Below, piece by piece: positions 1-64,000 of a stretch of DNA of 64,000 nucleotides (positions within the stretch are counted from its first letter, which is position 1; each line of letters starts with the position of its first letter). A model generated the notes under the pieces. The model made no database searches. It was not told the origin of the DNA and saw only the letters and a list, made by a program, of their open reading frames with translations. Both the position numbers and the translations under genes were made by a program. This DNA is from Rubrobacter aplysinae (lineage in GTDB: Bacteria; Actinomycetota; Rubrobacteria; Rubrobacterales; Rubrobacteraceae): positions 310,001 to 374,000 of the forward strand of contig NZ_LEKH01000001.1 of assembly GCF_001029505.1 (NCBI RefSeq), read 5' to 3'.

Positions 1-278
1 GGATAATCGGAATGTCGCAGTCCGCCGCGATGGAGTTCGCGCCCGAAGGCATCCGCGTGAACGTAATATGCCCCGGCCTGACCGTTACCGCCTCGCTCGA
101 AAAGTGGTCGGAGGAGTCACCCGAGGCCTACGCGCAGTACCTCGAAGGGATACCGATGAAAAAGGGCGGCGAGGCCCAGGATCAGGCCGACGCCGCCGTG
201 TGGCTGTGCTCGGAGAAGTCCAAGTACATCACTGGCGTTGCCCTGCCGATCTCTGGCGGCTCACAGATCCTGGGATAG
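1..278 (+). CDS. SDR-family oxidoreductase, C-terminal part (5' end outside window)
   Basis: The reading frame is already open at the left edge and ends at a TAG at 276-278, so only the last 91 or so codons are present. The sequence SAAMEFAPEGIRVNVICPG, followed by a segment ending ITGVALPISGG, is the typical C-terminal half of a classical short-chain dehydrogenase/reductase: the helix after the YxxxK site, the ICPG turn, and the final TG...PISGG strand. The nucleotide-binding and catalytic residues lie outside the window, so substrate and cofactor cannot be read. The ATG at 12 is internal to the protein, not a start. Confidence 0.85.
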   Translation, partial: IIGMSQSAAMEFAPEGIRVNVICPGLTVTASLEKWSEESPEAYAQYLEGIPMKKGGEAQDQADAAVWLCSEKSKYITGVALPISGGSQILG

Positions 279-318
279 AGCCGGTACAACCCCGTTCCAG
301 ACCCCGCGCAGGGCGGCG

Positions 319-1392
319 TTAGGCCAGCGCGCTCCAGACCTCGCGCTTGTTCCTGACGTGCCGGATCACCTCGTCGGTGAACTCCGAGGTGCCGGTGGAG
401 CCGCCGAGATCGGCGGTTCGGACGCCGTCCAGAATTATCTCGAAGGTGGCCTCGTAGATGGCGCGGCTTATGAGGCTGGCCTGATCGTCGTCCATGAACG
501 AGAGCAGGGCCGCTCCGGCCAGGATCATGGCCATCGGGTTCGCGACGTTCTTACCTTCCAGAGCCGGGGCGGTGCCGTGCGGGGCCTCGCTCATTATCGT
601 CTGGGCGACGAAGTCCTCGTCCAGTGAGATCAGGAGGCTCTCCGCCCCCGCGATGGAGCCGAACATCTGCAGCACCATGTCCGAGAGACAGTCGCCGTCG
701 CGGTTCAGCGTCGGGATCACGAGCGGCTCGCCGTAGGTGCCGAGGAGCAGCGCGTAGGTTGCGTCTATGAGCTGGGGGTCATAGCGGGTGTCGCGGTTCT
801 TCTCGGCGGCGCGGTCCATCTCCTCCTTGAGCATCCCCTCGTACACGGGTGAGACGGTGTACTTCGGGCCGCCGAAGACCTTTGCCCGCATCTTGCGCGC
901 CTGGATGAACGCGAACTCCGACACACCCCGGCACACGCCGCGCGTGATCTTCTCCGTACGGTACGCGACCTCGTCCAGGTCCTCGCCCTCCCGCCACTCG
1001 GTCGCGCCGTAGGCGTCGTCCACGGCCATGCGCACGACGGAGATGGGGGCGTGTACGCCCGACATCGGGTTTATACCGGGGATTCGCCTGCCGGTGCGTA
1101 CGATCACGGTCCCGTCTATCCCCTTGCGCAGGATGGCGTTCGGCGATCCGAGCGAGCCGGCCTCCGGGGTGACGGTCGCCGCCTTTATGCCGAAGCCGTG
1201 CTCCTTCATGGCCGCGGCGGCCTCGTGTACCACCCCGTTGTCGGTGGCCTTGCGGTTCTCCAGCGACAGGTCGTACCGCTCGAAATCCAGCTCTAGCTGG
1301 GTTACCGCCGGATCCAGCACCCGCAAGGCCTCTTCGAGCAGCTCCTGCCCGGTCTGATCGCCCTCCATCACCACGATGGTCTTTCTGTCCAT
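319..1392 (-). CDS. Isocitrate/isopropylmalate-family dehydrogenase
   Basis: This 357-aa protein belongs to the metal- and NAD(P)-dependent decarboxylating beta-hydroxyacid dehydrogenases (isocitrate, isopropylmalate and tartrate types). It has an N-terminal EGDQTGQE in place of the usual GDGIGPE, the central block NRDGDCLSDM, and the adenine-pocket motif APHGTAPALEGKNVANP near residue 275. The start is ATG with GAGGTG about 7 nt upstream. The substrate loop reads SPNAILRKGIDGTVIVRTGR, which differs from both the isopropylmalate type and the large bacterial Icd type, so I do not assign a substrate. It faces away from the Clp-domain gene at 1555, sharing a 160-bp promoter region with it. A role in the TCA cycle beside malate synthase would fit but is inference. 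Confidence 0.8.
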   Translation of the reverse strand: MDRKTIVVMEGDQTGQELLEEALRVLDPAVTQLELDFERYDLSLENRKATDNGVVHEAAAAMKEHGFGIKAATVTPEAGSLGSPNAILRKGIDGTVIVRTGRRIPGINPMSGVHAPISVVRMAVDDAYGATEWREGEDLDEVAYRTEKITRGVCRGVSEFAFIQARKMRAKVFGGPKYTVSPVYEGMLKEEMDRAAEKNRDTRYDPQLIDATYALLLGTYGEPLVIPTLNRDGDCLSDMVLQMFGSIAGAESLLISLDEDFVAQTIMSEAPHGTAPALEGKNVANPMAMILAGAALLSFMDDDQASLISRAIYEATFEIILDGVRTADLGGSTGTSEFTDEVIRHVRNKREVWSALA

Positions 1393-1554
1393 TAACGCAC
1401 CTCTGGGTTTCTGAAACGTGTACTACTGCAATACCGTGGAACGACCCCGGCCGGGCTCCACAGGCAGTATACGTTTTCGAAGCCCCGGCTCACAGGCTCG
1501 CCTCGCAATGCTACTATTCTTCCGAGTAGGAGCTGTAGGGAGAGGTGGTGGATC

Positions 1555-2055
1555 TTGATCGCTCTGCTTGAGAGGTTCTGGAAGGGCATTGGCACCGTAG
1601 TCTCGGGTGACTGGAGGCATCCAGATCGCCGTCCATTGTGGGCCTTTGCCTCGGAGCGTACCAAGGGGGTTGAGATCAGGGCTCTCGGAGAAGCCCGACG
1701 CTCTGGCCACGAGCGTATCGGCACCGAGCACTTGCTGGTAGCAATACTCGCCGAAGAGGTGGGAGAGGCTGCCATGAGCCTCCGGCGGCGTAACGTTTCT
1801 CTACCAGAGGTACGTTCACTCGTAGAGTTGCTCAATGGAACAAAACCAGTCGAACCGAAGCGGTCGAAGTGGCTCAATACACCACAGCACACGGCCGCCA
1901 TGTTTGCAGCCGATGGACGCAGCCGCCAGCTTGGATATACGGACATTGAGCCCGAGCATGTATTGTACGGAATCCTCCTGGATGAGGATGCTGTGGCAAC
2001 CAGGATTCTCCGGTATCTAGGGGTGAGCGTATCGCAGCTTATACCAGAGCTTTGA
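1555..2055 (+). CDS. Stand-alone Clp N-terminal (Clp R) domain protein
   Basis: This 166-aa protein carries the double Clp-R repeat that normally forms the N-domain of ClpA/ClpC. Repeat one is around residues 45-95 (GHERIGTEHLLVAIL) and repeat two around 110-160 (GYTDIEPEHVLYGILLDED). There is no AAA+ module: a stop follows the second repeat and no ATPase gene lies downstream. The start is a TTG preceded by AGAGGTGG. In other bacteria the N-domain binds substrates and adaptors of the ClpC chaperone, so a free copy could modulate ClpC or bind its substrates (inference). An inverted repeat CTACT...AGTAG lies just upstream, near 1511-1530. Confidence 0.75.
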   Translation: MIALLERFWKGIGTVVSGDWRHPDRRPLWAFASERTKGVEIRALGEARRSGHERIGTEHLLVAILAEEVGEAAMSLRRRNVSLPEVRSLVELLNGTKPVEPKRSKWLNTPQHTAAMFAADGRSRQLGYTDIEPEHVLYGILLDEDAVATRILRYLGVSVSQLIPEL

Positions 2056-2073
2056 GAGTGACTTGTACCTTTT

Positions 2074-3033
2074 TTAGGTGAAGAGATCTATTAGCTGCAG
2101 GTTCTCGAACTCGGCGGCCAGGGTGGGGGAGAGCTCCGAGCGATTCGGGGTCTGGCCCATCTGCTCGGCCACCTCCAGGAACGCCGATACCGTGGCCGTG
2201 AGCGGCACGTCCCGCCGGTGCAGCGCCACGATGGAGCGGCTGAGAACCGGGGCGTCCTCGACCTCTATCATTACGAGATGACCGGCCGCCACCGAGCGGA
2301 CCACCGAGGTGCGCGGCAGGAAGGACACGCCGAGGCGGTGCTCGACCATCCTCTTTGCGGACTCGATGTTGTCGAGCTCCATCGTATGCAGCTCTCGGAT
2401 GCCCGCATTGCGGAAGACGGCCTGGGTCTCCTCGTAGTAGCTAGAGGCGTAGTCGAAGAGGATGATCTGCTCTTTGGCGACCTCCGAGATCTCGGCCGTC
2501 CCCGTCTCGGTGAAGCGATGCTGCGGGTCCACCACGAGCACCAGCTCGTCGTCGTACAGTGACATGCTCTCGAGGTCCGGGTGGCGCACGCCGCGGGTCA
2601 GACCGAGCTGCGCCTCCTCCTTGAGGACCATGTTCAGGATCTCCTCGGAGTGCCCCGTCCGGACCGAGATCGCCACGTCCGGGTAGGCCCCGGCGAAACG
2701 CTCTAGCAGCCCCGGCAGCGCATACGTCCCGACCCCGGGCGAGGCGCCCAGGATCAAACGCCCCGCCGACGCCCCGCGCAGCTCCTTGAGATGCTGCACC
2801 CCCTCGGCGAAGCTGCCGACGCACCGCTCCGCGTACGGCACGAACTCCCTGCCGGCCTCGGTCAGCCGCACGCCCCGGCTCGTCCGCACGAAAAGCTGAT
2901 CCCCGACCTCGTCCTCCAGCGCCTTCAGTCGCGCCGTGAGCGTCGGCTGTGTCAGGTACATCTCCTCCGCGGCCCGGCTCACGTTCCCGAGCCGCGACAC
3001 CGCGAGAAAACACTCTAGCTGCCGAAACAGCAA
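2074..3033 (-). CDS. LysR-family transcriptional regulator
   Basis: An N-terminal winged helix-turn-helix (FRQLECFLAVSRLGNVSRAA, then TQPTLTARLKALE) is followed by the LysR effector-binding domain from about residue 90 to 295, giving about 319 aa. TTG at 3033 is preferred because GGGG sits 5 nt ahead of it and it matches the usual LysR N-terminus; an upstream in-frame TTG at 3048 would add five residues. The gene is divergent from the 62-aa gene at 3215, with a CAATT-N9-AATTG dyad between them, the usual arrangement for a self-regulating LysR protein controlling its neighbour. The effector is unknown. The nearby malate synthase is a possible target (inference). Confidence 0.85.
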   Translation of the reverse strand: MLFRQLECFLAVSRLGNVSRAAEEMYLTQPTLTARLKALEDEVGDQLFVRTSRGVRLTEAGREFVPYAERCVGSFAEGVQHLKELRGASAGRLILGASPGVGTYALPGLLERFAGAYPDVAISVRTGHSEEILNMVLKEEAQLGLTRGVRHPDLESMSLYDDELVLVVDPQHRFTETGTAEISEVAKEQIILFDYASSYYEETQAVFRNAGIRELHTMELDNIESAKRMVEHRLGVSFLPRTSVVRSVAAGHLVMIEVEDAPVLSRSIVALHRRDVPLTATVSAFLEVAEQMGQTPNRSELSPTLAAEFENLQLIDLFT

Positions 3034-3110
3034 TCCCGCCCCTTTCAATCCCCCGCCGCCGGAGGCAAGCCCTGACCAACCGCAGCGGATATAGGTTTTA
3101 TTTATAGAGA

Positions 3111-3129
3111 CAATTCAAGCAAACAATTG
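3111..3129. promoter_or_regulatory. Candidate LysR operator in the lysR/62-aa divergent region
   Basis: CAATT and AATTG lie in dyad with 9 nt between them, and ACAATT is also directly repeated at 3110 and 3123. The site lies about 80 bp upstream of each divergent gene. The T-N11-A type spacing is compatible with a LysR box. Assignment rests on position and symmetry only. Confidence 0.3.
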
Positions 3130-3214
3130 GACTGATAGCAAGACCGCTGTTAACTTTGAGTCGTGGACGGAAGGTAGGTTTCGGAAGGTTCGGAAGTTTC
3201 GAAGGAGGAGCAGG

Positions 3215-3403
3215 ATGACGCCGATACAGTACAGGGACCCGGAGACGGATGAGATCCTTGAGCGCACCTACGAGGAGAAGACGCCGGAGATCGGGCAGAC
3301 CGTGACGCTGGACACGTTCGGAGAGTGTCAGGTGCTCTACCGGTGGCGCACCCACCCCACCGCCACCGTCGTCTACGTGCAGCCCGCCAAGACCCCGGCC
3401 TAG
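3215..3403 (+). CDS. Hypothetical 62-aa protein upstream of malate synthase
   Basis: This short acidic protein has no recognisable domain. It begins with ATG behind a strong AAGGAGGAG and ends in TAG. The sequence is soluble in character, with alternating charged and beta-type segments (DEILERTYEEKTPEIGQTV, then QVLYRWRTHPTATVVYVQP), suggesting a small beta-rich fold. GC-rich third codon positions and the ribosome binding site argue that it is real. It is divergent from lysR and lies 208 bp ahead of aceB, with a long stem-loop and a tandem repeat between. No function is assigned. Confidence 0.6.
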   Translation: MTPIQYRDPETDEILERTYEEKTPEIGQTVTLDTFGECQVLYRWRTHPTATVVYVQPAKTPA

Positions 3404-3470
3404 TAAGCGGCGCAAGACCCGCCGGACCAACCTCCTTTCTGGAGGCACATACCGCGATGTGGAATACCCT

Positions 3471-3517
3471 GTGGCGGGCTCCCCGGACTACTTGCTAGAG
3501 TAGCGGGGGCCCGCCAC
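3471..3517 (+). terminator. Long stem-loop between the 62-aa gene and aceB
   Basis: The arms at 3471-3484 and 3505-3517 pair (GTGGCGGGC against GCCCGCCAC, then CCCC against GGGG with a bulge), and an inner CTAC/GTAG pair extends the hairpin. There is no T run after it, so it may be a terminator for the small gene, a leader structure of aceB, or both. A smaller CCTCC-TTTCT-GGAGG hairpin precedes it at about 3431-3445. Confidence 0.45.
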
Positions 3518-3540
3518 GGATACGTCCGGAGCTTCGGGAC

Positions 3541-3573
3541 GTTTTGGAGCGGTTTTGGAGCGGTTTTGGAGCG
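3541..3573 (+). repeat. Three tandem copies of an 11-bp unit upstream of aceB
   Basis: GTTTTGGAGCG is repeated three times head to tail, ending about 40 nt before the aceB start. An in-frame TTG inside the repeat could be mistaken for an earlier start of aceB. Confidence 0.85.
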
Positions 3574-3611
3574 GGCACGAGTTTCTACCAGGCAGGGAAG
3601 GAGTCTCTTAC

Positions 3612-5225
3612 ATGGGCAAGACCCAGAACATCCAGCGTTACGGTGACGGGGTAGAGGTACACGCTCCGGTAGCCGACAGGACGGCGGAGATCCTCACGCC
3701 GGAGGCCGTCGAGTTCGTCGCCAAGCTGGCTCGGAGGTTCACCACCAGGGTCGACGAGCTTCTGGCCCTCCGCGACGAGCGTCAGAAGAGGATCTCGGCC
3801 GGCGAGATGCCGGACTTTCTCGAAGAGACCCGCGACATCCGCGAAGGCGACTGGACGATAGCGCCGATACCGCAGGATCTCCAGGACCGGAGAGTCGAGA
3901 TCACGGGCCCGCCGGATCGGAAGATGTGCATCAACGCCATGAACTCCGGCGCGCCGACGTATATGACCGACTTCGAGGACGCCAACTGCCCGACGTGGCA
4001 GAACATGATGGACAGCCAGATCAACCTCGCCGACGCGATCCGGCGTGAGATCTCCTACGACGATCCCAACTCCGGCAAGCACTACGAGCTAATAGAGGAC
4101 CCCGCCGTCCTAATAGCACGCCCGCGGGGCTGGCACCTGTTCGAGAAGCACATGATCGTGGACGGCCGCGAGGTGCCGGCCCCGATCTTCGACTTCGGGC
4201 TGTACTTCTTCCACAATGCCCGAGAGCTCTTGAGCCGCGGCTCCGGACCGTACTTCTACCTGCCCAAGATGGAGAGCCACCTCGAAGCCCGGCTGTGGAA
4301 CGAGATCTTCGTCATGGCCCAGGAAGAGGTCGGGCTGTCGCAGGGCACCATCAAGGCAACCGTCCTGATAGAGACTATCCTCGCAACCTTCGAGATGGAC
4401 GAGATCCTGTACGAGCTGCGCGAGCACTCAGCGGGCCTCAACTGCGGCCGCTGGGACTACATCTTCTCCTACATCAAGAAGTTCCGTGAGCACGACTTGC
4501 TCCTACCAGACCGGGCGCAGGTCACGATGACCGTGCCGTTCATGCGGGCTTACTCGCAGCTCACCATCAAGACCTGCCACAAGCGCGGGGCGCACGCCAT
4601 CGGCGGCATGGCGGCCCAGATCCCGGTAAAGGGCGATAAGGAGCAGAACGAGAAAGCCTACGCCGCCGTAAAGGCCGACAAGGAGCGCGAGGTCGAAGAC
4701 GGCCACGACGGCACCTGGGTCGCCCATCCGGGCATGGTCCCGACGGCGAAAGAGGCCTTCGACGAGGGGATGCCGCAGGCTAACCAGATCGAGTCAAAGC
4801 CCCGCGACGACTTTCAGACATCGGCCGAGGAGCTACTGGCGAAGCCGGACGGTGAGATAACGGAGCAGGGCTTCCGCAACAACATAAGCGTCGGCATCCA
4901 GTATCTTGGTGCGTGGCTCGCCGGACGCGGGGCGGTGCCGGTCTTCAACCTCATGGAGGATGCGGCGACCGCCGAGATAAGCCGCGCCCAGGTGTGGCAG
5001 TGGATCCACCACCCGAACGGCATCCTGGAAGACGGCCGTCACGTGGATACCCAGCTATTCAGGCAGATGGCCGACGAGGAGCTGTGGAAGATTCGGGACC
5101 TCGTCGGCGAGGAACGCTTCAAGGCCGACGAGTACGAGAAGGCCGCCGAGCTCTTTGATCGCTTCTCTACCTCCGAGGAGTTCGTCTCCTTCCTGACCAT
5201 CCCCGCCTACGAGTACCTGGACTAG
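3612..5225 (+). CDS. aceB: Malate synthase A
   Basis: This enzyme condenses glyoxylate with acetyl-CoA to malate, the second step of the glyoxylate shunt, allowing growth on fatty acids or acetate. The 537-aa product has the family's usual length and motifs: MTDFEDANCPTW, RPRGWHLFEKH, YFYLPKMESHLEARLWN, the ATVLIET strand, GGMAAQIPVK and GTWVAHPG. The acidic segment EDAATAEISRAQVWQW contains the likely catalytic aspartate. ATG at 3612 is chosen because AAGGAG lies 9 nt upstream and MGKTQ opens the conserved region; TTG at 3555 lies inside the tandem repeat. Isocitrate lyase is not in this window. The fatty-acid degradation genes a few kb downstream fit the same physiology. Confidence 0.95.
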   Translation: MGKTQNIQRYGDGVEVHAPVADRTAEILTPEAVEFVAKLARRFTTRVDELLALRDERQKRISAGEMPDFLEETRDIREGDWTIAPIPQDLQDRRVEITGPPDRKMCINAMNSGAPTYMTDFEDANCPTWQNMMDSQINLADAIRREISYDDPNSGKHYELIEDPAVLIARPRGWHLFEKHMIVDGREVPAPIFDFGLYFFHNARELLSRGSGPYFYLPKMESHLEARLWNEIFVMAQEEVGLSQGTIKATVLIETILATFEMDEILYELREHSAGLNCGRWDYIFSYIKKFREHDLLLPDRAQVTMTVPFMRAYSQLTIKTCHKRGAHAIGGMAAQIPVKGDKEQNEKAYAAVKADKEREVEDGHDGTWVAHPGMVPTAKEAFDEGMPQANQIESKPRDDFQTSAEELLAKPDGEITEQGFRNNISVGIQYLGAWLAGRGAVPVFNLMEDAATAEISRAQVWQWIHHPNGILEDGRHVDTQLFRQMADEELWKIRDLVGEERFKADEYEKAAELFDRFSTSEEFVSFLTIPAYEYLD

Positions 5226-5247
5226 GCTCCTCCCATACCCGAAAGTC

Positions 5248-5280
5248 CGTGAGGGACCTCCCGTCAGGGGGTCCCTCACG
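5248..5280 (+). terminator. Terminator hairpin after aceB
   Basis: An 11-bp perfect stem (CGTGAGGGACC against GGTCCCTCACG) encloses an 11-nt loop that can pair further as CCC/GGG. It starts 23 nt after the aceB stop. There is no strong T run behind it. Confidence 0.6.
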
Positions 5281-5320
5281 TCGTCTCGCGCGCGGACGCG
5301 GGTCTCGCGCAACTCTTGGT

Positions 5321-5344
5321 GTTAGTGGACCGTACTCCACTAAC
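5321..5344. promoter_or_regulatory. Perfect 9-bp dyad GTTAGTGGA-N6-TCCACTAAC
   Basis: The two 9-bp arms are exact reverse complements around CCGTAC. There is no T run, so an operator or an RNA hairpin is as likely as a terminator. It lies between the aceB terminator and the hsp20 promoter region. Confidence 0.4.
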
Positions 5345-5451
5345 AGAAACCCTATGCCCGTTAAACCCCGGACCTCCGGTGTTTGTGATCCAGCGCACGC
5401 TTTCGCCTTTTGTAGGCCGCTTTCCTGTTGTAGATTACGGGTTAAGGTAGT

Positions 5452-5475
5452 TTGCACAGCAAAAAAGTTGTGCAA
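5452..5475. promoter_or_regulatory. Dyad TTGCACA-N10-TGTGCAA upstream of hsp20
   Basis: A perfect 7-bp inverted repeat sits in the AT-rich segment about 120 bp before the Hsp20 start. Its layout recalls heat-shock operators, but it does not match CIRCE (TTAGCACTC-N9-GAGTGCTAA) or HAIR (CTTGAGT-N7-ACTCAAG). The left arm could also serve as a -35 box (TTGCAC). Confidence 0.4.
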
Positions 5476-5596
5476 TTAGAAACCAAAAAGTCGCTGATAT
5501 TTTATCTCTTGCTTCGGAGTAGGATGTTTTGTTGGCGCGGTGTTGGGAAAAGATGGGTTTCGTGGAGCCCAGGAGTTACGAGAGCCGGAGAGAGCT

Positions 5597-6124
5597 ATGC
5601 AGAAAGAGCGCAGAGGAAACACGTCGAAGTCAGGCTACACGCTCGGCAGGCCGCTGAGGCAGGTCTGGGGTGTGCTACAGGAGATGAGCCGGATGCTGGA
5701 GATGGCGCACAGCGCGGACGCCAGGCCCGGGTCGCGCCGTCCGCGCGTCGCCCGGCATTGGGAACCGGTAGTAACGGAGATGCCGGCTGGCGGCGACCTG
5801 CTAGTGTACTTCGAACTGCCGGACGTAGAGCACGAGGACATAGACCTAACGTTACACGGTAACTCCATCGTGGTCTCCGGGGTCAGGAAGGAGTTGCCCT
5901 CCCTGGAGAACGTCACCGTCGAAGACTTTGTCTCCGGCAATCTGAACCTCGGGCCCGTGCAAGATAGCCCGTTCAAGAGTTCCGTCGAGCTTCCGGGGAC
6001 GGCCACCGAAGACGACGTCGAGGCCGCCTTCGGAGCCGGGCTCCTCCAGGTCCGGGTCGTGGGCGCGGCGGAGGACCGCTCCCGGCGCATCCACGTCCGG
6101 GGTGCGAAGAAGCCCCGCGGCTAA
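5597..6124 (+). CDS. Hsp20/alpha-crystallin small heat shock protein
   Basis: The 175-aa product has an alpha-crystallin domain from about residue 55 to 160. The opening strand GGDLLVYFELPDVEHEDIDL and the following GNSIVVSGVRKE are typical, and the end of the domain is FGAGLLQVRV, where most relatives have NGVLTVTLPK. Such proteins bind unfolding proteins without ATP and hold them for refolding. ATG at 5597, behind GGAGAGAG, gives a normal N-terminal arm; an upstream TTG at 5540 would add 19 residues of unlikely composition. The domain is somewhat divergent, with an insertion (VEDFVSGNLNLGPV) in its middle. A dyad upstream may be a heat-shock operator. Confidence 0.85.
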   Translation: MQKERRGNTSKSGYTLGRPLRQVWGVLQEMSRMLEMAHSADARPGSRRPRVARHWEPVVTEMPAGGDLLVYFELPDVEHEDIDLTLHGNSIVVSGVRKELPSLENVTVEDFVSGNLNLGPVQDSPFKSSVELPGTATEDDVEAAFGAGLLQVRVVGAAEDRSRRIHVRGAKKPRG

Positions 6125-6152
6125 CCGGACAATGCGGGCCTCCGCGGTGGAT

Positions 6153-6227
6153 GGTTAGGAGGCGGCTCCAGGCTCGCGACCGCGCGACCGCGTGACCGGG
6201 CCAAAATAGGAGAGCCGCCTCCTAACC
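6153..6227. terminator. Bidirectional terminator-like 16-bp inverted repeat
   Basis: The arm 6153-6168 is the exact reverse complement of 6212-6227, with 43 nt between. It fills the gap between the convergent hsp20 and MDR genes, ending just before the MDR stop at 6234. A shared bidirectional terminator is the simplest reading; the loop is unusually long. Confidence 0.6.
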
Positions 6228-6233
6228 GCGGAA

Positions 6234-7268
6234 TTACTCGGGGACGTTTAGCACGATCTTGCCGAAGTTCTCGCCGGCATCCATGCGCTTTTGCGCGGTG
6301 GCCGTCTCTTCAAGGGGGTAGCTGGAGTCTATCTTCGGCTTCAGGCCCCGGTCCTCGTAGAGCTTTAGCATCTCCTCGAACTCCTGGGCGCTGCCCATAG
6401 CGGTGCCGAGCACGTCTAGCTGCTTGAGGAAGATCTTGGGCAGCACCAGGTTCGGTACGGGGCCGCGCGTCGCCCCGAAGGTCACGATGCGTCCGGCCGG
6501 ATTCGCCAGCGTCGCCAGGGCATCGAAGACGTCGCCGCCGATGGAGTCTACCGAAAGGTCTATCCCGCCGGACATGCTCCTGAGCTCCTTCTGCCAGCCG
6601 TCGGAGCCGTAGTTCACGCCGCCTTCCGCGCCGAGGTCCCGCTTGGCCGCCTCGATCTTCTCGTCCGAGCTTGAGGTGACGAAAACCCGGCCGCCGAGGG
6701 CGGTGGCGAGTTGCACCAGGAAGGTTGCCACGCCGCCGCCGATGCCGGGTATGAGGACCGTGTCGCCCTCCTGGATGCCACCCCGGGTCACGAGTGCCCG
6801 ATAGGCGGTGAGAGCGGCGAGCGGGAGGGCGGCGGCCTCCTCGTGCAACAGGTGAGCCGGCTTGCGGAAGACGTTCTCCGCCGGTACCTTCACGTACTGG
6901 GCGTAGGTGCCGTTCTCGGGCAGGCCGAGGATTCGGTAATCCTTGCCGGGGATGCGGAGGTCGTCGCCCCAGTACAGCGAGGGGTGGATGACCACGTCGC
7001 TGTTTACCGGCGGGGTACCCTCTATTACGCCCTCGACCTCATCTCCTATGGCCACCAGCTCCCCGGAGCCGTCCGAGCCGGGTATAACCGGCAGAGCGTC
7101 GGGCTTGGCGCCGGGATACTGGCCCTGGGTAACGAACACGTCGCGCCGATTCAGGGCGGCGGCCTTGAGCTTTACGAGAACCTCCCCGGTATCCGGCTCT
7201 GGCTCCGGCCAGTCCTCGTAGCTCAGGCTGTCCGGTCCGTTCAGCTCGTGCAGAACTATCGCTTTCAT
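6234..7268 (-). CDS. Zinc-binding-type MDR oxidoreductase (quinone reductase-like)
   Basis: This 344-aa medium-chain dehydrogenase/reductase has the GroES-like N-domain (VLVKLKAAALNRRDVFVTQG, VIPGSDGSGELVAIG) and a Rossmann domain with IPGIGGGVATFLVQLA around residue 160. It resembles NADPH:quinone reductase and crotonyl-CoA reductase-like members. The N-domain proton-relay region lacks the usual catalytic-zinc cysteine. ATG at 7268, directly behind AAAGGAG, is clearly the start; a longer reading from 7313 has no ribosome binding site. The true substrate cannot be read from sequence. Confidence 0.85.
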   Translation of the reverse strand: MKAIVLHELNGPDSLSYEDWPEPEPDTGEVLVKLKAAALNRRDVFVTQGQYPGAKPDALPVIPGSDGSGELVAIGDEVEGVIEGTPPVNSDVVIHPSLYWGDDLRIPGKDYRILGLPENGTYAQYVKVPAENVFRKPAHLLHEEAAALPLAALTAYRALVTRGGIQEGDTVLIPGIGGGVATFLVQLATALGGRVFVTSSSDEKIEAAKRDLGAEGGVNYGSDGWQKELRSMSGGIDLSVDSIGGDVFDALATLANPAGRIVTFGATRGPVPNLVLPKIFLKQLDVLGTAMGSAQEFEEMLKLYEDRGLKPKIDSSYPLEETATAQKRMDAGENFGKIVLNVPE

Positions 7269-7370
7269 GAATGACTCCTTTATTGGACTCGTTTGGAAGC
7301 GACTACAGGGCACATCATACTTGAGAGACTGGTTTCTCTCCCGACGCCGGGCGCAGGCCAGCCCTCGTCG

Positions 7371-7811
7371 TTACCCGGGGGCCGAGTCTTCCGAATCCTC
7401 GGACTCTTCGGAAGCTTCCCTGATACGGTCGCCGAGGACCTGAACCCAGAAGACTATCGCGATGGAGATCACCGGCAGGGCCAGCGCCAGGAAGATCCAG
7501 CTCCGCTCCACGTAAAGGTGCGCGGCGAACGCGGCCGTCCCTAGAAGTACGCTCCCGGCCCCTGCAAGCCTCGTCCAGGCTGCAGCTCTCGTGTTATTAG
7601 CCCAGATCCTGTCTCCGGCCGAGTTGCAAACAAAGAAAATTACGAGCGCGAGAATAGCAAGATCGACCAACCCTCTATCAGAGGTGGAAATTATAAAGAG
7701 TATAAAAGCTATTAGTAGGGTCACCGAGAGGGGTAGCCGGTATCTGGTGCTTTCTCTGGGCTCGCCGCCGAAAGCCGCGATCAACCAGCCTCGCCGTTGA
7801 GATGTCTCCAA
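7371..7811 (-). CDS. Small membrane protein, four predicted TM segments
   Basis: The 146-aa product shows about four hydrophobic helices (residues 26-44, 48-64, 80-98 and 106-124). A polar N-terminus with MxTSQRRGW precedes them, and the acidic tail is rich in SED. The start is TTG with GGGAGG upstream. I do not recognise the family. It lies between two oxidoreductase genes on the same strand and has no obvious partner. Confidence 0.6.
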   Translation of the reverse strand: METSQRRGWLIAAFGGEPRESTRYRLPLSVTLLIAFILFIISTSDRGLVDLAILALVIFFVCNSAGDRIWANNTRAAAWTRLAGAGSVLLGTAAFAAHLYVERSWIFLALALPVISIAIVFWVQVLGDRIREASEESEDSEDSAPG

Positions 7812-7876
7812 CCAGGGCCTCCCGGGCGGAAAATAGCTACTCGCACGATCCTACTACAGGGGCACAGCCCAAGAAA

Positions 7877-7908
7877 ACGGGGCCGCCTCCGATGGGAGGC
7901 GGCCCCGT
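7877..7908 (-). terminator. Intrinsic terminator of the acyl-CoA dehydrogenase gene
   Basis: A perfect 14-bp GC-rich stem (ACGGGGCCGCCTCC and its complement) encloses a GATG tetraloop. On the minus strand it is followed by TTTTCTT. It lies 34 nt beyond the stop of the gene at 7942 and is a textbook Rho-independent terminator. Confidence 0.9.
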
Positions 7909-7941
7909 GTGGTGCGTATTGGTGCGGATGTTGGGTAGATG

Positions 7942-9147
7942 TTAGTCGCGGGGCGGGGCGAAGGCCTGGACGCCCGTGATCTCCCGGCCCAGTATCAGCG
8001 ACTGCACGATGTCCGTACCCTCGTAGGTGTAGACGACCTCCATGTCGGCGAGGTGCTTGGCGATCTGGTACTCCAGCAGGATGCCGTTGCCGCCGAGGAT
8101 GTCGCGGGCGTCGGAGCAGACCTGCTTGCCCTTCTTGGCCGTGTTCATCTTCGCCATCGAGGCCATGCCGGGCGTCATCTTGCCCTGATCCAGAAGCTCC
8201 GCCAGCCTGAAGCACATGAGCTGCATGTTGGTGATCTCGGTCAGCATGTTGGCGAGCTTGTTCTGGATGAGCTGGTAGCTGGCCTCGGAGCGGCCGAAGA
8301 TCTCGCGCTCCTTGGCGTAGGTCACGGCGGCCTCGTAGCTGGCTATGGCGTGGCCGACGCCTTCCCAGGCGACGCCGTAGCGGGTGGCGGTAAGGACCTT
8401 CGAGGTGTCCTTGAAGGAGTTCGCGCCGACGAGCTTGTTCGCTGCTGGCACGCGCACGTTCTCCAGGGTCAGCTCGGCCTGCCACACGGCGCGCTTGCCC
8501 ATCTTGCCGGTCTGAATCTCGGCTGAGAAGCCTTCTATGCCCTCGTCGCCTTTCTCCAGGACGAAGCCCTTGATCTGGCCGTCCTCCATGCTACGGGCGA
8601 AGATTATGATGATGTCGGCGAAGGAGCCGTTGCCGATCCACTTCTTCTTGCCGTTCAGAATCCACTCGTCTCCGTCCTGCTCGGCCATCGTCTCCAGTGC
8701 GACGGCGTCGGAGCCGTGGTCGGGCTCGGTGAGGCCGAAGGCCCCGATCTTCTCCATCTTCGCCATGGCCGGCAGCCAGCGCTCTTTCTGCTCCTCGCTG
8801 CCGAGTATGTCTATGGTGCCCATAGCGAGCCCCGAGTGCACCCCGAAGAAGGTGTTGAGGCTCCCGTCGCCGCGGGCGAGCTCCATGCCCACGAGCCCGG
8901 TTGCCAGGTTGCTCATGCCGGGACAGCCGTAGCCCTGGATGGTGCTGCCGGCGATGCCGAGCTCGGCGAACTTCGGGATCATCTCGAACGGGAACTCTGC
9001 CCGGTCCCAGTAATCGTTCATCACCGGGATCAACTCCCGGTCGCAGAACTCGCGAACCTTGTCCCGGATCTGGCGCTCCTCCTGCGTGAGCGACTCGTCC
9101 AACCCGTAGAAGTCCGTCCCCAGTGAAGTAGCTACGTCGGCTATCAA
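7942..9147 (-). CDS. Acyl-CoA dehydrogenase, glutaryl-CoA dehydrogenase-like
   Basis: This FAD enzyme oxidises acyl-CoA to enoyl-CoA, the first step of beta-oxidation. The 401-aa product shows the FAD/substrate motif GAFGLTEPDHGSDA (about residue 135), the mid-domain beta-barrel, and the C-terminal helices with ILGGNGILLEYQIAKH. The segment VVYTYEGTDIVQSLILGR contains the glutamate that acts as base in glutaryl- and butyryl-type enzymes, and its TYEGT...LILGR-ITGVQAF pattern is closest to glutaryl-CoA dehydrogenases. TTG at 9147 is the start because AAAGGAGGA lies 6 nt upstream; a GTG at 9177 lies ahead of that site. It is divergent from the acyl-CoA ligase gene at 9381. Confidence 0.88.
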   Translation of the reverse strand: MIADVATSLGTDFYGLDESLTQEERQIRDKVREFCDRELIPVMNDYWDRAEFPFEMIPKFAELGIAGSTIQGYGCPGMSNLATGLVGMELARGDGSLNTFFGVHSGLAMGTIDILGSEEQKERWLPAMAKMEKIGAFGLTEPDHGSDAVALETMAEQDGDEWILNGKKKWIGNGSFADIIIIFARSMEDGQIKGFVLEKGDEGIEGFSAEIQTGKMGKRAVWQAELTLENVRVPAANKLVGANSFKDTSKVLTATRYGVAWEGVGHAIASYEAAVTYAKEREIFGRSEASYQLIQNKLANMLTEITNMQLMCFRLAELLDQGKMTPGMASMAKMNTAKKGKQVCSDARDILGGNGILLEYQIAKHLADMEVVYTYEGTDIVQSLILGREITGVQAFAPPRD

Positions 9148-9380
9148 GCTAGATCCTCCTTTGACCGTTCTCTTCACAACCGCCCGCCAAACGCCCCGGC
9201 GGTCGTGTACTGACCTGCCTCAACTCTAGCACGGTGGCGTGAGGCCCCGCCTAACTCCGATCGACCTTGCCGAATCTCGGAATGTTATTATATTTAAGCT
9301 TATCAAAACTGACAACAACCTCCGGACGATCTGGACGGTCTCACGGGTGGGGGAGCCCGGGACACACGAGGAGAGGTGGT

Positions 9381-11282
9381 ATGCAGCAGCGGGAATCGCT
9401 AGGTGGGATAGACGTGACGGGTGCTTCGGGCACGGCAAGCGCGGCAGGTACGGCGGGGACGGTAGACGGGAGCGCGGTAGAGGATCTGGACAGCCTGCCG
9501 GGGATGCTGGCCCAGACGGTAGAGCGGCGGGGGGCGAAGCCCGCGCTCGCCGCGAAGGCCGCCGGAAGATGGCGGGAGATCTCCTACGCAAGGCTCTACG
9601 AGAGGGTCCGGGATTTCGCGGCCGGCCTGGCCGGTCTCGGAGTAGGCCGGGGCGACAGGGTCGCGCTGATGTCGAACAACCGCCCGGAATGGCCCATAGC
9701 AGACCTCGCAGCCCAGAGCCTCGGGGCGATCACGGTCCCCGTGTACCCCACGCTCGAAGCCGGACAGGTGGCGCACATCCTCGCGGACTCCGGGGCAAAG
9801 GCGGTCGTCGTGGAGAACGGAGAGCTGCTCCGGCGAGTAGCCTCCGGGCGGGACGGGCTGCCGGCGCTCGAAAGCCTCGTCGTCGTGGAGCCCGGCGGGG
9901 CGGAGGAGGCCGAGGACGCGCCGCCCTTTGGCAACTTCGGCAGCTTCGAGGATGTCGAGCGTGCCGGGGCCGCCGCCCCGGTCGGTGGCTGGGAGGAGGG
10001 CTGGCGGTGCATCCGGCGCGACGACGTGGCGACGGTTATCTACACCTCCGGCACCACGGGGCCGCCAAAGGGCGTGATGCTGACCCAGGGGAACCTGCTC
10101 TCGAACCTCGAAGGCATCTTCGAGACGTTGCCGATACACCCGGACGACGTGATGCTTTCCGTGCTGCCGCTCTCGCACGTCTTCGAGCGCACCTCGGGGC
10201 ATTATCTGGGGCTGGCCGCCGGATGCACCATCTACTACGCCGAGTCCATCGAGAAGGTGCCCGAGAACCTGCGGGAGGTCAGGCCGCACCTCTGCATCAG
10301 CGTCCCGCGGCTGTACGAGAAGATGTACGACCGGGTGCTCCAGAACGCATCCGAGGGCGGCGGGTTCAAGAAGCGGCTCTTCGAGGACGCGATGGCCTCC
10401 GGTAAGCGGGCCTACGAGATAGAGCGCGCCGGCGGCACGGTCGGCGGGGTCTTGAAGCTCAAGCTCGCCGTGTACGACCGGCTGGTGTTCGCCAGGCTCC
10501 GGGAGGCGGTCGGCGGGCGGCTCAAGTACTTCGTCTCCGGCGGGGCGAAGCTGAACCCGGAGATAGGCAAGCTCTTCTACGCCGCCGGCGTGAGGATAGT
10601 GGAGGGCTACGGGCTCACGGAGACGTCGCCCGTGATCTCCTGCAACCCTCTCGAAAGGGTACGCTTCGGGACCGTCGGGCCGCCGCTGGGCAACCTGGAG
10701 GTAAAGACGGACGATACCGGCGAGGTGCTCGTAAAGGGACCGAGCGTCATGCGGGGGTATCTGAACAACGAGGAGGCCACCACCCAGGCGTTCACGGAGG
10801 ACGGCTTCTACCGTACCGGCGACGTCGGCGAGTTCGACGAGGCCGGGTACCTGAGGATCACGGACCGGGCAAAGAACCTTATCGTGCTCTCCACCGGCAA
10901 GAACGTCGCGCCGCAGCTCGTGGAGACCTCGCTCGCCACCGCGCCGCACATCTCCCAGACGGTGCTCGTCGGCGACGGGCGCAAGTACGTCTCCGCCCTC
11001 GTCGTCCCCGACTACGAGGCTCTGCGCCGGACTCTCGGCTCCGAAGTGTCCAACGTCTCGGACGGCGAGCTAGCTGGAGACGAGGCGGCCCGCGCCGTAA
11101 TAGAGAGGGACATACAGGCCGCCACCTCGGATCTCGCCGCCTACGAGCGTCCGAAGAAGTTCGCGCTCTTGCCCCGCGAGCTGTCACAGGAGGAGGGAGA
11201 GCTGACGCCGACGCTGAAGGTAAGGATGGGCACCGTGCAGGATCGCTACGGGGACCTCGTCGAGGAGCTGTACGCCGGGTGA
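9381..11282 (+). CDS. Long-chain fatty acid-CoA ligase (FadD15-type)
   Basis: This enzyme activates fatty acids to acyl-CoA using ATP and CoA. The 633-aa product has the P-loop-like YTSGTTGPPKGVMLT (about residue 220), VEGYGLTETSP, YRTGDVGEFDEAGYLRITDR and the hinge region NLIVLSTGKNVAPQLVE that define AMP-forming ligases. ATG at 9381 is chosen because GAGGAGAGGTGG lies immediately upstream; an in-frame ATG at 9267 lies in the AT-rich promoter segment (about 9282-9316). It heads a run of fatty-acid genes (padR, fadN, fadA). Confidence 0.92.
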   Translation: MQQRESLGGIDVTGASGTASAAGTAGTVDGSAVEDLDSLPGMLAQTVERRGAKPALAAKAAGRWREISYARLYERVRDFAAGLAGLGVGRGDRVALMSNNRPEWPIADLAAQSLGAITVPVYPTLEAGQVAHILADSGAKAVVVENGELLRRVASGRDGLPALESLVVVEPGGAEEAEDAPPFGNFGSFEDVERAGAAAPVGGWEEGWRCIRRDDVATVIYTSGTTGPPKGVMLTQGNLLSNLEGIFETLPIHPDDVMLSVLPLSHVFERTSGHYLGLAAGCTIYYAESIEKVPENLREVRPHLCISVPRLYEKMYDRVLQNASEGGGFKKRLFEDAMASGKRAYEIERAGGTVGGVLKLKLAVYDRLVFARLREAVGGRLKYFVSGGAKLNPEIGKLFYAAGVRIVEGYGLTETSPVISCNPLERVRFGTVGPPLGNLEVKTDDTGEVLVKGPSVMRGYLNNEEATTQAFTEDGFYRTGDVGEFDEAGYLRITDRAKNLIVLSTGKNVAPQLVETSLATAPHISQTVLVGDGRKYVSALVVPDYEALRRTLGSEVSNVSDGELAGDEAARAVIERDIQAATSDLAAYERPKKFALLPRELSQEEGELTPTLKVRMGTVQDRYGDLVEELYAG

Positions 11283-11369
11283 TACGGTCCGGCGCGGCGG
11301 TCGTGCAACGGTTGTGGGCCGGTATCGCCGTTGCTAGACTCGACCGGGGTTCGTGGTGCCTATAAATCC

Positions 11370-11384
11370 TATACGGCCCGTATA
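11370..11384. promoter_or_regulatory. Dyad TATACG-GCC-CGTATA in the padR promoter
   Basis: A perfect 6-bp inverted repeat overlaps or abuts TATAAA (11361) about 40 nt ahead of the padR ribosome binding site. PadR proteins usually bind such short dyads in their own promoters, so autoregulation is likely (inference). Confidence 0.45.
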
Positions 11385-11423
11385 CGTCCCGGGCGGGGAA
11401 ACGCGGGTAAAAGGAGGGCTCAG

Positions 11424-11798
11424 ATACAGAACACGTCGGTAACACCCAAGGAAGTATTCCTCAGCGAGGTAAAGTCGAAGACCGTGTTTCCGCTCCTGGT
11501 GCTGCACATGCTCCGCAAGCAGCCCGAGTACGGAAACCGCATCATAAAGCAGATGGGCGAGATCACGGGCGGCGCGATGACCGTCTCGCCGAACACCATC
11601 TACCCGCTCCTGCGGCGGCTGGAGGATAGAGGCTACATCGTCGGCGAGTGGGAGAACCCGGAGTCCAAGAGCCGCCGCTTCTACAGCATTACCCCCAGTG
11701 GCGAGGTGAAGTACGAGGAGGTAAAGGAGCTGTTCGAGGGGCACCTGCTGCGGGTACAGAGCGCCATAGAATCGCTGCAGCGGGAGATCTACGGCTGA
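11424..11798 (+). CDS. PadR-family transcriptional regulator, apparent AUA start
   Basis: The winged-helix PadR domain covers most of the protein: FPLLVLHMLRKQPEYGNRI, then MTVSPNTIYPLLRRLEDRGYI and the wing KSRRFYSITPSGE. A C-terminal dimer helix follows. A strong AAAAGGAGGG lies 6 nt ahead of an in-frame ATA at 11424, giving 124 aa. No ATG, GTG or TTG occurs between that site and the DNA-binding domain. The only earlier standard start, TTG at 11331, would place TATAAA and the operator-like dyad inside the gene. PadR proteins are commonly ligand-responsive repressors, and the likely targets are the flanking fatty-acid genes (inference). Confidence 0.82.
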   Translation: MQNTSVTPKEVFLSEVKSKTVFPLLVLHMLRKQPEYGNRIIKQMGEITGGAMTVSPNTIYPLLRRLEDRGYIVGEWENPESKSRRFYSITPSGEVKYEEVKELFEGHLLRVQSAIESLQREIYG

Positions 11799-11894
11799 TC
11801 TACGGTTTATCTACGGCTGAAGTCGGGCTTTGAAGGTAGAGAGACCGAGTCAGAGCAGAGTCGGAACAGAGTTGGAATCGCAAAAGGAGATGAT

Positions 11895-14279
11895 GTGAGC
11901 AGGGAGATACGCAAGGTGGCGGTTATAGGGGCCGGGACGATGGGCGCGGCGATAGCCGCACACGCGGCGAACGCGGGGTTGGAGGTGGATCTCCTGGACA
12001 TAGCCTCGTCCGACTCCGAGTCCGGGGGAGATAAGAACGCCGTCGTAAAGGCCGGCTTCGACCGGATGAAGAAGGCCCGGCCGGCGGCCCTGATGAGCAA
12101 GAGCCTGGCGGACAGGATACGGCTCGGCAACCTCGACGACGACATCGAGCGCGTCTCCGACGCAGACTGGGTAATAGAGGCCATAGTCGAGAAGCTGGAG
12201 CCGAAACAGGACCTCATGTCCCGCCTCGAAAGCCTCGTGCCAGACGATGCCGTGATCACCTCTAACACCAGCGGCATCCCGCTGAACCAGGTCGCCGAGG
12301 GCCGCTCCGAGGGCTTCCGCAAGCGGTTCCTCGGAACCCACTTCTTCAACCCGCCGCGCTACCTCAAGCTCCTGGAGCTGATCCCGACCACCGACACCGA
12401 CCCCGAAGTCGTCGAGAAGATGCGCACCTTCGGCGAGCGGGTCCTGGGCAAGGGCGGTGTGATCGCCAAGGATACCCCGAACTTCATCGGCAACCGTCTC
12501 GGCAGCTTCGCCGGGATGCAGTCGGTTACCTACGCCCTTGAGAATGGCTACGGCGTAGAGGAGATAGACGCCATAACCGGCCCACTCATCGGCCACCCCA
12601 AGACCGCGACCTTCCGCCTCAACGACCAGGTTGGCCTCGACATCGCCGTTGGCGTCGCCGAGAACCTGGTAAACGCCGTCCCCGAGGACGAGTCGCTCGA
12701 AGACCTGAAGCCCCACCCGGTGCTAAAGCAGATGCTGGAGAAGAACCTGCTCGGCAACAAGACCGGCGCGGGCTTCTACAAGCGCACCAAGCGCGACGGG
12801 GCGACCGTCTTCGACGTGATCAACCTGGATACCTTCGAGCATCATCCGGCCGAAGAGCCCGAGATCCCGATAGCCCGTGAGGCGAAGAAGCAGGGAGACC
12901 TCGGGGCGCGGCTGCGTTTTTTGATGCAGAAGGCCGACGAGGATACCCACGCCCGCTTTCTGCGCGACACCCTGCTCCCGTACATGGCCTACGCCTCCAG
13001 GAGGGTGCCCGAGATCTCGGACACCCTCGAAGACATGGACCACGCCATGGAGTGGGGCTTCGGCCACAGCGCCGGTCCATTCCGCAAGTGGGACCTGCTC
13101 GGCGTGCGCGACACGGCGGAGCAGATGAAGGGCCTTGGCATCGAGGTAGCGCCCTGGGTGGACGAGATGCTGGAAGCCGGCAACGAGAGCTTCTATAAAG
13201 AGGAGAACGGCCGCGAGGTCGTCTTCAGCCCCGTAAAGAAGACCTACGAGCCAGTACGCCAGGACCCGCTCGCCGTGAAGCTCGACGACCTGCGCGAGCA
13301 GGACAGGGAGATCTCCCGCAACGACTCGGCGAGCCTCCTGGACCTCGGAGACGGCGTGCTGTGCTTCGAGATCCACTCCCGCGGCAACTCCATAGACGGC
13401 GACGTAATAGAGATCGGCTACGAGGCCCTGAACCGGCTGGAAAACGAGGACTGGACGGGCCTCGTTGTCGGCAACGACGGCGGTAACTTCTCCGTCGGGG
13501 CGAACATCGGCGAGATCATCATGGCCGCCAAGTCGGGTCAGCTCGATGAGGTCGGTAAGCGGGTGGACGCCCTGCACGGGCTACTCATGGGCTTCCGCTT
13601 CGCCGCGAAGCCGGTGGTCGCGGCCCCGCACGGCCAGACCCTCGGCGGCGGCGCGGAGATAGCGTTGCACGCCGACCGTATTGTGGCGGCCGGGGAGACC
13701 TACATGGGCCTCGTCGAGGCCGGGGTCGGCCTGATCCCGGCCGGAGGCGGGGTGAAGGAGCTGGTCCGGCGCAGCCTGTCTCCGGCCATCGCCGCCGCGC
13801 CGAGCACGCCGCCGCTGCCGTTCGTGCAGAAGGCGTTCGAGAACATCGCGATGGCGAAGGTCGCAACCAGCGCGGTAGAGGCCCGGGAGATGGGCTTCTT
13901 GGACGAGGAGGACCGGATCGTCCTCAACCCGGACCACCTGATCCAGACCGCCAAACAGGAGGTCCTCGACCTCGCCGACGGCTACGCCCCGCCCGCCCGG
14001 GGCAAGAACGTCTACGCCGCCGGAAAGGCCGCCCAGGCCGCGCTCGACGTCGGCGTGAAGACGCTGCAGTGGGGCCACTTCGCAAGCGAGTACGACGGCG
14101 TCATCGCCGGTCGGCTCGCGAGCGCCATAACCGGCGGCGGCATCTCGTTGCCGCAGTGGGTAGACGAGGAGTACATCCTCACGCTGGAGAAGAACGCCTT
14201 CTTGGAGCTGCTAAAGAACGAGAAGACCCAGGAGCGCATCGGCGCGATGCTCGAAACCGGCAAGCCGCTGCGTAACTAG
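11895..14279 (+). CDS. fadN: FadN-type 3-hydroxyacyl-CoA dehydrogenase/enoyl-CoA hydratase
   Basis: This bifunctional beta-oxidation enzyme is 794 aa. The N-terminal Rossmann domain (VAVIGAGTMGAAIAAHAA) and the HFFNPPRYLKLLEL and DTPNFIGNR motifs form the 3-hydroxyacyl-CoA dehydrogenase. The C-terminal half from about residue 480 is a crotonase fold with the oxyanion segments GNFSVGANIGE and TLGGGAEIALHADRI. The order dehydrogenase-then-hydratase and the length match Bacillus FadN, not Escherichia FadB. GTG at 11895 follows AAAAGGAGA. The thiolase gene follows 80 nt downstream. Confidence 0.92.
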   Translation: MSREIRKVAVIGAGTMGAAIAAHAANAGLEVDLLDIASSDSESGGDKNAVVKAGFDRMKKARPAALMSKSLADRIRLGNLDDDIERVSDADWVIEAIVEKLEPKQDLMSRLESLVPDDAVITSNTSGIPLNQVAEGRSEGFRKRFLGTHFFNPPRYLKLLELIPTTDTDPEVVEKMRTFGERVLGKGGVIAKDTPNFIGNRLGSFAGMQSVTYALENGYGVEEIDAITGPLIGHPKTATFRLNDQVGLDIAVGVAENLVNAVPEDESLEDLKPHPVLKQMLEKNLLGNKTGAGFYKRTKRDGATVFDVINLDTFEHHPAEEPEIPIAREAKKQGDLGARLRFLMQKADEDTHARFLRDTLLPYMAYASRRVPEISDTLEDMDHAMEWGFGHSAGPFRKWDLLGVRDTAEQMKGLGIEVAPWVDEMLEAGNESFYKEENGREVVFSPVKKTYEPVRQDPLAVKLDDLREQDREISRNDSASLLDLGDGVLCFEIHSRGNSIDGDVIEIGYEALNRLENEDWTGLVVGNDGGNFSVGANIGEIIMAAKSGQLDEVGKRVDALHGLLMGFRFAAKPVVAAPHGQTLGGGAEIALHADRIVAAGETYMGLVEAGVGLIPAGGGVKELVRRSLSPAIAAAPSTPPLPFVQKAFENIAMAKVATSAVEAREMGFLDEEDRIVLNPDHLIQTAKQEVLDLADGYAPPARGKNVYAAGKAAQAALDVGVKTLQWGHFASEYDGVIAGRLASAITGGGISLPQWVDEEYILTLEKNAFLELLKNEKTQERIGAMLETGKPLRN

Positions 14280-14359
14280 CATAACCAGCGTAGAGACACG
14301 GAGAAAGTCGCAAAGTAGCGGCAAATGAATACAAGATTCATGAGCAAAGGGAGAGACGA

Positions 14360-15538
14360 ATGAAGGAAGCCGTAATCGTCGCCGGGGCCAGGACCGCCGT
14401 CGGGCGCGCTCCCAGGGGCACGCTGCGGGCGAGCCGCCCGGACGACATGGCCGCCGCCGCCATAAAAGAGGCCATGAACCGGGCCGAGGGGCTCTCGCCC
14501 GAGGAGATAGAGGACGTGATCATCGGTTGCGCCATGCCCGAGGGTACCCAGGGCATGAACGTCGCCCGGCAGTGCTCCATCTTGGCCGGGATGCCGGAGA
14601 GCGTGCCGGCCCAGACCGTGAACCGCTTCTGCTCCTCGGGGCTGCAGACCATCGCGATCGCCGCCGAGAGGATCATGGCCGGACACGCTACCGCAATAGT
14701 CGCAGGCGGCACCGAGCACATGTCCACCACCATCGAGATGCCGAACTTCGCCCCGAACCCGAAGCTGATGGACATTAACCCCGCCGTGTACATGGGCATG
14801 GGGCTAACCGCCGAGCAGGTCTCCAAGGAGTATGGGGTGTCGCGCGAGGACCAGGACGAGTTCGCACTGCGCAGTCACACGTTGGCGAAGAACGCGGTCC
14901 AGAACGGAGTCTTCGACGAGGAGATAGCCCCGGTAGACGTGGAGTTCGACTACGTCGAGGACGGCGGCGAGGTCCGCCACCAGGAGACCACCTTCAAGCG
15001 CGACGAGGGCCCGCGCGATACCTCCGCCGAGCAGCTCGCAAAGCTCTCGCCCGTGTTCCAGCAGGACGGCACGGTCACGGCGGGCAACTCCAGCCAGCGG
15101 TCTGACGGCGCGGCCGCCGTCGTCGTGATGGAGCGCGAGGAGGCCGAGCGGCGCGGGCTAACGCCGCTGGCGCGGTTCGTCGGGTTCGCTGTCGCCGGGG
15201 TCAGGCCCGAGGTTATGGGCATTGGCCCGATCTACGCCATCCCCAAGGCGCTAAAGCAGGCCGGAATGGACCTGTCCGAAATAGACCTTTTCGAGTTCAA
15301 CGAGGCGTTCGCGGCGCAGGCGCTGGCCGTGATCCGGGAGACCGGCATGGACCTCGATAAGACCAACGTGAACGGCGGGGCCATTGCGCTCGGGCACCCG
15401 ATGGGGGCCACGGGTACGAAGCTCACCATCCAGCTTCTGAGCGAGATGAAGCGCCAAGGCTCGAAGTACGGTATGTCCACCATGTGCATCGGCGGCGGCA
15501 TGGGTGCGGCCGGGATCTTCGAGAATCTGCAGAACTAG
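14360..15538 (+). CDS. fadA: Acetyl-CoA C-acyltransferase (3-ketoacyl-CoA thiolase)
   Basis: This enzyme cleaves 3-ketoacyl-CoA with CoA to acetyl-CoA, the last step of beta-oxidation. The 392-aa product contains the nucleophilic cysteine in NRFCSSGLQTIA (about residue 92), the histidine in GGAIALGHPMGATGT, and the second cysteine in MCIGGGMGAAG. Length and motifs are normal for the family. The ATG is preceded by AAAGGGAGAG. It completes the fadD-padR-fadN-fadA run and probably shares a transcript with fadN. Confidence 0.93.
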   Translation: MKEAVIVAGARTAVGRAPRGTLRASRPDDMAAAAIKEAMNRAEGLSPEEIEDVIIGCAMPEGTQGMNVARQCSILAGMPESVPAQTVNRFCSSGLQTIAIAAERIMAGHATAIVAGGTEHMSTTIEMPNFAPNPKLMDINPAVYMGMGLTAEQVSKEYGVSREDQDEFALRSHTLAKNAVQNGVFDEEIAPVDVEFDYVEDGGEVRHQETTFKRDEGPRDTSAEQLAKLSPVFQQDGTVTAGNSSQRSDGAAAVVVMEREEAERRGLTPLARFVGFAVAGVRPEVMGIGPIYAIPKALKQAGMDLSEIDLFEFNEAFAAQALAVIRETGMDLDKTNVNGGAIALGHPMGATGTKLTIQLLSEMKRQGSKYGMSTMCIGGGMGAAGIFENLQN

Positions 15539-15657
15539 GGCACGTTAGCCTACCATCGGTGGGCGGGGCTCACGCGCATCCCCGCCCGGAAGACCAATAA
15601 CGTCCGGCTCGGAATGTCGCCTCCTCCGGGCCGGGCGGTACTTGCGAGGGTGTCTGA

Positions 15658-16326
15658 ATGAAGCTGTCTAGCTTGAACGTCGGGTCGGAGCGTCCGATGC
15701 GGAATGCCAAGGGGAAGACCGGGATCTTCAAAGCTCCTGCGGCGGGCCCCGTTTGGATAACCCACGCCGGGCTCGCCGGAGACACGGTATCGGACGAGGA
15801 GAACCACGGCGGCGTGGACCAGGCAGTTTATCTCTACGGCGTGCCGGACTACGAGTGGTGGTCCGGAGAGCTGAGTCGTGATCTTTCGCCCGGGACCTTC
15901 GGGGAAAACCTGACCGTGGCCGACTTCGAGAGCGCGCGGGCGTTCGTGGGTGACCGGTTGCACGTGGGATCGGTGGTGCTGGAGATTACGGCGCCGCGAA
16001 TACCGTGCGTAACCCTGGCAACCCGTATGGAGGACCCGCGGTTCGTCAAGCTGTTCAGGGAGGCAGAGCGTCCGGGGGCGTACTGCCGTGTCGTTCGGGA
16101 GGAGTTTGTGCGTGAAGGCGATACGGTGTGCCGCGAGCCGTACGAGGGGCCGGAGGTCGGGAACCTGGAGATGTTCCGCGACGCCTTCGAGCCCGACCCC
16201 GGCGAGGCGATCATCCGACGTTACCTGGCCGCCCCGATAGCGATCCGCGCCCGCATCGAGAAAGAGGAGCAGCTAGAGAGACTCCTTTCAGGGCCTTCAT
16301 GTGGGGCGGAGGAGGCCCGCGAATGA
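15658..16326 (+). CDS. MOSC domain protein (YiiM-type)
   Basis: The 222-aa product has the MOSC fold seen in molybdenum cofactor sulfurases and YiiM-like proteins. Recognisable blocks are HGGVDQAVYLYG, FGENLTV, VGDRLHVG and the conserved cysteine in RIPCVTLATRM (about residue 121). YiiM homologues reduce N-hydroxylated compounds together with partners, so a detoxification role is possible (inference). Its stop overlaps the start of the next gene as ATGA, indicating translational coupling to the hydrolase. Confidence 0.88.
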   Translation: MKLSSLNVGSERPMRNAKGKTGIFKAPAAGPVWITHAGLAGDTVSDEENHGGVDQAVYLYGVPDYEWWSGELSRDLSPGTFGENLTVADFESARAFVGDRLHVGSVVLEITAPRIPCVTLATRMEDPRFVKLFREAERPGAYCRVVREEFVREGDTVCREPYEGPEVGNLEMFRDAFEPDPGEAIIRRYLAAPIAIRARIEKEEQLERLLSGPSCGAEEARE

Positions 16327-17225
16327 GCCCGGCCTCCGGTGGCGGCTGGAACCACGAGTACGTCGCGGCGAACGGCATCCGCCTCCACTACGTCCGGCAC
16401 GGCATGGAAAACTGGGGAGAGCCGGTCGTGCTGCTGCACGGCTGGCCGGAGTTCTGGTACGGGTACCGCAAGAACGTCGGGCCCCTGGCAGAGAAGCTCG
16501 ACGTGATCGTGCCGGACCTGCGCGGGTTCGGGGACACCGAGAAGCCGGGCACGCCGGACCCGCCGCAGGCGCTACAGGCTCACATGGTGGGGGACTTGCT
16601 GGCTCTGGCCGACGAGCTTGGGCTGGAGAGGTTTGGGATCGTCAGCCACGACGTGGGCTCGTACGTGGCCCAGGCCTTTGCCCGCGAGCATCCGGAGCGG
16701 GTATCCGGGCTGTTCTTCTTCAACTGTGTGTATCCCGGTATTGGGCGGCGGTGGCTCGAGCCCGAGTCGGTGCGGGAGATCTGGTACCAGACCTTCAACC
16801 AGCAGCCGTGGGCAGCCGATCTCGTCGGCCGTGACCGGAAGTCCTGCCGCCTGTACGTCGGCCACTTCCTGGATCACTGGGCGCACGAGCCGGGCTTGTT
16901 CGGGGAGGATCTGGAGCACTGGGTGGACAACTTCATGAAGCCGGGTAACCTGCAGGGGGGCTTTGACTGGTATCTCGCCTCGGATAAGGGCCGGATGCAG
17001 ATGATGCGTCACGGGGCTCTGGAGATGCCAAAGATAAAGACCCCGGCGCGTTTTCTGTGGGGCGAGAGCGACCCCGTGCTGAGGGCCGAATGGTCCGACA
17101 GACTAGGAGAGTATTTTGAGGATTACAGCCTTACCACCGTGCCCGGAGCCGGGCACTTCGTCCACTACGAGACTCCCGAGCTTGCGAATCGGGAGATACT
17201 GGACTTCTTTACTCGCGCCGGGTAG
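16323..17225 (+). CDS. Alpha/beta hydrolase, epoxide hydrolase/haloalkane dehalogenase type
   Basis: The 300-aa alpha/beta hydrolase has the oxyanion motif HGWPEFWYGYRKN and an aspartate nucleophile in VSHDVGSYVAQAFA, as in epoxide hydrolases and dehalogenases. The catalytic histidine is in PGAGHFVHYE near the C-terminus, and the acid lies around WGESDPVLR. ATG at 16323 overlaps the MOSC stop and has GGAGGAGG upstream. The MBL-fold gene begins 3 nt after its stop, so the three form one operon. The substrate cannot be assigned. Confidence 0.88.
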   Translation: MSPASGGGWNHEYVAANGIRLHYVRHGMENWGEPVVLLHGWPEFWYGYRKNVGPLAEKLDVIVPDLRGFGDTEKPGTPDPPQALQAHMVGDLLALADELGLERFGIVSHDVGSYVAQAFAREHPERVSGLFFFNCVYPGIGRRWLEPESVREIWYQTFNQQPWAADLVGRDRKSCRLYVGHFLDHWAHEPGLFGEDLEHWVDNFMKPGNLQGGFDWYLASDKGRMQMMRHGALEMPKIKTPARFLWGESDPVLRAEWSDRLGEYFEDYSLTTVPGAGHFVHYETPELANREILDFFTRAG

Positions 17226-17228
17226 ACC

Positions 17229-18251
17229 GTGTCCGGTATAGGGCGCGTGCAGCCGGTAGAGCCCTCGAATCTGGCGACGCAGCCGGTAGGGGAGGCGGCA
17301 CGGGTCGCGGAGGGCGTGTACCAGCTCAAGGTGCCGGTGCCGCTGCCGCTCGTGTTCGTCTCGGTGTACCTGATCCAGGGCGACGACGGCTGGACCATCG
17401 TGGATGCGGGCTACGAGTACCCCGATACCTACGAGACGTGGGAGCGCGGCGCCCGGAGCGTCGGGCTGGATCTCGGCGCCGACGTGGCGCGCATAGTCGT
17501 TACCCACTTCCACCCGGACCATATCGGGGCCGCCCGCTGGCTCCAAGAGCGCACCGGCGCGCCGGTGTACATGCTCGAAGAGGAAATTCCGAACGCCCGG
17601 CAGGTGTGGGAGTCCGAGAGGAGCGCGGACCTCTTTACCGGCGACATGATCCGTCACGGCATGCCCCCGGAGATGGCCGAGAAAGCCGCCTCGGGAAACC
17701 GCTCCGGGCTGCGGCTGCCGGATGACATGAGGCCGCTGTCCGCGGGGGGAAAGCTGGATCTCGGCGGTAGTGCGGCGCGGGTGATCCACGCCCCGGGACA
17801 CGCCGAGTACCAGCTAATGCTGCACGACGAGAGACGCGGAATCCTCTACGCCGCCGACCATCTCCTGCTCAGGATCACGCCAAACGTCGGCCTGTGGCCC
17901 GAGTCCCGGCCGCTCCCGCTCGCCCGCTACCTCGACTCCATCACCGGCCTGCGGGGCCTGGACGCCGCGCTGATCCTGCCGGGCCACGGCCCGGTGTTCC
18001 ACGACCTTACGGGCAGGATAGACGAGCTCTTGGCGCACCACGACGAGCGCCTCGACGCTATGCTCGCCACCCTCACCGAGGGCCCGCGCACGCCGTACGA
18101 GGTCTCCCGCGTCGTGTTCCGGGGCGGCCTCAGCGGCTACCAGAAGGTCTTCGCCCTGGCGGAGACCCTCGCGCACCTCGAGCACCTCGAATACCAGGGC
18201 CGGGCCCGGCGCTCGGAGGATGGCGTGGTGCGCTACGAGGCCACCGGATAA
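17229..18251 (+). CDS. MBL-fold metallo-hydrolase
   Basis: The 340-aa metallo-beta-lactamase-fold protein carries THFHPDHIGAA (metal site one and two), APGHAEYQL, ADHLLL and the late LPGHGPVF histidine. A C-terminal winged-helix-like region (residues 270-335, with TPYEVSRVVF) is the extension found in many MBL proteins of the thioesterase/glyoxalase II group. The start is GTG 3 nt after the preceding stop, with little ribosome binding sequence, so translation is probably coupled. A thioester hydrolase is plausible beside fatty-acid genes (inference). Confidence 0.88.
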   Translation: MSGIGRVQPVEPSNLATQPVGEAARVAEGVYQLKVPVPLPLVFVSVYLIQGDDGWTIVDAGYEYPDTYETWERGARSVGLDLGADVARIVVTHFHPDHIGAARWLQERTGAPVYMLEEEIPNARQVWESERSADLFTGDMIRHGMPPEMAEKAASGNRSGLRLPDDMRPLSAGGKLDLGGSAARVIHAPGHAEYQLMLHDERRGILYAADHLLLRITPNVGLWPESRPLPLARYLDSITGLRGLDAALILPGHGPVFHDLTGRIDELLAHHDERLDAMLATLTEGPRTPYEVSRVVFRGGLSGYQKVFALAETLAHLEHLEYQGRARRSEDGVVRYEATG

Positions 18252-18258
18252 CCGGAGA

Positions 18259-19173
18259 TCAGGGACGGCTGGCGGCGACGTGTACCCTGGGGCCGTGCCG
18301 GTTGTCCGGGAGGAAGTCCAGGGTCTCCACTCGCCCGTAGCCGCTCTCGTACAGGAGCCTGTAAAGCTCCTCCAGGGTGGGCCAGAAAGCGGTCTCGGAG
18401 AGGCCGCTCTGGGGGTTATCCGGGTCTTCGTGGCGCACCCAGCCCCACAGACCTTCCCGCTGCGTGAGCTCCCACTCCGGGCGGGCGTACTGGGTGTCGA
18501 GGTAGAGGTTCGGGGAGGTGGCGGCCATGCTCTCCACGAAGAGGCGGGGGCGGGCCAGATGGTAGAGCACTCCGCAGCAGAACACGGCGTCGAACTCGCC
18601 GTAGTCGGACAGCCGGGTCTCTTCGAGATCCTCCACGTGGAAGGTCGCGTTCTCCGTCCCGAACAGACCCTTGAGAAACTCCGCCCGCTCCACGCTCCGG
18701 GGCCTTCCTTCCAGCCCGACCACCGCTTCTGCTCGCTTTGCGAGCTCGACTGTCATCGCACCCTCCAGAGAGCCCGGTTCCAGAATCCTACCCCCGGAAG
18801 CCTCGGGGAAGGTCCGGAAGAACTCCTCTAGGCGCGGGCTCTTGTGGCGCGCCGTCCGGCCGTAGATCCTGCCGTCTACCTCGATGCCGGTTACCCAGGG
18901 GCCGCGCCGTTCGAAGGCGTCCGAGAGCAGGTAGTGGAGCCACCGCCGGTCTTCGGCGCGGGCCGTCCGCAGCCCGTCCAGCTCCGCCTGTAGCGTGGAG
19001 ATCCTCTCCTTCCGCTTCTGGGAGGTGCGGCGGGCGTCGTGCAGGCCCCGGGCGAGCCTCTCCGCCTCCCGCGCGGGGTCCGCCGACGGCTCCTCGCCGG
19101 TCCCGGCCTCCGGCCGGAGAACGGCCCTGAGCCTGTCCAGCGGCAGGACCCAGTGTATCTCAAAGCGCGGCAA
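18259..19173 (-). CDS. SAM-dependent methyltransferase with N-terminal coiled coil
   Basis: A class I methyltransferase domain runs from about residue 105 to 300. Motif I is ILEPGSLEGAMTVELAKR, the acidic VVGLEGRPRSVERA follows, and FDAVFCCGVLYHLARP is the post-I/motif IV region, similar to the tRNA mo5U34 methyltransferase/DUF1698 group. Residues 25-75 are a charged helix (RTSQKRKERISTLQAELDGL) predicted to form a coiled coil. TTG at 19173 follows GGAGGATAT. The gene converges on the MBL gene with 7 nt between. The substrate is unknown. Confidence 0.75.
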   Translation of the reverse strand: MPRFEIHWVLPLDRLRAVLRPEAGTGEEPSADPAREAERLARGLHDARRTSQKRKERISTLQAELDGLRTARAEDRRWLHYLLSDAFERRGPWVTGIEVDGRIYGRTARHKSPRLEEFFRTFPEASGGRILEPGSLEGAMTVELAKRAEAVVGLEGRPRSVERAEFLKGLFGTENATFHVEDLEETRLSDYGEFDAVFCCGVLYHLARPRLFVESMAATSPNLYLDTQYARPEWELTQREGLWGWVRHEDPDNPQSGLSETAFWPTLEELYRLLYESGYGRVETLDFLPDNRHGPRVHVAASRP

Positions 19174-19246
19174 ATATCCTCCAAAAATCTCCAGATGCTC
19201 CGTTGAGGCTATCGTAGCAGGGCCGGCCGGTATGAGGCCGCAGCGC

Positions 19247-20722
19247 CTAGAGTAGCAGCGTCGAGAGCAGGCCCAGATAGACCAGGCCGCAGACGGCGGA
19301 GACGAGCGAGAACTTCCAGTTGCGACCCGGCCCGATCTCGAACGGGTGCCGGCCGGTCAGGCGGGAGAGCATGGTGACGCTGCTGGAGAAAGGCGTCGTC
19401 ATGATGGCGCACTGCACGCCGAGCAGCACCGCCAGGGCCCACAGCGCCGGGGAAGGCCCCGCATCCAGCGGGAAGGCCGCGTCTATGAGCAGCACCATCG
19501 GGATCGCGTGTATCCCGACTATGAAGCCGAGGGCTATCGCAACGGCGAGCGCCGGGGCGACGAGCGGCACGGGGAGGTTCGAAAAGAGCGTACCCAGGGG
19601 TGCGAGCGCCCCGAGCTGGGTCAGGGAGAGGACCAGTATCCCGGCGGAGCCGAAGAGCGCGAACTCGTTGTGCGAGGCCGAGAGCGAGCCGCGGGTCTCC
19701 CGCGCCAGTCTCGTGGCCGGTGAGGATCTTTGCGTGATCAGGGCGGCGCACACCGCGATGGCGACCACCACAGCGGCCACCGTGAGCGCGATAATCGTCG
19801 TTAGCGGCACCCCAGGAAACAGGTGCCCGGTCACGGCGACCGCCGCCACCAGCAGCAGGGGATACAGTGGTACCAGCATCGCTTCAGCGGAGGGCCTGAC
19901 CGCCGATGTATCCGGGGCCCCGGGGCTTTCGCGCTGCGCCAGCAGGAGGGTTATAGCCATACCCGGTACGACGAACGGGAGGGCGACGACGAGCAGTGCC
20001 GGGTACGTCACGCCGGTCAGCGTGATCGTGGTCGCGGTCATTATGTTCAGGTTGGCCCAGACCGGGATAAACGAGAACCCGCGCCCGGCGGTGACGAGCG
20101 CGCCCAGCCGCTCCTCTCTCGGGGCCCCGCTGGAGAAGGCATCCACCAGCACGAAGGAGCCTACGTCCAGAGCGACCCCGAGTATGTGACCGAGGCCTCC
20201 CCCGGCCGACCTGAGCCCCACGCCCTTGCTCGACATGGCGGCGAGCAGGTCCCCGACGTGCCGCTCGAAACGCGCGGCCCGGATCGGGTACCCCGCCACC
20301 GTAAGCACCAGGAGCACCGCGACGATACCGTAGTAGGTCGGCAGACCCTCTACAAACCCCCCGGGCTCCAGGCTCCCCGAGACCAGCACCGCCGTGAACG
20401 CCAGGACGGCTACCACCGCAAGCCCCCGGTGGAAAGGATTCGCCCAGGGCACCGAGAAGACCCAGAGCAGCACGCCGGAGCCTACGAAGACCCAGGTGGC
20501 GGTGGCGACCGGAGACAGCGCGGATACGGCGTAAGCGATTAGAAACACCGCGCCAAGCGGAGGGCGCAGCGAATCCAGGGTACGCCTGGACCCCTTATAC
20601 AATTTTGCCGCTCCGACGCCGCTACCCTTCAATCCTCGTCTCTCTGTTAGCTCTCCGGTGGCCGGCCCATGGATCGCGTAGATTCTAGGGTAACGCCGGT
20701 CACGCTTCCGCGAGGTGCTCAC
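19247..20722 (-). CDS. Polytopic membrane protein, transporter-like
   Basis: The 491-aa product has about twelve hydrophobic segments after a polar N-terminus of about 50 residues. It is rich in short conserved-looking loops such as SSKGVGLRSAGGG, FSFIPVWANLNIMTATTI and TTPFSSSVTMLSRLTGR. Repeated serine/threonine- and glycine-rich loops in each half are reminiscent of ion-transporter-superfamily carriers, but I cannot name the family. The start is GTG at 20722 with no clear ribosome binding site. A start further in, near the first membrane segment, is possible. No transport partner lies nearby. Confidence 0.6.
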   Translation of the reverse strand: MSTSRKRDRRYPRIYAIHGPATGELTERRGLKGSGVGAAKLYKGSRRTLDSLRPPLGAVFLIAYAVSALSPVATATWVFVGSGVLLWVFSVPWANPFHRGLAVVAVLAFTAVLVSGSLEPGGFVEGLPTYYGIVAVLLVLTVAGYPIRAARFERHVGDLLAAMSSKGVGLRSAGGGLGHILGVALDVGSFVLVDAFSSGAPREERLGALVTAGRGFSFIPVWANLNIMTATTITLTGVTYPALLVVALPFVVPGMAITLLLAQRESPGAPDTSAVRPSAEAMLVPLYPLLLVAAVAVTGHLFPGVPLTTIIALTVAAVVVAIAVCAALITQRSSPATRLARETRGSLSASHNEFALFGSAGILVLSLTQLGALAPLGTLFSNLPVPLVAPALAVAIALGFIVGIHAIPMVLLIDAAFPLDAGPSPALWALAVLLGVQCAIMTTPFSSSVTMLSRLTGRHPFEIGPGRNWKFSLVSAVCGLVYLGLLSTLLL

Positions 20723-20896
20723 TGCGGGCCTGGGGCGCGCCTCTTACCGGACGCTCTGGATGACTTCGAGGAGCGCTTGGTTGTTAGGACGACCGGGTAG
20801 GTTCGGGCCGTGCAGCGAGAATCGGGGTGTCGAGTAGATATTCCGCGGGCCCTGCTCCTCTGGCCCCGGCAGAAGCTCTACCCGTTTATCCCGAAC

Positions 20897-21592
20897 TCAT
20901 CTTGAGCTTATCTCGAAGTCCCGTTCTTCCACGGCCCGCACCCGGCCCCCTATCTCTACAGAGCCGTCGGGCAGGGGCCTGGCCTGTATCCGTGAGCCCA
21001 CGCCCTGCCGGATCGAGATCTCCCGCCCGAGCCGCGCGCAGAGCCTTACGGCGTACGCCCCGGTGGCCTCGTCTTCGGATATGCCGAGCTCCGGCACGAA
21101 GACGCGCGCCCGGACCAGACCTTCCGCCTCGTCTTCCCAGGCCCAGACTCCTGCCTGATCCAGCCCGGGCGGCGGCCCTTCGAGGCTGTCTATCTCTCCG
21201 GGAGAACCGTACTCGACGTGCTCGAACGGCGGGGCCCACTCCGGCCTGCCGATGATGTAGGTCATATCGTCCGCGCCGCGTACCGGCACCCCACCGGCGG
21301 GCGGGCGTAGCGCGCTTACCTCATTCCCCTCCTGCGCCAGTAGCCAGGCGGTCCCGACCAGCGGGTGTCCGGCGAACGGTAGCTCGGTCGTCGGGGTGAA
21401 GATGCGCAGGGCGCCGGAGGGCCGGTCTTCCACGAAGACCGTCTCCGAGAAGCCCAGCTCTCTGGCTACGGGCTGGCGCTCCTCCTCCGGGATATCCCCG
21501 CCATCGAGGAACACCCCGAGCGGGTTGCCGCCGACCGGGCCACCGCCGCTGTCCTCTCCCACGAAGACCTTGAGCACGTGCAGTGTGGGCAT
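20897..21592 (-). CDS. PhzF-family isomerase-like protein
   Basis: The two-domain PhzF fold is recognised from GGNPLGVFLDG near residue 23, the catalytic glutamate in FSETVFVE, IFTPTTELPFAGHPLVGTAW, and the second-domain motif DEATGAYA. At 231 aa it is shorter than most members (about 260-300), the loss being in domain two. The ATG follows GGGAGCAGGG. It begins 40 nt after the stop of the acyl-CoA synthetase gene on the same strand, so the two are probably co-transcribed. The reaction is unknown; many relatives are not involved in phenazine synthesis. Confidence 0.85.
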   Translation of the reverse strand: MPTLHVLKVFVGEDSGGGPVGGNPLGVFLDGGDIPEEERQPVARELGFSETVFVEDRPSGALRIFTPTTELPFAGHPLVGTAWLLAQEGNEVSALRPPAGGVPVRGADDMTYIIGRPEWAPPFEHVEYGSPGEIDSLEGPPPGLDQAGVWAWEDEAEGLVRARVFVPELGISEDEATGAYAVRLCARLGREISIRQGVGSRIQARPLPDGSVEIGGRVRAVEERDFEISSR

Positions 21593-21631
21593 AACCCTGC
21601 TCCCGGTAGGCTGGTTGGCCTCTAGCTGGAC

Positions 21632-23200
21632 CTAGTTGATCTTGCGGTCTCTGCCGGACCACTCGGCGTCGCGGAGGACGAACTTCTGGACCTTGCCGGT
21701 AGAGGTCTTCGGGAGGTCTCCGAACTCTACGGCGGCCGGGGCCTTGAAGCGGGCTATGCGCTCCTTGCAGAAATCTATTAGCTCATCCTCTGTCACGCTC
21801 TCGCCGTCTTTGAGGCTAACGAAGGCCTTCGGGCGCTCGCCCCACTTCTCATCCGGGATGGCGACGATCGCGGCCTCCAGCACCGCCGGGTGCATGTCCA
21901 GGGTCTGCTCGATCTCTATGGTGGAGATATTTTCGCCGCCCGAGATGATCACGTCCTTGGAGCGGTCCTTGATCTCCACGTAGCCGTCGGGGTGCCACAC
22001 GGCCACGTCACCGGAGTGATACCAGCCGCCTTTGAAAGCCTCCTCGGTCTCCTCTTCGTCGTCGAGGTAGCCTTTCATCACCATGTTGCCGTGCATCACG
22101 ATCTCGCCCATCGTCTCGCCGTCGCGCGGGATGTCGTTCATCTCCTCGTCCACGACCCGCACGAGGTCGGCTGTAACGTAGCCCTGTCCCTGACGGGCCA
22201 TCACCCGCGCGTGCTCCTCGTCGTCGAGATCCTCCCACTCCGGGTGGGCCCCGCTCGTGGTTATGGGTCCGTAGGTCTCGGTGAGGCCGTAGATGTGTAG
22301 CGGCTGGATGTTCAGCTCCCGCAGCTGACCGAGCAGCGTGGGGGAGGGGGGAGCTCCGGCGATGGGGGCGGTGACCGGCGTATCGAGAGCCCGGCGGGTC
22401 TCGTCGTTGACGAGCCCGATCTGGACCGTCGGGGCGGCGCAGTAGTGGGTTACACCCTCGTTTACCAGCATATCCCAGACGTTCGCGGGGTCCACGCGCC
22501 GCAGGCAGACGTGGGTGCCGGCGACCGAGGTGACCGCCCACGGGAAGGTCCAGCCGTTGCAGTGGAACATCGGCAGCGTCCACAGGTAGCGGGAGTCGTA
22601 GCCCAGGCCGGTCTCGATCACGTTCCCGAGCCCGCACAGGTAGGCTCCCCGGTGGGTGTACATAACGCCCTTAGGTCGTCCGGTGGTGCCCGAAGTGTAG
22701 TTCACAGAGATGGTCTCTTCCTCGTCTTCGAGCGGCATCTGCCGCGGCTCGGGGGAGCCCGCCGCCAGGTAATCCTCGTAGGGGTCGCCCTCTTTGGCGG
22801 TGTCGTCTATGCGTACGCGCTCTACGGGCTCGTCGGCGACGAGGTGCTCCAGCTCGTGATCCACGAAGAGCAGCTTCGCGCCGGAGTGATCTAGGATGTA
22901 AGAGATCTCCTCCGCCGAGAGCCGGGTGTTTATCGCCACGAGCACGAGCCCAGCGGCGGGCACGGCGAAGTGGGCCTCCAGAAGCGGCGGGGTGTTCGGG
23001 CACAGAAAGGCTACCCGGTCGCCCTTGCTGAGCCCGGCGGCTCCTAGCCCGGAGGCCAGCCGGTTCACGCGCTCCTCGAACTCCCGGTAGGACCGACGCA
23101 GGCCACCGTAGATCACGGCCTCCTTGTCGGGAAACATGTACGCGCTGCGCCTCAGAAAGCTCACCGGCGTCAGCTCGCTACGGTACACCTTGTCTGTCAT
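21632..23200 (-). CDS. Acyl-CoA synthetase (AMP-forming), DmdB/medium-chain type
   Basis: The 522-aa adenylate-forming ligase has NYTSGTTGRPKGVMYTHRG (about residue 170), LPMFHCNGWTFPW, IYGLTETYGP, WYHSGDVAVWHPDGYVEIKDR and the C-terminal lysine region PKTSTGKVQKFVLR. The MFHCNGWTF block is typical of the medium-chain/3-methylmercaptopropionyl-CoA ligase group. ATG at 23200 sits behind AGAGGTGAGGG; a GTG at 23227 would start upstream of that site. It provides a second route for activating carboxylic acids, besides the ligase at 9381. Confidence 0.9.
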   Translation of the reverse strand: MTDKVYRSELTPVSFLRRSAYMFPDKEAVIYGGLRRSYREFEERVNRLASGLGAAGLSKGDRVAFLCPNTPPLLEAHFAVPAAGLVLVAINTRLSAEEISYILDHSGAKLLFVDHELEHLVADEPVERVRIDDTAKEGDPYEDYLAAGSPEPRQMPLEDEEETISVNYTSGTTGRPKGVMYTHRGAYLCGLGNVIETGLGYDSRYLWTLPMFHCNGWTFPWAVTSVAGTHVCLRRVDPANVWDMLVNEGVTHYCAAPTVQIGLVNDETRRALDTPVTAPIAGAPPSPTLLGQLRELNIQPLHIYGLTETYGPITTSGAHPEWEDLDDEEHARVMARQGQGYVTADLVRVVDEEMNDIPRDGETMGEIVMHGNMVMKGYLDDEEETEEAFKGGWYHSGDVAVWHPDGYVEIKDRSKDVIISGGENISTIEIEQTLDMHPAVLEAAIVAIPDEKWGERPKAFVSLKDGESVTEDELIDFCKERIARFKAPAAVEFGDLPKTSTGKVQKFVLRDAEWSGRDRKIN

Positions 23201-23252
23201 ACCCTCACCTCTAATCTCTAGCTTCACCCCCTGACCCGGAAAGTATATATGA

Positions 23253-23351
23253 GTCGTTAAGCCTCAGGCGTCAAAGCCGCCCGGCACGTCCGATCTGACG
23301 CTGGACGACTCCGAGATACAGCACATAGAGAGCCTGCAGCCGAGCTCCTAG
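23253..23351 (+). pseudogene. Possible remnant of a protein C-terminus
   Basis: A 33-codon open stretch ending in TAG reads like a natural protein end (SDLTLDDSEIQHIESLQP). It has no start codon or ribosome binding site. The pattern resembles the last helix of aldo/keto reductases, but the match is too short to be sure. If real, it is the eroded tail of a lost gene in the intergenic space before the GH1 gene. Confidence 0.25.
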
Positions 23352-23413
23352 CGCAGGCCGTAAAGCCCGACCGAGGCGTGGAATGCGTCTCATGTCTAAC
23401 GGACGTAGCCGCG

Positions 23414-23419
23414 TATAAT
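23414..23419 (+). promoter_or_regulatory. -10 box TATAAT of the GH1 gene
   Basis: A consensus TATAAT followed by CC lies 48 nt upstream of the ATG. No clear -35 box is seen. The same TATAATCC form recurs upstream of rpsA. Confidence 0.5.
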
Positions 23420-23467
23420 CCGCGCCAGCGTGTACCGGTGAGGGGCTGAGGGCTGGAGAGGAGGAGT

Positions 23468-24835
23468 ATGGCTTTCCCGGAGGGCTTTCTGTGGGGCGCG
23501 GCGACCGCGGCGTACCAGATCGAGGGCGCGGCGCATGAGGACGGCCGCGGGCGCTCAATCTGGGATACCTTCTCCTATAAGCCGGGCAACGTCTTGCACG
23601 GCGACACCGGAGACGTCGCCTGCGACCACTACCACCGCCTCGAAGAGGACCTGGACCTGATGGGGGAGCTCGGCTTGCAAGCCTACCGCTTCTCCGTCTC
23701 CTGGCCCCGGATCCAGCCGGAAGGCTCGGGACCGGTAAACGGGCCCGGCCTCGACTTCTACCGCCGTCTCGTGGCCGGGCTGCGGGACCGGAGCATCACG
23801 CCCGCGCTAACCTTGTACCACTGGGATCTTCCGCAGAGGCTAGAAGACGGCGGCGGCTGGACGAGTCGCGACACCGCGGACCGTTTCGCCGAGTACGCCG
23901 CGATAGTCTACGAGGCACTCGCCGACGAGGTGCCAGTGTGGATCACGCTGAACGAGCCCTGGGTCTCCGCCTGGCTCGGGTACGGACTCGGCGTACACGC
24001 CCCCGGGCGCCACGGCACCGGCGAGGCCCTCTCCGCGACCCACCACCTCCTGCTCGGCCACGGTCTGGCCACCGCCGCGATGCGCGAGATGGGCGGCGAT
24101 AACCAGCTCGGCATCACGCTCAACCTGTCTCCGGCGCACGTCGGAAAGGATACCGCCGCCGACCGCGAGGCCGCCCGCAAGGTGGACGGCAACGCCAACC
24201 GCCTCTACCTGGACCCGCTCTTCAACGGCTCCTACCCGGAGGATATGCTGGATCTCTACCCGCGTCTTGCGGACCCCGGACTGGTGCGCGACGGCGACCT
24301 CGAGACCATCTCCCGGCCCGTGGACTTTCTCGGCGTCAACTACTACAGGCGTCACACGGTACGTGAGGACCGGGGCACGGGACGGGCGTCCGGCATGAGC
24401 TTCCCCGGCCTCGGGGCCAAGACCGTCCAGCCCCACGGAGCCGAGACCACCGCCATGGGCTGGCCGATTGAGCCCGGAGGCCTAACAGAGATTCTGGTGC
24501 GGATAAACGAGGAGTACACGCGGAAGCCGATCTACATAACAGAGAGCGGAGCCGCCTTCCACGACTACGCCGACCCTGCCGGAGAGATCAGAGACGAGGA
24601 ACGCGTCGCCTACCTCGACGCCCACTTCCGCGCCGCCGAGGCCGCGATACGGCGTGGCGTGGACCTGCGCGGCTACTTCGTGTGGTCTCTGATGGACAAC
24701 TTCGAGTGGGCCGAGGGGTTCTCCAAGCGCTTCGGGCTGGTGTACGTCGAGTACGCCTCCAAAAAGCGCATCCCGAAGCACAGCGCCCACTGGTACCGTA
24801 AAGTTATCTGGGCCAATGATCTGCCAGAGAGCTAG
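23468..24835 (+). CDS. GH1 family beta-glucosidase
   Basis: The 455-aa glycoside hydrolase family 1 enzyme hydrolyses beta-linked glucosides or related sugars. The N-terminal signature FLWGAATAAYQIEG, the acid/base glutamate in WITLNEPW (about residue 162), LGVNYYRR, the nucleophile glutamate in YITESGAAF (about residue 356), and WSLMDNFEWAEGFSKRFG are all present. ITESG replaces the more common ITENG, with the glutamate kept. There is no signal peptide, so it is cytoplasmic. The ATG follows GAGAGGAGGAG. Confidence 0.94.
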   Translation: MAFPEGFLWGAATAAYQIEGAAHEDGRGRSIWDTFSYKPGNVLHGDTGDVACDHYHRLEEDLDLMGELGLQAYRFSVSWPRIQPEGSGPVNGPGLDFYRRLVAGLRDRSITPALTLYHWDLPQRLEDGGGWTSRDTADRFAEYAAIVYEALADEVPVWITLNEPWVSAWLGYGLGVHAPGRHGTGEALSATHHLLLGHGLATAAMREMGGDNQLGITLNLSPAHVGKDTAADREAARKVDGNANRLYLDPLFNGSYPEDMLDLYPRLADPGLVRDGDLETISRPVDFLGVNYYRRHTVREDRGTGRASGMSFPGLGAKTVQPHGAETTAMGWPIEPGGLTEILVRINEEYTRKPIYITESGAAFHDYADPAGEIRDEERVAYLDAHFRAAEAAIRRGVDLRGYFVWSLMDNFEWAEGFSKRFGLVYVEYASKKRIPKHSAHWYRKVIWANDLPES

Positions 24836-25117
24836 CCGCCGGAGAAGTTTGCAACGGGATTCCCGCCAGGCCGTTGACGGGGCCAGAGAGGCCGCGGTTA
24901 GAGGGAAGCGAGTGAGCCTGGGACCGCTAGGAATATCGGTAGATAGCGCGGCAAGATGCCGTGAGGAAGATTCCTCGAGAGCCCGGAGCCGCCGTCGGAG
25001 CGGCCTTACCGGCCGCGCTTCGCGGGAGACGGCCGTGACGCCGCGCGTGGGACCGACGATACAGGAGGGCGTGGCTTTTGCCTTCAATCCTCCGCCCATG
25101 GAGCCGGAGGCCGGGAC

Positions 25118-26146
25118 GTGAGGCTGCTGGTGACGGGCGGCGCGGGGTACGTAGGCAGCATCGTGGCCGCCCGGCTCCTCGACGCGGGGCACGAGGTAAC
25201 GGTGCTCGACGACCTCTCCAAGGGCCACGAGGAGGCGTTGCCCGAGGGGGCGCGGCTCGTCCAGTGCGACCTCCTAGAGCGCGGACGGCTGGAGCGGGTG
25301 GTGTCGGACGGTGGCTTCGACGGCGTCTTGCACTTCGCCGCCCGTTCGCTGGTGGGCGAGTCCGTGGAACGGCCCGAGGCGTACTATCGCACGAACGTCA
25401 CCGGCTCGCTTAATTTGCTGGAGGCCATGATCCTGGCTGGCGTGCGGAGGCTCGTGTTCTCCTCGACGGCGGCCGTCTACGGCGAGCCGGCGCCGGAGCT
25501 GGTGCCGATCCACGAGGACTGCCCGGAGATCCCGACGAACCCCTACGGCGCGACCAAGCTGGCGGTGGACCGCATGATCTACGACCTCTCCGCCGCCCAC
25601 GGGATGGCTTCCACCTCCCTGCGCTACTTCAACGTGGCCGGGGCCTCTTCCGACGGCGTGTTCGGGGAGGATCACGAGCCGGAGACTCATCTGATACCGC
25701 TCGTGCTGCAGACCGCCCTCGGGCGCAGGGAGCGCGTCGAGATCTACGGCACCGACTACCCAACCGACCTCTGTCCCGACGGCACCGCCGTACGCGACTA
25801 CATCCACGTCGAGGACCTCGCCCGGGCCCACGTGCTCGCGCTGGAGTCACCCGGAGGCGCGGAGTCTGGCGAGCACAGGGTCTACAATCTCGGCAACGGA
25901 TCGGGCTTCTCCGTGCGGCAGGTCATAGAGGAGGCCCGCAGGGTCACCGGAGAGGAGATACCCGCCGCCGAATCCCCCCGCAGAGCCGGGGACCCGCCGG
26001 TACTGGTGGCCTCCAGCGAAAGGATACACGCCGAGCTCGGATGGAGGCCCGAAAAGCCCCGGCTTCAGGATATGATCTCGGACGCCTGGAGCTGGTTCCG
26101 GCTACATCCCGGCGGTTACCCAGACAGGGGAGGCGGAGAATCTTGA
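25118..26146 (+). CDS. galE: UDP-glucose 4-epimerase
   Basis: This enzyme interconverts UDP-glucose and UDP-galactose. The 342-aa extended SDR has the NAD motif TGGAGYVGS, DDLSKGH, the serine in SSTAAVYGE and the YGATKLAVD (YxxxK) active site. It also has LRYFNVAGA, and RDYIHVEDLARAH. GTG at 25118 follows GGAGG. It lies 282 bp beyond the GH1 gene and may use its own promoter; I see only scattered GC-rich inverted repeats in that gap, such as GCGGCC-N5-GGCCGC at 25000. Confidence 0.92.
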   Translation: MRLLVTGGAGYVGSIVAARLLDAGHEVTVLDDLSKGHEEALPEGARLVQCDLLERGRLERVVSDGGFDGVLHFAARSLVGESVERPEAYYRTNVTGSLNLLEAMILAGVRRLVFSSTAAVYGEPAPELVPIHEDCPEIPTNPYGATKLAVDRMIYDLSAAHGMASTSLRYFNVAGASSDGVFGEDHEPETHLIPLVLQTALGRRERVEIYGTDYPTDLCPDGTAVRDYIHVEDLARAHVLALESPGGAESGEHRVYNLGNGSGFSVRQVIEEARRVTGEEIPAAESPRRAGDPPVLVASSERIHAELGWRPEKPRLQDMISDAWSWFRLHPGGYPDRGGGES

Positions 26147-26266
26147 GCCCGTTCAGGGAGACGGGGAGCCCGGCTAGTGGCGGGCGTTCCGGATAGTGTT
26201 AGCCTGATCGGGGCTTCCCGACCGCGACGGAGAAGTACAACGGAGACTCTGTTGGCCGTGCCGGAA

Positions 26267-26291
26267 CGTGACCGCAGGAGCCGCGGTCACG
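26267..26291. terminator. Stem-loop after galE (first of two)
   Basis: A perfect 9-bp stem CGTGACCGC/GCGGTCACG encloses a 7-nt loop and is followed by CTTTC. It lies in the gap between the convergent galE and helicase genes. Confidence 0.55.
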
Positions 26292-26299
26292 CTTTCATC

Positions 26300-26324
26300 G
26301 GGCCGGAGTCCTAGCTTCCGGCCC
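26300..26324. terminator. Stem-loop between galE and helicase (second of two)
   Basis: A perfect 8-bp stem GGGCCGGA/TCCGGCCC encloses a 9-nt loop, 8 nt beyond the first hairpin. The pair probably stops transcription from both sides. Confidence 0.5.
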
Positions 26325-26380
26325 GCGTCCGATACCGGGTGGCCGGATAATCAGGCTATACTGAGGTTTGCTGTATCTCC

Positions 26381-27559
26381 CTACGACCGGGCCGGGAGGC
26401 GGCTTTCACGGACCTCTACCGGGAGGCCGCGTTTGATCTTGTCGAAGTCCCGCTTCTCGTCGTTGGCGACGATCGTGGCCGCGACGCCTTCCTTACCGGC
26501 GCGGGCGGTGCGGCCTATGCGATGCACGTAGGTGTCCACGTCCTCCGGCAGGTCGTAGTTGATAACGTGCGAGACGTCCGGGATGTCCAGGCCGCGCGCG
26601 GCGACGTTGGTGGCGACGAGTACCCGCGTCCTGCCCTTCGCGAACGCGGCTATCGCCTTGTCACGCTGGGACTGGGTCTTGCCGCCGTGCAGGAGACCGG
26701 AGCTGTAGCCGTCCTTCTCTAGCTGGCGATGCAGCTTGGTGGCGCCGTGTTTGGTGCGGCGGAACACTATCGCCAGCGGCTCCTCCTCCGCGTCGAGCAT
26801 GGCGCGCAGGGCGCGGGTCTTCTCCTTGCCGTCGACCTTGTAGTAGACCTGTTCCACGCCCTCGACCGTCGTGGTCTCCGCCTCGACCCGCAGCCACTTC
26901 GGCGAGCGCATGTGGCGGTCCACTACCTTGCGGATCTCGTTCGGCATCGTCGCCGAGAAGAGAGCGGTCTGACGCTCTGCCGAGGTATAGGACAGGATGC
27001 GGCCAACGTCCGGGGCGAAGCCCATGTCGAGCATCCGGTCGGCCTCGTCGAGCACGAGGTAGCCCACACTGTCCAGCTTCAGGGTGCCCCGGTTCAGGTG
27101 GTCCAGTGTACGGCCCGGCGTCCCGACGACCACGCTGGTGGTCTTCCTGCGCAGGGCCTTTATCTGGGGGTTTATCGGCATGCCACCGCAGAGCACCACG
27201 GGCTTCTGGGTCCCCTCTGGGGAGAGCTTTTGCAGCTCTGCGGCGGTCTGGTTGGCCAGCTCGCGGGTAGGGGCGAGGACGAGCGCCTGCACGCCCCTTG
27301 CCCGGCCGTCGAGCCTCTCCAGCAACGGTATGCAGAAGGCCGCCGTTTTGCCGCTGCCGGTCTGCGCGAGCCCTACGACGTCCTCGCCGCCAAGCAATAC
27401 CGGCAGGGCGAGCGACTGGATCGGGGTCGGCGTCTCCCAGCCCTGGGCCGCTACGGCTTTCTTTATCTCCGCCGAGAAGTGCAGGTCGGCGAACGTGACG
27501 TTCTGGGTCTCTCGTGTTTCTTGCGTCTCTTGCGTTTCCTGTGTCTCTTGTGGTGCCAA
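26381..27559 (-). CDS. DEAD-box RNA helicase (RhlE-like)
   Basis: This ATP-dependent RNA helicase has all core motifs in order: Q motif (WETPTPIQSLALP), AQTGSGKT, PTRELANQ, TPGRTLDHL, VLDEADRMLDMGF, SATMP, then IVFRRTKHGA, ATNVAARGLD and HRIGRTARAG. There is almost no C-terminal extension. TTG at 27559 is preferred because AGAGAGGA lies upstream, giving 392 aa that open with five QET/RET triplets before the core. An ATG at 27706 would add 49 residues of arginine-rich, unlikely sequence. TATA-like elements near 27756 would give a 5' leader of about 190 nt, as in cold-inducible helicases (inference). Confidence 0.9.
   Translation of the reverse strand: MAPQETQETQETQETRETQNVTFADLHFSAEIKKAVAAQGWETPTPIQSLALPVLLGGEDVVGLAQTGSGKTAAFCIPLLERLDGRARGVQALVLAPTRELANQTAAELQKLSPEGTQKPVVLCGGMPINPQIKALRRKTTSVVVGTPGRTLDHLNRGTLKLDSVGYLVLDEADRMLDMGFAPDVGRILSYTSAERQTALFSATMPNEIRKVVDRHMRSPKWLRVEAETTTVEGVEQVYYKVDGKEKTRALRAMLDAEEEPLAIVFRRTKHGATKLHRQLEKDGYSSGLLHGGKTQSQRDKAIAAFAKGRTRVLVATNVAARGLDIPDVSHVINYDLPEDVDTYVHRIGRTARAGKEGVAATIVANDEKRDFDKIKRGLPVEVRESRLPARS
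27505..27553 (-). repeat. 9-bp tandem repeat encoding (QET)n
   Basis: Five imperfect copies of CARGARACR at the start of the helicase gene encode Q-E-T triplets, one with R for Q. Third-base differences between copies suggest the repeat is maintained at protein level, not newly expanded. Confidence 0.7.
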
Positions 27560-27912
27560 AGCGTGTTTCCTCTCTAATGGTTTTTCGTGGACGCCACCGC
27601 ACGGAGCTACGTCTTGGCGACCACCCGCCGCGCTCGACGCACGAGGACGGGAGAGGCTGGCTCTGGGCACAAAAAAGGAGATGCTCTGGCGTGGCTTCCA
27701 TGCCACCTGACATCTCGAAGGCTGTGGACGTATATCTCGATAAAGTAGCCTACAGACTATATCGCACTCCGGGCTACAGTGTCGGGTAGAGGCCGTTACG
27801 CGCCGTGCGGTGGGTGTCTGGTGATCTGTTTATCGTCCGGGGAGGCCGGGTAGTGCTATCAACGAGAGGGTAAGCAGATAGCTTAGAGAAGAGCTTAGAG
27901 AAGGAGTAGATC
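27560..27912. other. 353-bp divergent intergenic region, helicase/PfpI
   Basis: This holds the helicase leader and the promoter region for the PfpI-like gene. The stretch 27730-27765 is AT-rich with TATATC and ACTATA elements usable on both strands. At 27880-27903 the 12-mer AGCTTAGAGAAG is duplicated in tandem, the second copy running into the AAGGAG ribosome binding site of the gene at 27913. No convincing reading frame is present. Confidence 0.5.
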
Positions 27913-28485
27913 ATGGCCAACGAACTCCAGGGCCGTAAGGTAGCCTTTCTCGTCGCGCACGAGGGCGTGGAGCAGGTCGAGCTGACCGAGCCGTGGAAGG
28001 CCGTCAAGGACGCCGGCGCGGAGGTCGAGCTGGTCTCGAATCGCTCGGGTGAGATCCAGGGCTTCAACCACCTGGACAAGGCCGACACCTTCCAGGTGGA
28101 CCGTGAGGTATCCGGCGTGAGCTCCGACGATTACGATGCGCTCGTGCTCCCCGGCGGCGTTGCGAACCCAGACATTCTCAGGGGCACGCCGGAGGCGGTG
28201 AGCTTCGTGAAGGGCTTCTTCGAGCAGGAGAAGCCGGTAGGGGCCATCTGTCACGCGCCGTGGACCCTCATCGAGGCCGACGTGCTGCGGGGCCGGACCC
28301 TGACCTCGTTCCCGAGCCTCCAGACCGACATCCGAAACGCCGGGGCGACCTGGGTGGACGAGGAGGTCCACACTGACAAGGGACTCGTCACCAGCCGCAA
28401 CCCGGACGACCTCCCGGCCTTCTGCGACAAGATCGTGGAGGAGTTCGAGGAGGGCAAGCACCCGGAGCAGGCCCGCAGCGCCTAG
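27913..28485 (+). CDS. PfpI/DJ-1 family protein (type 1 glutamine amidotransferase-like)
   Basis: The 190-aa product is a full PfpI domain. VAFLVAHEGVEQVELTEPW contains the conserved glutamate, ALVLPGGVANPDILR follows, and the nucleophile elbow GAICHAPWTLIEA has the reactive cysteine followed by histidine (about residue 115). Relatives act as proteases, chaperones or glyoxalase III/deglycases, so a protein or glyoxal damage role is likely, but the specific activity cannot be read. The ATG follows AAGGAG. A strong terminator lies 36 nt after the stop. Confidence 0.9.
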   Translation: MANELQGRKVAFLVAHEGVEQVELTEPWKAVKDAGAEVELVSNRSGEIQGFNHLDKADTFQVDREVSGVSSDDYDALVLPGGVANPDILRGTPEAVSFVKGFFEQEKPVGAICHAPWTLIEADVLRGRTLTSFPSLQTDIRNAGATWVDEEVHTDKGLVTSRNPDDLPAFCDKIVEEFEEGKHPEQARSA

Positions 28486-28520
28486 CCCGCCCTAACACTC
28501 CCGAGCCGTCACACCGCCCA

Positions 28521-28549
28521 CGGAGGCTCCGTCCCGGACGGGGTCTCCG
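28521..28549 (+). terminator. Intrinsic terminator after the PfpI-like gene
   Basis: CGGAGGCTCCGTCC pairs with GGACGGGGTCTCCG (two G-U pairs) and is followed by TTTGTGTTTGTG. It separates the PfpI-like gene from the carotenoid genes. Confidence 0.75.
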
Positions 28550-28599
28550 TTTGTGTTTGTGTTGTGCTCGCGGCCGCTGTCCGGGCCGAGGTGATCGGC

Positions 28600-28605
28600 T
28601 ATTAT
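28600..28605 (+). promoter_or_regulatory. Possible -10 box TATTAT of the lycopene cyclase gene
   Basis: TATTAT lies about 28 nt ahead of the TTG start at 28634, after the preceding terminator. No clear -35 element is visible. Confidence 0.35.
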
Positions 28606-28633
28606 CGGGCGGGAGTCGAGGGATAGGGGTGAT

Positions 28634-29914
28634 TTGCGGGCCGGAGATCGAGCAAAAGACGTGGCAGTCCCGGAAGAGTCGGGGCCCCACCGGATGGAGA
28701 TGCCTGACCCGCCGGATCCCGACGGCTCAAACTACGATTACATAATCCTCGGCGCGGGCTGCGCCGGGCTTACCCTCTGCTACCAGCTCCTGCGGCACGG
28801 CGTGACCGGCAGCATCCTCATCCTGGACCGCAAGACCGGGTTCCCCGACGACCGCACCTGGTGTTTCTGGGACGTGGAGCCGACCCCCTTCTCGCATCTC
28901 GCCGATAAGCGCTGGCACTCCTGGGAGGTGCGGGCCGAAGGGCGCAGGGCGGTGACCGGCTCCGGGGACCATCCATATCTCTGCCTCTCGGGGGCGGACT
29001 TCTACGACGCCGCCGTCGCGTACATCTCGCGCCATCCCAACGTCCGGCTCGGGCTCGGAAAGGAGGCGGAGGTGGCCGCGGATGCGGATGGGCTCCGCTC
29101 GCCGAGGGTGCGCACGGCGGGCGGCGGCTACGAGGCGGGGGTGGTGCTGGACTGCCGCAGCCTTTCGCCCGGCTCTCCGGTCTTCGAGAAGGCCCACAAG
29201 GAGTCCCACTGGGTGCCGCAGAGGTTCGTCGGGCTGCGGGTCCGGACGGACCGTCCCGTCTTCGACGCCTCGCGCTGCACGCTCATGGACTTCTGCGTGA
29301 GTCAGGAGAGGGGGCTGAGGTTCGCCTACGTGCTGCCGTTCTCCGAGGAGGAGGCGCTGGTGGAGAACGTATACCTCTCCTCGGCGGAGGTGTCTCAGGA
29401 CGAGATGCGGTCCGAAGCCCTGGAGTATCTCGCCGAGGAGTACGGCGTCGGCGCGGGAGAGTACCAGACGCTCAAGGAGGAGAGCGGCTACATCCCGATG
29501 ACCGACTACCGGTTCCCGCGCCGCGGGGAGCCGGGGGTATACAACGTCGGCATGGCCGGGGGCGAGACCCGGCCCTCGACGGGCTATACGTTCCTGCGCA
29601 TCCAGCGTTACTGCGAGCGTCTGGCCCGGAGCCTGGCCCGGGGGGGAGGACCGCCGGAGCGGGGCGGACCCCGGCGCCACGAGGTGCTCGACGGGCTGTT
29701 CCTGAAGCTGATGCGGGAGCGCCCGGAGCTATGCCCGGAGCTGTACCTGCGGATGTTCGAGGGGGTGCCACCGGAGGCGATGGTGCGGTTTCTGACGGAG
29801 CGCAGCTCGCCGCTCGACGAGGCGCGCCTGATCCGGGCCCTCCCGAAGAGGCCTTTCGTGGGGCTGGCCGGACGCGCCTCCTTGGAGGGCCTCTCCCGCA
29901 GGCTCCGGGGCTAG
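28634..29914 (+). CDS. crtY: Lycopene beta-cyclase (CrtY type)
   Basis: This FAD-dependent cyclase converts lycopene to beta-carotene. The protein, about 426 aa, opens with the dinucleotide-binding YDYIILGAGCAGLTLCYQL, has the family signature DDRTWCFWD, FVGLRVRTD, LMDFCVSQE, FAYVLPFSEEEALVENVY, and the late GGETRPSTGYTFLRI. TTG at 28634 has AGGGGTG a few nt upstream; ATG at 28694 or 28700 would give a more usual N-terminus. The start is uncertain. Ten nucleotides separate it from the Blh gene, so the product is likely passed on to retinal synthesis. Phytoene synthase and desaturase are not in this window. Confidence 0.9.
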   Translation: MRAGDRAKDVAVPEESGPHRMEMPDPPDPDGSNYDYIILGAGCAGLTLCYQLLRHGVTGSILILDRKTGFPDDRTWCFWDVEPTPFSHLADKRWHSWEVRAEGRRAVTGSGDHPYLCLSGADFYDAAVAYISRHPNVRLGLGKEAEVAADADGLRSPRVRTAGGGYEAGVVLDCRSLSPGSPVFEKAHKESHWVPQRFVGLRVRTDRPVFDASRCTLMDFCVSQERGLRFAYVLPFSEEEALVENVYLSSAEVSQDEMRSEALEYLAEEYGVGAGEYQTLKEESGYIPMTDYRFPRRGEPGVYNVGMAGGETRPSTGYTFLRIQRYCERLARSLARGGGPPERGGPRRHEVLDGLFLKLMRERPELCPELYLRMFEGVPPEAMVRFLTERSSPLDEARLIRALPKRPFVGLAGRASLEGLSRRLRG

Positions 29915-29923
29915 CACGCACGC

Positions 29924-30967
29924 TTGGGGCCTGCCGACTCGGGCACCCCCGCCGCGCGCCGCACCCTGCTACGCGGCATCGTCGTCCCCTCGTGGGTCGC
30001 ACTCCTCGGGGTCACGCTGCCTTTCGCGCTGGGGTTCGAGATCCCGGACGGGCTCGGCTGGGTGCAGTACGTCCCGTTCGCGGCCAGCCTCGTCCTGTTC
30101 GGGCTGCCCCACGGCGCCGCCGACCACCTGGTTCCCGGCCGCCTGAGCGGCAGGGGAGTCGGAGCGCGCTCGGTCGCCGGGGTGGTTGCGTTGTACCTCC
30201 TGCTCGGCGGGGCGTATCTCGCCCTGTGGACGGTATCCCCGCTCCTATCTTTTACGCTTTTCATACTCTTTACCCTGTTCCACTGGGGGCAGGGTGACCT
30301 CTACTCTTCGAAGGCCCTGATCGGGGTCGGCGGCCCGCCGGTGGCGGCCGGGATACTGGTGCGGGGCGGGCTGCCGATGCTCGTGCCGCTGCTCGCGTTC
30401 CCGGCGGTGTACGCCGGGGTGGGAGAGAGCCTGGTCGGCCTCTTCGGCGGGTCCTACCCGGACCCGCTACCCGGCGGAGTCTCGCTGGCGCTACGGCTCT
30501 GCGGCGGGCTTGCGATGCTCGCCCTGGCTTTGCTGTATCTCCGGGGCGTGTACCGGCGTACCTCCAGCCTGCCCAGGCTCGCCGCCGAGGCGGGGGAGAT
30601 CTCGCTGCTCGCGGCGTACTTCTCGGTGGTCCCCCCGATACTGGCGGTCGGGATCTACTTCTGCCTCTGGCACTCGCCCCGGCACATCGCGCGGCTGATG
30701 CTGCTGGACCCGGCCTCCGTGCGTTCGCTGGAGAACGGCGGCTTGGCGCCGGCCCTGCGGCGTTTCGCCCGGGACGCCGCGCCGCTTACGCTCGCTGCCC
30801 TGGTCTTGCTGGCCGTGCTGTACCTGTACGTCCCGTCCGGTCCCGGAGGCGCGTCCGGGCTTCTCGCAGGCTACCTGGTGCTCATCTCCACGCTTACGCT
30901 GCCGCACGTGGTGTTGGTTACCTGGATGGATCTCCGGCAGGGAGTCTGGGGGGCAAAAGACGCGTGA
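29924..30967 (+). CDS. blh: Brp/Blh-type beta-carotene 15,15'-dioxygenase
   Basis: This integral membrane iron oxygenase splits beta-carotene into two retinals. The 347-aa protein has eight or more hydrophobic segments and the conserved histidine-bearing motifs FGLPHGAADH (about residue 60), LFHWGQGDLY, YFCLWHSPRH and LTLPHVVLVTWMD, which supply the metal ligands. TTG at 29924 is used as start; no strong ribosome binding site is visible and coupling to the cyclase 10 nt upstream is likely. Retinal implies a rhodopsin elsewhere in the genome, but none is encoded here. Confidence 0.92.
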   Translation: MGPADSGTPAARRTLLRGIVVPSWVALLGVTLPFALGFEIPDGLGWVQYVPFAASLVLFGLPHGAADHLVPGRLSGRGVGARSVAGVVALYLLLGGAYLALWTVSPLLSFTLFILFTLFHWGQGDLYSSKALIGVGGPPVAAGILVRGGLPMLVPLLAFPAVYAGVGESLVGLFGGSYPDPLPGGVSLALRLCGGLAMLALALLYLRGVYRRTSSLPRLAAEAGEISLLAAYFSVVPPILAVGIYFCLWHSPRHIARLMLLDPASVRSLENGGLAPALRRFARDAAPLTLAALVLLAVLYLYVPSGPGGASGLLAGYLVLISTLTLPHVVLVTWMDLRQGVWGAKDA

Positions 30968-30990
30968 CGCGCTCGAGACGCCATCTGGGT

Positions 30991-30996
30991 TAGACT
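30991..30996 (+). promoter_or_regulatory. -10 box TAGACT placed for a leaderless transcript
   Basis: TAGACT ends 6 nt before the GTG at 31003, and no ribosome binding site lies between. A transcript would begin at or next to the start codon. Confidence 0.4.
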
Positions 30997-31002
30997 CCGC
31001 GC

Positions 31003-31581
31003 GTGGAGACATACGCCCACGCGTTCTTTACCTGGGCCCTGGCCAAGCACGGACTCGGGGCTGGCAGGCCGGCGGCTATCTCCGGCGCGGTCGGGAGCGT
31101 GATCCCGGACCTGCCCTCGTTCGCCGGCGCGGCGTACTTTACCGGTGCGGGTTACTTCCGCGAGGGCTGGTCCGCTATGGGCTCCGAGGAGATGCTGGAC
31201 GCCATCTACTTTACCGGCCCGTTCGGCGGGACCGGGTCCGCGCTCCACTCGCTCGTCCTGCCGGCGGCGCTACTCGCGCTCTACGCGCTGCTCCGACTCG
31301 TCACGTCCGACACGGTGGACGCACGTCACGTCCTGCTGTGGTTCCTGGTCGGCTGGGCCGGACACACGGTCGCGGATTTTCTGACCCACGTAAACGATAC
31401 CCGGCCGCTTTTCTGGCCGATCTCGGGCTGGGAGTGGTCCAGCCCGGTCTCCTACTACGACGACGACTACTACGGTCGGCAGTTCTTCGCCATCGAGCAC
31501 GGGGCAATAATCGTCACGATGGTCCTGCTCCTGTTCAAGAGGCTCAGACGCCGGAAGGGCGGCGTCGAGCCCGACGGCTAG
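31003..31581 (+). CDS. Membrane-bound metal-dependent hydrolase-like protein
   Basis: The 192-aa product has about four hydrophobic segments and a spaced histidine/aspartate pattern: YAHAFFTWAL near the N-terminus, VIPDLPSF, HSLVLP, and WAGHTVADFLTHVNDTRPLFWP. This is the pattern of YdjM/DUF457-type membrane proteins, whose biochemical activity is poorly defined. The start is GTG with no Shine-Dalgarno sequence but a -10 box 6 nt upstream. It follows blh by 35 nt on the same strand, so it may also be read through from the carotenoid genes. Confidence 0.72.
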   Translation: METYAHAFFTWALAKHGLGAGRPAAISGAVGSVIPDLPSFAGAAYFTGAGYFREGWSAMGSEEMLDAIYFTGPFGGTGSALHSLVLPAALLALYALLRLVTSDTVDARHVLLWFLVGWAGHTVADFLTHVNDTRPLFWPISGWEWSSPVSYYDDDYYGRQFFAIEHGAIIVTMVLLLFKRLRRRKGGVEPDG

Positions 31582-31587
31582 GGTGCG

Positions 31588-31923
31588 TTAGATGCGGTCC
31601 ACCTTCGCGGCGAAGACGAAGTCGCTCTGGGTCAGGCCGTCTATCTTGTGGGTCCAGACCTCTAGCTCGACGTGGCCCCAGCCGAAATGTATCTCCGGGT
31701 GGTGGCCCTGCTCCTCGGCAAGCTCGCCGACGCCGTTCACGAAGTCCAGCGCCTCGCGGAAATTCCTGAAACCGAAGCCGCGCCGCAGGTGGTGATCCTC
31801 CACGACCTCCCAGTCCGGTAGCTGCGGCGAGAGCTGTGCTATCTCCCCGGACTGCATCGGCGGGGTGTCCGACCTGCACGCCTCGCAGGTCCTGCTCGCC
31901 AGCTCCGAGCCCTGTTCGGACAT
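31588..31923 (-). CDS. phhB: Pterin-4a-carbinolamine dehydratase
   Basis: This enzyme recycles 4a-hydroxytetrahydrobiopterin after aromatic hydroxylation. The 111-aa product has the family core FRNFREALDFVNGVGELAEE followed by QGHHPEIHFGWGHVEL and the closing WTHKIDGLTQSDF, with the catalytic histidines. An N-terminal extension of about 25 residues contains two cysteines (CEAC). The ATG follows AGAGGAGG. It lies 105 bp downstream of the NAD-GDH gene on the same strand. No aromatic amino acid hydroxylase is in the window. Confidence 0.9.
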   Translation of the reverse strand: MSEQGSELASRTCEACRSDTPPMQSGEIAQLSPQLPDWEVVEDHHLRRGFGFRNFREALDFVNGVGELAEEQGHHPEIHFGWGHVELEVWTHKIDGLTQSDFVFAAKVDRI

Positions 31924-32028
31924 TCCGTGCCTCCTCTGATCGTCTCTGAGACGAGTCTAGCAGACCACCTCGCCTCTCTCGTATGGTCTACAAGCGGCCC
32001 GCTAACCGCCTGAGCCCGGCTTGTTTCT

Positions 32029-35000
32029 TTAGCTCGTTCCTTTAGCCTCCTCAGCCGTCTCCGGAACGCCGGAGGTGGTAGAGAGGTTGCGGATCTCCCT
32101 TAAAGCCACCGATAGTGTGGACAGGTCGAAGACGCCGCCGTTTCGGATGTCCGAGAGCATCCCGATCGCCCGGGCCGCCGGCGCGCTGCGGGCCTCGATC
32201 CAGGCCTCCACCGCGTCTGCGGCGCTCTCGTCCTCCTCGCCGCTCGTAGAGCGCAGCACCTCGGCGGTTAGTGAGATCTGCTGACTGTACAGGTCGTCGC
32301 GCAGGGCGGCGCGGGCCAGGGTCTGCCAGCGGTCCTGGCGGGGCAGGGCGTCTATGCGCTCCCTCAGCCAGTGCAGCCACAGGCGATCTCCAGCGGTGAA
32401 GTACACCGCCGCCACCTCCGAGACGGCTCGGCCGGTGGACGTCGCCACGTCCACGATGTCCAGGGCCGAGAACAGGGAGTTCAGCGAGACGATCCGGCGC
32501 GCGAGCTCCTCGGGCACGCCGTCGCCGGTCAGCGCCTCAACGGAGCGTTCCAGCGCCTCGCGGTCGGCCTCCAGCAGCAGCTTCGGCAGCTCTTCCGTAA
32601 GCTCCTGCGCCCCGGGCGCGAAGTGCTCGACCGTCTCCGCTATATCCATCGGGGGACGCCGGTTGCGGAGCAGCCACCGGGTAGCCCGCTCCAGGAGCCG
32701 CCTCACGTCCAGGAGCATCCTGGTCTGGGTCTCCGCCGGGACCCGCGCGTCGAGCTCCTCTATATCCGCCCATATCCGCCGCATCCCGAATACCTCGCGG
32801 GCCACGGTGTATGAGCGGGCGATCTCCGGCGCTGAGGCCCCGTTCTCCTCGGATAACCGGAACGCGAACGTGCTGCCGGCCCGGTTCACCAGGCTGTTTA
32901 CGACCTGCGTGGCGACCAGCTCGCGCGACAGCCGGTGCTCCCGCATCTCCTCCTCGTAACGGTCCTCCAGCGGTGAGGGGAAATAACGCTCGAGCTCCCG
33001 TGATAGGTACGGGTCCTCCGGGAGATCGGAGTCCAGCAACTCCTCGTACAGCGTTATCTTGGAATACGACAATAATATGGCCAGCTCGGGGGCCGTAAGC
33101 CCGGTGCCGTCCGACTTGCGCTCGCCGAACTCCTCGTCGCCGGGGAGGTTTTCGAGGCTGCGGTCGAGGCGACCCTGGCTCTCCAGCTCGCGGATGTAGC
33201 GGGCGTGTACGCCGGCCATCGAGGCCGACTGGGCAAGAGAGTTGCTTATGGCGCGGGTCTGGAGATAGTTGTCGCGGAGGACCAGCTCGGCGACCTCCTC
33301 GGTCATCTCGGAGAGCAGGCGGTCGCGTTGCTTGACGGTCATCTCGCCGGCGGCGACGACCTGGCCGAGCAGTATCTTTATGTTTACCTCGTGGTCCGAG
33401 CAGTCCACGCCGGCGGAGTTGTCTATGGCGTCGGTGTAGATCCTGCCGCCCGAGAGCGCGAACTGTATCCGGCCCTGCTGGGTGAAGCCGAGGTTGCCGC
33501 CCTCGCCGACCACCCGGCAGCGCAGGTCCCGGCCGTCCACGCGCACGGCGTCGTTGCCCTTGTCGCCGACCTCGGCGTGGGTCTCCGCGGAGGACTTCAC
33601 GTAGGTGCCGATGCCGCCGTTCCAGAACAGGTCGGAGGGGGCCGAGATCAGGGCCCGGATCACCTCGTTCGGTGCCAGGCTGTCCGCCTCTACGTCCAGG
33701 AGCTCCTTTATCTGCCGTGAGAGCTGGACGGACTTGGCGTCGCGGGAGAACACGCCGCCGCCCTCGGAGATGAGCGACTCGTCGTAGTCGCCCCACGACG
33801 AGCGGGGGAGATTGAAGAGCCTCTCGCGCTCGGCGTAGCTCTGCTCCGGATCGGGGTCCGGGTCGAGGAAGATGTGGCGGTGGTTGAACGCGCCGACGAG
33901 CTTTATGTGGCGCGAGAGCAGCATGCCGTTGCCGAACACGTCTCCGGCCATGTCGCCGACGCCGACGACGGTAAAGTCCTCGTTCTGTACGTCGGTGCCG
34001 AGCTCGCGGAAGTGGCGTTTTACGGACTCCCACGCGCCACGAGCCGTGATGCCCATGGACTTGTGGTCGTAGCCCGATGAGCCGCCCGAGGCGAACGCGT
34101 CGCCGAGCCAGAAGCCGCGCTCCACGGAGATCTCGTTCGCTATATCCGAGAAGGTGGCGGTGCCCTTGTCGGCTGCGGCCACGATGTAGGTGTCGTCGGA
34201 GTCGTGGCGCACGGCGGCGGGCGGGGGGACCGTCTCGCCGTCTTCGAGATTGTCGGTGAGGTCGAGCATGCCCCGGATCAGGGTCCGGTAGCACTCCACG
34301 CCCTCGTTCATCACGGCCTCGCGGTCGGAGGCGGGCGGCGGGTTCTTGACCACGAAGCCGCCCTTCGCTCCGACGGGCACGATCACGGCGTTCTTGACCA
34401 TCTGGGCCTTCATGAGGTCGAGTATCTCGGTACGGAAATCCTCTCTCCTGTCAGACCAGCGGATGCCGCCGCGGGCGACCCGGCCGCCGCGCAGGTGGAC
34501 GCCCTCCATGCGCGGGGAGTAGACGAAGATCTCGTACATCGGCCTCGGCTTCGGGAGCTCGGGCAGCTTCTGGGGGTCGAGCTTGAAGGAGAGGTAGCCC
34601 TTTGGCTCGCCGTCCTCATTGGTCTGGTAGTAGTTGGTGCGCAGGGTAGCCTGTATGGCGGTCAGCAGGCTGCGCAGGATACGGTCCTCGTCGAGGCTAG
34701 TGACATTTTCGAGGGAGGCCTCTATGCCGGACTCCAGACGCTCCGTAACCGCAGGGCCGCCGTTCGAGTTGCGGGCGGGGTCGAAGCGCGCCTGGAAGAG
34801 CCGGACGAGGCTGCGGGCTATCTCGGGGTTGTAGGCGAGGGTCTCCTCGACGTAGCTCTGGGAGAAGGCTCCGCCGCCCTGGCGCAGGTAGCGGTGGTAG
34901 GCGCGCAGGATGGACGCCTCGCGCCACGTCAGCCGCGCCCCGAGGACGAGGCGGTTGAAGCCGTCGTTCTCGATCTCGCCTTGCCAGGCGCGGGCGAAGG

Positions 35001-36918
35001 CTTCCTGAAAGATCTCCTGGATCTCTCCCGTCTGGAGCTGCCCCTCGGCCTCGTAGGAGAGTCCGAAGTCGTAGATCCAGACCGGCACCCGGCCCTCGGC
35101 CTCGATGCGGTAGGGCCGCTGGTCCACGACCTCCACGCCCATGTCCTCCAGCAGCGGCAAAACCTCCGAGAGCGAGACCTGCTCGCCACGCCGGAAGAGC
35201 TTGAAGCGCAGGAAGTCCTCCGGGGCTTCGAGAGGATGGTAGAGGCCCATGCCGAGATCCTCTTCGGAGGCCAGATCCTCGATGCGTCCGATGTCGGTGA
35301 CGGCGGTGCGGACCAGGAAGTCCTCGCGGTAGCCGGCCGGGAACGCGTCGCGGTACAGCCCGAAGAGCTCCACTCCCTTCTCCTCGCCCCGGCGCTCTAT
35401 GAGGGCCCGGTGCAGGTTATCCGCCCAGGAGCGCGAGGCCTCGAAGATCCGGCCCTCCAGCTCGCGGGCGTCGTACTCCGGGGGCTCGGAGCCGTCCGGG
35501 GAGTCCGTGAGCTCCGTGGGGTCCGTGTGGACCACGAAGTGGAGCCGGGCCAGCACCGACTCCGAGAGGTGGACCGTGGACTCCACGTCCGAGCCGTCGA
35601 GGGCGCGGCGCAGGATCTCCTGTATCCGGTGCCGGACGGCGGTGTCGTAGCGGTCGCGGGGGACGTACACCAGGCACGAGAAGAACCTGCCGTACAGGTC
35701 GCGCCGCACGAAGAGCCTGACGCGCTGGCGCTCCTGGAGGTGGAGGATGCCGGTCGAGATCTCGTACAGCTCGTCGGCCGGGGTCTGGAAGAGCTCGTCG
35801 CGGGGGTAGGACTCGAAGATCTCCACGAGCGCCTTCTCATAGTGGCTGCCCGGCGGCAGGGCGGCGTTTTCGAGCACCCGGTCTATCTTGCGGCGTACCA
35901 GCGGGATGTTCCGGGGGTCGGTGCTGTAGGCCGACGAGGTGTACAGCCCCAGAAAACGCCGCTCGCCGGTAACGTTTCCCTCTGCGTCGAAGCGCTTGAC
36001 GCCCACGTAGTCCAGGTAGGCCGGACGGTGGACCGTGGAGCGGGAGTTGGCCTTGGTGAGGTTCAACAGGTAGGGTTCCCGCGCCAGCCGCCGCACCTCG
36101 GGCGGGAGCTGGGCGAAGCTGTTTGAGAAATCCTTGTCCTCGTCCTGGCGCAGTATGCCGAGCCCGGAACCCTCGACCTGACGCAGGGCATCCTCTCCTT
36201 CTACCTCTACGAGGTCGTAGTCCCGGTATCCGAGGAAGGTGAAGTGGTCGTTCTCCATCCACTCCAGAAACTCCCGGGACTCCTCTTGCTGGTCGGTGTC
36301 CACGGGCAGCGACCCCTCCGGGAGGCCGGAGACGATCTCGCGCACCCGCTCGCGCATCGCGGACCAGTCCTCCACGGCGACCCTTACCTGGCCGAGCACC
36401 CGTTCGAGGTTGTCCCGGAGCTCGTCGAGCACCCCGGCCTCGGAGTGCTGATCCACCTCGACGTGCATCACCGACTCCGGTACACCCCGCTCCGACTCGG
36501 GCGGCAGCACTTCCTCTAGACGGCCGGACTCGTCGCGCACGACGCGCACTACCGGGTGCATCATGAGGTGTATAGAGTAGCCCAGGCGGTTGAGCTCCAT
36601 GCCGACCGAGTCCACCAGAAACGGCATGTCGTCCACGACCACCTCTATGACGGTGTGGCTGGATTGCCAGCCGTGCTCCTCGTAGTGCGGGGTGTAGACG
36701 CGCACCTTCGTCTGTGCGGGTGCCCGGCAGGAGGCCAGGTTCCAGTGCGACAGTGCGGCTCCGTAGAGGTCCACCGCCGGCCGGCCGGCGAGATCCTCCT
36801 CCGAAACCCAGCCATAGTAGAGCTCCGCGAACTCCTCGAACCGCGACGCGTGATCCTCCTCCAGCCGCCGCCGCGCCCGCTCAGTGACACCCTCTATTAG
36901 CCCGGCCCTGTCGGTCAT
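32029..36918 (-). CDS. gdh: NAD-specific glutamate dehydrogenase, large (180-kDa class)
   Basis: This enzyme deaminates glutamate to 2-oxoglutarate using NAD. The 1629-aa length is normal for the large class. The N-terminal half has ACT-like segments (VIEVVVDDMPFLVDSVGMEL). The catalytic region near residues 820-1030 contains RGGIRWSDRREDFRTE, VPVGAKGGFVVKNPP and FWLGDAFASGGSSGYDHK. The long helical C-terminal domain includes MAGVHARYIRELESQGRLDR and TGLTAPELAILLSYSKI. ATG at 36918 is selected because AGAGGAG lies 8 nt upstream; an ATG at 37110 gives an implausible leader peptide. Such enzymes often respond to amino acids. The gene is divergent from the lipoprotein gene. Confidence 0.95.
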   Translation of the reverse strand: MTDRAGLIEGVTERARRRLEEDHASRFEEFAELYYGWVSEEDLAGRPAVDLYGAALSHWNLASCRAPAQTKVRVYTPHYEEHGWQSSHTVIEVVVDDMPFLVDSVGMELNRLGYSIHLMMHPVVRVVRDESGRLEEVLPPESERGVPESVMHVEVDQHSEAGVLDELRDNLERVLGQVRVAVEDWSAMRERVREIVSGLPEGSLPVDTDQQEESREFLEWMENDHFTFLGYRDYDLVEVEGEDALRQVEGSGLGILRQDEDKDFSNSFAQLPPEVRRLAREPYLLNLTKANSRSTVHRPAYLDYVGVKRFDAEGNVTGERRFLGLYTSSAYSTDPRNIPLVRRKIDRVLENAALPPGSHYEKALVEIFESYPRDELFQTPADELYEISTGILHLQERQRVRLFVRRDLYGRFFSCLVYVPRDRYDTAVRHRIQEILRRALDGSDVESTVHLSESVLARLHFVVHTDPTELTDSPDGSEPPEYDARELEGRIFEASRSWADNLHRALIERRGEEKGVELFGLYRDAFPAGYREDFLVRTAVTDIGRIEDLASEEDLGMGLYHPLEAPEDFLRFKLFRRGEQVSLSEVLPLLEDMGVEVVDQRPYRIEAEGRVPVWIYDFGLSYEAEGQLQTGEIQEIFQEAFARAWQGEIENDGFNRLVLGARLTWREASILRAYHRYLRQGGGAFSQSYVEETLAYNPEIARSLVRLFQARFDPARNSNGGPAVTERLESGIEASLENVTSLDEDRILRSLLTAIQATLRTNYYQTNEDGEPKGYLSFKLDPQKLPELPKPRPMYEIFVYSPRMEGVHLRGGRVARGGIRWSDRREDFRTEILDLMKAQMVKNAVIVPVGAKGGFVVKNPPPASDREAVMNEGVECYRTLIRGMLDLTDNLEDGETVPPPAAVRHDSDDTYIVAAADKGTATFSDIANEISVERGFWLGDAFASGGSSGYDHKSMGITARGAWESVKRHFRELGTDVQNEDFTVVGVGDMAGDVFGNGMLLSRHIKLVGAFNHRHIFLDPDPDPEQSYAERERLFNLPRSSWGDYDESLISEGGGVFSRDAKSVQLSRQIKELLDVEADSLAPNEVIRALISAPSDLFWNGGIGTYVKSSAETHAEVGDKGNDAVRVDGRDLRCRVVGEGGNLGFTQQGRIQFALSGGRIYTDAIDNSAGVDCSDHEVNIKILLGQVVAAGEMTVKQRDRLLSEMTEEVAELVLRDNYLQTRAISNSLAQSASMAGVHARYIRELESQGRLDRSLENLPGDEEFGERKSDGTGLTAPELAILLSYSKITLYEELLDSDLPEDPYLSRELERYFPSPLEDRYEEEMREHRLSRELVATQVVNSLVNRAGSTFAFRLSEENGASAPEIARSYTVAREVFGMRRIWADIEELDARVPAETQTRMLLDVRRLLERATRWLLRNRRPPMDIAETVEHFAPGAQELTEELPKLLLEADREALERSVEALTGDGVPEELARRIVSLNSLFSALDIVDVATSTGRAVSEVAAVYFTAGDRLWLHWLRERIDALPRQDRWQTLARAALRDDLYSQQISLTAEVLRSTSGEEDESAADAVEAWIEARSAPAARAIGMLSDIRNGGVFDLSTLSVALREIRNLSTTSGVPETAEEAKGTS

Positions 36919-37028
36919 CGCCGTCTCCTCTGCTCGTGCCGTCCCTGTAGGACATGGTAGCGCTATTCGAGGCGCATTTTCAGCGTCCCGGCCCCCGGAC
37001 GAGCTGGCGTCGCGCGGGCCCTGGCTAT

Positions 37029-37047
37029 TAGAATCCTCCACTATACT
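37029..37047. promoter_or_regulatory. -10-like elements in the gdh/lipoprotein divergent region
   Basis: TAGAAT (37029-37034) and TATACT (37042-37047) on the plus strand, and TATAGT on the minus strand at the same place, mark the likely promoter zone of the 237-bp region between gdh and the lipoprotein gene. Matching -35 boxes are not evident. Confidence 0.3.
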
Positions 37048-37155
37048 CCGCTCCGGAGCCGGAACCATGCGAAGTTCATGGGACCGGTGTGAAAGGTAAA
37101 AAAGAGTCAAGCAAAAGGCGAACGCGGAGTCTACGGAAATCTACAGGAGGCTGGA

Positions 37156-37731
37156 TTGGGTGTGCTGGGCGTGAGATCCCTCGTGGCCGTTATCTTGGTG
37201 GTGATAGCCGGGCTCTTGGCCACGGGTTGCGGGGGAGGAGAGCAGTCGGGCGAGGAGTCCGGCGGCCAGTACGAGGGCTCCGGGGGCTCCGGTAACGCGC
37301 AGGTCCCCGGTCCCACGAACGCCGTTACCACGACCGAAACCTTCTCCGAGGAGGAGTGTCTGGCGGAGGCATCGGACAGCGGGGAGCCCGGTGTCGAGGT
37401 CTCCGATCCCGGACAAGTCCCCCCCTACGAGGTGGCAGAGGAGGGCGACGCGGAGACCGGCAAGGAGCTGGAGGTGAACACGGAGGCCAAAAGCCGTGAG
37501 GAGCTCCAGAAGGTGGCGGAGAAGCTGAGGTACGAGAACCGGGGGACCGACGCCCTCGCCATAGACTTCTACAACGGGTCAGAGGATGACCGCCAGGACG
37601 CCGGGCTCGCCCTGGTCTTCAACACCCGCGGGGCCGCCTGCCGCGCCTTCCAGTACACGGTGGAGGACCAGAACGAGCTCGTCTCCGAGAGCAACGGCAT
37701 CTCCGTGTTGAGCGTGGAGGAGGGCGTGTAG
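37156..37731 (+). CDS. Secreted lipoprotein of unknown function
   Basis: The 191-aa product begins with a lipoprotein signal peptide, with hydrophobic VAVILVVIAGLLATG followed by the lipobox cysteine at about residue 25. A low-complexity Gly/Ser/Glu linker comes next, to about residue 60, and then a small acidic domain to the end. That domain (EELQKVAEKLRYENRG, AIDFYNGSEDDRQDAG, LALVFNTRGAACRAF) looks folded and has one further cysteine pair. TTG at 37156 follows CAGGAGG. The family is not recognised; location at the outer face of the membrane is inferred from the signal. Confidence 0.75.
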   Translation: MGVLGVRSLVAVILVVIAGLLATGCGGGEQSGEESGGQYEGSGGSGNAQVPGPTNAVTTTETFSEEECLAEASDSGEPGVEVSDPGQVPPYEVAEEGDAETGKELEVNTEAKSREELQKVAEKLRYENRGTDALAIDFYNGSEDDRQDAGLALVFNTRGAACRAFQYTVEDQNELVSESNGISVLSVEEGV

Positions 37732-37828
37732 GAGTCCGCCCGGGCTTTCGCGGGCCTCCTGCCGACTACCGCTAGAGAATGCCAGAGAGTCCTAGAAGCC
37801 CCCAGAGGGCCCGCGGCGGAAAGCCAAC

Positions 37829-37866
37829 CCCCGCCTCGGCGTCCCGGTGGGCGCCGTGAGGCGGGG
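37829..37866. terminator. Bidirectional terminator between lipoprotein and SRPBCC genes
   Basis: CCCCGCCTCGGCG and CGCCGTGAGGCGGGG form an imperfect 13-bp GC-rich stem in the gap between the two convergent genes. Confidence 0.55.
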
Positions 37867-37875
37867 TACCCGGTC

Positions 37876-38379
37876 TCACCCCCCGGCCGACGTCTTGCCG
37901 CGGCCCTCCTCGATCTGACGCCTTATGGACTCCAGGGTCCGGCCTACGCCATCCTCGAGGGGGTCCTGATCCCCGTCCGAATCCTGCTGCGCTTCCTCCT
38001 GAACCTCCCCCTGGACCGAGCGCGGGCCGAACGAGAGGTGCGCCGTGACCAGGCACTCCTCCGGGCTCCCCGACACCTCCTCCACCGTGAGCCAGCCGGA
38101 GTAGTCCCGGGAGAACTCCGCCCCCCATTCGAGCCTGCGGGCTTCTTCGTCGGCGTGGAAGTAGCCCTCTCCTTCGGTATCGTAGCGGCCCGGGATCTCG
38201 ACCTTCATCTTGATCCTCTCGCCGGGCTTACCGGCTGCGGCCGGGCCCTCGGACCAGGACTCCTTGACGGGCGGCAGGTAGTGGGGGAGGTTCTCCACCT
38301 TCGAGAGCCAATCGAAGACCTCGTCCGGGGGGCGGTAGATCGGCTGCCGCTTCTCGTACTCCTGGGTCGTCTCGCTCAT
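37876..38379 (-). CDS. SRPBCC-fold (polyketide cyclase/START-like) protein
   Basis: The 167-aa protein has the SRPBCC pattern: PIYRPPDEVFDWLSKVENLPHYLP at the N-terminus, central beta strands (ERIKMKVEIPGRYDTEG and RRLEWGAEFSRDYSG) and the C-terminal helix GVGRTLESIRRQIE. Between them is an acidic insert rich in Gln, Asp and Glu (EVQEEAQQDSDGDQD). ATG at 38379 sits behind GGAGGCACCGG; a longer reading from 38451 has no ribosome binding site. The fold binds hydrophobic ligands, but no specific role can be assigned. It is divergent from the BVMO gene. Confidence 0.8.
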   Translation of the reverse strand: MSETTQEYEKRQPIYRPPDEVFDWLSKVENLPHYLPPVKESWSEGPAAAGKPGERIKMKVEIPGRYDTEGEGYFHADEEARRLEWGAEFSRDYSGWLTVEEVSGSPEECLVTAHLSFGPRSVQGEVQEEAQQDSDGDQDPLEDGVGRTLESIRRQIEEGRGKTSAGG

Positions 38380-38463
38380 CCGGTGCCTCCTGCTCTCCGT
38401 AGGCTCGTAGATGGATACTGGAACGTGCCGGCCGCCCGAGCCGCCGGCCACCGAGGTCGTTGA

Positions 38464-38469
38464 TACACT
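38464..38469 (+). promoter_or_regulatory. -10 box TACACT placed for a leaderless transcript
   Basis: TACACT ends 6 nt before the ATG at 38476, with no Shine-Dalgarno sequence between. The geometry matches that seen before uvrB and the gene at 31003. Confidence 0.4.
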
Positions 38470-38475
38470 GAGCCC

Positions 38476-40041
38476 ATGAGCTTAACACGCAGAGTTCCGG
38501 CAAGAGGACGCCCCGAGCCCGGGCGGGATAGGGACCATTTGGAGGCTCTGGACGTCGTGATCGTGGGCGCCGGGCTGTCCGGCGTCGGCGCGGCTTATCG
38601 CCTGCAGACCGAGTGTCCGGACAAGTCATACGCCATCCTGGAGGCGCGCGACGCCATCGGCGGGACGTGGGATCTGTTCCGTTACCCGGGCGTCCGCTCC
38701 GACTCGGATATGTTCACGCTGGGCTATCCTTTTCGCCCGTGGTCCGGCCCTGAGTCCATCGCGGACGGCGGCTCCATCCTGGAGTACATCAACGACACGG
38801 CCCGGGAGAACGACATCGAGCGCCGAATCCGGTTCGGCACCCGCATAACGGCGGCATCCTGGTCCTCCGAAGAGGCCCGATGGACGCTGGAGACGGAGGT
38901 TACCGGAGAAGACGGCGCGGTCACGCAGCGGTCGTTGACGTGCTCTTTTCTGTACATGTGCAGCGGATACTACGACTACGAGCACGGCCACGCGCCCCGG
39001 TTCGAGGGGATAGAGGACTTCGAGGGCCGGATGGTGCATCCCCAGTTCTGGCCGGAGGATCTGGAGTACCGCGATAAGCGGGTCGTCGTTATCGGTAGTG
39101 GAGCGACGGCCGTTACCCTGGTGCCGGCGATGGCCCGGGACGCGGAGCACGTCACGATGCTCCAGCGGTCCCCAAGCTACATCTCCGTGCTCCCGAGCGT
39201 GGACCGGGCCGCGGACTCGCTGAGGCGGCGCCTGCCGGACCGCCTGGCCTACGCGCTGGTGCGCGCCAAGAACGTGGCCTTTACGACCGCCTTCTATCAG
39301 TTGTGCCGGCGCAGGCCGGAGCTCGCGAAACGCCTGCTGCGCAAGGGAGTGCTCGGGCGTGTGCAGGACGAGCGTCAGGTGGACGAGCACTTCACCCCCG
39401 ACTACGACCCCTGGGATCAGAGGCTGTGCATCGTGCCCGAGGGAGATCTCTTCGAGGCCCTAGGCTCCGGGCGGGCTTCCGTAGCGACGGATCACGTCGA
39501 GCGGTTCGTGCCGGAGGGGATAAGGCTCCTCTCCGGGAAGGTTCTAGAGGCCGACCTCGTCGTTACGGCTACGGGGCTCTCGATGAAGGCTCTGGGCGGT
39601 ATTAGCATTACGGTGGACGGCCGCTCCGTGGACCTCGGGGAGACCTGGATTCACCGGGGCGTTATGCTAAGTGGCGTCCCGAACCTCGCGCTGTGCGTCG
39701 GCTACACCAACTCCTCGTGGACCCTCAGGGCTGACCTCTCCTCCCGCTACGTGTGTCGCCTGCTCTCGTTCATGGACCGCAAGGGCTATGACTACGGATA
39801 CCCCCTGCTCACCGGAGACATGGAGCGGCGGCCGCTGCTGGATCTCACCTCCGGCTACGTCCAGCGCGCCATCGGAGACTTCCCGAAGCAGGGCTCCCGC
39901 GCGCCCTGGACGATGCGCCAGAACTACGTCCTCGACGCGCTGTCCATGAAAACCGCCAAACTGGACCGGGAGATGGAGTTCGGGCGGGTTTCCCGGTCCA
40001 CCGGCGGTGCCCGGCACGCGGTACCGGCGGCGAGCCGGTGA
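38476..40041 (+). CDS. Flavin-dependent Baeyer-Villiger-type monooxygenase
   Basis: This 521-aa FAD/NADPH monooxygenase contains the FAD motif VVIVGAGLSGVGAAYRLQ, GGTWDLFRYPGVRSDSD, the BVMO fingerprint FEGRMVHPQFWPED (FxGxxxHxxxWP) and the NADPH motif VVVIGSGATAVTL. It is closest in pattern to EthA/MymA-type enzymes, which oxidise ketones and thioamides. A start at the ATG puts a -10 box 6 nt upstream, with no ribosome binding site. Its stop overlaps the start of the SDR gene (GTGA), so the pair is translated together, resembling the mycobacterial mymA operon. Confidence 0.88.
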   Translation: MSLTRRVPARGRPEPGRDRDHLEALDVVIVGAGLSGVGAAYRLQTECPDKSYAILEARDAIGGTWDLFRYPGVRSDSDMFTLGYPFRPWSGPESIADGGSILEYINDTARENDIERRIRFGTRITAASWSSEEARWTLETEVTGEDGAVTQRSLTCSFLYMCSGYYDYEHGHAPRFEGIEDFEGRMVHPQFWPEDLEYRDKRVVVIGSGATAVTLVPAMARDAEHVTMLQRSPSYISVLPSVDRAADSLRRRLPDRLAYALVRAKNVAFTTAFYQLCRRRPELAKRLLRKGVLGRVQDERQVDEHFTPDYDPWDQRLCIVPEGDLFEALGSGRASVATDHVERFVPEGIRLLSGKVLEADLVVTATGLSMKALGGISITVDGRSVDLGETWIHRGVMLSGVPNLALCVGYTNSSWTLRADLSSRYVCRLLSFMDRKGYDYGYPLLTGDMERRPLLDLTSGYVQRAIGDFPKQGSRAPWTMRQNYVLDALSMKTAKLDREMEFGRVSRSTGGARHAVPAASR

Positions 40042-40913
40042 GCCTGCAACGCTACCCCTTCGCTGGAGGCACCTGTGTCCTCACCGGCGCGGCGAGTGGT
40101 ATCGGGGAGGCTATGGCCCACGGGCTGGCGGCCCGGGGCAGCCACCTGGTGCTCATGGACCGGGACGCGGAGCGGCTGGAGACGGTGGCCGGAGAGATCC
40201 GGTCCAGTTATCCCGGGCTGGGCGTGGCCACGTACGTCGTGGACCTCGCCGAGGCGGACGCCGCAAAGGCCGCGGCCGGGCGTATTCGCCGGGAGACGCC
40301 GCGGATAACGCTCCTGATAAACAACGCCGGGGTCGCCCTGGGCGGCAGGTTCGACCAGGTGACCCCGGAGGAGTTCAACTGGGTGATGAACGTCAACCTC
40401 CGGGCTCCGGTACTGCTCACCCACCACCTGCTGCCGGCGTTGAAGGAGAGCCCGGGGAGTCACGTCGTTAACGTTTCGAGCCTGTTCGGGCTCATCGCGC
40501 CCGCCGGGCAGTCGGCCTACTCGGCCAGCAAGTTTGCGCTACGAGGGTTTAGCGAGGCCCTGCGGCACGAGCTGGTACCGGACGGTATCGGGGTTACTAC
40601 GGTGCATCCGGGCGGCGTCCGCACGCGGATAGCGGAGACCGCCCGCTCCGGCAGCGGCGTGTCCACAGAGTCCCGGCTGGCGCAGAAGGAGGAGTTCGAC
40701 CGGCTGTTGACCTTCCCCGCCGACCGGGCGGCGGAGATCATACTCGACGCCGTCCACCATCGGAAGAGCCGGGTACTGATCGGTGCCAGCGCGGTACTCC
40801 CCGACATCGCGGCCCGGCTGTTCCCGGGCTCTTACACCAGGGCCCTGGCCATCCTGACGAAGCTCCTCGGACGCCTCCCGGCGAATCGTCCGGCCAAGAG
40901 AAGCCGGCGGTGA
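40038..40913 (+). CDS. SDR-family oxidoreductase
   Basis: The 291-aa classical short-chain dehydrogenase has the NAD(P) motif TGAASGIGEAMA, LLINNAGVALGG, the catalytic serine in VVNVSSLFG and the YSASK active site, then VHPGGVRT. The C-terminus is longer than usual, basic and hydrophobic (YTRALAILTKLLGRLPANRPAKR), suggesting membrane association. GTG at 40038 overlaps the monooxygenase stop. It would oxidise or reduce the alcohol/ketone side of the monooxygenase pathway (inference). Confidence 0.88.
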   Translation: MSLQRYPFAGGTCVLTGAASGIGEAMAHGLAARGSHLVLMDRDAERLETVAGEIRSSYPGLGVATYVVDLAEADAAKAAAGRIRRETPRITLLINNAGVALGGRFDQVTPEEFNWVMNVNLRAPVLLTHHLLPALKESPGSHVVNVSSLFGLIAPAGQSAYSASKFALRGFSEALRHELVPDGIGVTTVHPGGVRTRIAETARSGSGVSTESRLAQKEEFDRLLTFPADRAAEIILDAVHHRKSRVLIGASAVLPDIAARLFPGSYTRALAILTKLLGRLPANRPAKRSRR

Positions 40914-41036
40914 GGGCCCGTCCCGGGGCGGCGTGCCGGAGCTACTCCCGCCCGCAAGGTTAGCGGGCTCTGGTATTCGGGGCGGACAACGACGTTGATG
41001 ATCCGGTGAGAGCAGCGAGAGTGGTGGGGGAGGCGG

Positions 41037-41672
41037 ATGAAAGCTGCTAGAGGGTTCAGGGTGCTCTGGAGCCCCCGGGAGACCCTGCGGAGTGTGGGTG
41101 AGGGCCGGGGCCTGGGCGCCGGCGTCACGGTCGTGGCCCTCTGGGCGCTGGCGAGCCTACTCTTGCTCTTACTCTCCGGCGGCGGGGTGAGCCGGGCGCA
41201 GTTCCCGGAGCTACCGCCGGAGGAGTTCGAAAGGCTCAGATCAGGCCTGAGCGTCGTGCTGCCGGTGCTCGCGTTCGTCCTGCCCTTCGTGTGGTGGGCC
41301 GGGCTCTCCGCGCTCGTGTACCCGGCCACGCTCGTCCTCGGCGGCCGGGCCACGCTCGCCGCGGCCTTCGCCTTCGTCGGGGTGGCCTGCGCGCCGTGGG
41401 CCGCCGTTGCGGTACTCCAGATCCTGCTCGCCGGGCTGCAGGGGCTTACCGGCGCGGGCGCGCTCGGCGGCGTGGCGCTGGCGGCCTCCGCTGGCGCGCT
41501 CGTGTGGCACGCGGCGCTGGTGGTCGCCGGAGCCCGGCAGGCGGCGCGTCTCGGCCGCGGGGGAGCGGTGGGGTCGTGCGCGCTCGCCGGGCTCGGGTGC
41601 CTGGTCGCCGCGTTGTTCCTGGCCATCACGCTCGCGGCGCTGGTCGTGGGGTTCTCGGGGCTGCCTTCCTGA
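41037..41672 (+). CDS. Yip1-family membrane protein
   Basis: The 211-aa product has five or six hydrophobic helices after an N-terminal motif FRVLWSPRETLRSVGEGRG, which is the start pattern of bacterial Yip1-domain proteins. Glycine- and alanine-rich helices follow (LAFVLPFVWWAGLSALVYPATLVLGG, split by short polar loops). The ATG follows GGGGGAGG. It converges on cydB with about 30 nt between. Function is unknown; the family is often found near other envelope genes. Confidence 0.75.
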   Translation: MKAARGFRVLWSPRETLRSVGEGRGLGAGVTVVALWALASLLLLLLSGGGVSRAQFPELPPEEFERLRSGLSVVLPVLAFVLPFVWWAGLSALVYPATLVLGGRATLAAAFAFVGVACAPWAAVAVLQILLAGLQGLTGAGALGGVALAASAGALVWHAALVVAGARQAARLGRGGAVGSCALAGLGCLVAALFLAITLAALVVGFSGLPS

Positions 41673-41703
41673 AGCTGCTCGAAACTTCTCGAAAGTCCGG
41701 GGG

Positions 41704-42747
41704 CTAGTAGCCTTCCTCTTCCAGGCTCACCTTGCCCCGGAACATCCAGTAGATGATTATGAAGTAGGTCGCGGCGAGCACCATGCCGATGGACCACCAC
41801 ACCAGCCCGACCGTCTGGCTGTACTGCGATGAGGCGGCGCCCTGCACCGTCAGGCTGTTTGCCGGATCAACCGCCGGCAGGACGTTCGGGTAGACGCCAA
41901 AGACCGTGCTGGTCATCATCCCGACGATGTACGCGCCGGAGGCCAGGAAAGAGCCCCGGTCGTTGCCCCTGAAGCTGAAGTACAGCAGCGCCCCGAGCCC
42001 CGCCAGGGCGACCAGCGGCAGGACGAAGCCGTAGGGCCTGTCCAGGTAGGAGTCCAGCATCCGGGGGCTGACGTAGAACGTCGCGACCGTCGCCAGCGCC
42101 GCGAGTGCCACGAGGGCGAACCAGCCCCGGCGGATTATGGAGCGGCAACGCCCGTTCAGGGCGCCCTCGGTCTTGAGGGCGACCCAGGCCGCACCGTGGA
42201 TGGTAAGGGTCGCGAGGGCGAGGAGGCCGGTGAGGACGGTGTACCAGTCGAGGATGCCGGGTGGGGTGGCGAAGGGGCTCAGGTTCGTCCACAGTGGCTG
42301 GAAGAAGTTGCCCTCCGAGTTTAGCGGCACCCCGCGCACGACGTTGCCGAGCGCCGCGCCGTAGAAGACCGCGAGGAGGATGCTGCCGACGGCGAACATC
42401 ACGTCCCAGAACTGGGTCCACAGGGGGTTATCTATGTGGCGGCGCAGCTCCAGGGAGAGGCCCCGGATCATGAGTAGCCATAGGACGATGATCAGGGGCA
42501 GGTAGAACCCGGAGAACCCGGAGGCGTAGAGCACGGGGAAGGTGAAGAACAGCACGCCGCCGGTGGCTATCAGCCACACCTCGTTGCCGTCCCACACGGG
42601 GCCGACGGTCTTGAAGATCAGCTGACGCTCCTGGTCGTCGCGGCCGGCGAACAGGTGCAGCGCCCCGGCCCCGAGGTCGAAGCCGTCCAGCAACACGTAG
42701 ACGGTGAGCATCAGCGCAACCAGCACGAACCACAGCGTAGGCAGCAA
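41704..42747 (-). CDS. cydB: Cytochrome bd ubiquinol oxidase subunit II
   Basis: This is the non-haem-binding partner of CydA in the high-affinity terminal oxidase that reduces oxygen to water with quinol. The 347-aa membrane protein has eight to nine helices and the family motifs LLDGFDLGAGAL, PVWDGNEVWLI, GFSGFYLP and FWDVMFAVGS. TTG at 42747 is chosen because GGGAGG lies 6 nt upstream and MLPTLWF is the typical N-terminus; a GTG at 42765 precedes that site. One nucleotide separates it from the cydA stop. Confidence 0.94.
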   Translation of the reverse strand: MLPTLWFVLVALMLTVYVLLDGFDLGAGALHLFAGRDDQERQLIFKTVGPVWDGNEVWLIATGGVLFFTFPVLYASGFSGFYLPLIIVLWLLMIRGLSLELRRHIDNPLWTQFWDVMFAVGSILLAVFYGAALGNVVRGVPLNSEGNFFQPLWTNLSPFATPPGILDWYTVLTGLLALATLTIHGAAWVALKTEGALNGRCRSIIRRGWFALVALAALATVATFYVSPRMLDSYLDRPYGFVLPLVALAGLGALLYFSFRGNDRGSFLASGAYIVGMMTSTVFGVYPNVLPAVDPANSLTVQGAASSQYSQTVGLVWWSIGMVLAATYFIIIYWMFRGKVSLEEEGY

Positions 42748-42748
42748 C

Positions 42749-44131
42749 CTAGGCCTCCCTTCCACTCATCGCGGGCTCCGGCTCCGGCTCGGGGGAGCCT
42801 GGAGGATCTTCCTCGTCTTCATCGTCGGGGCCGTTTGCGACCTCGCGCACCATGAGCACTATGTAGAGCAGGCCCATGATCATGTATATCCCGGCGAACC
42901 CGATCAGGGTGAACAGCACCGTCCCGGAGGATAAGAGCGGCGAGACACCGTCCTCGGTGCGTAACAGGCCGTAGATCAACCACGGCTGCCGCCCGAGCTC
43001 GGTGGTGAACCACCCTGCGGTGTTGGCGATGTAGGGGAACGGTATGGCGAGCATCAACAGCCACAGCATCCAGCGCGACTCGAAGAGCCGCCGGCGCCAC
43101 AGCAGCAGGGCCGAGAGGGCCATTATCCCGATAAATATCGTCCCGAGACCGACCATGACGTGGTAGCTGTAGTACAGGAGCGGGATGTTGTCCGGCCAGT
43201 CTTTCTGCGGCAGCTCCTCCAGCCCCTGGACCTCGGCCGTCCACGACTGGTAGGTAAGGAAGGATAGGGCCTTGGGGATGACTATCGGGTTGTCCAGGCG
43301 CATGTTCTCGACGTCCGGCTGGCCGAGGATGGCGATGCCCGCCGGCTCCTCGGTCTCGAAGAGGCCTTCCATCGCGGCGAACTTCTCCGGCTGCTTCTCG
43401 GAGACCTGCCGGCTTTCGAGGTCGCCGCTGGGGAAGAGCATCCACACGCTGGCGATCACGCCTACTATGACGCCGACCTTGACGAAGATCTTGCCGTACT
43501 CGACGTGGCGCTGGGAGAGCAGGTAGAAGGCCCCGAGCCCGGCCATCGTGAACGCGCCGGTGACCACCGCGCCGCCCATCGTGTGCATGTACTGCGGAAA
43601 TACCCACGGGTTGGTGAGTACGGCCCAGTAGTTGTTTAGCTCTACGCCGTCGGCGACGCGCTCGAAGCCAACCGGGTTCTGCATCCAGGCGTTCGTGGTA
43701 ACGATGAAGTACCCCGAGGCCCAGGTTCCCAGAAACACCATCAGCGAGGAGAACCAGTGTACCTTCTGCCCGAAACGCCGCTCGCCGAAGAGGAACACGC
43801 CGACGAAGGCCGACTCCAGGAAGAAGGCGAACGCCCCCTCCATGGCCAGGGTCTGGGCGATAATGTCGCCCGCGTAGGCTGAGAACTCGGACCAGTTGGT
43901 GCCGAACTGGAACTCCATCGGGATACCGGTAACGACCCCCATGATGAAGGTGACGGCGAAGATCTTGCCCCAGAACCGCGCGGCCTTGTTGTAGCGCTCG
44001 TCGCCGCGCCGGATGGAGACAGTTTTTAGTATAAACACCAAGAGCGCCAGCCCCATGCTGAGCTGGGGGAAGATGTAATGGTAGGTAATGGTAAAGGCGA
44101 ACTGCAGGCGGGACAGGACTAAATCTTCCAC
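42749..44131 (-). CDS. cydA: Cytochrome bd ubiquinol oxidase subunit I
   Basis: This haem-bearing subunit oxidises quinol and reduces oxygen. The 460-aa protein keeps the haem-ligand histidines in ITYHYIFPQLS (His18) and in QYMHTMGGAV, and the quinol-site motif TELGRQPWLIYG. The periplasmic Q-loop is short, as in Gram-positive bacteria. An acidic proline-rich tail (DDEDEEDPPGSPEPEPEP) ends the protein. GTG at 44131 has GAGGAGG upstream and lies 4 nt after the cydC stop. Confidence 0.95.
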   Translation of the reverse strand: MEDLVLSRLQFAFTITYHYIFPQLSMGLALLVFILKTVSIRRGDERYNKAARFWGKIFAVTFIMGVVTGIPMEFQFGTNWSEFSAYAGDIIAQTLAMEGAFAFFLESAFVGVFLFGERRFGQKVHWFSSLMVFLGTWASGYFIVTTNAWMQNPVGFERVADGVELNNYWAVLTNPWVFPQYMHTMGGAVVTGAFTMAGLGAFYLLSQRHVEYGKIFVKVGVIVGVIASVWMLFPSGDLESRQVSEKQPEKFAAMEGLFETEEPAGIAILGQPDVENMRLDNPIVIPKALSFLTYQSWTAEVQGLEELPQKDWPDNIPLLYYSYHVMVGLGTIFIGIMALSALLLWRRRLFESRWMLWLLMLAIPFPYIANTAGWFTTELGRQPWLIYGLLRTEDGVSPLLSSGTVLFTLIGFAGIYMIMGLLYIVLMVREVANGPDDEDEEDPPGSPEPEPEPAMSGREA

Positions 44132-44135
44132 TCTT

Positions 44136-45974
44136 CTAGCCTCCTCTGTTTATCTGATCTGGGTGACTTACGTTACTTACGCGGCTGGCGTGCTCCGGGG
44201 CGGGCTCGGTGAGCATCTGGCGCTGTACCTCGACCATGCGGTGGTAGAGGCCGCCTTCCCGGAGTAGCTCGGCGTGCGTGCCCCGCTCGACGATACGCCC
44301 CGCGTCCATTACCAGGATCTCGTCCGTCCCCTCCAGCCCGACGAGGCGGTGGGTGATCTGGATGGTCGTCCTGCCGCGCGCGGCGGTGGCGAAAGCCTCC
44401 CGGAGATCCCGCTCCGTGGCGGCGTCAAGGTCGGCGGTGGCCTCGTCGAGCACCAGGACTGGCGGGTCCCTGAGGAGTGTCCGGGCCACCGAGAGCCGCT
44501 GGCGCTCGCCGCCGGAGAGCCGCTCGCCCTGCTCGCCGAGGAGCGTGTCCAGCCCCCCCGGCAGCCGCTCGACGACCCCTGAAAGCCGGGCCATCTCCAC
44601 GGCGTGCTCTAGCTCTGCCTCAGACGCCTCCGGCCTCGCCAGCAGCAGGTTGCCTCGCAGGGTATCGTTGAAGATGTAGCTCTCCTGGGAGACGAGGCCC
44701 ACGGCTTCCCGCAGATCCTCCTGCCGGTAACGGCGGACGTTGTGGCCGCCGAGCCGGACCACGCCCTCCTCCGGGTCCCAGAAGCGCAGGAGCAGGTGGG
44801 CCAGCGTGGTCTTGCCGGAGCCGCTCGGGCCGACCACGGCGACCCGGGCACCGGGCTCCGCCGTGAAGTCGACCCCGCGCAGGGCCAACGGCTCGTCCCC
44901 GGCGTACCGGAACCCGACGCCCCGGAACTCCACGCGAGGCTCCATGTGAGGCTCCGCGCCAACCGGTACGGGCTCCGGGGGATCGCTCACCCGGGGCTCC
45001 GCGGAGATCACCCCGGAGAGCCGGTCTCCGGCCGACAGGGACTTGCCGATGGCCCGGAACGCCGCGCCGAGGGGTCCTATGGCCTCGAAGGCCCCGACCG
45101 CCACCAGCACGAGCGCGGCCAGGTAGACGCCCCGGACCTCCCCGGAGGCGACCAGGGGGACCGTCATGACGAGCACGAGGAGCGCGGCGAGCCCCGGCAG
45201 CGCTTCCCCGAGCGCCCGCTGCAAGCCCGAGACCAGCGCGCCGCGCCGCTGCACGGCCCCGAGCCCGGCGTCCAGGTCCCCGACCAGCCGCCGCTGGTCT
45301 CCCTCTCTGCCGGAGGCCAGAAGGTCCCCGACGCCCTGCACCCCGTCTACCAGCCCGTTACGCAGCTCGGAGCGGAGTGTGATCTCCCGCCGCCCGAGCC
45401 CGCGCGTGAGGGCCATCGCGAGCAGCGGGACACCGATCCCGGCGGCGATGAGCACGGCGACCGCCGCCAGCGCCAGGGCCGGGCTGAAGAGGTAGAGGAA
45501 GCCACCGGTCAGGAGGGTGGTCAGGGCGGCGACGAGGAAGGGGTGTATGCCCCTGAGATACAGGTTCTGTAGCTCGTCCACGTCCGAGGTTATGCGGGAG
45601 AGGAGGTCCCCGCTACGGTGCTCCAGCAGCCGCGCGGGGGCCAGAGGTTCGAGACGCTCGTAGAAGCGGACCCTGACCCGCGCCAGCAGCCGGAAGGTGG
45701 CGTCGTGTGAGACCAGCCGCTCCCCGTAGCGGCTCGCCGCGCGGGCGAGGCCGGAGATGCGGACCACGTAGATCGGCAGCGTCAGCAGCAGCAGCGAGGT
45801 GCCGAGGGCGGCGGCCGAGATCACGTAGCTCGCCGTCGCCAGCAGGGTTACCCCGGCCGCCACGGTGGCCGCGCCGAGCAGCAGCGACAACACGAGCCGG
45901 CCGCCAAATCCTCGACCCGCGCCGGTGAGATCCAGCATCCAGCGCAGTCCTCCGGGTCGCCTCAGACGCCTCAT
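44136..45974 (-). CDS. cydC: Thiol/haem exporter ABC subunit CydC
   Basis: This half-transporter pairs with CydD to export cysteine and glutathione, which is needed for cytochrome bd assembly. The 612-aa protein has six transmembrane helices (residues 20-310) and an ATPase domain with VVGPSGSGKTTLAHLLLRF (Walker A), LSGGERQRLSVARTLL (signature) and VLVLDEATADLD (Walker B). ATG at 45974 overlaps the cydD stop as ATGA. The protein is complete, and cydA follows after 4 nt. Confidence 0.93.
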   Translation of the reverse strand: MRRLRRPGGLRWMLDLTGAGRGFGGRLVLSLLLGAATVAAGVTLLATASYVISAAALGTSLLLLTLPIYVVRISGLARAASRYGERLVSHDATFRLLARVRVRFYERLEPLAPARLLEHRSGDLLSRITSDVDELQNLYLRGIHPFLVAALTTLLTGGFLYLFSPALALAAVAVLIAAGIGVPLLAMALTRGLGRREITLRSELRNGLVDGVQGVGDLLASGREGDQRRLVGDLDAGLGAVQRRGALVSGLQRALGEALPGLAALLVLVMTVPLVASGEVRGVYLAALVLVAVGAFEAIGPLGAAFRAIGKSLSAGDRLSGVISAEPRVSDPPEPVPVGAEPHMEPRVEFRGVGFRYAGDEPLALRGVDFTAEPGARVAVVGPSGSGKTTLAHLLLRFWDPEEGVVRLGGHNVRRYRQEDLREAVGLVSQESYIFNDTLRGNLLLARPEASEAELEHAVEMARLSGVVERLPGGLDTLLGEQGERLSGGERQRLSVARTLLRDPPVLVLDEATADLDAATERDLREAFATAARGRTTIQITHRLVGLEGTDEILVMDAGRIVERGTHAELLREGGLYHRMVEVQRQMLTEPAPEHASRVSNVSHPDQINRGG

Positions 45975-47773
45975 ACCGCTACCCCACCGTAGCTGTCCAC
46001 GAGCCGGGCGTAGAGGCCGCCTTCCCGGAGCAGGCTGTCGTGGTCGCCGGACTCCACGACCCGGCCCTCGTCGAGGACGTAGACCCTGTCGGCGTGGCGG
46101 ATCGTGGACAGCCGGTGGGCGATGAGGAGCACGGTCCGGCCCCGCATCAGCCTGAAAAGCGAGTCCCGGATAAGACGCTCGGCCTCCGGGTCGAGCTCGG
46201 AGGTCGGCTCGTCCAGCACCAGTACCGGCGCGTCCTTTAGAAAGGCCCGGGCGACCGCCACCCTCTGGGCCTCGCCGCCGGAGAGCCTCGCCGCCCGCTC
46301 GCCGAGCTGGGTCTCGTACCCGTGGGGCAGCCGCTCGACGAGCTCCGTGAGCCCGGACATCCTCACGGCCTCCTCCACGTCTTCCATTGCGGCGTCCGGC
46401 CGGGCGAGGCGCAGGTTCTCCAGCAAACTGCCGTAGAACAGGTGCGGCCGCTGACCGACGTACGCCACGCTGCGCCGCCACGTCTCGGCGGGCATTCCGG
46501 TTACCGGTACGCCGTCGGCGTGTATCGTTCCTTCTTGCGGCTCGGCGAATCGCAGCAGGAGGCTCGCCAGGGTACTCTTGCCCGCGCCGCTCGGCCCTGC
46601 GACGGCGGTGACCAGGCCCGCCGGCAGCTCCAGACTCACGCCGTCGAGCGCCGGGACCTGGCCCTCCGGGTAGGTGTAACGGAGGCCGCCGACCGAGATG
46701 GTTGGCGGGGCGGTAGTAGGGCGCTGGGCGGACTCTACGGTATCCGCGGTTTCTGAGGGCCCCGGGGTTTGCAGGATCTGCAGTATGCGGACGGCGGAGG
46801 CCTCGCCTTCCATGCTGTCGTGGCGGCGGGAGCCGAGCTCGCGCAGCGGCTTGTAGAATTCCGGGGCCAGGATGAGCACGAGCAGAGCATCCTCGAAGGC
46901 CACGGAGCCCGAGATAAGCCGCACCCCCAGCACCACGGCGACCACGCCTATGGCCACGGCGGTCATGAACTCCAGAACGAGCCCGGAGAGGAATGCGTAG
47001 CGCAGGACCCGCATCGTGCGGCTGCGGAACTCCTCGCTGACCTCGGCGACGCGACCGCGCTCGGAGTGGCTGCGGTTCAGTACCTTGAGGGTGGTGAGTC
47101 CCTGAACTACATCGAGGAAGTACGCGCCGGTTCGCGAGAGGGCGTCCCACTGCTTGTACATGTGCTCCTCTGAGTAGCTGCCGACTATCGCCATCATTAC
47201 CGGGATCACCGGCGCGGTGACGAGTAGCAGCAGGGAGCTCGACCAGTCTATAGGGAAGACGTAGGCGGCGATCAGGAGCGGAGCCGCCGCGCTCAGGGGC
47301 ACCTGTGGCAGGTAACGTCCGGCGTAGCCTTCAAGCCGGTCGACGCCGTCGGTGGCGGTGGTCACCAGCTCCCCGCTGCGCTCGCCGGCGGTGTACGCCG
47401 GGCCCAGGCGGGTGATCTTCGCGAACAGCCGGCCCCGGATCTCGGTCTTTACCCGCAGGGCTCCCGTCCGGGCGGCGACCTCCTCGGCCCAGGCGAGCAC
47501 CGCGCGCACCGCGATGGCGCCGGCCAGCAACAAGAGCAGCGGGCCGACCTCCGAGAGGGCCTGCCCGTCGAGAAATACGCCCCCGACGATGCGGCTCAGG
47601 AAAACCATCTGGGCTATGATCGCCGCCGTTCCCAGGACGCCGAAGGCGACCGAGAGGCCGAGCAGGAGCCTCGCCCGGAGACCCGCCTGCCGGATGAGCC
47701 GCTTCGCCGCCCGCCCGCCGCTCTCTGGCTCCGCCGGAGAGCTCTTGTCCCCGGGATGTTCTTCAGGCTCGAT
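45971..47773 (-). CDS. cydD: Thiol/haem exporter ABC subunit CydD, no standard start codon
   Basis: This is the second half-transporter, with membrane helices and an ATPase domain (VAGPSGAGKSTLASLLLRF, LSGGEAQRVAVARAFL, VLVLDEPTSELD). The first standard start codon is ATG at 47608. Clear coding sequence with the first membrane helix (GLRARLLLGLSVAFGVLG) continues in frame upstream of it. That stretch has no ATG, GTG or TTG back to the stop at about 47833. An ATC at 47773 has GAGAGGGGG 7 nt upstream, which gives 600 aa. The start would overlap the upstream usp gene by 11 nt. See findings; the conservative reading is 47608. Confidence 0.85.
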   Translation of the reverse strand: MEPEEHPGDKSSPAEPESGGRAAKRLIRQAGLRARLLLGLSVAFGVLGTAAIIAQMVFLSRIVGGVFLDGQALSEVGPLLLLLAGAIAVRAVLAWAEEVAARTGALRVKTEIRGRLFAKITRLGPAYTAGERSGELVTTATDGVDRLEGYAGRYLPQVPLSAAAPLLIAAYVFPIDWSSSLLLLVTAPVIPVMMAIVGSYSEEHMYKQWDALSRTGAYFLDVVQGLTTLKVLNRSHSERGRVAEVSEEFRSRTMRVLRYAFLSGLVLEFMTAVAIGVVAVVLGVRLISGSVAFEDALLVLILAPEFYKPLRELGSRRHDSMEGEASAVRILQILQTPGPSETADTVESAQRPTTAPPTISVGGLRYTYPEGQVPALDGVSLELPAGLVTAVAGPSGAGKSTLASLLLRFAEPQEGTIHADGVPVTGMPAETWRRSVAYVGQRPHLFYGSLLENLRLARPDAAMEDVEEAVRMSGLTELVERLPHGYETQLGERAARLSGGEAQRVAVARAFLKDAPVLVLDEPTSELDPEAERLIRDSLFRLMRGRTVLLIAHRLSTIRHADRVYVLDEGRVVESGDHDSLLREGGLYARLVDSYGGVAV

Positions 47774-48809
47774 CCCGGTTCCCCCTCTCAGCGTCGTCGG
47801 TGTGGATCCCGCTCGATTCTTGCACGGGAGCAGGGTAAATCAAGACCGGACCGCGTGCGACCGAGAGCACCCGCGCCGAGACGCTGCCGAGCCTCAGCCT
47901 GTCCACCGGTCCCAGGCCGCGGCTGCCGACCGCGATCACGGTACCCATCTGCTCTTTCTCGTCGTCGTTGCCGGCGTCCATGATGGTCTCGGCCTCCGCG
48001 GCGTCCACGACTACCTCCGCGGCGTCTCCGACGGCTATCCTTACCTGGGGCCTCTTGCCGAGCAGCCCTTCGAGGCGCCGGGCCCCATCTTCCAGGAGGT
48101 GCTGCTGGCGGCGCAGCTCGTCGTCCACCATCCGGGCGTCGAGCAGGCGCTCGGCTTCGTCGGCGTGCGGCAGCTCCGGGTAGGCTCTGACGAGGATGAC
48201 TTTCGCCCCGGACAGGCCCCCGATGGCCGCCGCCAGCTCTCCGGCTCCCCGGGCGGGCTCGGAGCCATCGTCCGCCAGGACTATCCTGGACGGCGGCCAC
48301 GAGGCCAGACGACCCCGCACCACGAGCACGGGCCGGCGGCACCGGTGGGCCACGCCTTCGGCTACGCTGCCGACCAGCATGCGCTTTAAGCGTCCCATCC
48401 CCCGGCTCCCGAGCACCACCAGCCCGACGTCGAGCCTCTCGGCGAGCTCCACTATGCGCTCGTCCGGGTGGCCCGTCTCCAGGTGTGTCCGGGCCACCTC
48501 GGCGCCCTCTGACCGTATCAGAGCCTCCTGCTCGGCCAGGAGATCGCGGGCGTTCTCCTCCAGGGACTTCATGGCCTCCTCGGTCAGGGCGCCGGAGTCG
48601 GCGTACAGCCTGTAGACGTGGGAGCGGACGTGTACGAGGTGGAGCTCGGACCCGGCCTCCGAGCACAGCCGCGCGGCGGTCCGGGCCGCGTGCCCCGCCT
48701 CGGGAGAGCCGTCCGTGGCGAGCAGTACCCTGGAGGGGAGCACGTCGGCGGCCCCGGTAGTCTCCGAGGCCCGGGCGTGGTCCGCGGGGTTGGTCGGGTT
48801 AGTCGCCAT
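47763..48809 (-). CDS. Universal stress protein, tandem UspA domains (second copy)
   Basis: The 348-aa product has two Usp domains. Domain one has VLLATDGSPEAGHAA near residue 28 and the ATP-loop VVLGSRGMGRLKRMLVGSVA. Domain two has RIVLADDGSEPARGA and AVGSRGLGPVDRLRLGSVSARV, with a longer insert before it. Both carry the GxxG...GS pattern expected for ATP-binding Usp proteins. The ATG lies inside the last codons of the upstream usp gene, so translation is coupled. It leads directly into cydD. Confidence 0.9.
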   Translation of the reverse strand: MATNPTNPADHARASETTGAADVLPSRVLLATDGSPEAGHAARTAARLCSEAGSELHLVHVRSHVYRLYADSGALTEEAMKSLEENARDLLAEQEALIRSEGAEVARTHLETGHPDERIVELAERLDVGLVVLGSRGMGRLKRMLVGSVAEGVAHRCRRPVLVVRGRLASWPPSRIVLADDGSEPARGAGELAAAIGGLSGAKVILVRAYPELPHADEAERLLDARMVDDELRRQQHLLEDGARRLEGLLGKRPQVRIAVGDAAEVVVDAAEAETIMDAGNDDEKEQMGTVIAVGSRGLGPVDRLRLGSVSARVLSVARGPVLIYPAPVQESSGIHTDDAERGNRDRA

Positions 48810-49740
48810 CTTCGGCCCCGGCGTCTCTCACCACCAGTACCGGGCAGTGGGCGTGGCGCACGACGGAGTCCGAGACGCCGCCCATCAGGGAGCGCCGGAT
48901 GCCGCCGAGACCCCGGCTGCCGATCACCACCAGGTTGGCGTTCACCTCCTCGGCCAGCTCGACGATCTCCCCGGAGGGGTCTCCCCGCCGCAGATGGGAG
49001 TGTACCGGGAGGCCGGTCTTGGTCTTGATCTCTTCCACCCGGCCTTCCAGGAACTCGCGGGCTTCTTTCTCCGCCTGCTTGGCGAACGACTCGATGTTCT
49101 CCGCCATGTAGGGTTGGGTGTATGGCAGGTGGGCGGTGAAGCCGGCGTGTACGACGTGTATCTCCGAGCTCGTGCCGGCGGCCAGGGTCTGGGCGGTCTC
49201 CGTCGCCGCCCGGGCCTCTTCGGAGCCGTCTATGGCGAGCACTATCCTGGCCGGGAAGAGGGCGGCGGGCCCGTCTCCGCGTACCACGAGGACGGGGCAG
49301 TGGGCATGACGGGCAACGCCGTCGGCGACACTGCCCATTAGCGCCCGCCGGATACCGCCCTGGCCCCGGCTGCCCATGACGACCATCCCGGCGTCTATCT
49401 CCTCGGCCAAACGCACTATGCTATCCGCCCGGCCTCCCATCCTTAGATAAGACTGGGCCACGGTCCCGCCGGCCGCCTCGATCTTCCGCACCTGCTCGTC
49501 GAGCAGCCGCCGGGACTCCTCGTCCAGCTTCTTCTGCGCCTGCTCCTCGACCTGTGGGTCGAGCGCCACCGCACCCATGTCTCCGATGTGGAGCGCGCTG
49601 TCCCCGACGTAGATCACGTGCAGCTCGGAACCGAGCTTCCCGGCGAGCTCCACGGCCTTGTGCGTGGCGTAGCGCGCCTCCTCGGAGTCGTCTGTTGCCA
49701 GCAGTATCCTGGCGGCAATCTTGTCGGACGGATCTCTCAT
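48799..49740 (-). CDS. Universal stress protein, tandem UspA domains (first copy)
   Basis: The 313-aa product contains two complete Usp domains: RILLATDDSEEARYA with VVMGSRGQGGIRRALMGSVA, and RIVLAIDGSEEARAA with VVIGSRGLGGIRRSLMGGVS. Both fit the ATP-binding G-x2-G-x9-GS rule, and both end in RHAHCPVLVVR. The ATG follows AGGAGGCAG. In other actinobacteria tandem Usp proteins are induced by hypoxia and slow respiration, which matches the cyd genes downstream. It heads the tightly packed usp-usp-cydDCAB unit. Confidence 0.93.
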   Translation of the reverse strand: MRDPSDKIAARILLATDDSEEARYATHKAVELAGKLGSELHVIYVGDSALHIGDMGAVALDPQVEEQAQKKLDEESRRLLDEQVRKIEAAGGTVAQSYLRMGGRADSIVRLAEEIDAGMVVMGSRGQGGIRRALMGSVADGVARHAHCPVLVVRGDGPAALFPARIVLAIDGSEEARAATETAQTLAAGTSSEIHVVHAGFTAHLPYTQPYMAENIESFAKQAEKEAREFLEGRVEEIKTKTGLPVHSHLRRGDPSGEIVELAEEVNANLVVIGSRGLGGIRRSLMGGVSDSVVRHAHCPVLVVRDAGAEDGD

Positions 49741-49842
49741 AACTGCCTCCTCATCCGGTTGCTTTGCGTGACGAGCCCGGGATCTCCCGGTGCTTTGCGG
49801 GTTCCACGAGCTTCCGCGGCTCCTTGACGGTGTCGGCCGGGA

Positions 49843-50640
49843 TCATCTTTCCTCGCCTTCCCCGACTCCCCGGCTCACCGAGAGTACGTGCCACCGGCCG
49901 TACGCCCGACCCCACTCCAGCCATACGGGGCCTCCCGCGGCGGCCGCCGCCTCCCGGGTGAAGCGCGCGACGGCTGCCGCACTTCCGGGGTCTTCGGGAA
50001 GGTGGCCGGCCGCGCCTCCGGGCCCGTGGAAGATGACGCCGTCCAGGCGCACGCTCCTCGCGAAAGGCCCGGACACGCCGGACACGGACCGCGCATCCTC
50101 CGCATCCTCCGTGATGGACCACCCGCCATACTCGGTCGGGATCTCCCGCTGCACGAGCACCGGCCAGGTGATCCGCTCCCGGTCCGGGCGGTCCGACGCC
50201 CCCCGGGGGCACGGCTCCTCCAGTGCCCAGGCGCGGCGGATCTCGCGCAGCACCTCTGAAAGGCTGCCGAGCCCCCGGCGCCGGAAGTCCTCGGTACAGA
50301 CGGAGACGGTTACCGCCTCCATATCCAGAACAGCCTCTCGTATAAGGCGGGTGAGGGTCTCTACCGTTGGTCCCGGCTCTCCGGCCGTCGGGTGTGCCGT
50401 CCGGGTGCGGGCTCCATCGTGCCTGTCGGCAACACCGAGCCCTCCGGGGGGCGTGGGCCCGTGCAGCGTATGAGCGGGGCCGCAGGCTCCCAGAAATGCC
50501 CGGTGGCCCTCGCGGGTGAGTATGAAGCCCTCCGGCACCGGCAGGCCCGCCCGAGTAAGCAGATCCATGAGACCCACCCGCCCATCTTCAATGGTGAAGC
50601 CCGCTTCGCCGAGCCACCTGAGCAGCCCGGATCTCAACAC
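49843..50640 (-). CDS. Short protein with PEP synthase/PPDK N-terminal-like domain
   Basis: The 265-aa protein begins with a segment (VGLMDLLTRAGLPVPEGF then ILTREGHRAFL) that matches the start of phosphoenolpyruvate synthase and pyruvate phosphate dikinase nucleotide-binding domains. Later, WPVLVQREIPTEYGGWSI resembles the VxVQxMV strand of the same domain. The phosphohistidine and PEP-binding domains are absent, and the middle is proline-rich, so it is not a complete enzyme. GTG at 50640 has GGGGGGCG upstream. It lies 102 bp ahead of the usp genes on the same strand, downstream of a LuxR regulator. A sensor or regulatory role is conceivable. Confidence 0.6.
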   Translation of the reverse strand: MLRSGLLRWLGEAGFTIEDGRVGLMDLLTRAGLPVPEGFILTREGHRAFLGACGPAHTLHGPTPPGGLGVADRHDGARTRTAHPTAGEPGPTVETLTRLIREAVLDMEAVTVSVCTEDFRRRGLGSLSEVLREIRRAWALEEPCPRGASDRPDRERITWPVLVQREIPTEYGGWSITEDAEDARSVSGVSGPFARSVRLDGVIFHGPGGAAGHLPEDPGSAAAVARFTREAAAAAGGPVWLEWGRAYGRWHVLSVSRGVGEGEER

Positions 50641-50980
50641 TCTCGCCCCCCTGCGTGGCCGGCCGGGGTGTGACCGCGATGACTCGTGATCCTCCAGATT
50701 CTCACGCCTGTCAGGCCGTTTCCGAGGAAGCCGTGAGCCCCGCCTTGGGCCTCTGGAGCGGGACGAGCTCCACCAGAGGCGGCCCTGCGGCGTGCGAGAT
50801 TCTGGGTCCCGCCGCCCGCTCCGCCTGCGGGGACACCGGGGCCTACCATGAGCCGGGTGTAAGAGCCGCCCATCATGTCCACCAATGTACCCGCAGAGAG
50901 AGAGCCCATCCTGAGCAGGATGTTTTATTTAACTGGGTAGAATTGACCTGCTATCCGGCCCCGACCTCGGGGAATGGTGC
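50641..50980. other. 340-bp gene-free region upstream of the PPDK-like/usp/cyd genes
   Basis: This separates the LuxR gene from the stress block. It holds a perfect palindrome at 50907-50922 followed by an AT-rich stretch (TTTTATTTAA) that is the lowest-GC part of the area. It probably contains the promoter of the minus-strand block. The open frames across it lack coding character. Confidence 0.45.
50907..50922. promoter_or_regulatory. Palindrome CATCCTG-AG-CAGGATG
   Basis: A 7-bp perfect inverted repeat with a 2-nt centre is followed on the plus strand by TTTTATTT. On the plus strand it looks like a terminator but has no gene before it. On the minus strand it lies in the likely promoter of the stress block and may be an operator. 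Confidence 0.4.
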
Positions 50981-51691
50981 CTAGCTCTGGAGCAGCCCCC
51001 GCTCGCGGGCCTTTGCCAGCGCCTCTAGCTGTGAGTGAGCCCCGAGGGCCTGTAGGAGAGAGTGGATGTGATTTCGGACAGTGGCCTCCGACAGGTAGAG
51101 GTTCCCGCCTATCTCCTTCGCGCTCCTGCCCCGGGCGAGTAGCCCCAGCACCTCTAGCTGACGCGCGGTCAGCGAGGGCGTCTCGGGTGTCTCATCCCCG
51201 AGGCCGTCCCCACCGCCGACGTCGTCGGCGCTATCTGCGTCATCTCCCTTGCGGGAGAGCCGTATGAGCTGCTGGGCCATCTCCAGCGTCTCGTGTTTCT
51301 CTTGCGCGTCACGTAGCAGATGGACGAGATAGGGGCCTTCCGCGGAGTCCAGGCTCAGGATGCTAACGTTCACCCAACGCTTCTCGCCCGAGAGCGCGGC
51401 CACGCGCATGTCGTAGCTCGACACGGGCCTGCCAACCCGCGCCAGACGCATCACCGGGCAGTCGTCGGTGCAGACGGGGCTGCCGCACTCTCTCTCGCCC
51501 AGCAAAGCCTCGTAGCAGCGCCGGCCCACCATATCCTCGGCCGCCAGTCCCGTGAGAAACGCGGCCTCCTCGTCCCAGTAGACGATCCGGTACTCGGGGT
51601 CCACCACGAAAACGGCGTCACCCGTGCGGGCCTCGACGAGGCCGCGTACCGCCAGAGGCAGCGGGGCGAGGCTGGAGCCTATCTCTGTCAC
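50981..51691 (-). CDS. PAS domain-LuxR family regulator with clustered cysteines
   Basis: The 236-aa protein has a PAS domain at residues 20-125 (AVFVVDPEYRIVYWDEEA) and a C-terminal LuxR helix-turn-helix (SLTARQLEVLGLLARGRSAK then SEATVRNHIHSLL). The PAS loop contains Cys59, Cys69, Cys74 and Cys78 within 20 residues, an arrangement suited to binding a metal or sensing redox state. GTG at 51691 is chosen because AGGAGG lies 6 nt upstream; a GTG at 51715 comes before it. It is the regulator nearest the usp-cyd block and is transcribed toward it. Confidence 0.85.
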   Translation of the reverse strand: MTEIGSSLAPLPLAVRGLVEARTGDAVFVVDPEYRIVYWDEEAAFLTGLAAEDMVGRRCYEALLGERECGSPVCTDDCPVMRLARVGRPVSSYDMRVAALSGEKRWVNVSILSLDSAEGPYLVHLLRDAQEKHETLEMAQQLIRLSRKGDDADSADDVGGGDGLGDETPETPSLTARQLEVLGLLARGRSAKEIGGNLYLSEATVRNHIHSLLQALGAHSQLEALAKARERGLLQS

Positions 51692-52048
51692 TTCGCGCCT
51701 CCTCACGAGTCTCACGGTTACCGAGTTTCCAGGCGGAGGAGTTATCGTCTAATCGACCTCACTGGCCTCCCCTTCTGTAACAATACAGAAACCTTATCAT
51801 CGAAAGCCCCTCGGGTCCGTAACCCGATATACCGGCCGACCGGCCGCCTCGCAAACACCGAGTGCCCTCCCCTGATACGGCCCTGCACGGTCGAGCAGGC
51901 ATGCGGTGTGTATATGGCTACAGGGTTCTACATGGCTCGTGAGCCGCGGATCAGAATGAAATAGGCTGCCGGTGAGATTGCGGATACGCTCCACGGCCTG
52001 TACGTGACCCAGGATCATCCACTCCAGGGAGGACGGAGGCGCGCGCCG
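51692..52048. other. 357-bp region between the LuxR gene and tRNA-Leu
   Basis: It contains the LuxR promoter and a perfect dyad at 51773-51790. The rest (51800-52045) shows no convincing gene or structure. Confidence 0.5.
51773..51790. promoter_or_regulatory. Dyad TTCTGTA-N4-TACAGAA upstream of the PAS-LuxR gene
   Basis: Perfect 7-bp arms lie about 80 bp ahead of the start codon. CTGT...ACAG recalls a LexA box, but the spacing is 6 and not 8. Autoregulation or control by another dimeric factor is likely. Confidence 0.4.
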
Positions 52049-52136
52049 TGGTACCGGAGGTGGGACTCGAACCCACACGGTGCTCTCGCACCAACGGATT
52101 TTGAGTCCGTCGCGTCTACCATTCCGCCACTCCGGC
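52049..52136 (-). tRNA. tRNA-Leu (anticodon CAA)
   Basis: The 88-nt gene folds as a class II tRNA. The acceptor stem GCCGGAG pairs with CTCCGGT (one G-U), with discriminator A and an encoded CCA. The D-arm, anticodon loop CTCAAAA (anticodon CAA), long variable arm (TGGTGCGAGAGCACC) and T-arm (GTGGGTTCGAGTCCCAC) are all complete. It decodes UUG leucine codons. Confidence 0.96.
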
Positions 52137-52199
52137 GCGGTGGAAACCCGCGCTGGATTCTAGCATGCCTCAGGCTCTTTTCTCTGCACCATACTCCGT

Positions 52200-52205
52200 T
52201 ATACT
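52200..52205 (+). promoter_or_regulatory. -10 box TATACT placed for a leaderless polA transcript
   Basis: TATACT ends 7 nt before the polA ATG and no ribosome binding site lies between. Transcription would start at or next to the ATG. Confidence 0.45.
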
Positions 52206-52212
52206 CAGCCGG

Positions 52213-54759
52213 ATGCGGGTATATCTGATCGACGGCAACTCACTCCTGTACCGGGCGTTTCACGCGCTGCCGCAGAGCATCGCGACCTCTTCCGGGCTGC
52301 CGACGAATGCGCTGTACGGCTTCACGAGCATGCTCGTTAAACTACTCTCCGACGACGAGGAGGTCGGGATAGCGGTCGTGTGGGACGGCGGGGAGCCGAA
52401 GTTCCGCACCGAGGTGTACCCCGAGTACAAGGCACACCGGCCCTCGACGCCGGACGAGCTGAAGATGCAGGTCGGGCACCTGGAAGAGATCCTCTCGGCG
52501 ATGAACGTCCCGACCGTGAGGGCCGAAGGCTACGAGGCCGACGACGTTATAGCCACGCTCTCTCGCAAGGTGCCCGAGAACGTGGAGCTCATGCTCGTCA
52601 CCGGGGACCAGGACGCGATGCAGCTCGTGGACGGGGACGTCAAGGTCCTGCGCACGACCCGCGGCGTCACCGAGACCAAGACCTACGGGCGCGACGAAGT
52701 CGTGGAGGAGTACGGCGTTACGCCGGAGCAGATCCCGGACTACAAGGGCCTCGTCGGCGACTCCTCGGACAACATTCCTGGCGTCCGGGGCGTCGGCCCG
52801 AAGGGCGCGAAGGCCCTCCTGCAGCAACACGACACCCTGGACGAGCTGTACGAGGACCTGGACTCCGTATCGGCAAAGGGCACCCGCGCAAAGCTGGAAG
52901 AGAACCGCGAGAGCGCGTTCATGTCGCGGGATCTCGCCCGGATGCGCTTCGACGCCCCGGTCGAGTTCGACGAGGGGTACCTGCGCTTCGGAGGCGTGTC
53001 GCCCGGTCTGCGGGAGGTGCTGCGCCGGTTCGAGTTCCGCACCCTCGCACAGCGTTTCGAGAGCCTGCCGGTCGCGGACGGCGAGGATGGTGAGGAGACC
53101 GTCGAGGCCGAGCGCGTGGCGGTGCGCGTCAGTGCCGGGCCCGTCGAGGCCAGCGACGAGCCCGTGGCCGCCGTCCCGGTCGGGATGCCCGGCACGCTCG
53201 AAGGCCGCCGCTGGTGCGTCGCCGTTAGCGGGGAGGAGGCGCGGCTCGCCGACGCCCTGCCGGATCGTCCGCTGCGGCTGCACGACGCCAAGAAGGTCGG
53301 GGTGAAAGGGGCCGTCTTCGACACCTACCTCGCCGCATACCTGATACAGCCCGGCACCCGCAGCTACGACCTGGAGGCTTTGGCCTACGAGCTCGGCCTG
53401 CCCGAGCGCGAGGCCCGGTGGGAGGGCGCGGGATCTATCGAGCTGGAGTCGGAGGGCGCCGCCCGGCGGGCAGCCATCCTGTACGACCTCGCCCCCGTGC
53501 TGGAGGAGAAGCTGGACGAGCTGGGGCTGAGGGATCTGTACCACGACGTTGAGTTGCCGCTCGCGGACGTGCTGGCCCGGATGGAGGAGATCGGGATGCC
53601 CGCGGACCTCTCAACCATCGAGGAGGTCGGCGCGGAGATAGAGGGGCGCATCGCGGAGTTGGAGGAGGAGATCCACGCCGAGGCCGGTCACCCTTTCAAC
53701 ATCGGTTCCCCCAAGCAGCTCGGCGAGGTCCTCTTCGAGGAGATGCAGATACCGCCGGTGCGCAAGACCAAGACCGGCTACTCCACCGACGCCAACGTCT
53801 TGCAGCAGCTCGCGGTGGATTACCCGATCGCGGAGAAGATCACGGCTTACCGCGAGCTGACCAAGCTGCGGGGGACCTATATAGACGGCCTGAAGGGCCT
53901 GATAACGCCCGACGGCCGCATCCACACCACCCTGAACCAGACCACGACCTCCACCGGCCGCATCTCCAGCGACTCGCCGAACCTCCAGAACATCCCCGTG
54001 CGCACCGAGCTCGGGTCCCGTATCCGGGAGGCTTTCACCGCCTCTCCGGGCCGCAAACTCGTGGTCGCCGACTACTCGCAGATAGAGCTGCGCATCCTGG
54101 CCCACATGAGCCGGGAGCCCGCGCTGGTCGAGTCCTTCTCGGGCGGGGAGGACGTCCACACCCGGACCGCGGCCGAGGTCTTCGACGTGCGACCCGAGAG
54201 CGTGACCAGCGAGCTGCGGCGGCGGGCGAAGATGGTCAACTTCGGCATCCTGTACGGCATCTCCGGCTTCGGGCTCGCCATGCGGCTCGGGAACGTCCAC
54301 CCCTCCGAGGCGGAGCGGTACATAAAGCGATACTGGGAGCGGTACCCCGAGGTGGAGAGGTTCGTCGCCCGGACCTTGGAGGAGGCCACGGAGCTAGGGT
54401 ACGCCACGACGCTGTTCGGCCGGCGGCGCTACGTGCCCGAGCTCCAGAGCCCGAACAAGAACACCCGGAAGCTCGGCGAGCGGTACGCCTTCAACGCGGC
54501 CGTGCAGGGCACGGCGGCGGACATAATAAAGGTCGCGATGGTGGACCTCGCGCCACGTCTGCAACCGCTCGGCGCGGACATGTTGATGCAGGTCCACGAC
54601 GAGCTCGTCTTCGACGTTGACGAAGACGCCGTGGACGAGGTGGCGGCGCTGGCCGCGGAGAGGATGGTCGCCGCCTACGACCTGGACCCGCCGCTTGAGG
54701 TGGAGATAGAGGTCGGCGAGAGGTGGGGCCGGGGCCGGGAGTGGCGTGCGGAGGTCTAA
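52213..54759 (+). CDS. polA: DNA polymerase I
   Basis: This enzyme fills repair gaps and removes RNA primers. The 848-aa protein has the 5'-nuclease domain (MRVYLIDGNSLLYRAF, EADDVIATL, GLVGDSSDNIPGVRGVGPKGA). A short middle domain without the DxE and other exonuclease carboxylates follows, so proofreading is probably absent. The polymerase domain has motif A VADYSQIELRILAHMS, motif B RRRAKMVNFGILYGISGFG and motif C MQVHDELVFDV. ATG at 52213 opens the conserved region; ATG at 52165 would add 16 unlikely residues. The polA-rpsA-coaE-uvrB order matches other actinobacteria. Confidence 0.96.
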   Translation: MRVYLIDGNSLLYRAFHALPQSIATSSGLPTNALYGFTSMLVKLLSDDEEVGIAVVWDGGEPKFRTEVYPEYKAHRPSTPDELKMQVGHLEEILSAMNVPTVRAEGYEADDVIATLSRKVPENVELMLVTGDQDAMQLVDGDVKVLRTTRGVTETKTYGRDEVVEEYGVTPEQIPDYKGLVGDSSDNIPGVRGVGPKGAKALLQQHDTLDELYEDLDSVSAKGTRAKLEENRESAFMSRDLARMRFDAPVEFDEGYLRFGGVSPGLREVLRRFEFRTLAQRFESLPVADGEDGEETVEAERVAVRVSAGPVEASDEPVAAVPVGMPGTLEGRRWCVAVSGEEARLADALPDRPLRLHDAKKVGVKGAVFDTYLAAYLIQPGTRSYDLEALAYELGLPEREARWEGAGSIELESEGAARRAAILYDLAPVLEEKLDELGLRDLYHDVELPLADVLARMEEIGMPADLSTIEEVGAEIEGRIAELEEEIHAEAGHPFNIGSPKQLGEVLFEEMQIPPVRKTKTGYSTDANVLQQLAVDYPIAEKITAYRELTKLRGTYIDGLKGLITPDGRIHTTLNQTTTSTGRISSDSPNLQNIPVRTELGSRIREAFTASPGRKLVVADYSQIELRILAHMSREPALVESFSGGEDVHTRTAAEVFDVRPESVTSELRRRAKMVNFGILYGISGFGLAMRLGNVHPSEAERYIKRYWERYPEVERFVARTLEEATELGYATTLFGRRRYVPELQSPNKNTRKLGERYAFNAAVQGTAADIIKVAMVDLAPRLQPLGADMLMQVHDELVFDVDEDAVDEVAALAAERMVAAYDLDPPLEVEIEVGERWGRGREWRAEV

Positions 54760-54811
54760 CGGAGATCTAAAAGCGCGGGACGGCGCGCGACACGCGGGGC
54801 GCGTCGTGTTG

Positions 54812-54817
54812 TATAAT
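54812..54817 (+). promoter_or_regulatory. Upstream -10 box TATAAT of rpsA
   Basis: A consensus TATAAT followed by CC lies 127 nt before the rpsA start, after a GC-rich inverted-repeat region behind polA. Confidence 0.5.
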
Positions 54818-54897
54818 CCGGCTGGTTTATTCAAGCGATTCGCCCCGGGCAGGCGTTTGAGTGTCTCTACGTGCCCGCCCGCTCCGTGAATTCTTAG

Positions 54898-54903
54898 TAT
54901 AAT
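54898..54903 (+). promoter_or_regulatory. Proximal -10 box TATAAT of rpsA
   Basis: A second TATAATCC lies 41 nt before the ATG. Two promoters would suit a ribosomal protein gene. Neither has a clear -35 element. Confidence 0.55.
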
Positions 54904-54943
54904 CCCGCCCGCAGGCTAGTTTGAGAAGGAAAATAACCGGTAC

Positions 54944-56311
54944 ATGGTAGATACGACTGAGAACGCAACCCGCCCGATGACCATGAGGGACTTCTTCAAG
55001 GAAGAGAACGGGGAGATGGTCCCCGTGGACGACAGCGTCCTCGTGGACTTCAAGGACGGCGACATAGTCGAGGGCGAGGTCGTCCGCATAGACAAGGAAG
55101 AGGTCCTCGTCGACATCGGCTACAAGTCCGAGGGGCTCGTCCCGTCCAACGAGCTCTCCATCCGCAAGGGGGCGGACCCGCACGAGATCGTGGAGCTCGG
55201 CCAGCGGCTCGAAGCCCTCGTGATGCAGAAGGAGGACGCCGACGGACGGCTCATCCTCTCCGCCAAGCGGGCGGCGTTCGAGAAGGCCTGGAACCGGATC
55301 GAGGAGTCCCACAACGAGCAAAAGACCGTGGAAGGCCCGGTCATCGAGGTTGTAAAGGGCGGCCTCATAATAGACATCGGCTTGCGCGGCTTCCTGCCGG
55401 CGAGCCTCGTGGACATCCGCCGCGTGCGCAACCTGGAGTCCTTCATGGGCCAGCGCCTCGAGTGCAAGGTGATAGAGCTAAACCGCAGCCGCAACAACGT
55501 GGTGCTCTCCCGCCGCGCCGTGCTCGAAGAAGAGCGCAAGGAGGAGCGCGAGCGGATACTCACCTCGCTCGAAGAGGGGAACATCGTGCAGGGCACGGTC
55601 TCGAACCTCGTGGACTTCGGCGCGTTCGTTGATCTCGAAGGCATTGACGGCCTGATCCACATTAGCGAGCTCTCCTGGAACCACGTCGACCATCCCTCGG
55701 AGGTCGTCGAGGTCGGCGAGGAGGTCGAGGTCAAGGTCCTGGAGGTCGATCGGAGCCGGGAGCGCATCTCGCTCGGTCTCAAGCAGACCCGCAAGGACCC
55801 GTGGCAGGAGATCGTCGAGCAGGTCGAGATCGGCGGCAACATCAAGGGCCGCGTTACCAAGCTCGTCTCCTTCGGCGCGTTCGTCGAGGTCGCCGAGGGT
55901 GTAGAGGGCCTGATCCACATAAGCGAGCTCGCCGATCATCACGTCGAGACGCCGGATGAGATCGTGCGCAGCGGCGACGAGATAGAGGCCCGCATCATAG
56001 ATGTGGACGCCAAGCGCCGTCGGCTCTCGCTCTCCCTGCGGCCCAAGAAGGAGGACCGCGAGGAGCGTTCCGAGGAGCCGAGCGGCGAGCAGCAGCGGCC
56101 CGAGAGCTCCGGCGGCGAGCGTAGTGAACGTGGTGAACGCCGTCCGCGCCGGGAGCGCGACGACCGCGGCGGCGACCGTGGAGGCCGGGATCGCGGCCGC
56201 GACGACCGTGGCGGCGACCGCGATCGCGGGAGTCGCACCAGTGAGAGCGGCGGCCTCCGCAGCGGGGCCTTCGACAAGCTCTCCGAGCTGGACCTGGGCG
56301 AGAACAGCTAG
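54944..56311 (+). CDS. rpsA: 30S ribosomal protein S1
   Basis: The 455-aa protein has four S1 RNA-binding repeats (about residues 28-95, 115-180, 205-272 and 290-357). Repeats three and four are the best conserved (VDFGAFVDLEGIDGLIHISEL and VSFGAFVEVAEGVEGLIHISEL, each shown split in the protein by charged linkers). Residues 365-440 are a low-complexity Arg/Asp/Gly/Glu tail with repeated RDRGGDR-like units, an unusual, highly charged extension that may bind RNA. AAGGA lies about 13 nt ahead of the ATG. The coaE start lies 12 nt after its stop. Confidence 0.93.
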   Translation: MVDTTENATRPMTMRDFFKEENGEMVPVDDSVLVDFKDGDIVEGEVVRIDKEEVLVDIGYKSEGLVPSNELSIRKGADPHEIVELGQRLEALVMQKEDADGRLILSAKRAAFEKAWNRIEESHNEQKTVEGPVIEVVKGGLIIDIGLRGFLPASLVDIRRVRNLESFMGQRLECKVIELNRSRNNVVLSRRAVLEEERKEERERILTSLEEGNIVQGTVSNLVDFGAFVDLEGIDGLIHISELSWNHVDHPSEVVEVGEEVEVKVLEVDRSRERISLGLKQTRKDPWQEIVEQVEIGGNIKGRVTKLVSFGAFVEVAEGVEGLIHISELADHHVETPDEIVRSGDEIEARIIDVDAKRRRLSLSLRPKKEDREERSEEPSGEQQRPESSGGERSERGERRPRRERDDRGGDRGGRDRGRDDRGGDRDRGSRTSESGGLRSGAFDKLSELDLGENS

Positions 56312-56322
56312 GACGGGCGGAG

Positions 56323-56991
56323 TTGAGCGCCTCTAACGGGGGGCCGGTGACCGTGGCGGTCACCGGCCCCCTTGCCTGTGGCAAGAGCACCTTCGTGCGT
56401 ATGCTCGGAGAGCTCGGCGCGGAGACCGTCTCCGCCGACGAGCTGGTCCACGACCTGCTCTCCGGCGACAGGGAGACCGTCGAGGCCGTGGCCGCCCGGT
56501 TCGGAGACGGCGTACGTGGTGATGCTGGTGAGTCTGGCGGTGCCGGGATAGATCGTCCCGCGCTCTCTGAGAACGTATTCGGGGACCCGGCGGCGCTCGC
56601 GGACCTCGAAGGTATTCTGCATCCCAGGGTGAGAGCGGAAACCGGGCGCCGCGCCGAGCTTTCGGAGGCTCCGGTCTTCGTCTCCGAGGTGCCGCTACTG
56701 TTCGAGGGCGGTAGCACGGGGGCTTTCGATCTCACGGTCGCGGTAAAGACCCCGGAGGAGCGCCGCAGAGCCTGGGCGCTGGAGCGGGGCATGGACGAGA
56801 GCCGTCGGGAGGCCATAGAGCGGCGGCAGCTAACCTCGGAGGAAAAGGCTGCCCGCGCGGATCTCACGGTAGAGAATGACGGGGATCTCGATACACTCTG
56901 GGACGAGGCCCGGAGGGTGATGGGCCGACTGGCTCCGGAGGGGAGGGGAGACGGGCCGCAGAGCGGCGAAGGTGAGGGGTACGAAGAATAG
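56323..56991 (+). CDS. coaE: Dephospho-CoA kinase
   Basis: This enzyme phosphorylates dephospho-CoA, the last step of coenzyme A synthesis. The 222-aa protein has the P-loop VTGPLACGKSTFVRML, the conserved ADELVHDLL (usual DAD/ADxxxH region), LEGILHPRVR, VSEVPLLFEGG and the CoA-binding RRAWALERGMDESRREAIERR. TTG at 56323 is used because GGGCGGAG lies just upstream. The C-terminus overlaps the lytic transglycosylase start by 20 nt. Confidence 0.92.
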   Translation: MSASNGGPVTVAVTGPLACGKSTFVRMLGELGAETVSADELVHDLLSGDRETVEAVAARFGDGVRGDAGESGGAGIDRPALSENVFGDPAALADLEGILHPRVRAETGRRAELSEAPVFVSEVPLLFEGGSTGAFDLTVAVKTPEERRRAWALERGMDESRREAIERRQLTSEEKAARADLTVENDGDLDTLWDEARRVMGRLAPEGRGDGPQSGEGEGYEE

Positions 56992-57565
56992 TCTCAGACC
57001 GTACCGTAGCTGGCTGGTCGTGGCCGCCGCTTCGGTGCTCGTGGTGGCGCTCCTGCTCGCCCTGGCGCTTACCTCCAGCGTACAGGATGGGCTCCGGCGC
57101 AGCCTGTATCCGCTCAACCACGAGCAGACCATCCGCTCCGCCAGTGATGAGTACGGCATAGAGTCCGCCCTGGTGGCGGCGGTAATACACACCGAGAGCG
57201 AGTTCGACCCGGACGCCCGGTCCGACCAGAACGCCTACGGCCTGATGCAGATCGTGCCCGATACCGCCCGGAACATAAGCCGGCAGAGCGGCATCGAGGG
57301 GGACTACCGCGAGCCGCGGGTAAACATCCAGATGGGTGTGTGGTACCTGGACCATCTGGAGGACCGCTACGCCGGGAGCGAGCGGCTGATGCTCGCCGCC
57401 TACAACTCGGGTGAGGGGACCGTGGACGGCTGGCTACAGGACGAGAGCTTCAACGTCCGCCAGGACATACCGTATCCCGAGACCGCGAGCTACGTAGTGG
57501 ACGTACGGGAGACGCGTGACGCCTACGCGGAGCTGTACGGGAGCGATCTGGGCCGCACGGACTGA
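56972..57565 (+). CDS. Lytic transglycosylase (SLT domain)
   Basis: This cell-wall enzyme cleaves peptidoglycan between MurNAc and GlcNAc. The 197-aa product has an N-terminal membrane anchor (hydrophobic VVAAASVLVVALLLALAL at residues 17-34) followed by the SLT domain. The catalytic glutamate is in VIHTESEFDPDARS (about residue 75), with NAYGLMQIVPDTAR and MLAAYNSGEGTVDGW following. GTG at 56972 lies inside the end of coaE, implying coupled translation. The catalytic domain is expected outside the membrane. Confidence 0.92.
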   Translation: MRGTKNSLRPYRSWLVVAAASVLVVALLLALALTSSVQDGLRRSLYPLNHEQTIRSASDEYGIESALVAAVIHTESEFDPDARSDQNAYGLMQIVPDTARNISRQSGIEGDYREPRVNIQMGVWYLDHLEDRYAGSERLMLAAYNSGEGTVDGWLQDESFNVRQDIPYPETASYVVDVRETRDAYAELYGSDLGRTD

Positions 57566-57582
57566 GCGCAGACCCGGACACC

Positions 57583-58365
57583 TTATTCATCCGTCTCGCC
57601 TTCGAAGATGGCGAAAGCCGCGCCCTGCGGGTCGCTTAAAACCGAGATTCTACCCTCGCCGGGCTCGAAGGGCTCCACCAGCACCTCGCCGTCCAGTCTC
57701 CGGGCGTCGGTGACCGCCGCGTCACAGGAGGCGACGGTGAAGTAGGGCAGCCAGCTGGCCGCCATATCCCACCCCGCCGGAACGGGCATGATGCCGCCGT
57801 TCATCCGGCCATTGTTCTTGATCAGGACGTAAGCCAGCTCGCTATTTTCTTCCATCCGTTCCATCTCCCAGCCGAAGAGGGCCGAGTAGAACCTGGAAGC
57901 CTCCTCGGGCTCTCGGGTTTGGAGCTCGTTCCAGGCCATGCAACCCGCGTCGTTGACCCGACCGGCCCCGAGGTGCTCGTGCGACTGCCAGGCGGCGAGC
58001 ACCGCCCCGGCGGAGTCCCGGATGATCGTCATCCGCCCCGCGTCCAGGATGTCGAAGGGGTCTTCTGCCGTCGCCCCCAGGCCGCGCGCCCGCTCTGCGA
58101 CTCTGTCCGCGCTGTCGACGCTCACGTGAGAGAGCCAGCTCGGCGTCACGCCATGCTCGCGCATGTAAGAGTCCAGCTCGTACAGGGCGCACACCTGGTC
58201 TCCACCGAGACTCAGCATCGTGTAGACGCCGGCGTCGCCGACGGGCCTGTCCTCAGCCTCCCAGCCGAAAAGCCCGCCGTAGAAAGCCTTAGCGCCCTCC
58301 GCGTCCGTGGTGGCGAGGTCCGTCCAGCAGAAAACGCCCGGCTCGTAGTGCTGCCTCTTACCCAT
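57583..58365 (-). CDS. VOC-family protein, two glyoxalase-like domains
   Basis: The 260-aa protein contains two vicinal-oxygen-chelate modules. The first opens with FCWTDLATTDAEGAKAFYGGLFGWE and the second with MAWNELQTREPEEASRFYSALFGWE. Each is followed by the beta strands that form the cupped metal site. The second ends with PQGAAFAIFEG. ATG at 58365 sits behind AAAGGAGAGG, ruling out the longer reading from 58434. Related actinobacterial proteins include hydroxylases and bleomycin-resistance-like binders; no substrate can be assigned. It lies on the strand opposite its neighbours. Confidence 0.88.
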   Translation of the reverse strand: MGKRQHYEPGVFCWTDLATTDAEGAKAFYGGLFGWEAEDRPVGDAGVYTMLSLGGDQVCALYELDSYMREHGVTPSWLSHVSVDSADRVAERARGLGATAEDPFDILDAGRMTIIRDSAGAVLAAWQSHEHLGAGRVNDAGCMAWNELQTREPEEASRFYSALFGWEMERMEENSELAYVLIKNNGRMNGGIMPVPAGWDMAASWLPYFTVASCDAAVTDARRLDGEVLVEPFEPGEGRISVLSDPQGAAFAIFEGETDE

Positions 58366-58496
58366 GCCCTCTCCTTTAGTTACTGGAGTTACAGGTTCGT
58401 CACGTAAGTGTACGGCGGGTTCCCCGGCCGCCAAGGGGCAGGTTCTGCCGGTGGCTGTCCGGGTGAGATGCGGGCTGGAAAACCAGCTTCATCGGA

Positions 58497-58502
58497 TAGA
58501 AT
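58497..58502 (+). promoter_or_regulatory. -10 box TAGAAT placed for a leaderless uvrB transcript
   Basis: TAGAAT ends 6 nt before the GTG at 58509; no Shine-Dalgarno sequence lies between. A weak -35 (CTGGAA, 16-nt spacing) precedes it. Confidence 0.45.
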
Positions 58503-58508
58503 TAGCGG

Positions 58509-60554
58509 GTGACACCTCAGTGCAGGCGAGGCGACGGGCGAGGGCGCGTGGATAGTACCAAGAGCGAGTTCAAGGTAAACAGCGAGTATGAGGCCGCGGG
58601 GGATCAGCCAAAGGCAATCCGGGAGCTCACGGAGAGCCTAGAAGCCGGCAACCGGGCGCAGACCCTGCTCGGCGTCACCGGCTCCGGCAAGACGCACACG
58701 ATGGCCCGTACCATCGAGGCGGTCGGCAGGCCGTCGCTCGTGATCGCGCACAACAAGACCCTCGCCGCACAGCTCGCCAGCGAGTTCTCGGAGTTCTTCC
58801 CGAACAACGCCGTCGAGTACTTCGTGAGCTACTACGATTACTACCAGCCGGAGGCGTACGTCCCGTCGAGCGACACGTTCATCGAGAAGGACGCCCAGAT
58901 CAACGAGGATATAGACCGTCTCCGCCACTCGGCAACGAGCGCGCTCTTCACCCGCCGCGATGTGGTCGTGGTCGCGAGCGTGTCCGCGATCTACGGCCTC
59001 GGGAGCCCGGAAGAGTACCGGGCCAAGATGGTGCTGCTGGAAAAGGGCGGCTTCCACGACCTGGACGACGTGCTGCGCGACCTGGTACGCATCCAGTACG
59101 CCCGCAACGACTACCAGCTGGCGCGCGGCACCTTCCGGGTGCGGGGCGACGTGCTGGAGGTCCATCCCGCCTACCAGGACACGGTGTATCGTTTCTCGTT
59201 CTTCGGCGACGAGGTAGAGGGCATTACTGAGGTGGATCCGCTGACCGGCGAGGTCCTGCGCGAGCATCCCTATATAGCCATCTACCCGGCTACCCACTTC
59301 GTCACCGACGAGGACCGTATCGCCGTCGCCACGCAGAACATCGAAGCCGAGCTAGAGGAACGTTACGCTGAACTTGAGCGTGAAGGTAAGGTGCTCGAAG
59401 CCTACCGTCTAAGGCAACGGACACAGTACGATCTGGAGATGATGCGCGAGCTGGGGTACTGCTCCGGCATCGAGAACTACTCGCGGCACCTGGACGGGCG
59501 GGCGCCGGGCTCGACGCCGTATACGCTGCTCGACTACTTCCCCGAAGATTACGTGACCTTCGTGGACGAGTCGCACATCACGCTGCCCCAGATCCGGGGC
59601 ATGTACAAGGGCGACCAGTCGCGCAAGGGGACGCTGGTGAGTTACGGGTTCCGGCTGCCTTCAGCCATGGACAACCGGCCTCTAGGGTGGGAGGAGTTCG
59701 AGCTGAAGACAAACCAGATGGTGCTCGTCTCGGCCACGCCGGGACCGTACGAGCTCGAGAACTCCGACAGGATAGTGGAGCAGATCATCCGCCCGACCGG
59801 CCTCGTAGACCCGGAGATAGAGGTCCGGCCCACCAAGAACCAGATAGACGACCTCATGGGAGAAGTCAAGAACCGCACCGACAGGGGAGAGCGGACCCTG
59901 ATCACGACGCTCACCATCAGAATGGCCGAGGACCTCACGGACTACCTGCTCGAAGCCGGGGTGAAGGCCCGCTACATGCACTCGAATATAGAGACGCTGG
60001 AGCGTATACAGATCATTCGCTCCTTGCGTACCGGCGAGTTCGACGTACTCGTGGGCATCAACCTGTTGCGCGAGGGCCTCGATCTTCCCGAGGTGACGCT
60101 GGTCGCCATCCTGGACGCGGACAAGGAAGGCTTCCTGCGCGGGGAGCGGGCCCTGATCCAGACCATAGGCCGCGCCGCCCGCAACACCGAGGGCCGGGTC
60201 ATCATGTACGCCGACAAGCACACCGACGCGATGCAGGCGGCGTTGGGTGAGACCGAACGCCGGCGTGAGATACAGGCCGCCCACAACGAGCGTGAGGGGA
60301 TAACCCCCCGGACCATCCAGAAAGGCGTCTCCGACATCCTCGTCGCCGCCGAGGCGAAGGGCCTGTACAAGGCCGGCCAGAAAGCCTCGAAGAAGGGCCG
60401 CGAGACCCCGCAGGACCCGGAAGAGCTACAGCGCCTCATCGCGGACCTGCAGGCCGAGATGGCCGAGGCCGCCGAGGATCTCAAGTTCGAGTACGCCGCC
60501 AAGCTCCGCGACGAGGTCAAGGACCTCGAACGCCAGCTACAGGAAGCTGGCTAG
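58509..60554 (+). CDS. uvrB: UvrABC excinuclease subunit B
   Basis: This DNA-damage recognition helicase-like protein works with UvrA and UvrC in nucleotide excision repair. The 681-aa protein has [13 protein letters not shown], Walker [15 protein letters not shown], the beta-hairpin [35 protein letters not shown] (Walker B) and motif [17 protein letters not shown]. The C-terminal UVR domain ([24 protein letters not shown]) binds UvrC. GTG at 58509 fits a leaderless start; GTG at 58548, with GAGGG just upstream, would give a more typical N-terminus, so the start is uncertain. Its stop overlaps that of the convergent MFS gene. Confidence 0.96.
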
Positions 60555-61813
60555 ACGGCCTCGACCTGACGCTTTGCGCGGTGCGGGTCGAAGAGGGTGG
60601 CGAGCAGGGCGCAGGCTACCGGGATGACGGCCATCATCCCGAGGCCGAGGGCGTAGCCGCCGGAGAGCTGATAAAGGGCTGCGAGTGGTAGCGGGGCGAG
60701 GGCCGCGGCCGAGATGGAGACCATCGTGGCCGGCCCCTGTACGGCTCCGAGGCCCCGGCGGCCATAATAATGCGCCCAGATCACGCCGTTCACCACGCCG
60801 TGTATTCCGGAGGCGGAGCCGAGCACCAGCGCGTACACCGTTGCGAGCGCCGGAGTGGAGACGAACTGTAGCCCGACCACGGCGGCGAGTAGCAGCCCGA
60901 GACTCAACCACAGCGGCCTCAGAGGTCCGAGACGCTCGATGAGTGGACCGGCGAGAGCGGTCGCCCCGGCGCTCGCCGCGGCGAAGGCTATGAAGATCCC
61001 GGCCGCCGCGGCCGCACTCACGCCTCCTGCGCCGAGGATAGAGACCTGGTGGAACACCAGCGCCGTTACCACGAACGGTATCGCAGCGACCGGCACCGCC
61101 AGCAGCCAGAAATCCGGCGAAAGGAGAACCCGTTTGCGGTTACCGCCTTCCCGAGAAGCCGTGTCTTCCGTCTCATCTGCTGGTGGATGATCCGCACCAT
61201 CGGGGTGGGCTCCGATCTTCTCGGGCCGGTCGCGGACGACGAAGATCGCCACCGGTATCAGGAGCAGCCACACCATTATCCCGAGGCCCATGTACGCTTG
61301 CCGCCACCCTACCGAGCCCACGAGGAACTGCGAGAGCGCGGGCAAGGCGGCGTTGGAGAGAGCGAGGCCCAGGATCACGACCGACATCGCCCGTCCGCGC
61401 CGGGTGACGAACCACTGCGCCGTGAGGATGGAGGCCGTGGTTGGCAGCGAGCCCTGCCCGAGCGCCCGCAGCGCCGCAAAGCCGAGGAACAGCGCAAGAG
61501 GCCCGGCGGCGAACGACATCCCGAAGCACGCCACGCCGAGGGCGAGGGCGATCCCGGCCAGCATCAGCCGCGCCCCGAAGCGGTCCACCATGCGGGCCAC
61601 CACCACGACCATGACCGCGCTCACCGCCGTGCCGAGCGCGTACAGCGTGGAGACGTGGACCCGCGAGAGACCGGTGTCCCGGATAATGGGGTCCACGAAG
61701 ATCGAGAACACGAAAGACTGTCCCGGACCGGAGCAGAAGGTGGCGAGCGTGGCGGCGGCCACCACGGCCCAGCCATAGAACGGCCTGCGGGAGCTTGGGA
61801 ACAGGGATCTCAA
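60551..61813 (-). CDS. MFS transporter (OFA/monocarboxylate-type)
   Basis: The 420-aa product has twelve transmembrane helices. The typical start [23 protein letters not shown], the loop MVDRFGARL between helices 2 and 3, and a polar mid-loop (about residues 195-225) place it with oxalate/formate antiporter and monocarboxylate-type carriers. The start is TTG with no ribosome binding site visible. The substrate is unknown. In Mycobacterium an MFS gene also lies beside uvrB, but on the other strand. Confidence 0.88.
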
Positions 61814-62079
61814 GTATCGAGCTTCGCTTTCGTAGTACGAGGATAGTTACCGGGTTGCCGACCCCGGGCAATCGTTACAGGCTACCGCCGCAGGGTAGAA
61901 CGTCAAGCCGGCTCTGGCGCGGAGGATCTCGGGGAACCGCGGGAAGGTACGTCATTACGAGCCCGCCGCAGCAGATTACGTACCGTTCTGTACCGGCCCG
62001 CAAGAGCGGTGCACTCGTGAGGCCGCCAGGCTGGTGCAGGTAGTCATCCCAGCAGAACCCGCCGAGAATCTTTGCAAGT
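61814..62079. other. 266-bp gene-poor region
   Basis: This lies between the MFS start and the end of the small frameshifted gene, and should contain the MFS promoter. I see no clear gene, hairpin or operator in it. Confidence 0.4.
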
Positions 62080-62347
62080 CTATGAGACGTGCCCGTAGTC
62101 GGGCGGCGGGTTGTTGATCGGGATGTCCTCACCGCCGAGGGGGAGGGCCTCTTCCGCTATTTTTCGTCTGTTGCTCGTCCGTTATGCCGGCGGCCGCCGT
62201 CCGGGCCGCGCCTCTGGACGAGCGTATCTCCTCGCCCACCTTCTCGGCTAGGCTTTCGCTCCTCGGATGGTTGAAGAGGGTCTCCGCGCCTTCCTGGGTC
62301 GCGCTCCGCGCTATGGCGGTCCCGACGCCGCGGCCGGCCCGTATCAC
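62080..62347 (-). pseudogene. Small unknown gene with a frameshift at an A5 run
   Basis: A GTG at 62347 begins a frame with good coding character (ATQEGAETLFNHPRSESLAE, then KVGEEIRSSRG) that ends in low-quality sequence at a TGA at 62129. In the next frame, a convincing protein end (IAEEALPLGGEDIPINNPPP, then DYGHVS, stop at 62080) follows directly after an AAAAA at 62160-62164. Removing one A joins them into a single protein of about 88 aa. This suggests a one-base insertion, a sequencing error or programmed frameshifting. It lies 66 nt downstream of the PH-domain gene on the same strand. The family is not recognised. Confidence 0.5.
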
Positions 62348-62413
62348 CCTACCGGCGGGCTTCTCGTGTACCCGACTCCGGGCGGGGAGTGGCGCTCGCG
62401 CGCCAGCCCGGGT

Positions 62414-62698
62414 CTACTCGTAGAGGCCGGCCTTCTGCTTCTGGGACTCCACCGCCTTCTTTATGCCCCGGGCTTCGGGCAAGGAGAGGCGCTCGAGCTT
62501 GTACTGGCGACCCTTGTTGGTCTGTACTGTCAGGGTGCAGTTTACGAAGCCCTTTACGGATACCGCCGACACGTCCCTGAGATCCAGCGTCTCCGTTTGT
62601 TTGTTCTGCCAGCCGCTGTGGAGCTCCATGCGCCGCGGGTAGACCTCGACTATGTTGTTGCTGCTCCCCGTCGCCTGGGCAATGGGCCTGTCTTCCAA
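62414..62698 (-). CDS. Small bacterial PH-domain-like protein
   Basis: The 94-aa product is a run of beta strands followed by a helix: NIVEVYPRRMELHSGW, TETLDLRDVSAVSVKG, CTLTVQTNKGRQYKLERLS and LPEARGIKKAVESQKQ. This is the pattern of short bacterial PH-like domains that mediate protein or lipid contacts. TTG at 62698 follows AGGAGGAGCG. The frameshifted gene lies just downstream, and the ammonium transporter gene upstream, on the same strand. Confidence 0.7.
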   Translation of the reverse strand: MEDRPIAQATGSSNNIVEVYPRRMELHSGWQNKQTETLDLRDVSAVSVKGFVNCTLTVQTNKGRQYKLERLSLPEARGIKKAVESQKQKAGLYE

Positions 62699-62764
62699 AT
62701 CGCTCCTCCTGGGCTTCCGGGTGACCTGGTCTAGTTTGGACGACCCTCTACGACGCCGGACGCG

Positions 62765-62798
62765 GCAAGACCCCGGAGCCGTAGTCCCGGAGTCTTGC
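62765..62798 (-). terminator. Terminator-like hairpin after the ammonium transporter gene
   Basis: GCAAGACCCCGG and CCGGAGTCTTGC pair over 12 bp with one mismatch and a 10-nt loop. It lies 26 nt beyond the transporter stop. Confidence 0.5.
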
Positions 62799-62823
62799 TG
62801 CGGTCTGGTCTTGACCTGTCCGG

Positions 62824-64000
62824 TTAGGCGTTGGACCTGGTGACCTCTGGCCTGCCGGATCCGCCTGCACTACCGTTGCCGGTGCTGGGATGATCCGTCG
62901 CGACGAGGCCCTCGGAGTATCCGTAAACTCCGTGCTCGCTGATATCGAGACCGTTCATCTCCTGGTCGGCCTTGACCCGGATGCCGATGGTCGCCTTGAG
63001 CAAGGCGAAGACGGCGAACGAGGCTACGAACACGAATGACGCTACAGCTGCCACGGAGAGCGCCTGCACGCCGAGCTGGGCGAGGCCGCCGCCGTAGAAC
63101 AGGCCCGGCCGGCCGCCGTTTGCCGCCGCGAGCGCCGGGGTTGCGAACAGCCCGGCGGAGAGGGTGCCCCAGACGCCGCCCATACCGTGGGCCGCTATCG
63201 CGCCGATGGGGTCGTCTATGCCGATGTTGTCCATGAGTACCATCGTGCCGTACATGACCGCGCCGGCGATGAAGCCTATGACCACCGAGGCCCAGGGGGC
63301 AACGAAGGCGCAGGTCGCGGTGATGCCGACCAGGGCCGCTATCGCGCCGTTCGCCGCCATGCCGACGTCCACGTTGCGGCGGTGGAGGTAGCATACGGTC
63401 ATCGCGCCGATCACGCCTGCCGCGGCGGCCAGGTTGGTGGTGAGGGCTATGTTCGCGATGTCGGGGGTCGCGGCGAGGGTGGAGCCGGGGTTGAAGCCCT
63501 GCCAGCCGAGCCACAGGATCAGGACGCCGAGTACGGCGAGCGGCATGTTGTGGCCGGGGATGTTCACGGGGCGGCCGTCATCATCGTACTTGCCGAGCCT
63601 GGGGCCGAGGACGATGGTGCCTGCGAGGGCGGCGACCGCGCCCGAGAGGTGCACCACCGTAGAGCCCGCGAAGTCCTGCTTGCCGAGGGCGGAGATCCAG
63701 CCCTCTTCGCTCCAGATCCAGTGCGCCACTATCGGGTAGATCACGCCGGCGAAGATGACGGCGAAGATCAGGTACACGCTGAACTTGGTCCGCTCCAGCA
63801 TCGTGCCCCACACGATCGCGAGTGCGACCATGGCGAACGCGGCCTGGAACAGGAACAGCATCGAGAGCGGTATCGTCCCGGCGTCTATGCCGCCGGTGAG
63901 GAAGAAGCCTTCGAGCCCGAAGATGGCGTTGCCCGTACCGAAGGCTATGCCGAAGCCTACGGCCCAGAACATCAGCGCCGCGATAGCCATGTTCGCCAGG
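62824..64000 (-). CDS. amt: Ammonium transporter (5' end outside window)
   Basis: This Amt/MEP/Rh-family channel conducts ammonium across the membrane. The frame stays open to the right edge, so the first helices and the start are missing; the ATG at 63990 is internal. The visible part has the pore histidines in FAGSTVVHLSGA and IAAHGMGGVWGTLSAG, the ALGKQDFAG loop, and ILWLGWQGFNPGS. The cytoplasmic tail ends in a Gly/Ser-rich stretch after VYGYSEGL. PII (glnB/glnK), its usual regulator, is not in the window. Confidence 0.93.
   Translation of the reverse strand, partial: LANMAIAALMFWAVGFGIAFGTGNAIFGLEGFFLTGGIDAGTIPLSMLFLFQAAFAMVALAIVWGTMLERTKFSVYLIFAVIFAGVIYPIVAHWIWSEEGWISALGKQDFAGSTVVHLSGAVAALAGTIVLGPRLGKYDDDGRPVNIPGHNMPLAVLGVLILWLGWQGFNPGSTLAATPDIANIALTTNLAAAAGVIGAMTVCYLHRRNVDVGMAANGAIAALVGITATCAFVAPWASVVIGFIAGAVMYGTMVLMDNIGIDDPIGAIAAHGMGGVWGTLSAGLFATPALAAANGGRPGLFYGGGLAQLGVQALSVAAVASFVFVASFAVFALLKATIGIRVKADQEMNGLDISEHGVYGYSEGLVATDHPSTGNGSAGGSGRPEVTRSNA

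Follow-up and report, generated by a model that had tools for sequence, protein, structure and literature searches.

The PAS-LuxR regulator described here, encoded in a 64,000-nucleotide stretch of Rubrobacter aplysinae DNA (the window), carries four clustered cysteines that belong to a recurring three- or four-cysteine PAS signature with conserved genomic contexts, and the signature extends beyond this isolated cluster. The best reading of our results is that the regulator is a one-component oxygen or redox switch, similar to VqmA or DosR, with a three- or four-cysteine PAS sensor. The cysteine cluster is probably metal-binding or oxygen-reactive, and the best explanation, to which we assign a probability of about 0.45, is a metal-centred redox switch that would act at a 16-bp palindrome before stress and low-oxygen genes. 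The regulator could control genes for stress proteins and for low-oxygen respiration.

The regulator carries four clustered cysteines in its PAS domain

The regulator gene lies on the minus strand at 50981..51715 and encodes 244 amino acids from GTG 51715 or 236 from GTG 51691, the latter being the start preferred by a codon-usage gene caller whose training genes were chosen by hand by the analyst. Pfam matches were PAS_4 at residues 31-141 and GerE at residues 181-233, with PAS and PAS_9 also above cut-offs, and the Pfam scan gave no match to a receiver or kinase domain. The protein has the composition of a PAS-LuxR one-component regulator, i.e., an N-terminal PAS domain and a C-terminal GerE helix-turn-helix (HTH) with neither receiver nor kinase. 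A DosR-type response regulator was rejected as an assignment on the missing receiver domain (Pfam).

The translation contains four cysteines among 244 residues, C67, C77, C82 and C86 (numbered from GTG 51715), with the spacing C-x9-C-x4-C-x3-C. Of trials with four cysteines placed randomly in 244 residues, 0.145% confined all four to a 20-residue span. Their minus-strand codons are at 51515..51517 for C67, the first conserved cysteine, which aligns to the column of the LOV adduct cysteine; at 51485..51487 for C77, which is unconserved in the regulator's own family and occurs in a separate four-cysteine clade; and at 51470..51472 and 51458..51460 for C82 and C86, the second and third conserved cysteines. 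The conserved trio is thus C67-x14-C82-x3-C86. An earlier note on this DNA had reported a four-cysteine cluster of this spacing within 20 residues, and the translation agrees with it exactly, all four codons lying inside 51450-51520; its numbering (C59, C69, C74 and C78) denotes the same residues counted from the in-frame GTG 51691. Its placement of the cluster just after the PAS core was mistaken: the cysteines fall within the PAS_4 match at 31-141, in the loop before helix 87-93 of a structure model with a PAS fold (mean pLDDT 76, built from four sequences).

Three of the four cysteines are conserved in the family

A search of 39 genomes of the family gave 13 full-length proteins, the window protein included, in 11 genomes, and these were aligned with the nearest outside relative (L040) to give 14 rows. 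C67, C82 and C86 were all kept in 10 of the 14 rows; of the others, L016 is without C82, L047 is without C67, L018 has C67 alone and L017 has none of the three. C77 was found in the window protein alone (1/14), and its column in the 13 other rows is occupied by Gly (6), Asp (4), and Asn, Ser or Ala (1 each). Conservation in close homologues, which had been suggested earlier as a check on all four residues, was therefore confirmed for the trio and failed for C77. The proposal of four equivalent ligands was rejected, since none of the 13 other family or near-family rows has C77; the separate four-cysteine clade described below rescues it in part. In L018, the PAS-LuxR protein of genome G023, the linker contains a tandem repeat with an NRDTY unit, and C82 and C86 are gone.

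The cysteine trio recurs in distant PAS domains

A profile of the family's PAS region, searched against 396 genomes of the phylum at E 1e-8, gave matches in 86, and the trio was present in 18 of 19 outside loops read with this unmasked profile. Because the profile itself contained the cysteines, the search of the same 396 genomes was repeated with the cysteines masked as X, which gave matches in 76 genomes. The rows read were the 77 matches besides the 13 family proteins, and 75 were scored, L094 (the L040 protein again) and L163 (no anchor) being left out. Among these 75 distant PAS domains, 43 had the first cysteine together with the pair, 27 had neither, four had the first cysteine alone and one had the pair alone (Fisher P 4e-15, inflated by relatedness). 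On account of this inflation, rows were clustered by identity: at 50% identity, 34 rows remained, with 15 having both elements, 16 neither and three partial (P 2e-6), and at 40% identity there were 26 rows, with 12 both, 12 neither and two partial. Such near all-or-none co-occurrence supports a putative joint thiol or metal site.

The pattern C-x8-18-C-x2-4-C was found in 44 of the 77 masked-search rows (L094 included). Loop spacing varied, the first gap being 13-15 in 39 of these 44 rows and the second gap 2-4; in this count, shortest-match reading gave the four-cysteine rows L076 and L077 a gap of 9 and a gap of 4. The window protein fits the resulting three-cysteine PAS signature, which consists of GxxC followed ~9-15 residues on by C-x2-4-C. 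Comparison of the loop rows gave no conserved fourth ligand in the three-cysteine form. A conserved HVD, possibly an extra ligand, was seen in the three-cysteine PAS loop of L120, L127, L165 and similar rows. Domain scans of eight trio proteins gave three with histidine kinase, two with GGDEF, one with SpoIIE and one with GerE domains, and one fragment with GAF and PAS; the module is therefore not restricted to LuxR proteins. A plasmid search yielded only three weak PAS matches, and the gene context of the distant PAS-LuxR loci was uninformative by longest-ORF reading, two of these loci being re-read with a codon-based caller.

A separate four-cysteine clade lies next to aconitase-family genes

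Two PAS-LuxR relatives, L076 and L077, have exactly the spacing of the window protein. When 119 genomes of that order were searched with L077, 18 had a match at E 1e-25, and C-x9-C-x4-C-x3-C was present in 14 of the 18 clade rows covering the loop (query included). Of the variants, L244 and L246 have C-x9-C-x4-C-x2-C, and in L236, which has C-x2-C, the extra cysteine is replaced by His; L245, the most distant row, has three cysteines only. Of the 17 four-ligand loci that could be assessed, 16 have an aconitase-family large and small subunit pair directly upstream in the same orientation, the sole exception being L246; the pair is also missing at L245. Pfam and NCBIfam assigned the pair to Aconitase, Aconitase_C and 3-isopropylmalate dehydratase/homoaconitase-like families. 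At L168, a hemerythrin gene follows on the other strand. Aconitase-family enzymes have a labile [4Fe-4S] cluster, and exchange of Cys for His is typical of metal sites. The aconitase neighbour and the four-cysteine clade would favour a metal, perhaps Fe-S, over a plain disulfide, as an association rather than a proof.

A predicted 16-bp operator marks promoters in family genomes

Comparison of the upstream regions of family loci gave a 16-bp palindrome, TGRKCA-N4-TGMYCA, which is a predicted operator (e.g. TGATCAGAATTGATCA). The palindrome search covered nine other family genomes having a PAS-LuxR orthologue (family genome G004 lay outside it) and gave 46 copies versus five for a reversed-pattern control, a count that is not fully independent, since about eight of the 46 sites lie in the discovery loci. 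In four relatives that lack both the orthologue and any LuxR protein of similar HTH, there were two copies versus three for the control. In G027, all eight copies fall in a 32-kb region around a GAF-GAF-LuxR gene, the HTH of which is 75% identical to that of the regulator. A second set of 23 genomes gave 7 versus 0 in G023 and 4 versus 0 in G026, as expected, and 1 versus 1 in each of G006 and G036, where a GAF-LuxR-type protein is present. G009 had 14 exact copies versus none for the control, and neither a PAS-LuxR nor a matching GAF-LuxR HTH was found in this genome, which is 77% complete; this may reflect either the incomplete genome or another regulator. The other 18 genomes of the second set gave nine versus 14. 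Altogether, the palindrome marks promoters in family genomes that have the regulator's DNA-binding domain, with exceptions (G009, G006 and G036).

The neighbours of the palindrome were examined for 46 of 57 sites. For 42 of the 46, a gene directed away from the site starts no more than 300 bp from it; this holds for 14% of random positions in the same loci. None of the 46 sites lies wholly inside a called gene, and five overlap a gene 3' end by at most 13 bases. Domain scans covered 40 of the neighbouring genes, of which six matched Usp (four more, in L049, L050, L051 and L055, were recognised by homology), three Hsp20, one CydA (plus CydA in L049) and two zinc alcohol dehydrogenases. DoxX, FAD_binding_4, flavin reductase, MFS, Rce1-like and SHOCT were found twice each, phosphofructokinase, acetate kinase, P-type ATPase, flavodoxin, lycopene cyclase and Zip transporter were among those found once, and six of the 40 had no Pfam match. 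A single iron-sulfur protein gene lies 393 bp from a palindrome site. The palindrome sites in L193-L212 and L049-L056 constitute a candidate stress/hypoxia regulon.

The GAF-GAF-LuxR proteins L002 (own genome, C9), L193:13932-15266 and L022, the three in which the GAF domains were checked, have HTH domains 57-75% identical to that of the PAS-LuxR regulator. As the two kinds of protein share this HTH, two sensors may feed one regulon, and the palindrome could belong to a GAF-LuxR paralogue with a similar HTH.

Control of cytochrome bd in the window is plausible by analogy

The regulator is followed on the same (minus) strand by a Pfam-less gene, two universal stress genes, two ABC transporter genes, cydA and cydB. 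The first of these (49843..50640), without a Pfam match at E 0.001, has a weak coding signal, is called only from 50322 and is possibly decaying; similar genes adjoin the regulator in several relatives. The universal stress proteins are encoded at 48799..49740, with two Usp stretches, and at 47763..48809. The ABC transporter genes (44136-45938 and 45971-47608, together 44136..47608) are cydDC-like by their position beside cydAB, and cydA (42749-44131) and cydB (41704-42765), together 41704..44131, encode the cytochrome bd oxidase subunits. Of 13 distinct relative loci, two of them spanning just 3.2 kb, seven have universal stress genes no more than 2.5 kb from the regulator and one (L049) has cyd genes within that distance; cyd is also present in the window.

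The gap that separates the regulator from the same-strand genes after it contains a weak copy of the predicted operator, TGGGTAGAATTGACCT (50934..50949, no strand assigned), ~290 bp ahead of the next gene start used. This is the second-best position in the window, with a score of 8.4 versus 19.3-29.9 for the 45 sites of the scoring matrix, which was built from 45 of the 57 sites, without the site from the window genome and 11 others judged doubtful. The top palindrome-like site of the window, at 9300-9315 (score 13.8), lies far from the regulator. Copies with at most two mismatches were at chance level in the window (15 vs 14.7). A single exact copy is present in the window genome, more than 1 kb from any called gene start, and copies with at most one mismatch in this genome were at control level (29 vs 31).

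The earlier suggestion that the regulator controls cytochrome bd gains from synteny and from two relatives in which cydA is preceded by the predicted operator, and loses from the weakness of the window's own operator. Given this weak site and the control-level counts in the genome, control of cyd in the window is argued by analogy; control of cytochrome bd by the regulator appears plausible on that footing.

A putative metal-centred redox switch is the best explanation

In the mechanism that we favour, the trio C67, C82 and C86, which precedes helix 87-93, would provide the core ligands, with C77 as an optional fourth in the window protein. The trio would most likely hold a redox-active metal centre: three cysteines that occur jointly, with an optional fourth replaceable by His, are more readily explained by a metal site than by one disulfide, and the oxygen- and redox-related neighbours make an Fe-S cluster the best guess. 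Oxygen, nitric oxide or iron/redox stress might damage this centre or change its state, and the altered centre would change the arrangement of PAS domain, helix and HTH in the predicted fold and thereby, in a presumed direction, DNA binding by GerE. The GerE domain would bind TGRKCA-N4-TGMYCA before genes for Usp, Hsp20, cytochrome bd and the regulator itself. Counted against this model are the four of 14 family rows that are missing one to three cysteines, the varying loop spacing, the failure to find a conserved fourth ligand in the three-cysteine form, the scarcity of the palindrome in the window genome and the exceptional genomes G009, G006 and G036. The earlier proposal that the cluster could be an Fe-S centre, a zinc site or disulfides survives as a joint thiol or metal site, through the co-occurrence, the four-cysteine clade and the aconitase neighbour, and is given up as regards four equal ligands.

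The strongest competitor, though somewhat unlikely, is a metal-free thiol switch, in which two cysteines would form a disulfide under oxidation and alter DNA binding, as in VqmA. VqmA provided the top whole-length Foldseek matches to our model and, according to PMC7387800, senses oxygen through a redox disulfide, and this alternative therefore still stands; single-cysteine losses in paralogues would also be easier to accept. However, the joint trio, the Cys-to-His exchange and the four-cysteine clade suit metal ligation better. Zinc sites usually have C-x2-C or C-x3-C pairs with Cys/His exchange, and because such pairs are present in these loops and the exchange was observed in the four-cysteine clade, the metal might instead be a structural zinc that stiffens the PAS loop, with a small molecule in the PAS pocket as the signal. 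We consider this unlikely, since the predicted-operator genes and the aconitase neighbour indicate oxygen, iron or redox, and total loss of the cysteines in some paralogues is unexpected for a folding site.

It is improbable that the cysteines are a relic of an ancestral sensor, unused in the window protein. A long LuxR protein whose HTH is 61-63% identical to that of the regulator is present in all four genomes with a cysteine-depleted PAS-LuxR protein (G011, G023, G024 and G028). Among the seven other genomes, only that of the window has such a protein (Fisher P 0.015, post hoc and from a small sample). Against a relic, the window protein retains the trio and has gained C77. A heme or flavin PAS sensor, e.g. 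a LOV-like one with C67 as the adduct cysteine, is very improbable even though C67 aligns to the adduct cysteine of 9vf8 (sequence alignment, E 0.17) and the fold matches are rich in LOV proteins and include EL222, DosP and MmoS. As regards flavin, the regulator has GRRCYEAL in place of GRNCRFLQ, and the flavin-contacting residues are therefore missing.

Implications of the cysteine signature

Few sensor modules are commoner in bacteria than the PAS domain, and for most PAS domains no cofactor is known. A simple cysteine signature may flag a metal or redox subclass of these domains, with a cofactor and signal that are directly testable, and it is accompanied here by two genomic contexts (aconitase; stress and cytochrome bd genes) and by a predicted operator. 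This suggests a route by which actinobacteria without DosRST might control a dormancy-like programme. On a wider reading, which is tentative and which we would sooner doubt than accept, the domains would form a widespread, undescribed Fe-S PAS class with three core cysteines and an optional fourth, found in histidine kinase, GGDEF, SpoIIE-type and PAS-LuxR proteins; it would be aconitase-operonic in one actinobacterial clade and, through a TGATCA-N4-TGATCA-like operator, would serve in the window's family as a one-component counterpart of the DosR regulon. A literature search that largely left subscription papers outside its coverage, and is thus weak evidence of absence, returned no paper on a three-cysteine PAS motif or on the regulator. 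One paper matching "three conserved cysteine" and PAS, PMC6456745, places its cysteines in the autokinase domain.

Comparison with known systems

Foldseek matches of the model were VqmA, LOV proteins, EL222 and DosP, and also PpsR and MmoS; in the alignments inspected, no solved structure with the three-cysteine motif was recognised by sequence. VqmA, the Vibrio PAS-LuxR quorum receptor (6ide, 6kju and 6ugl), was at ranks 1, 2, 8 and 10 (E 5e-9 to 2e-8), and superposition gave TM 0.33-0.39, so that the two domains together superpose poorly. The regulator and VqmA both have PAS and LuxR HTH folds in a single chain. Oxygen leads to a C48-C63 disulfide in VqmA that weakens binding to DNA, and the protein is more active under anaerobic conditions (PMC7387800). 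The intramolecular C48-C63 disulfide, an intermolecular C134 disulfide and the small-molecule ligand DPO are VqmA's own.

EL222, a LOV-HTH protein (3p7n and 8a5r), is alike in its PAS fold and LuxR-type HTH, but its flavin-binding LOV motif is missing in the regulator. Assignment as a LOV photoreceptor of the EL222 type, with the motif GxNCRFLQ, was rejected, the cysteine being the sole flavin-site residue shared. With DosP, a heme PAS protein, the likeness observed is one of fold only.

Two histidine kinases offer likenesses in the cysteines themselves. In ArcB, PAS cysteines read the respiratory redox state, and in NreB, a staphylococcal PAS histidine kinase, a [4Fe-4S] cluster is held by four PAS cysteines (both from PMC4601167). 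ArcB shares with the regulator redox-reading PAS cysteines, as proposed here, and has two inter-subunit disulfides and a membrane kinase of its own. NreB differs in being the histidine kinase of a two-component pair; its likeness, four cysteines in one PAS domain, is found in the regulator's own family in the window protein alone (1/14). The cysteine spacing of NreB is C-x2-C-x11-C-x2-C, which is absent from the regulator (C-x9-C-x4-C-x3-C).

DosR of Mycobacterium, a response regulator, takes its input from the heme kinases DosS and DosT (PMC4601167). In contrast, the sensor of the window regulator is fused to its HTH. The predicted palindrome differs from the DosR box. The DosR regulon contains genes for universal stress proteins, Hsp20, phosphofructokinase, P-type ATPase and a ferredoxin-like protein. 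The family's predicted targets are alike in these respects, and part of the mix of genes flanking the palindrome resembles this dormancy regulon as generally described.
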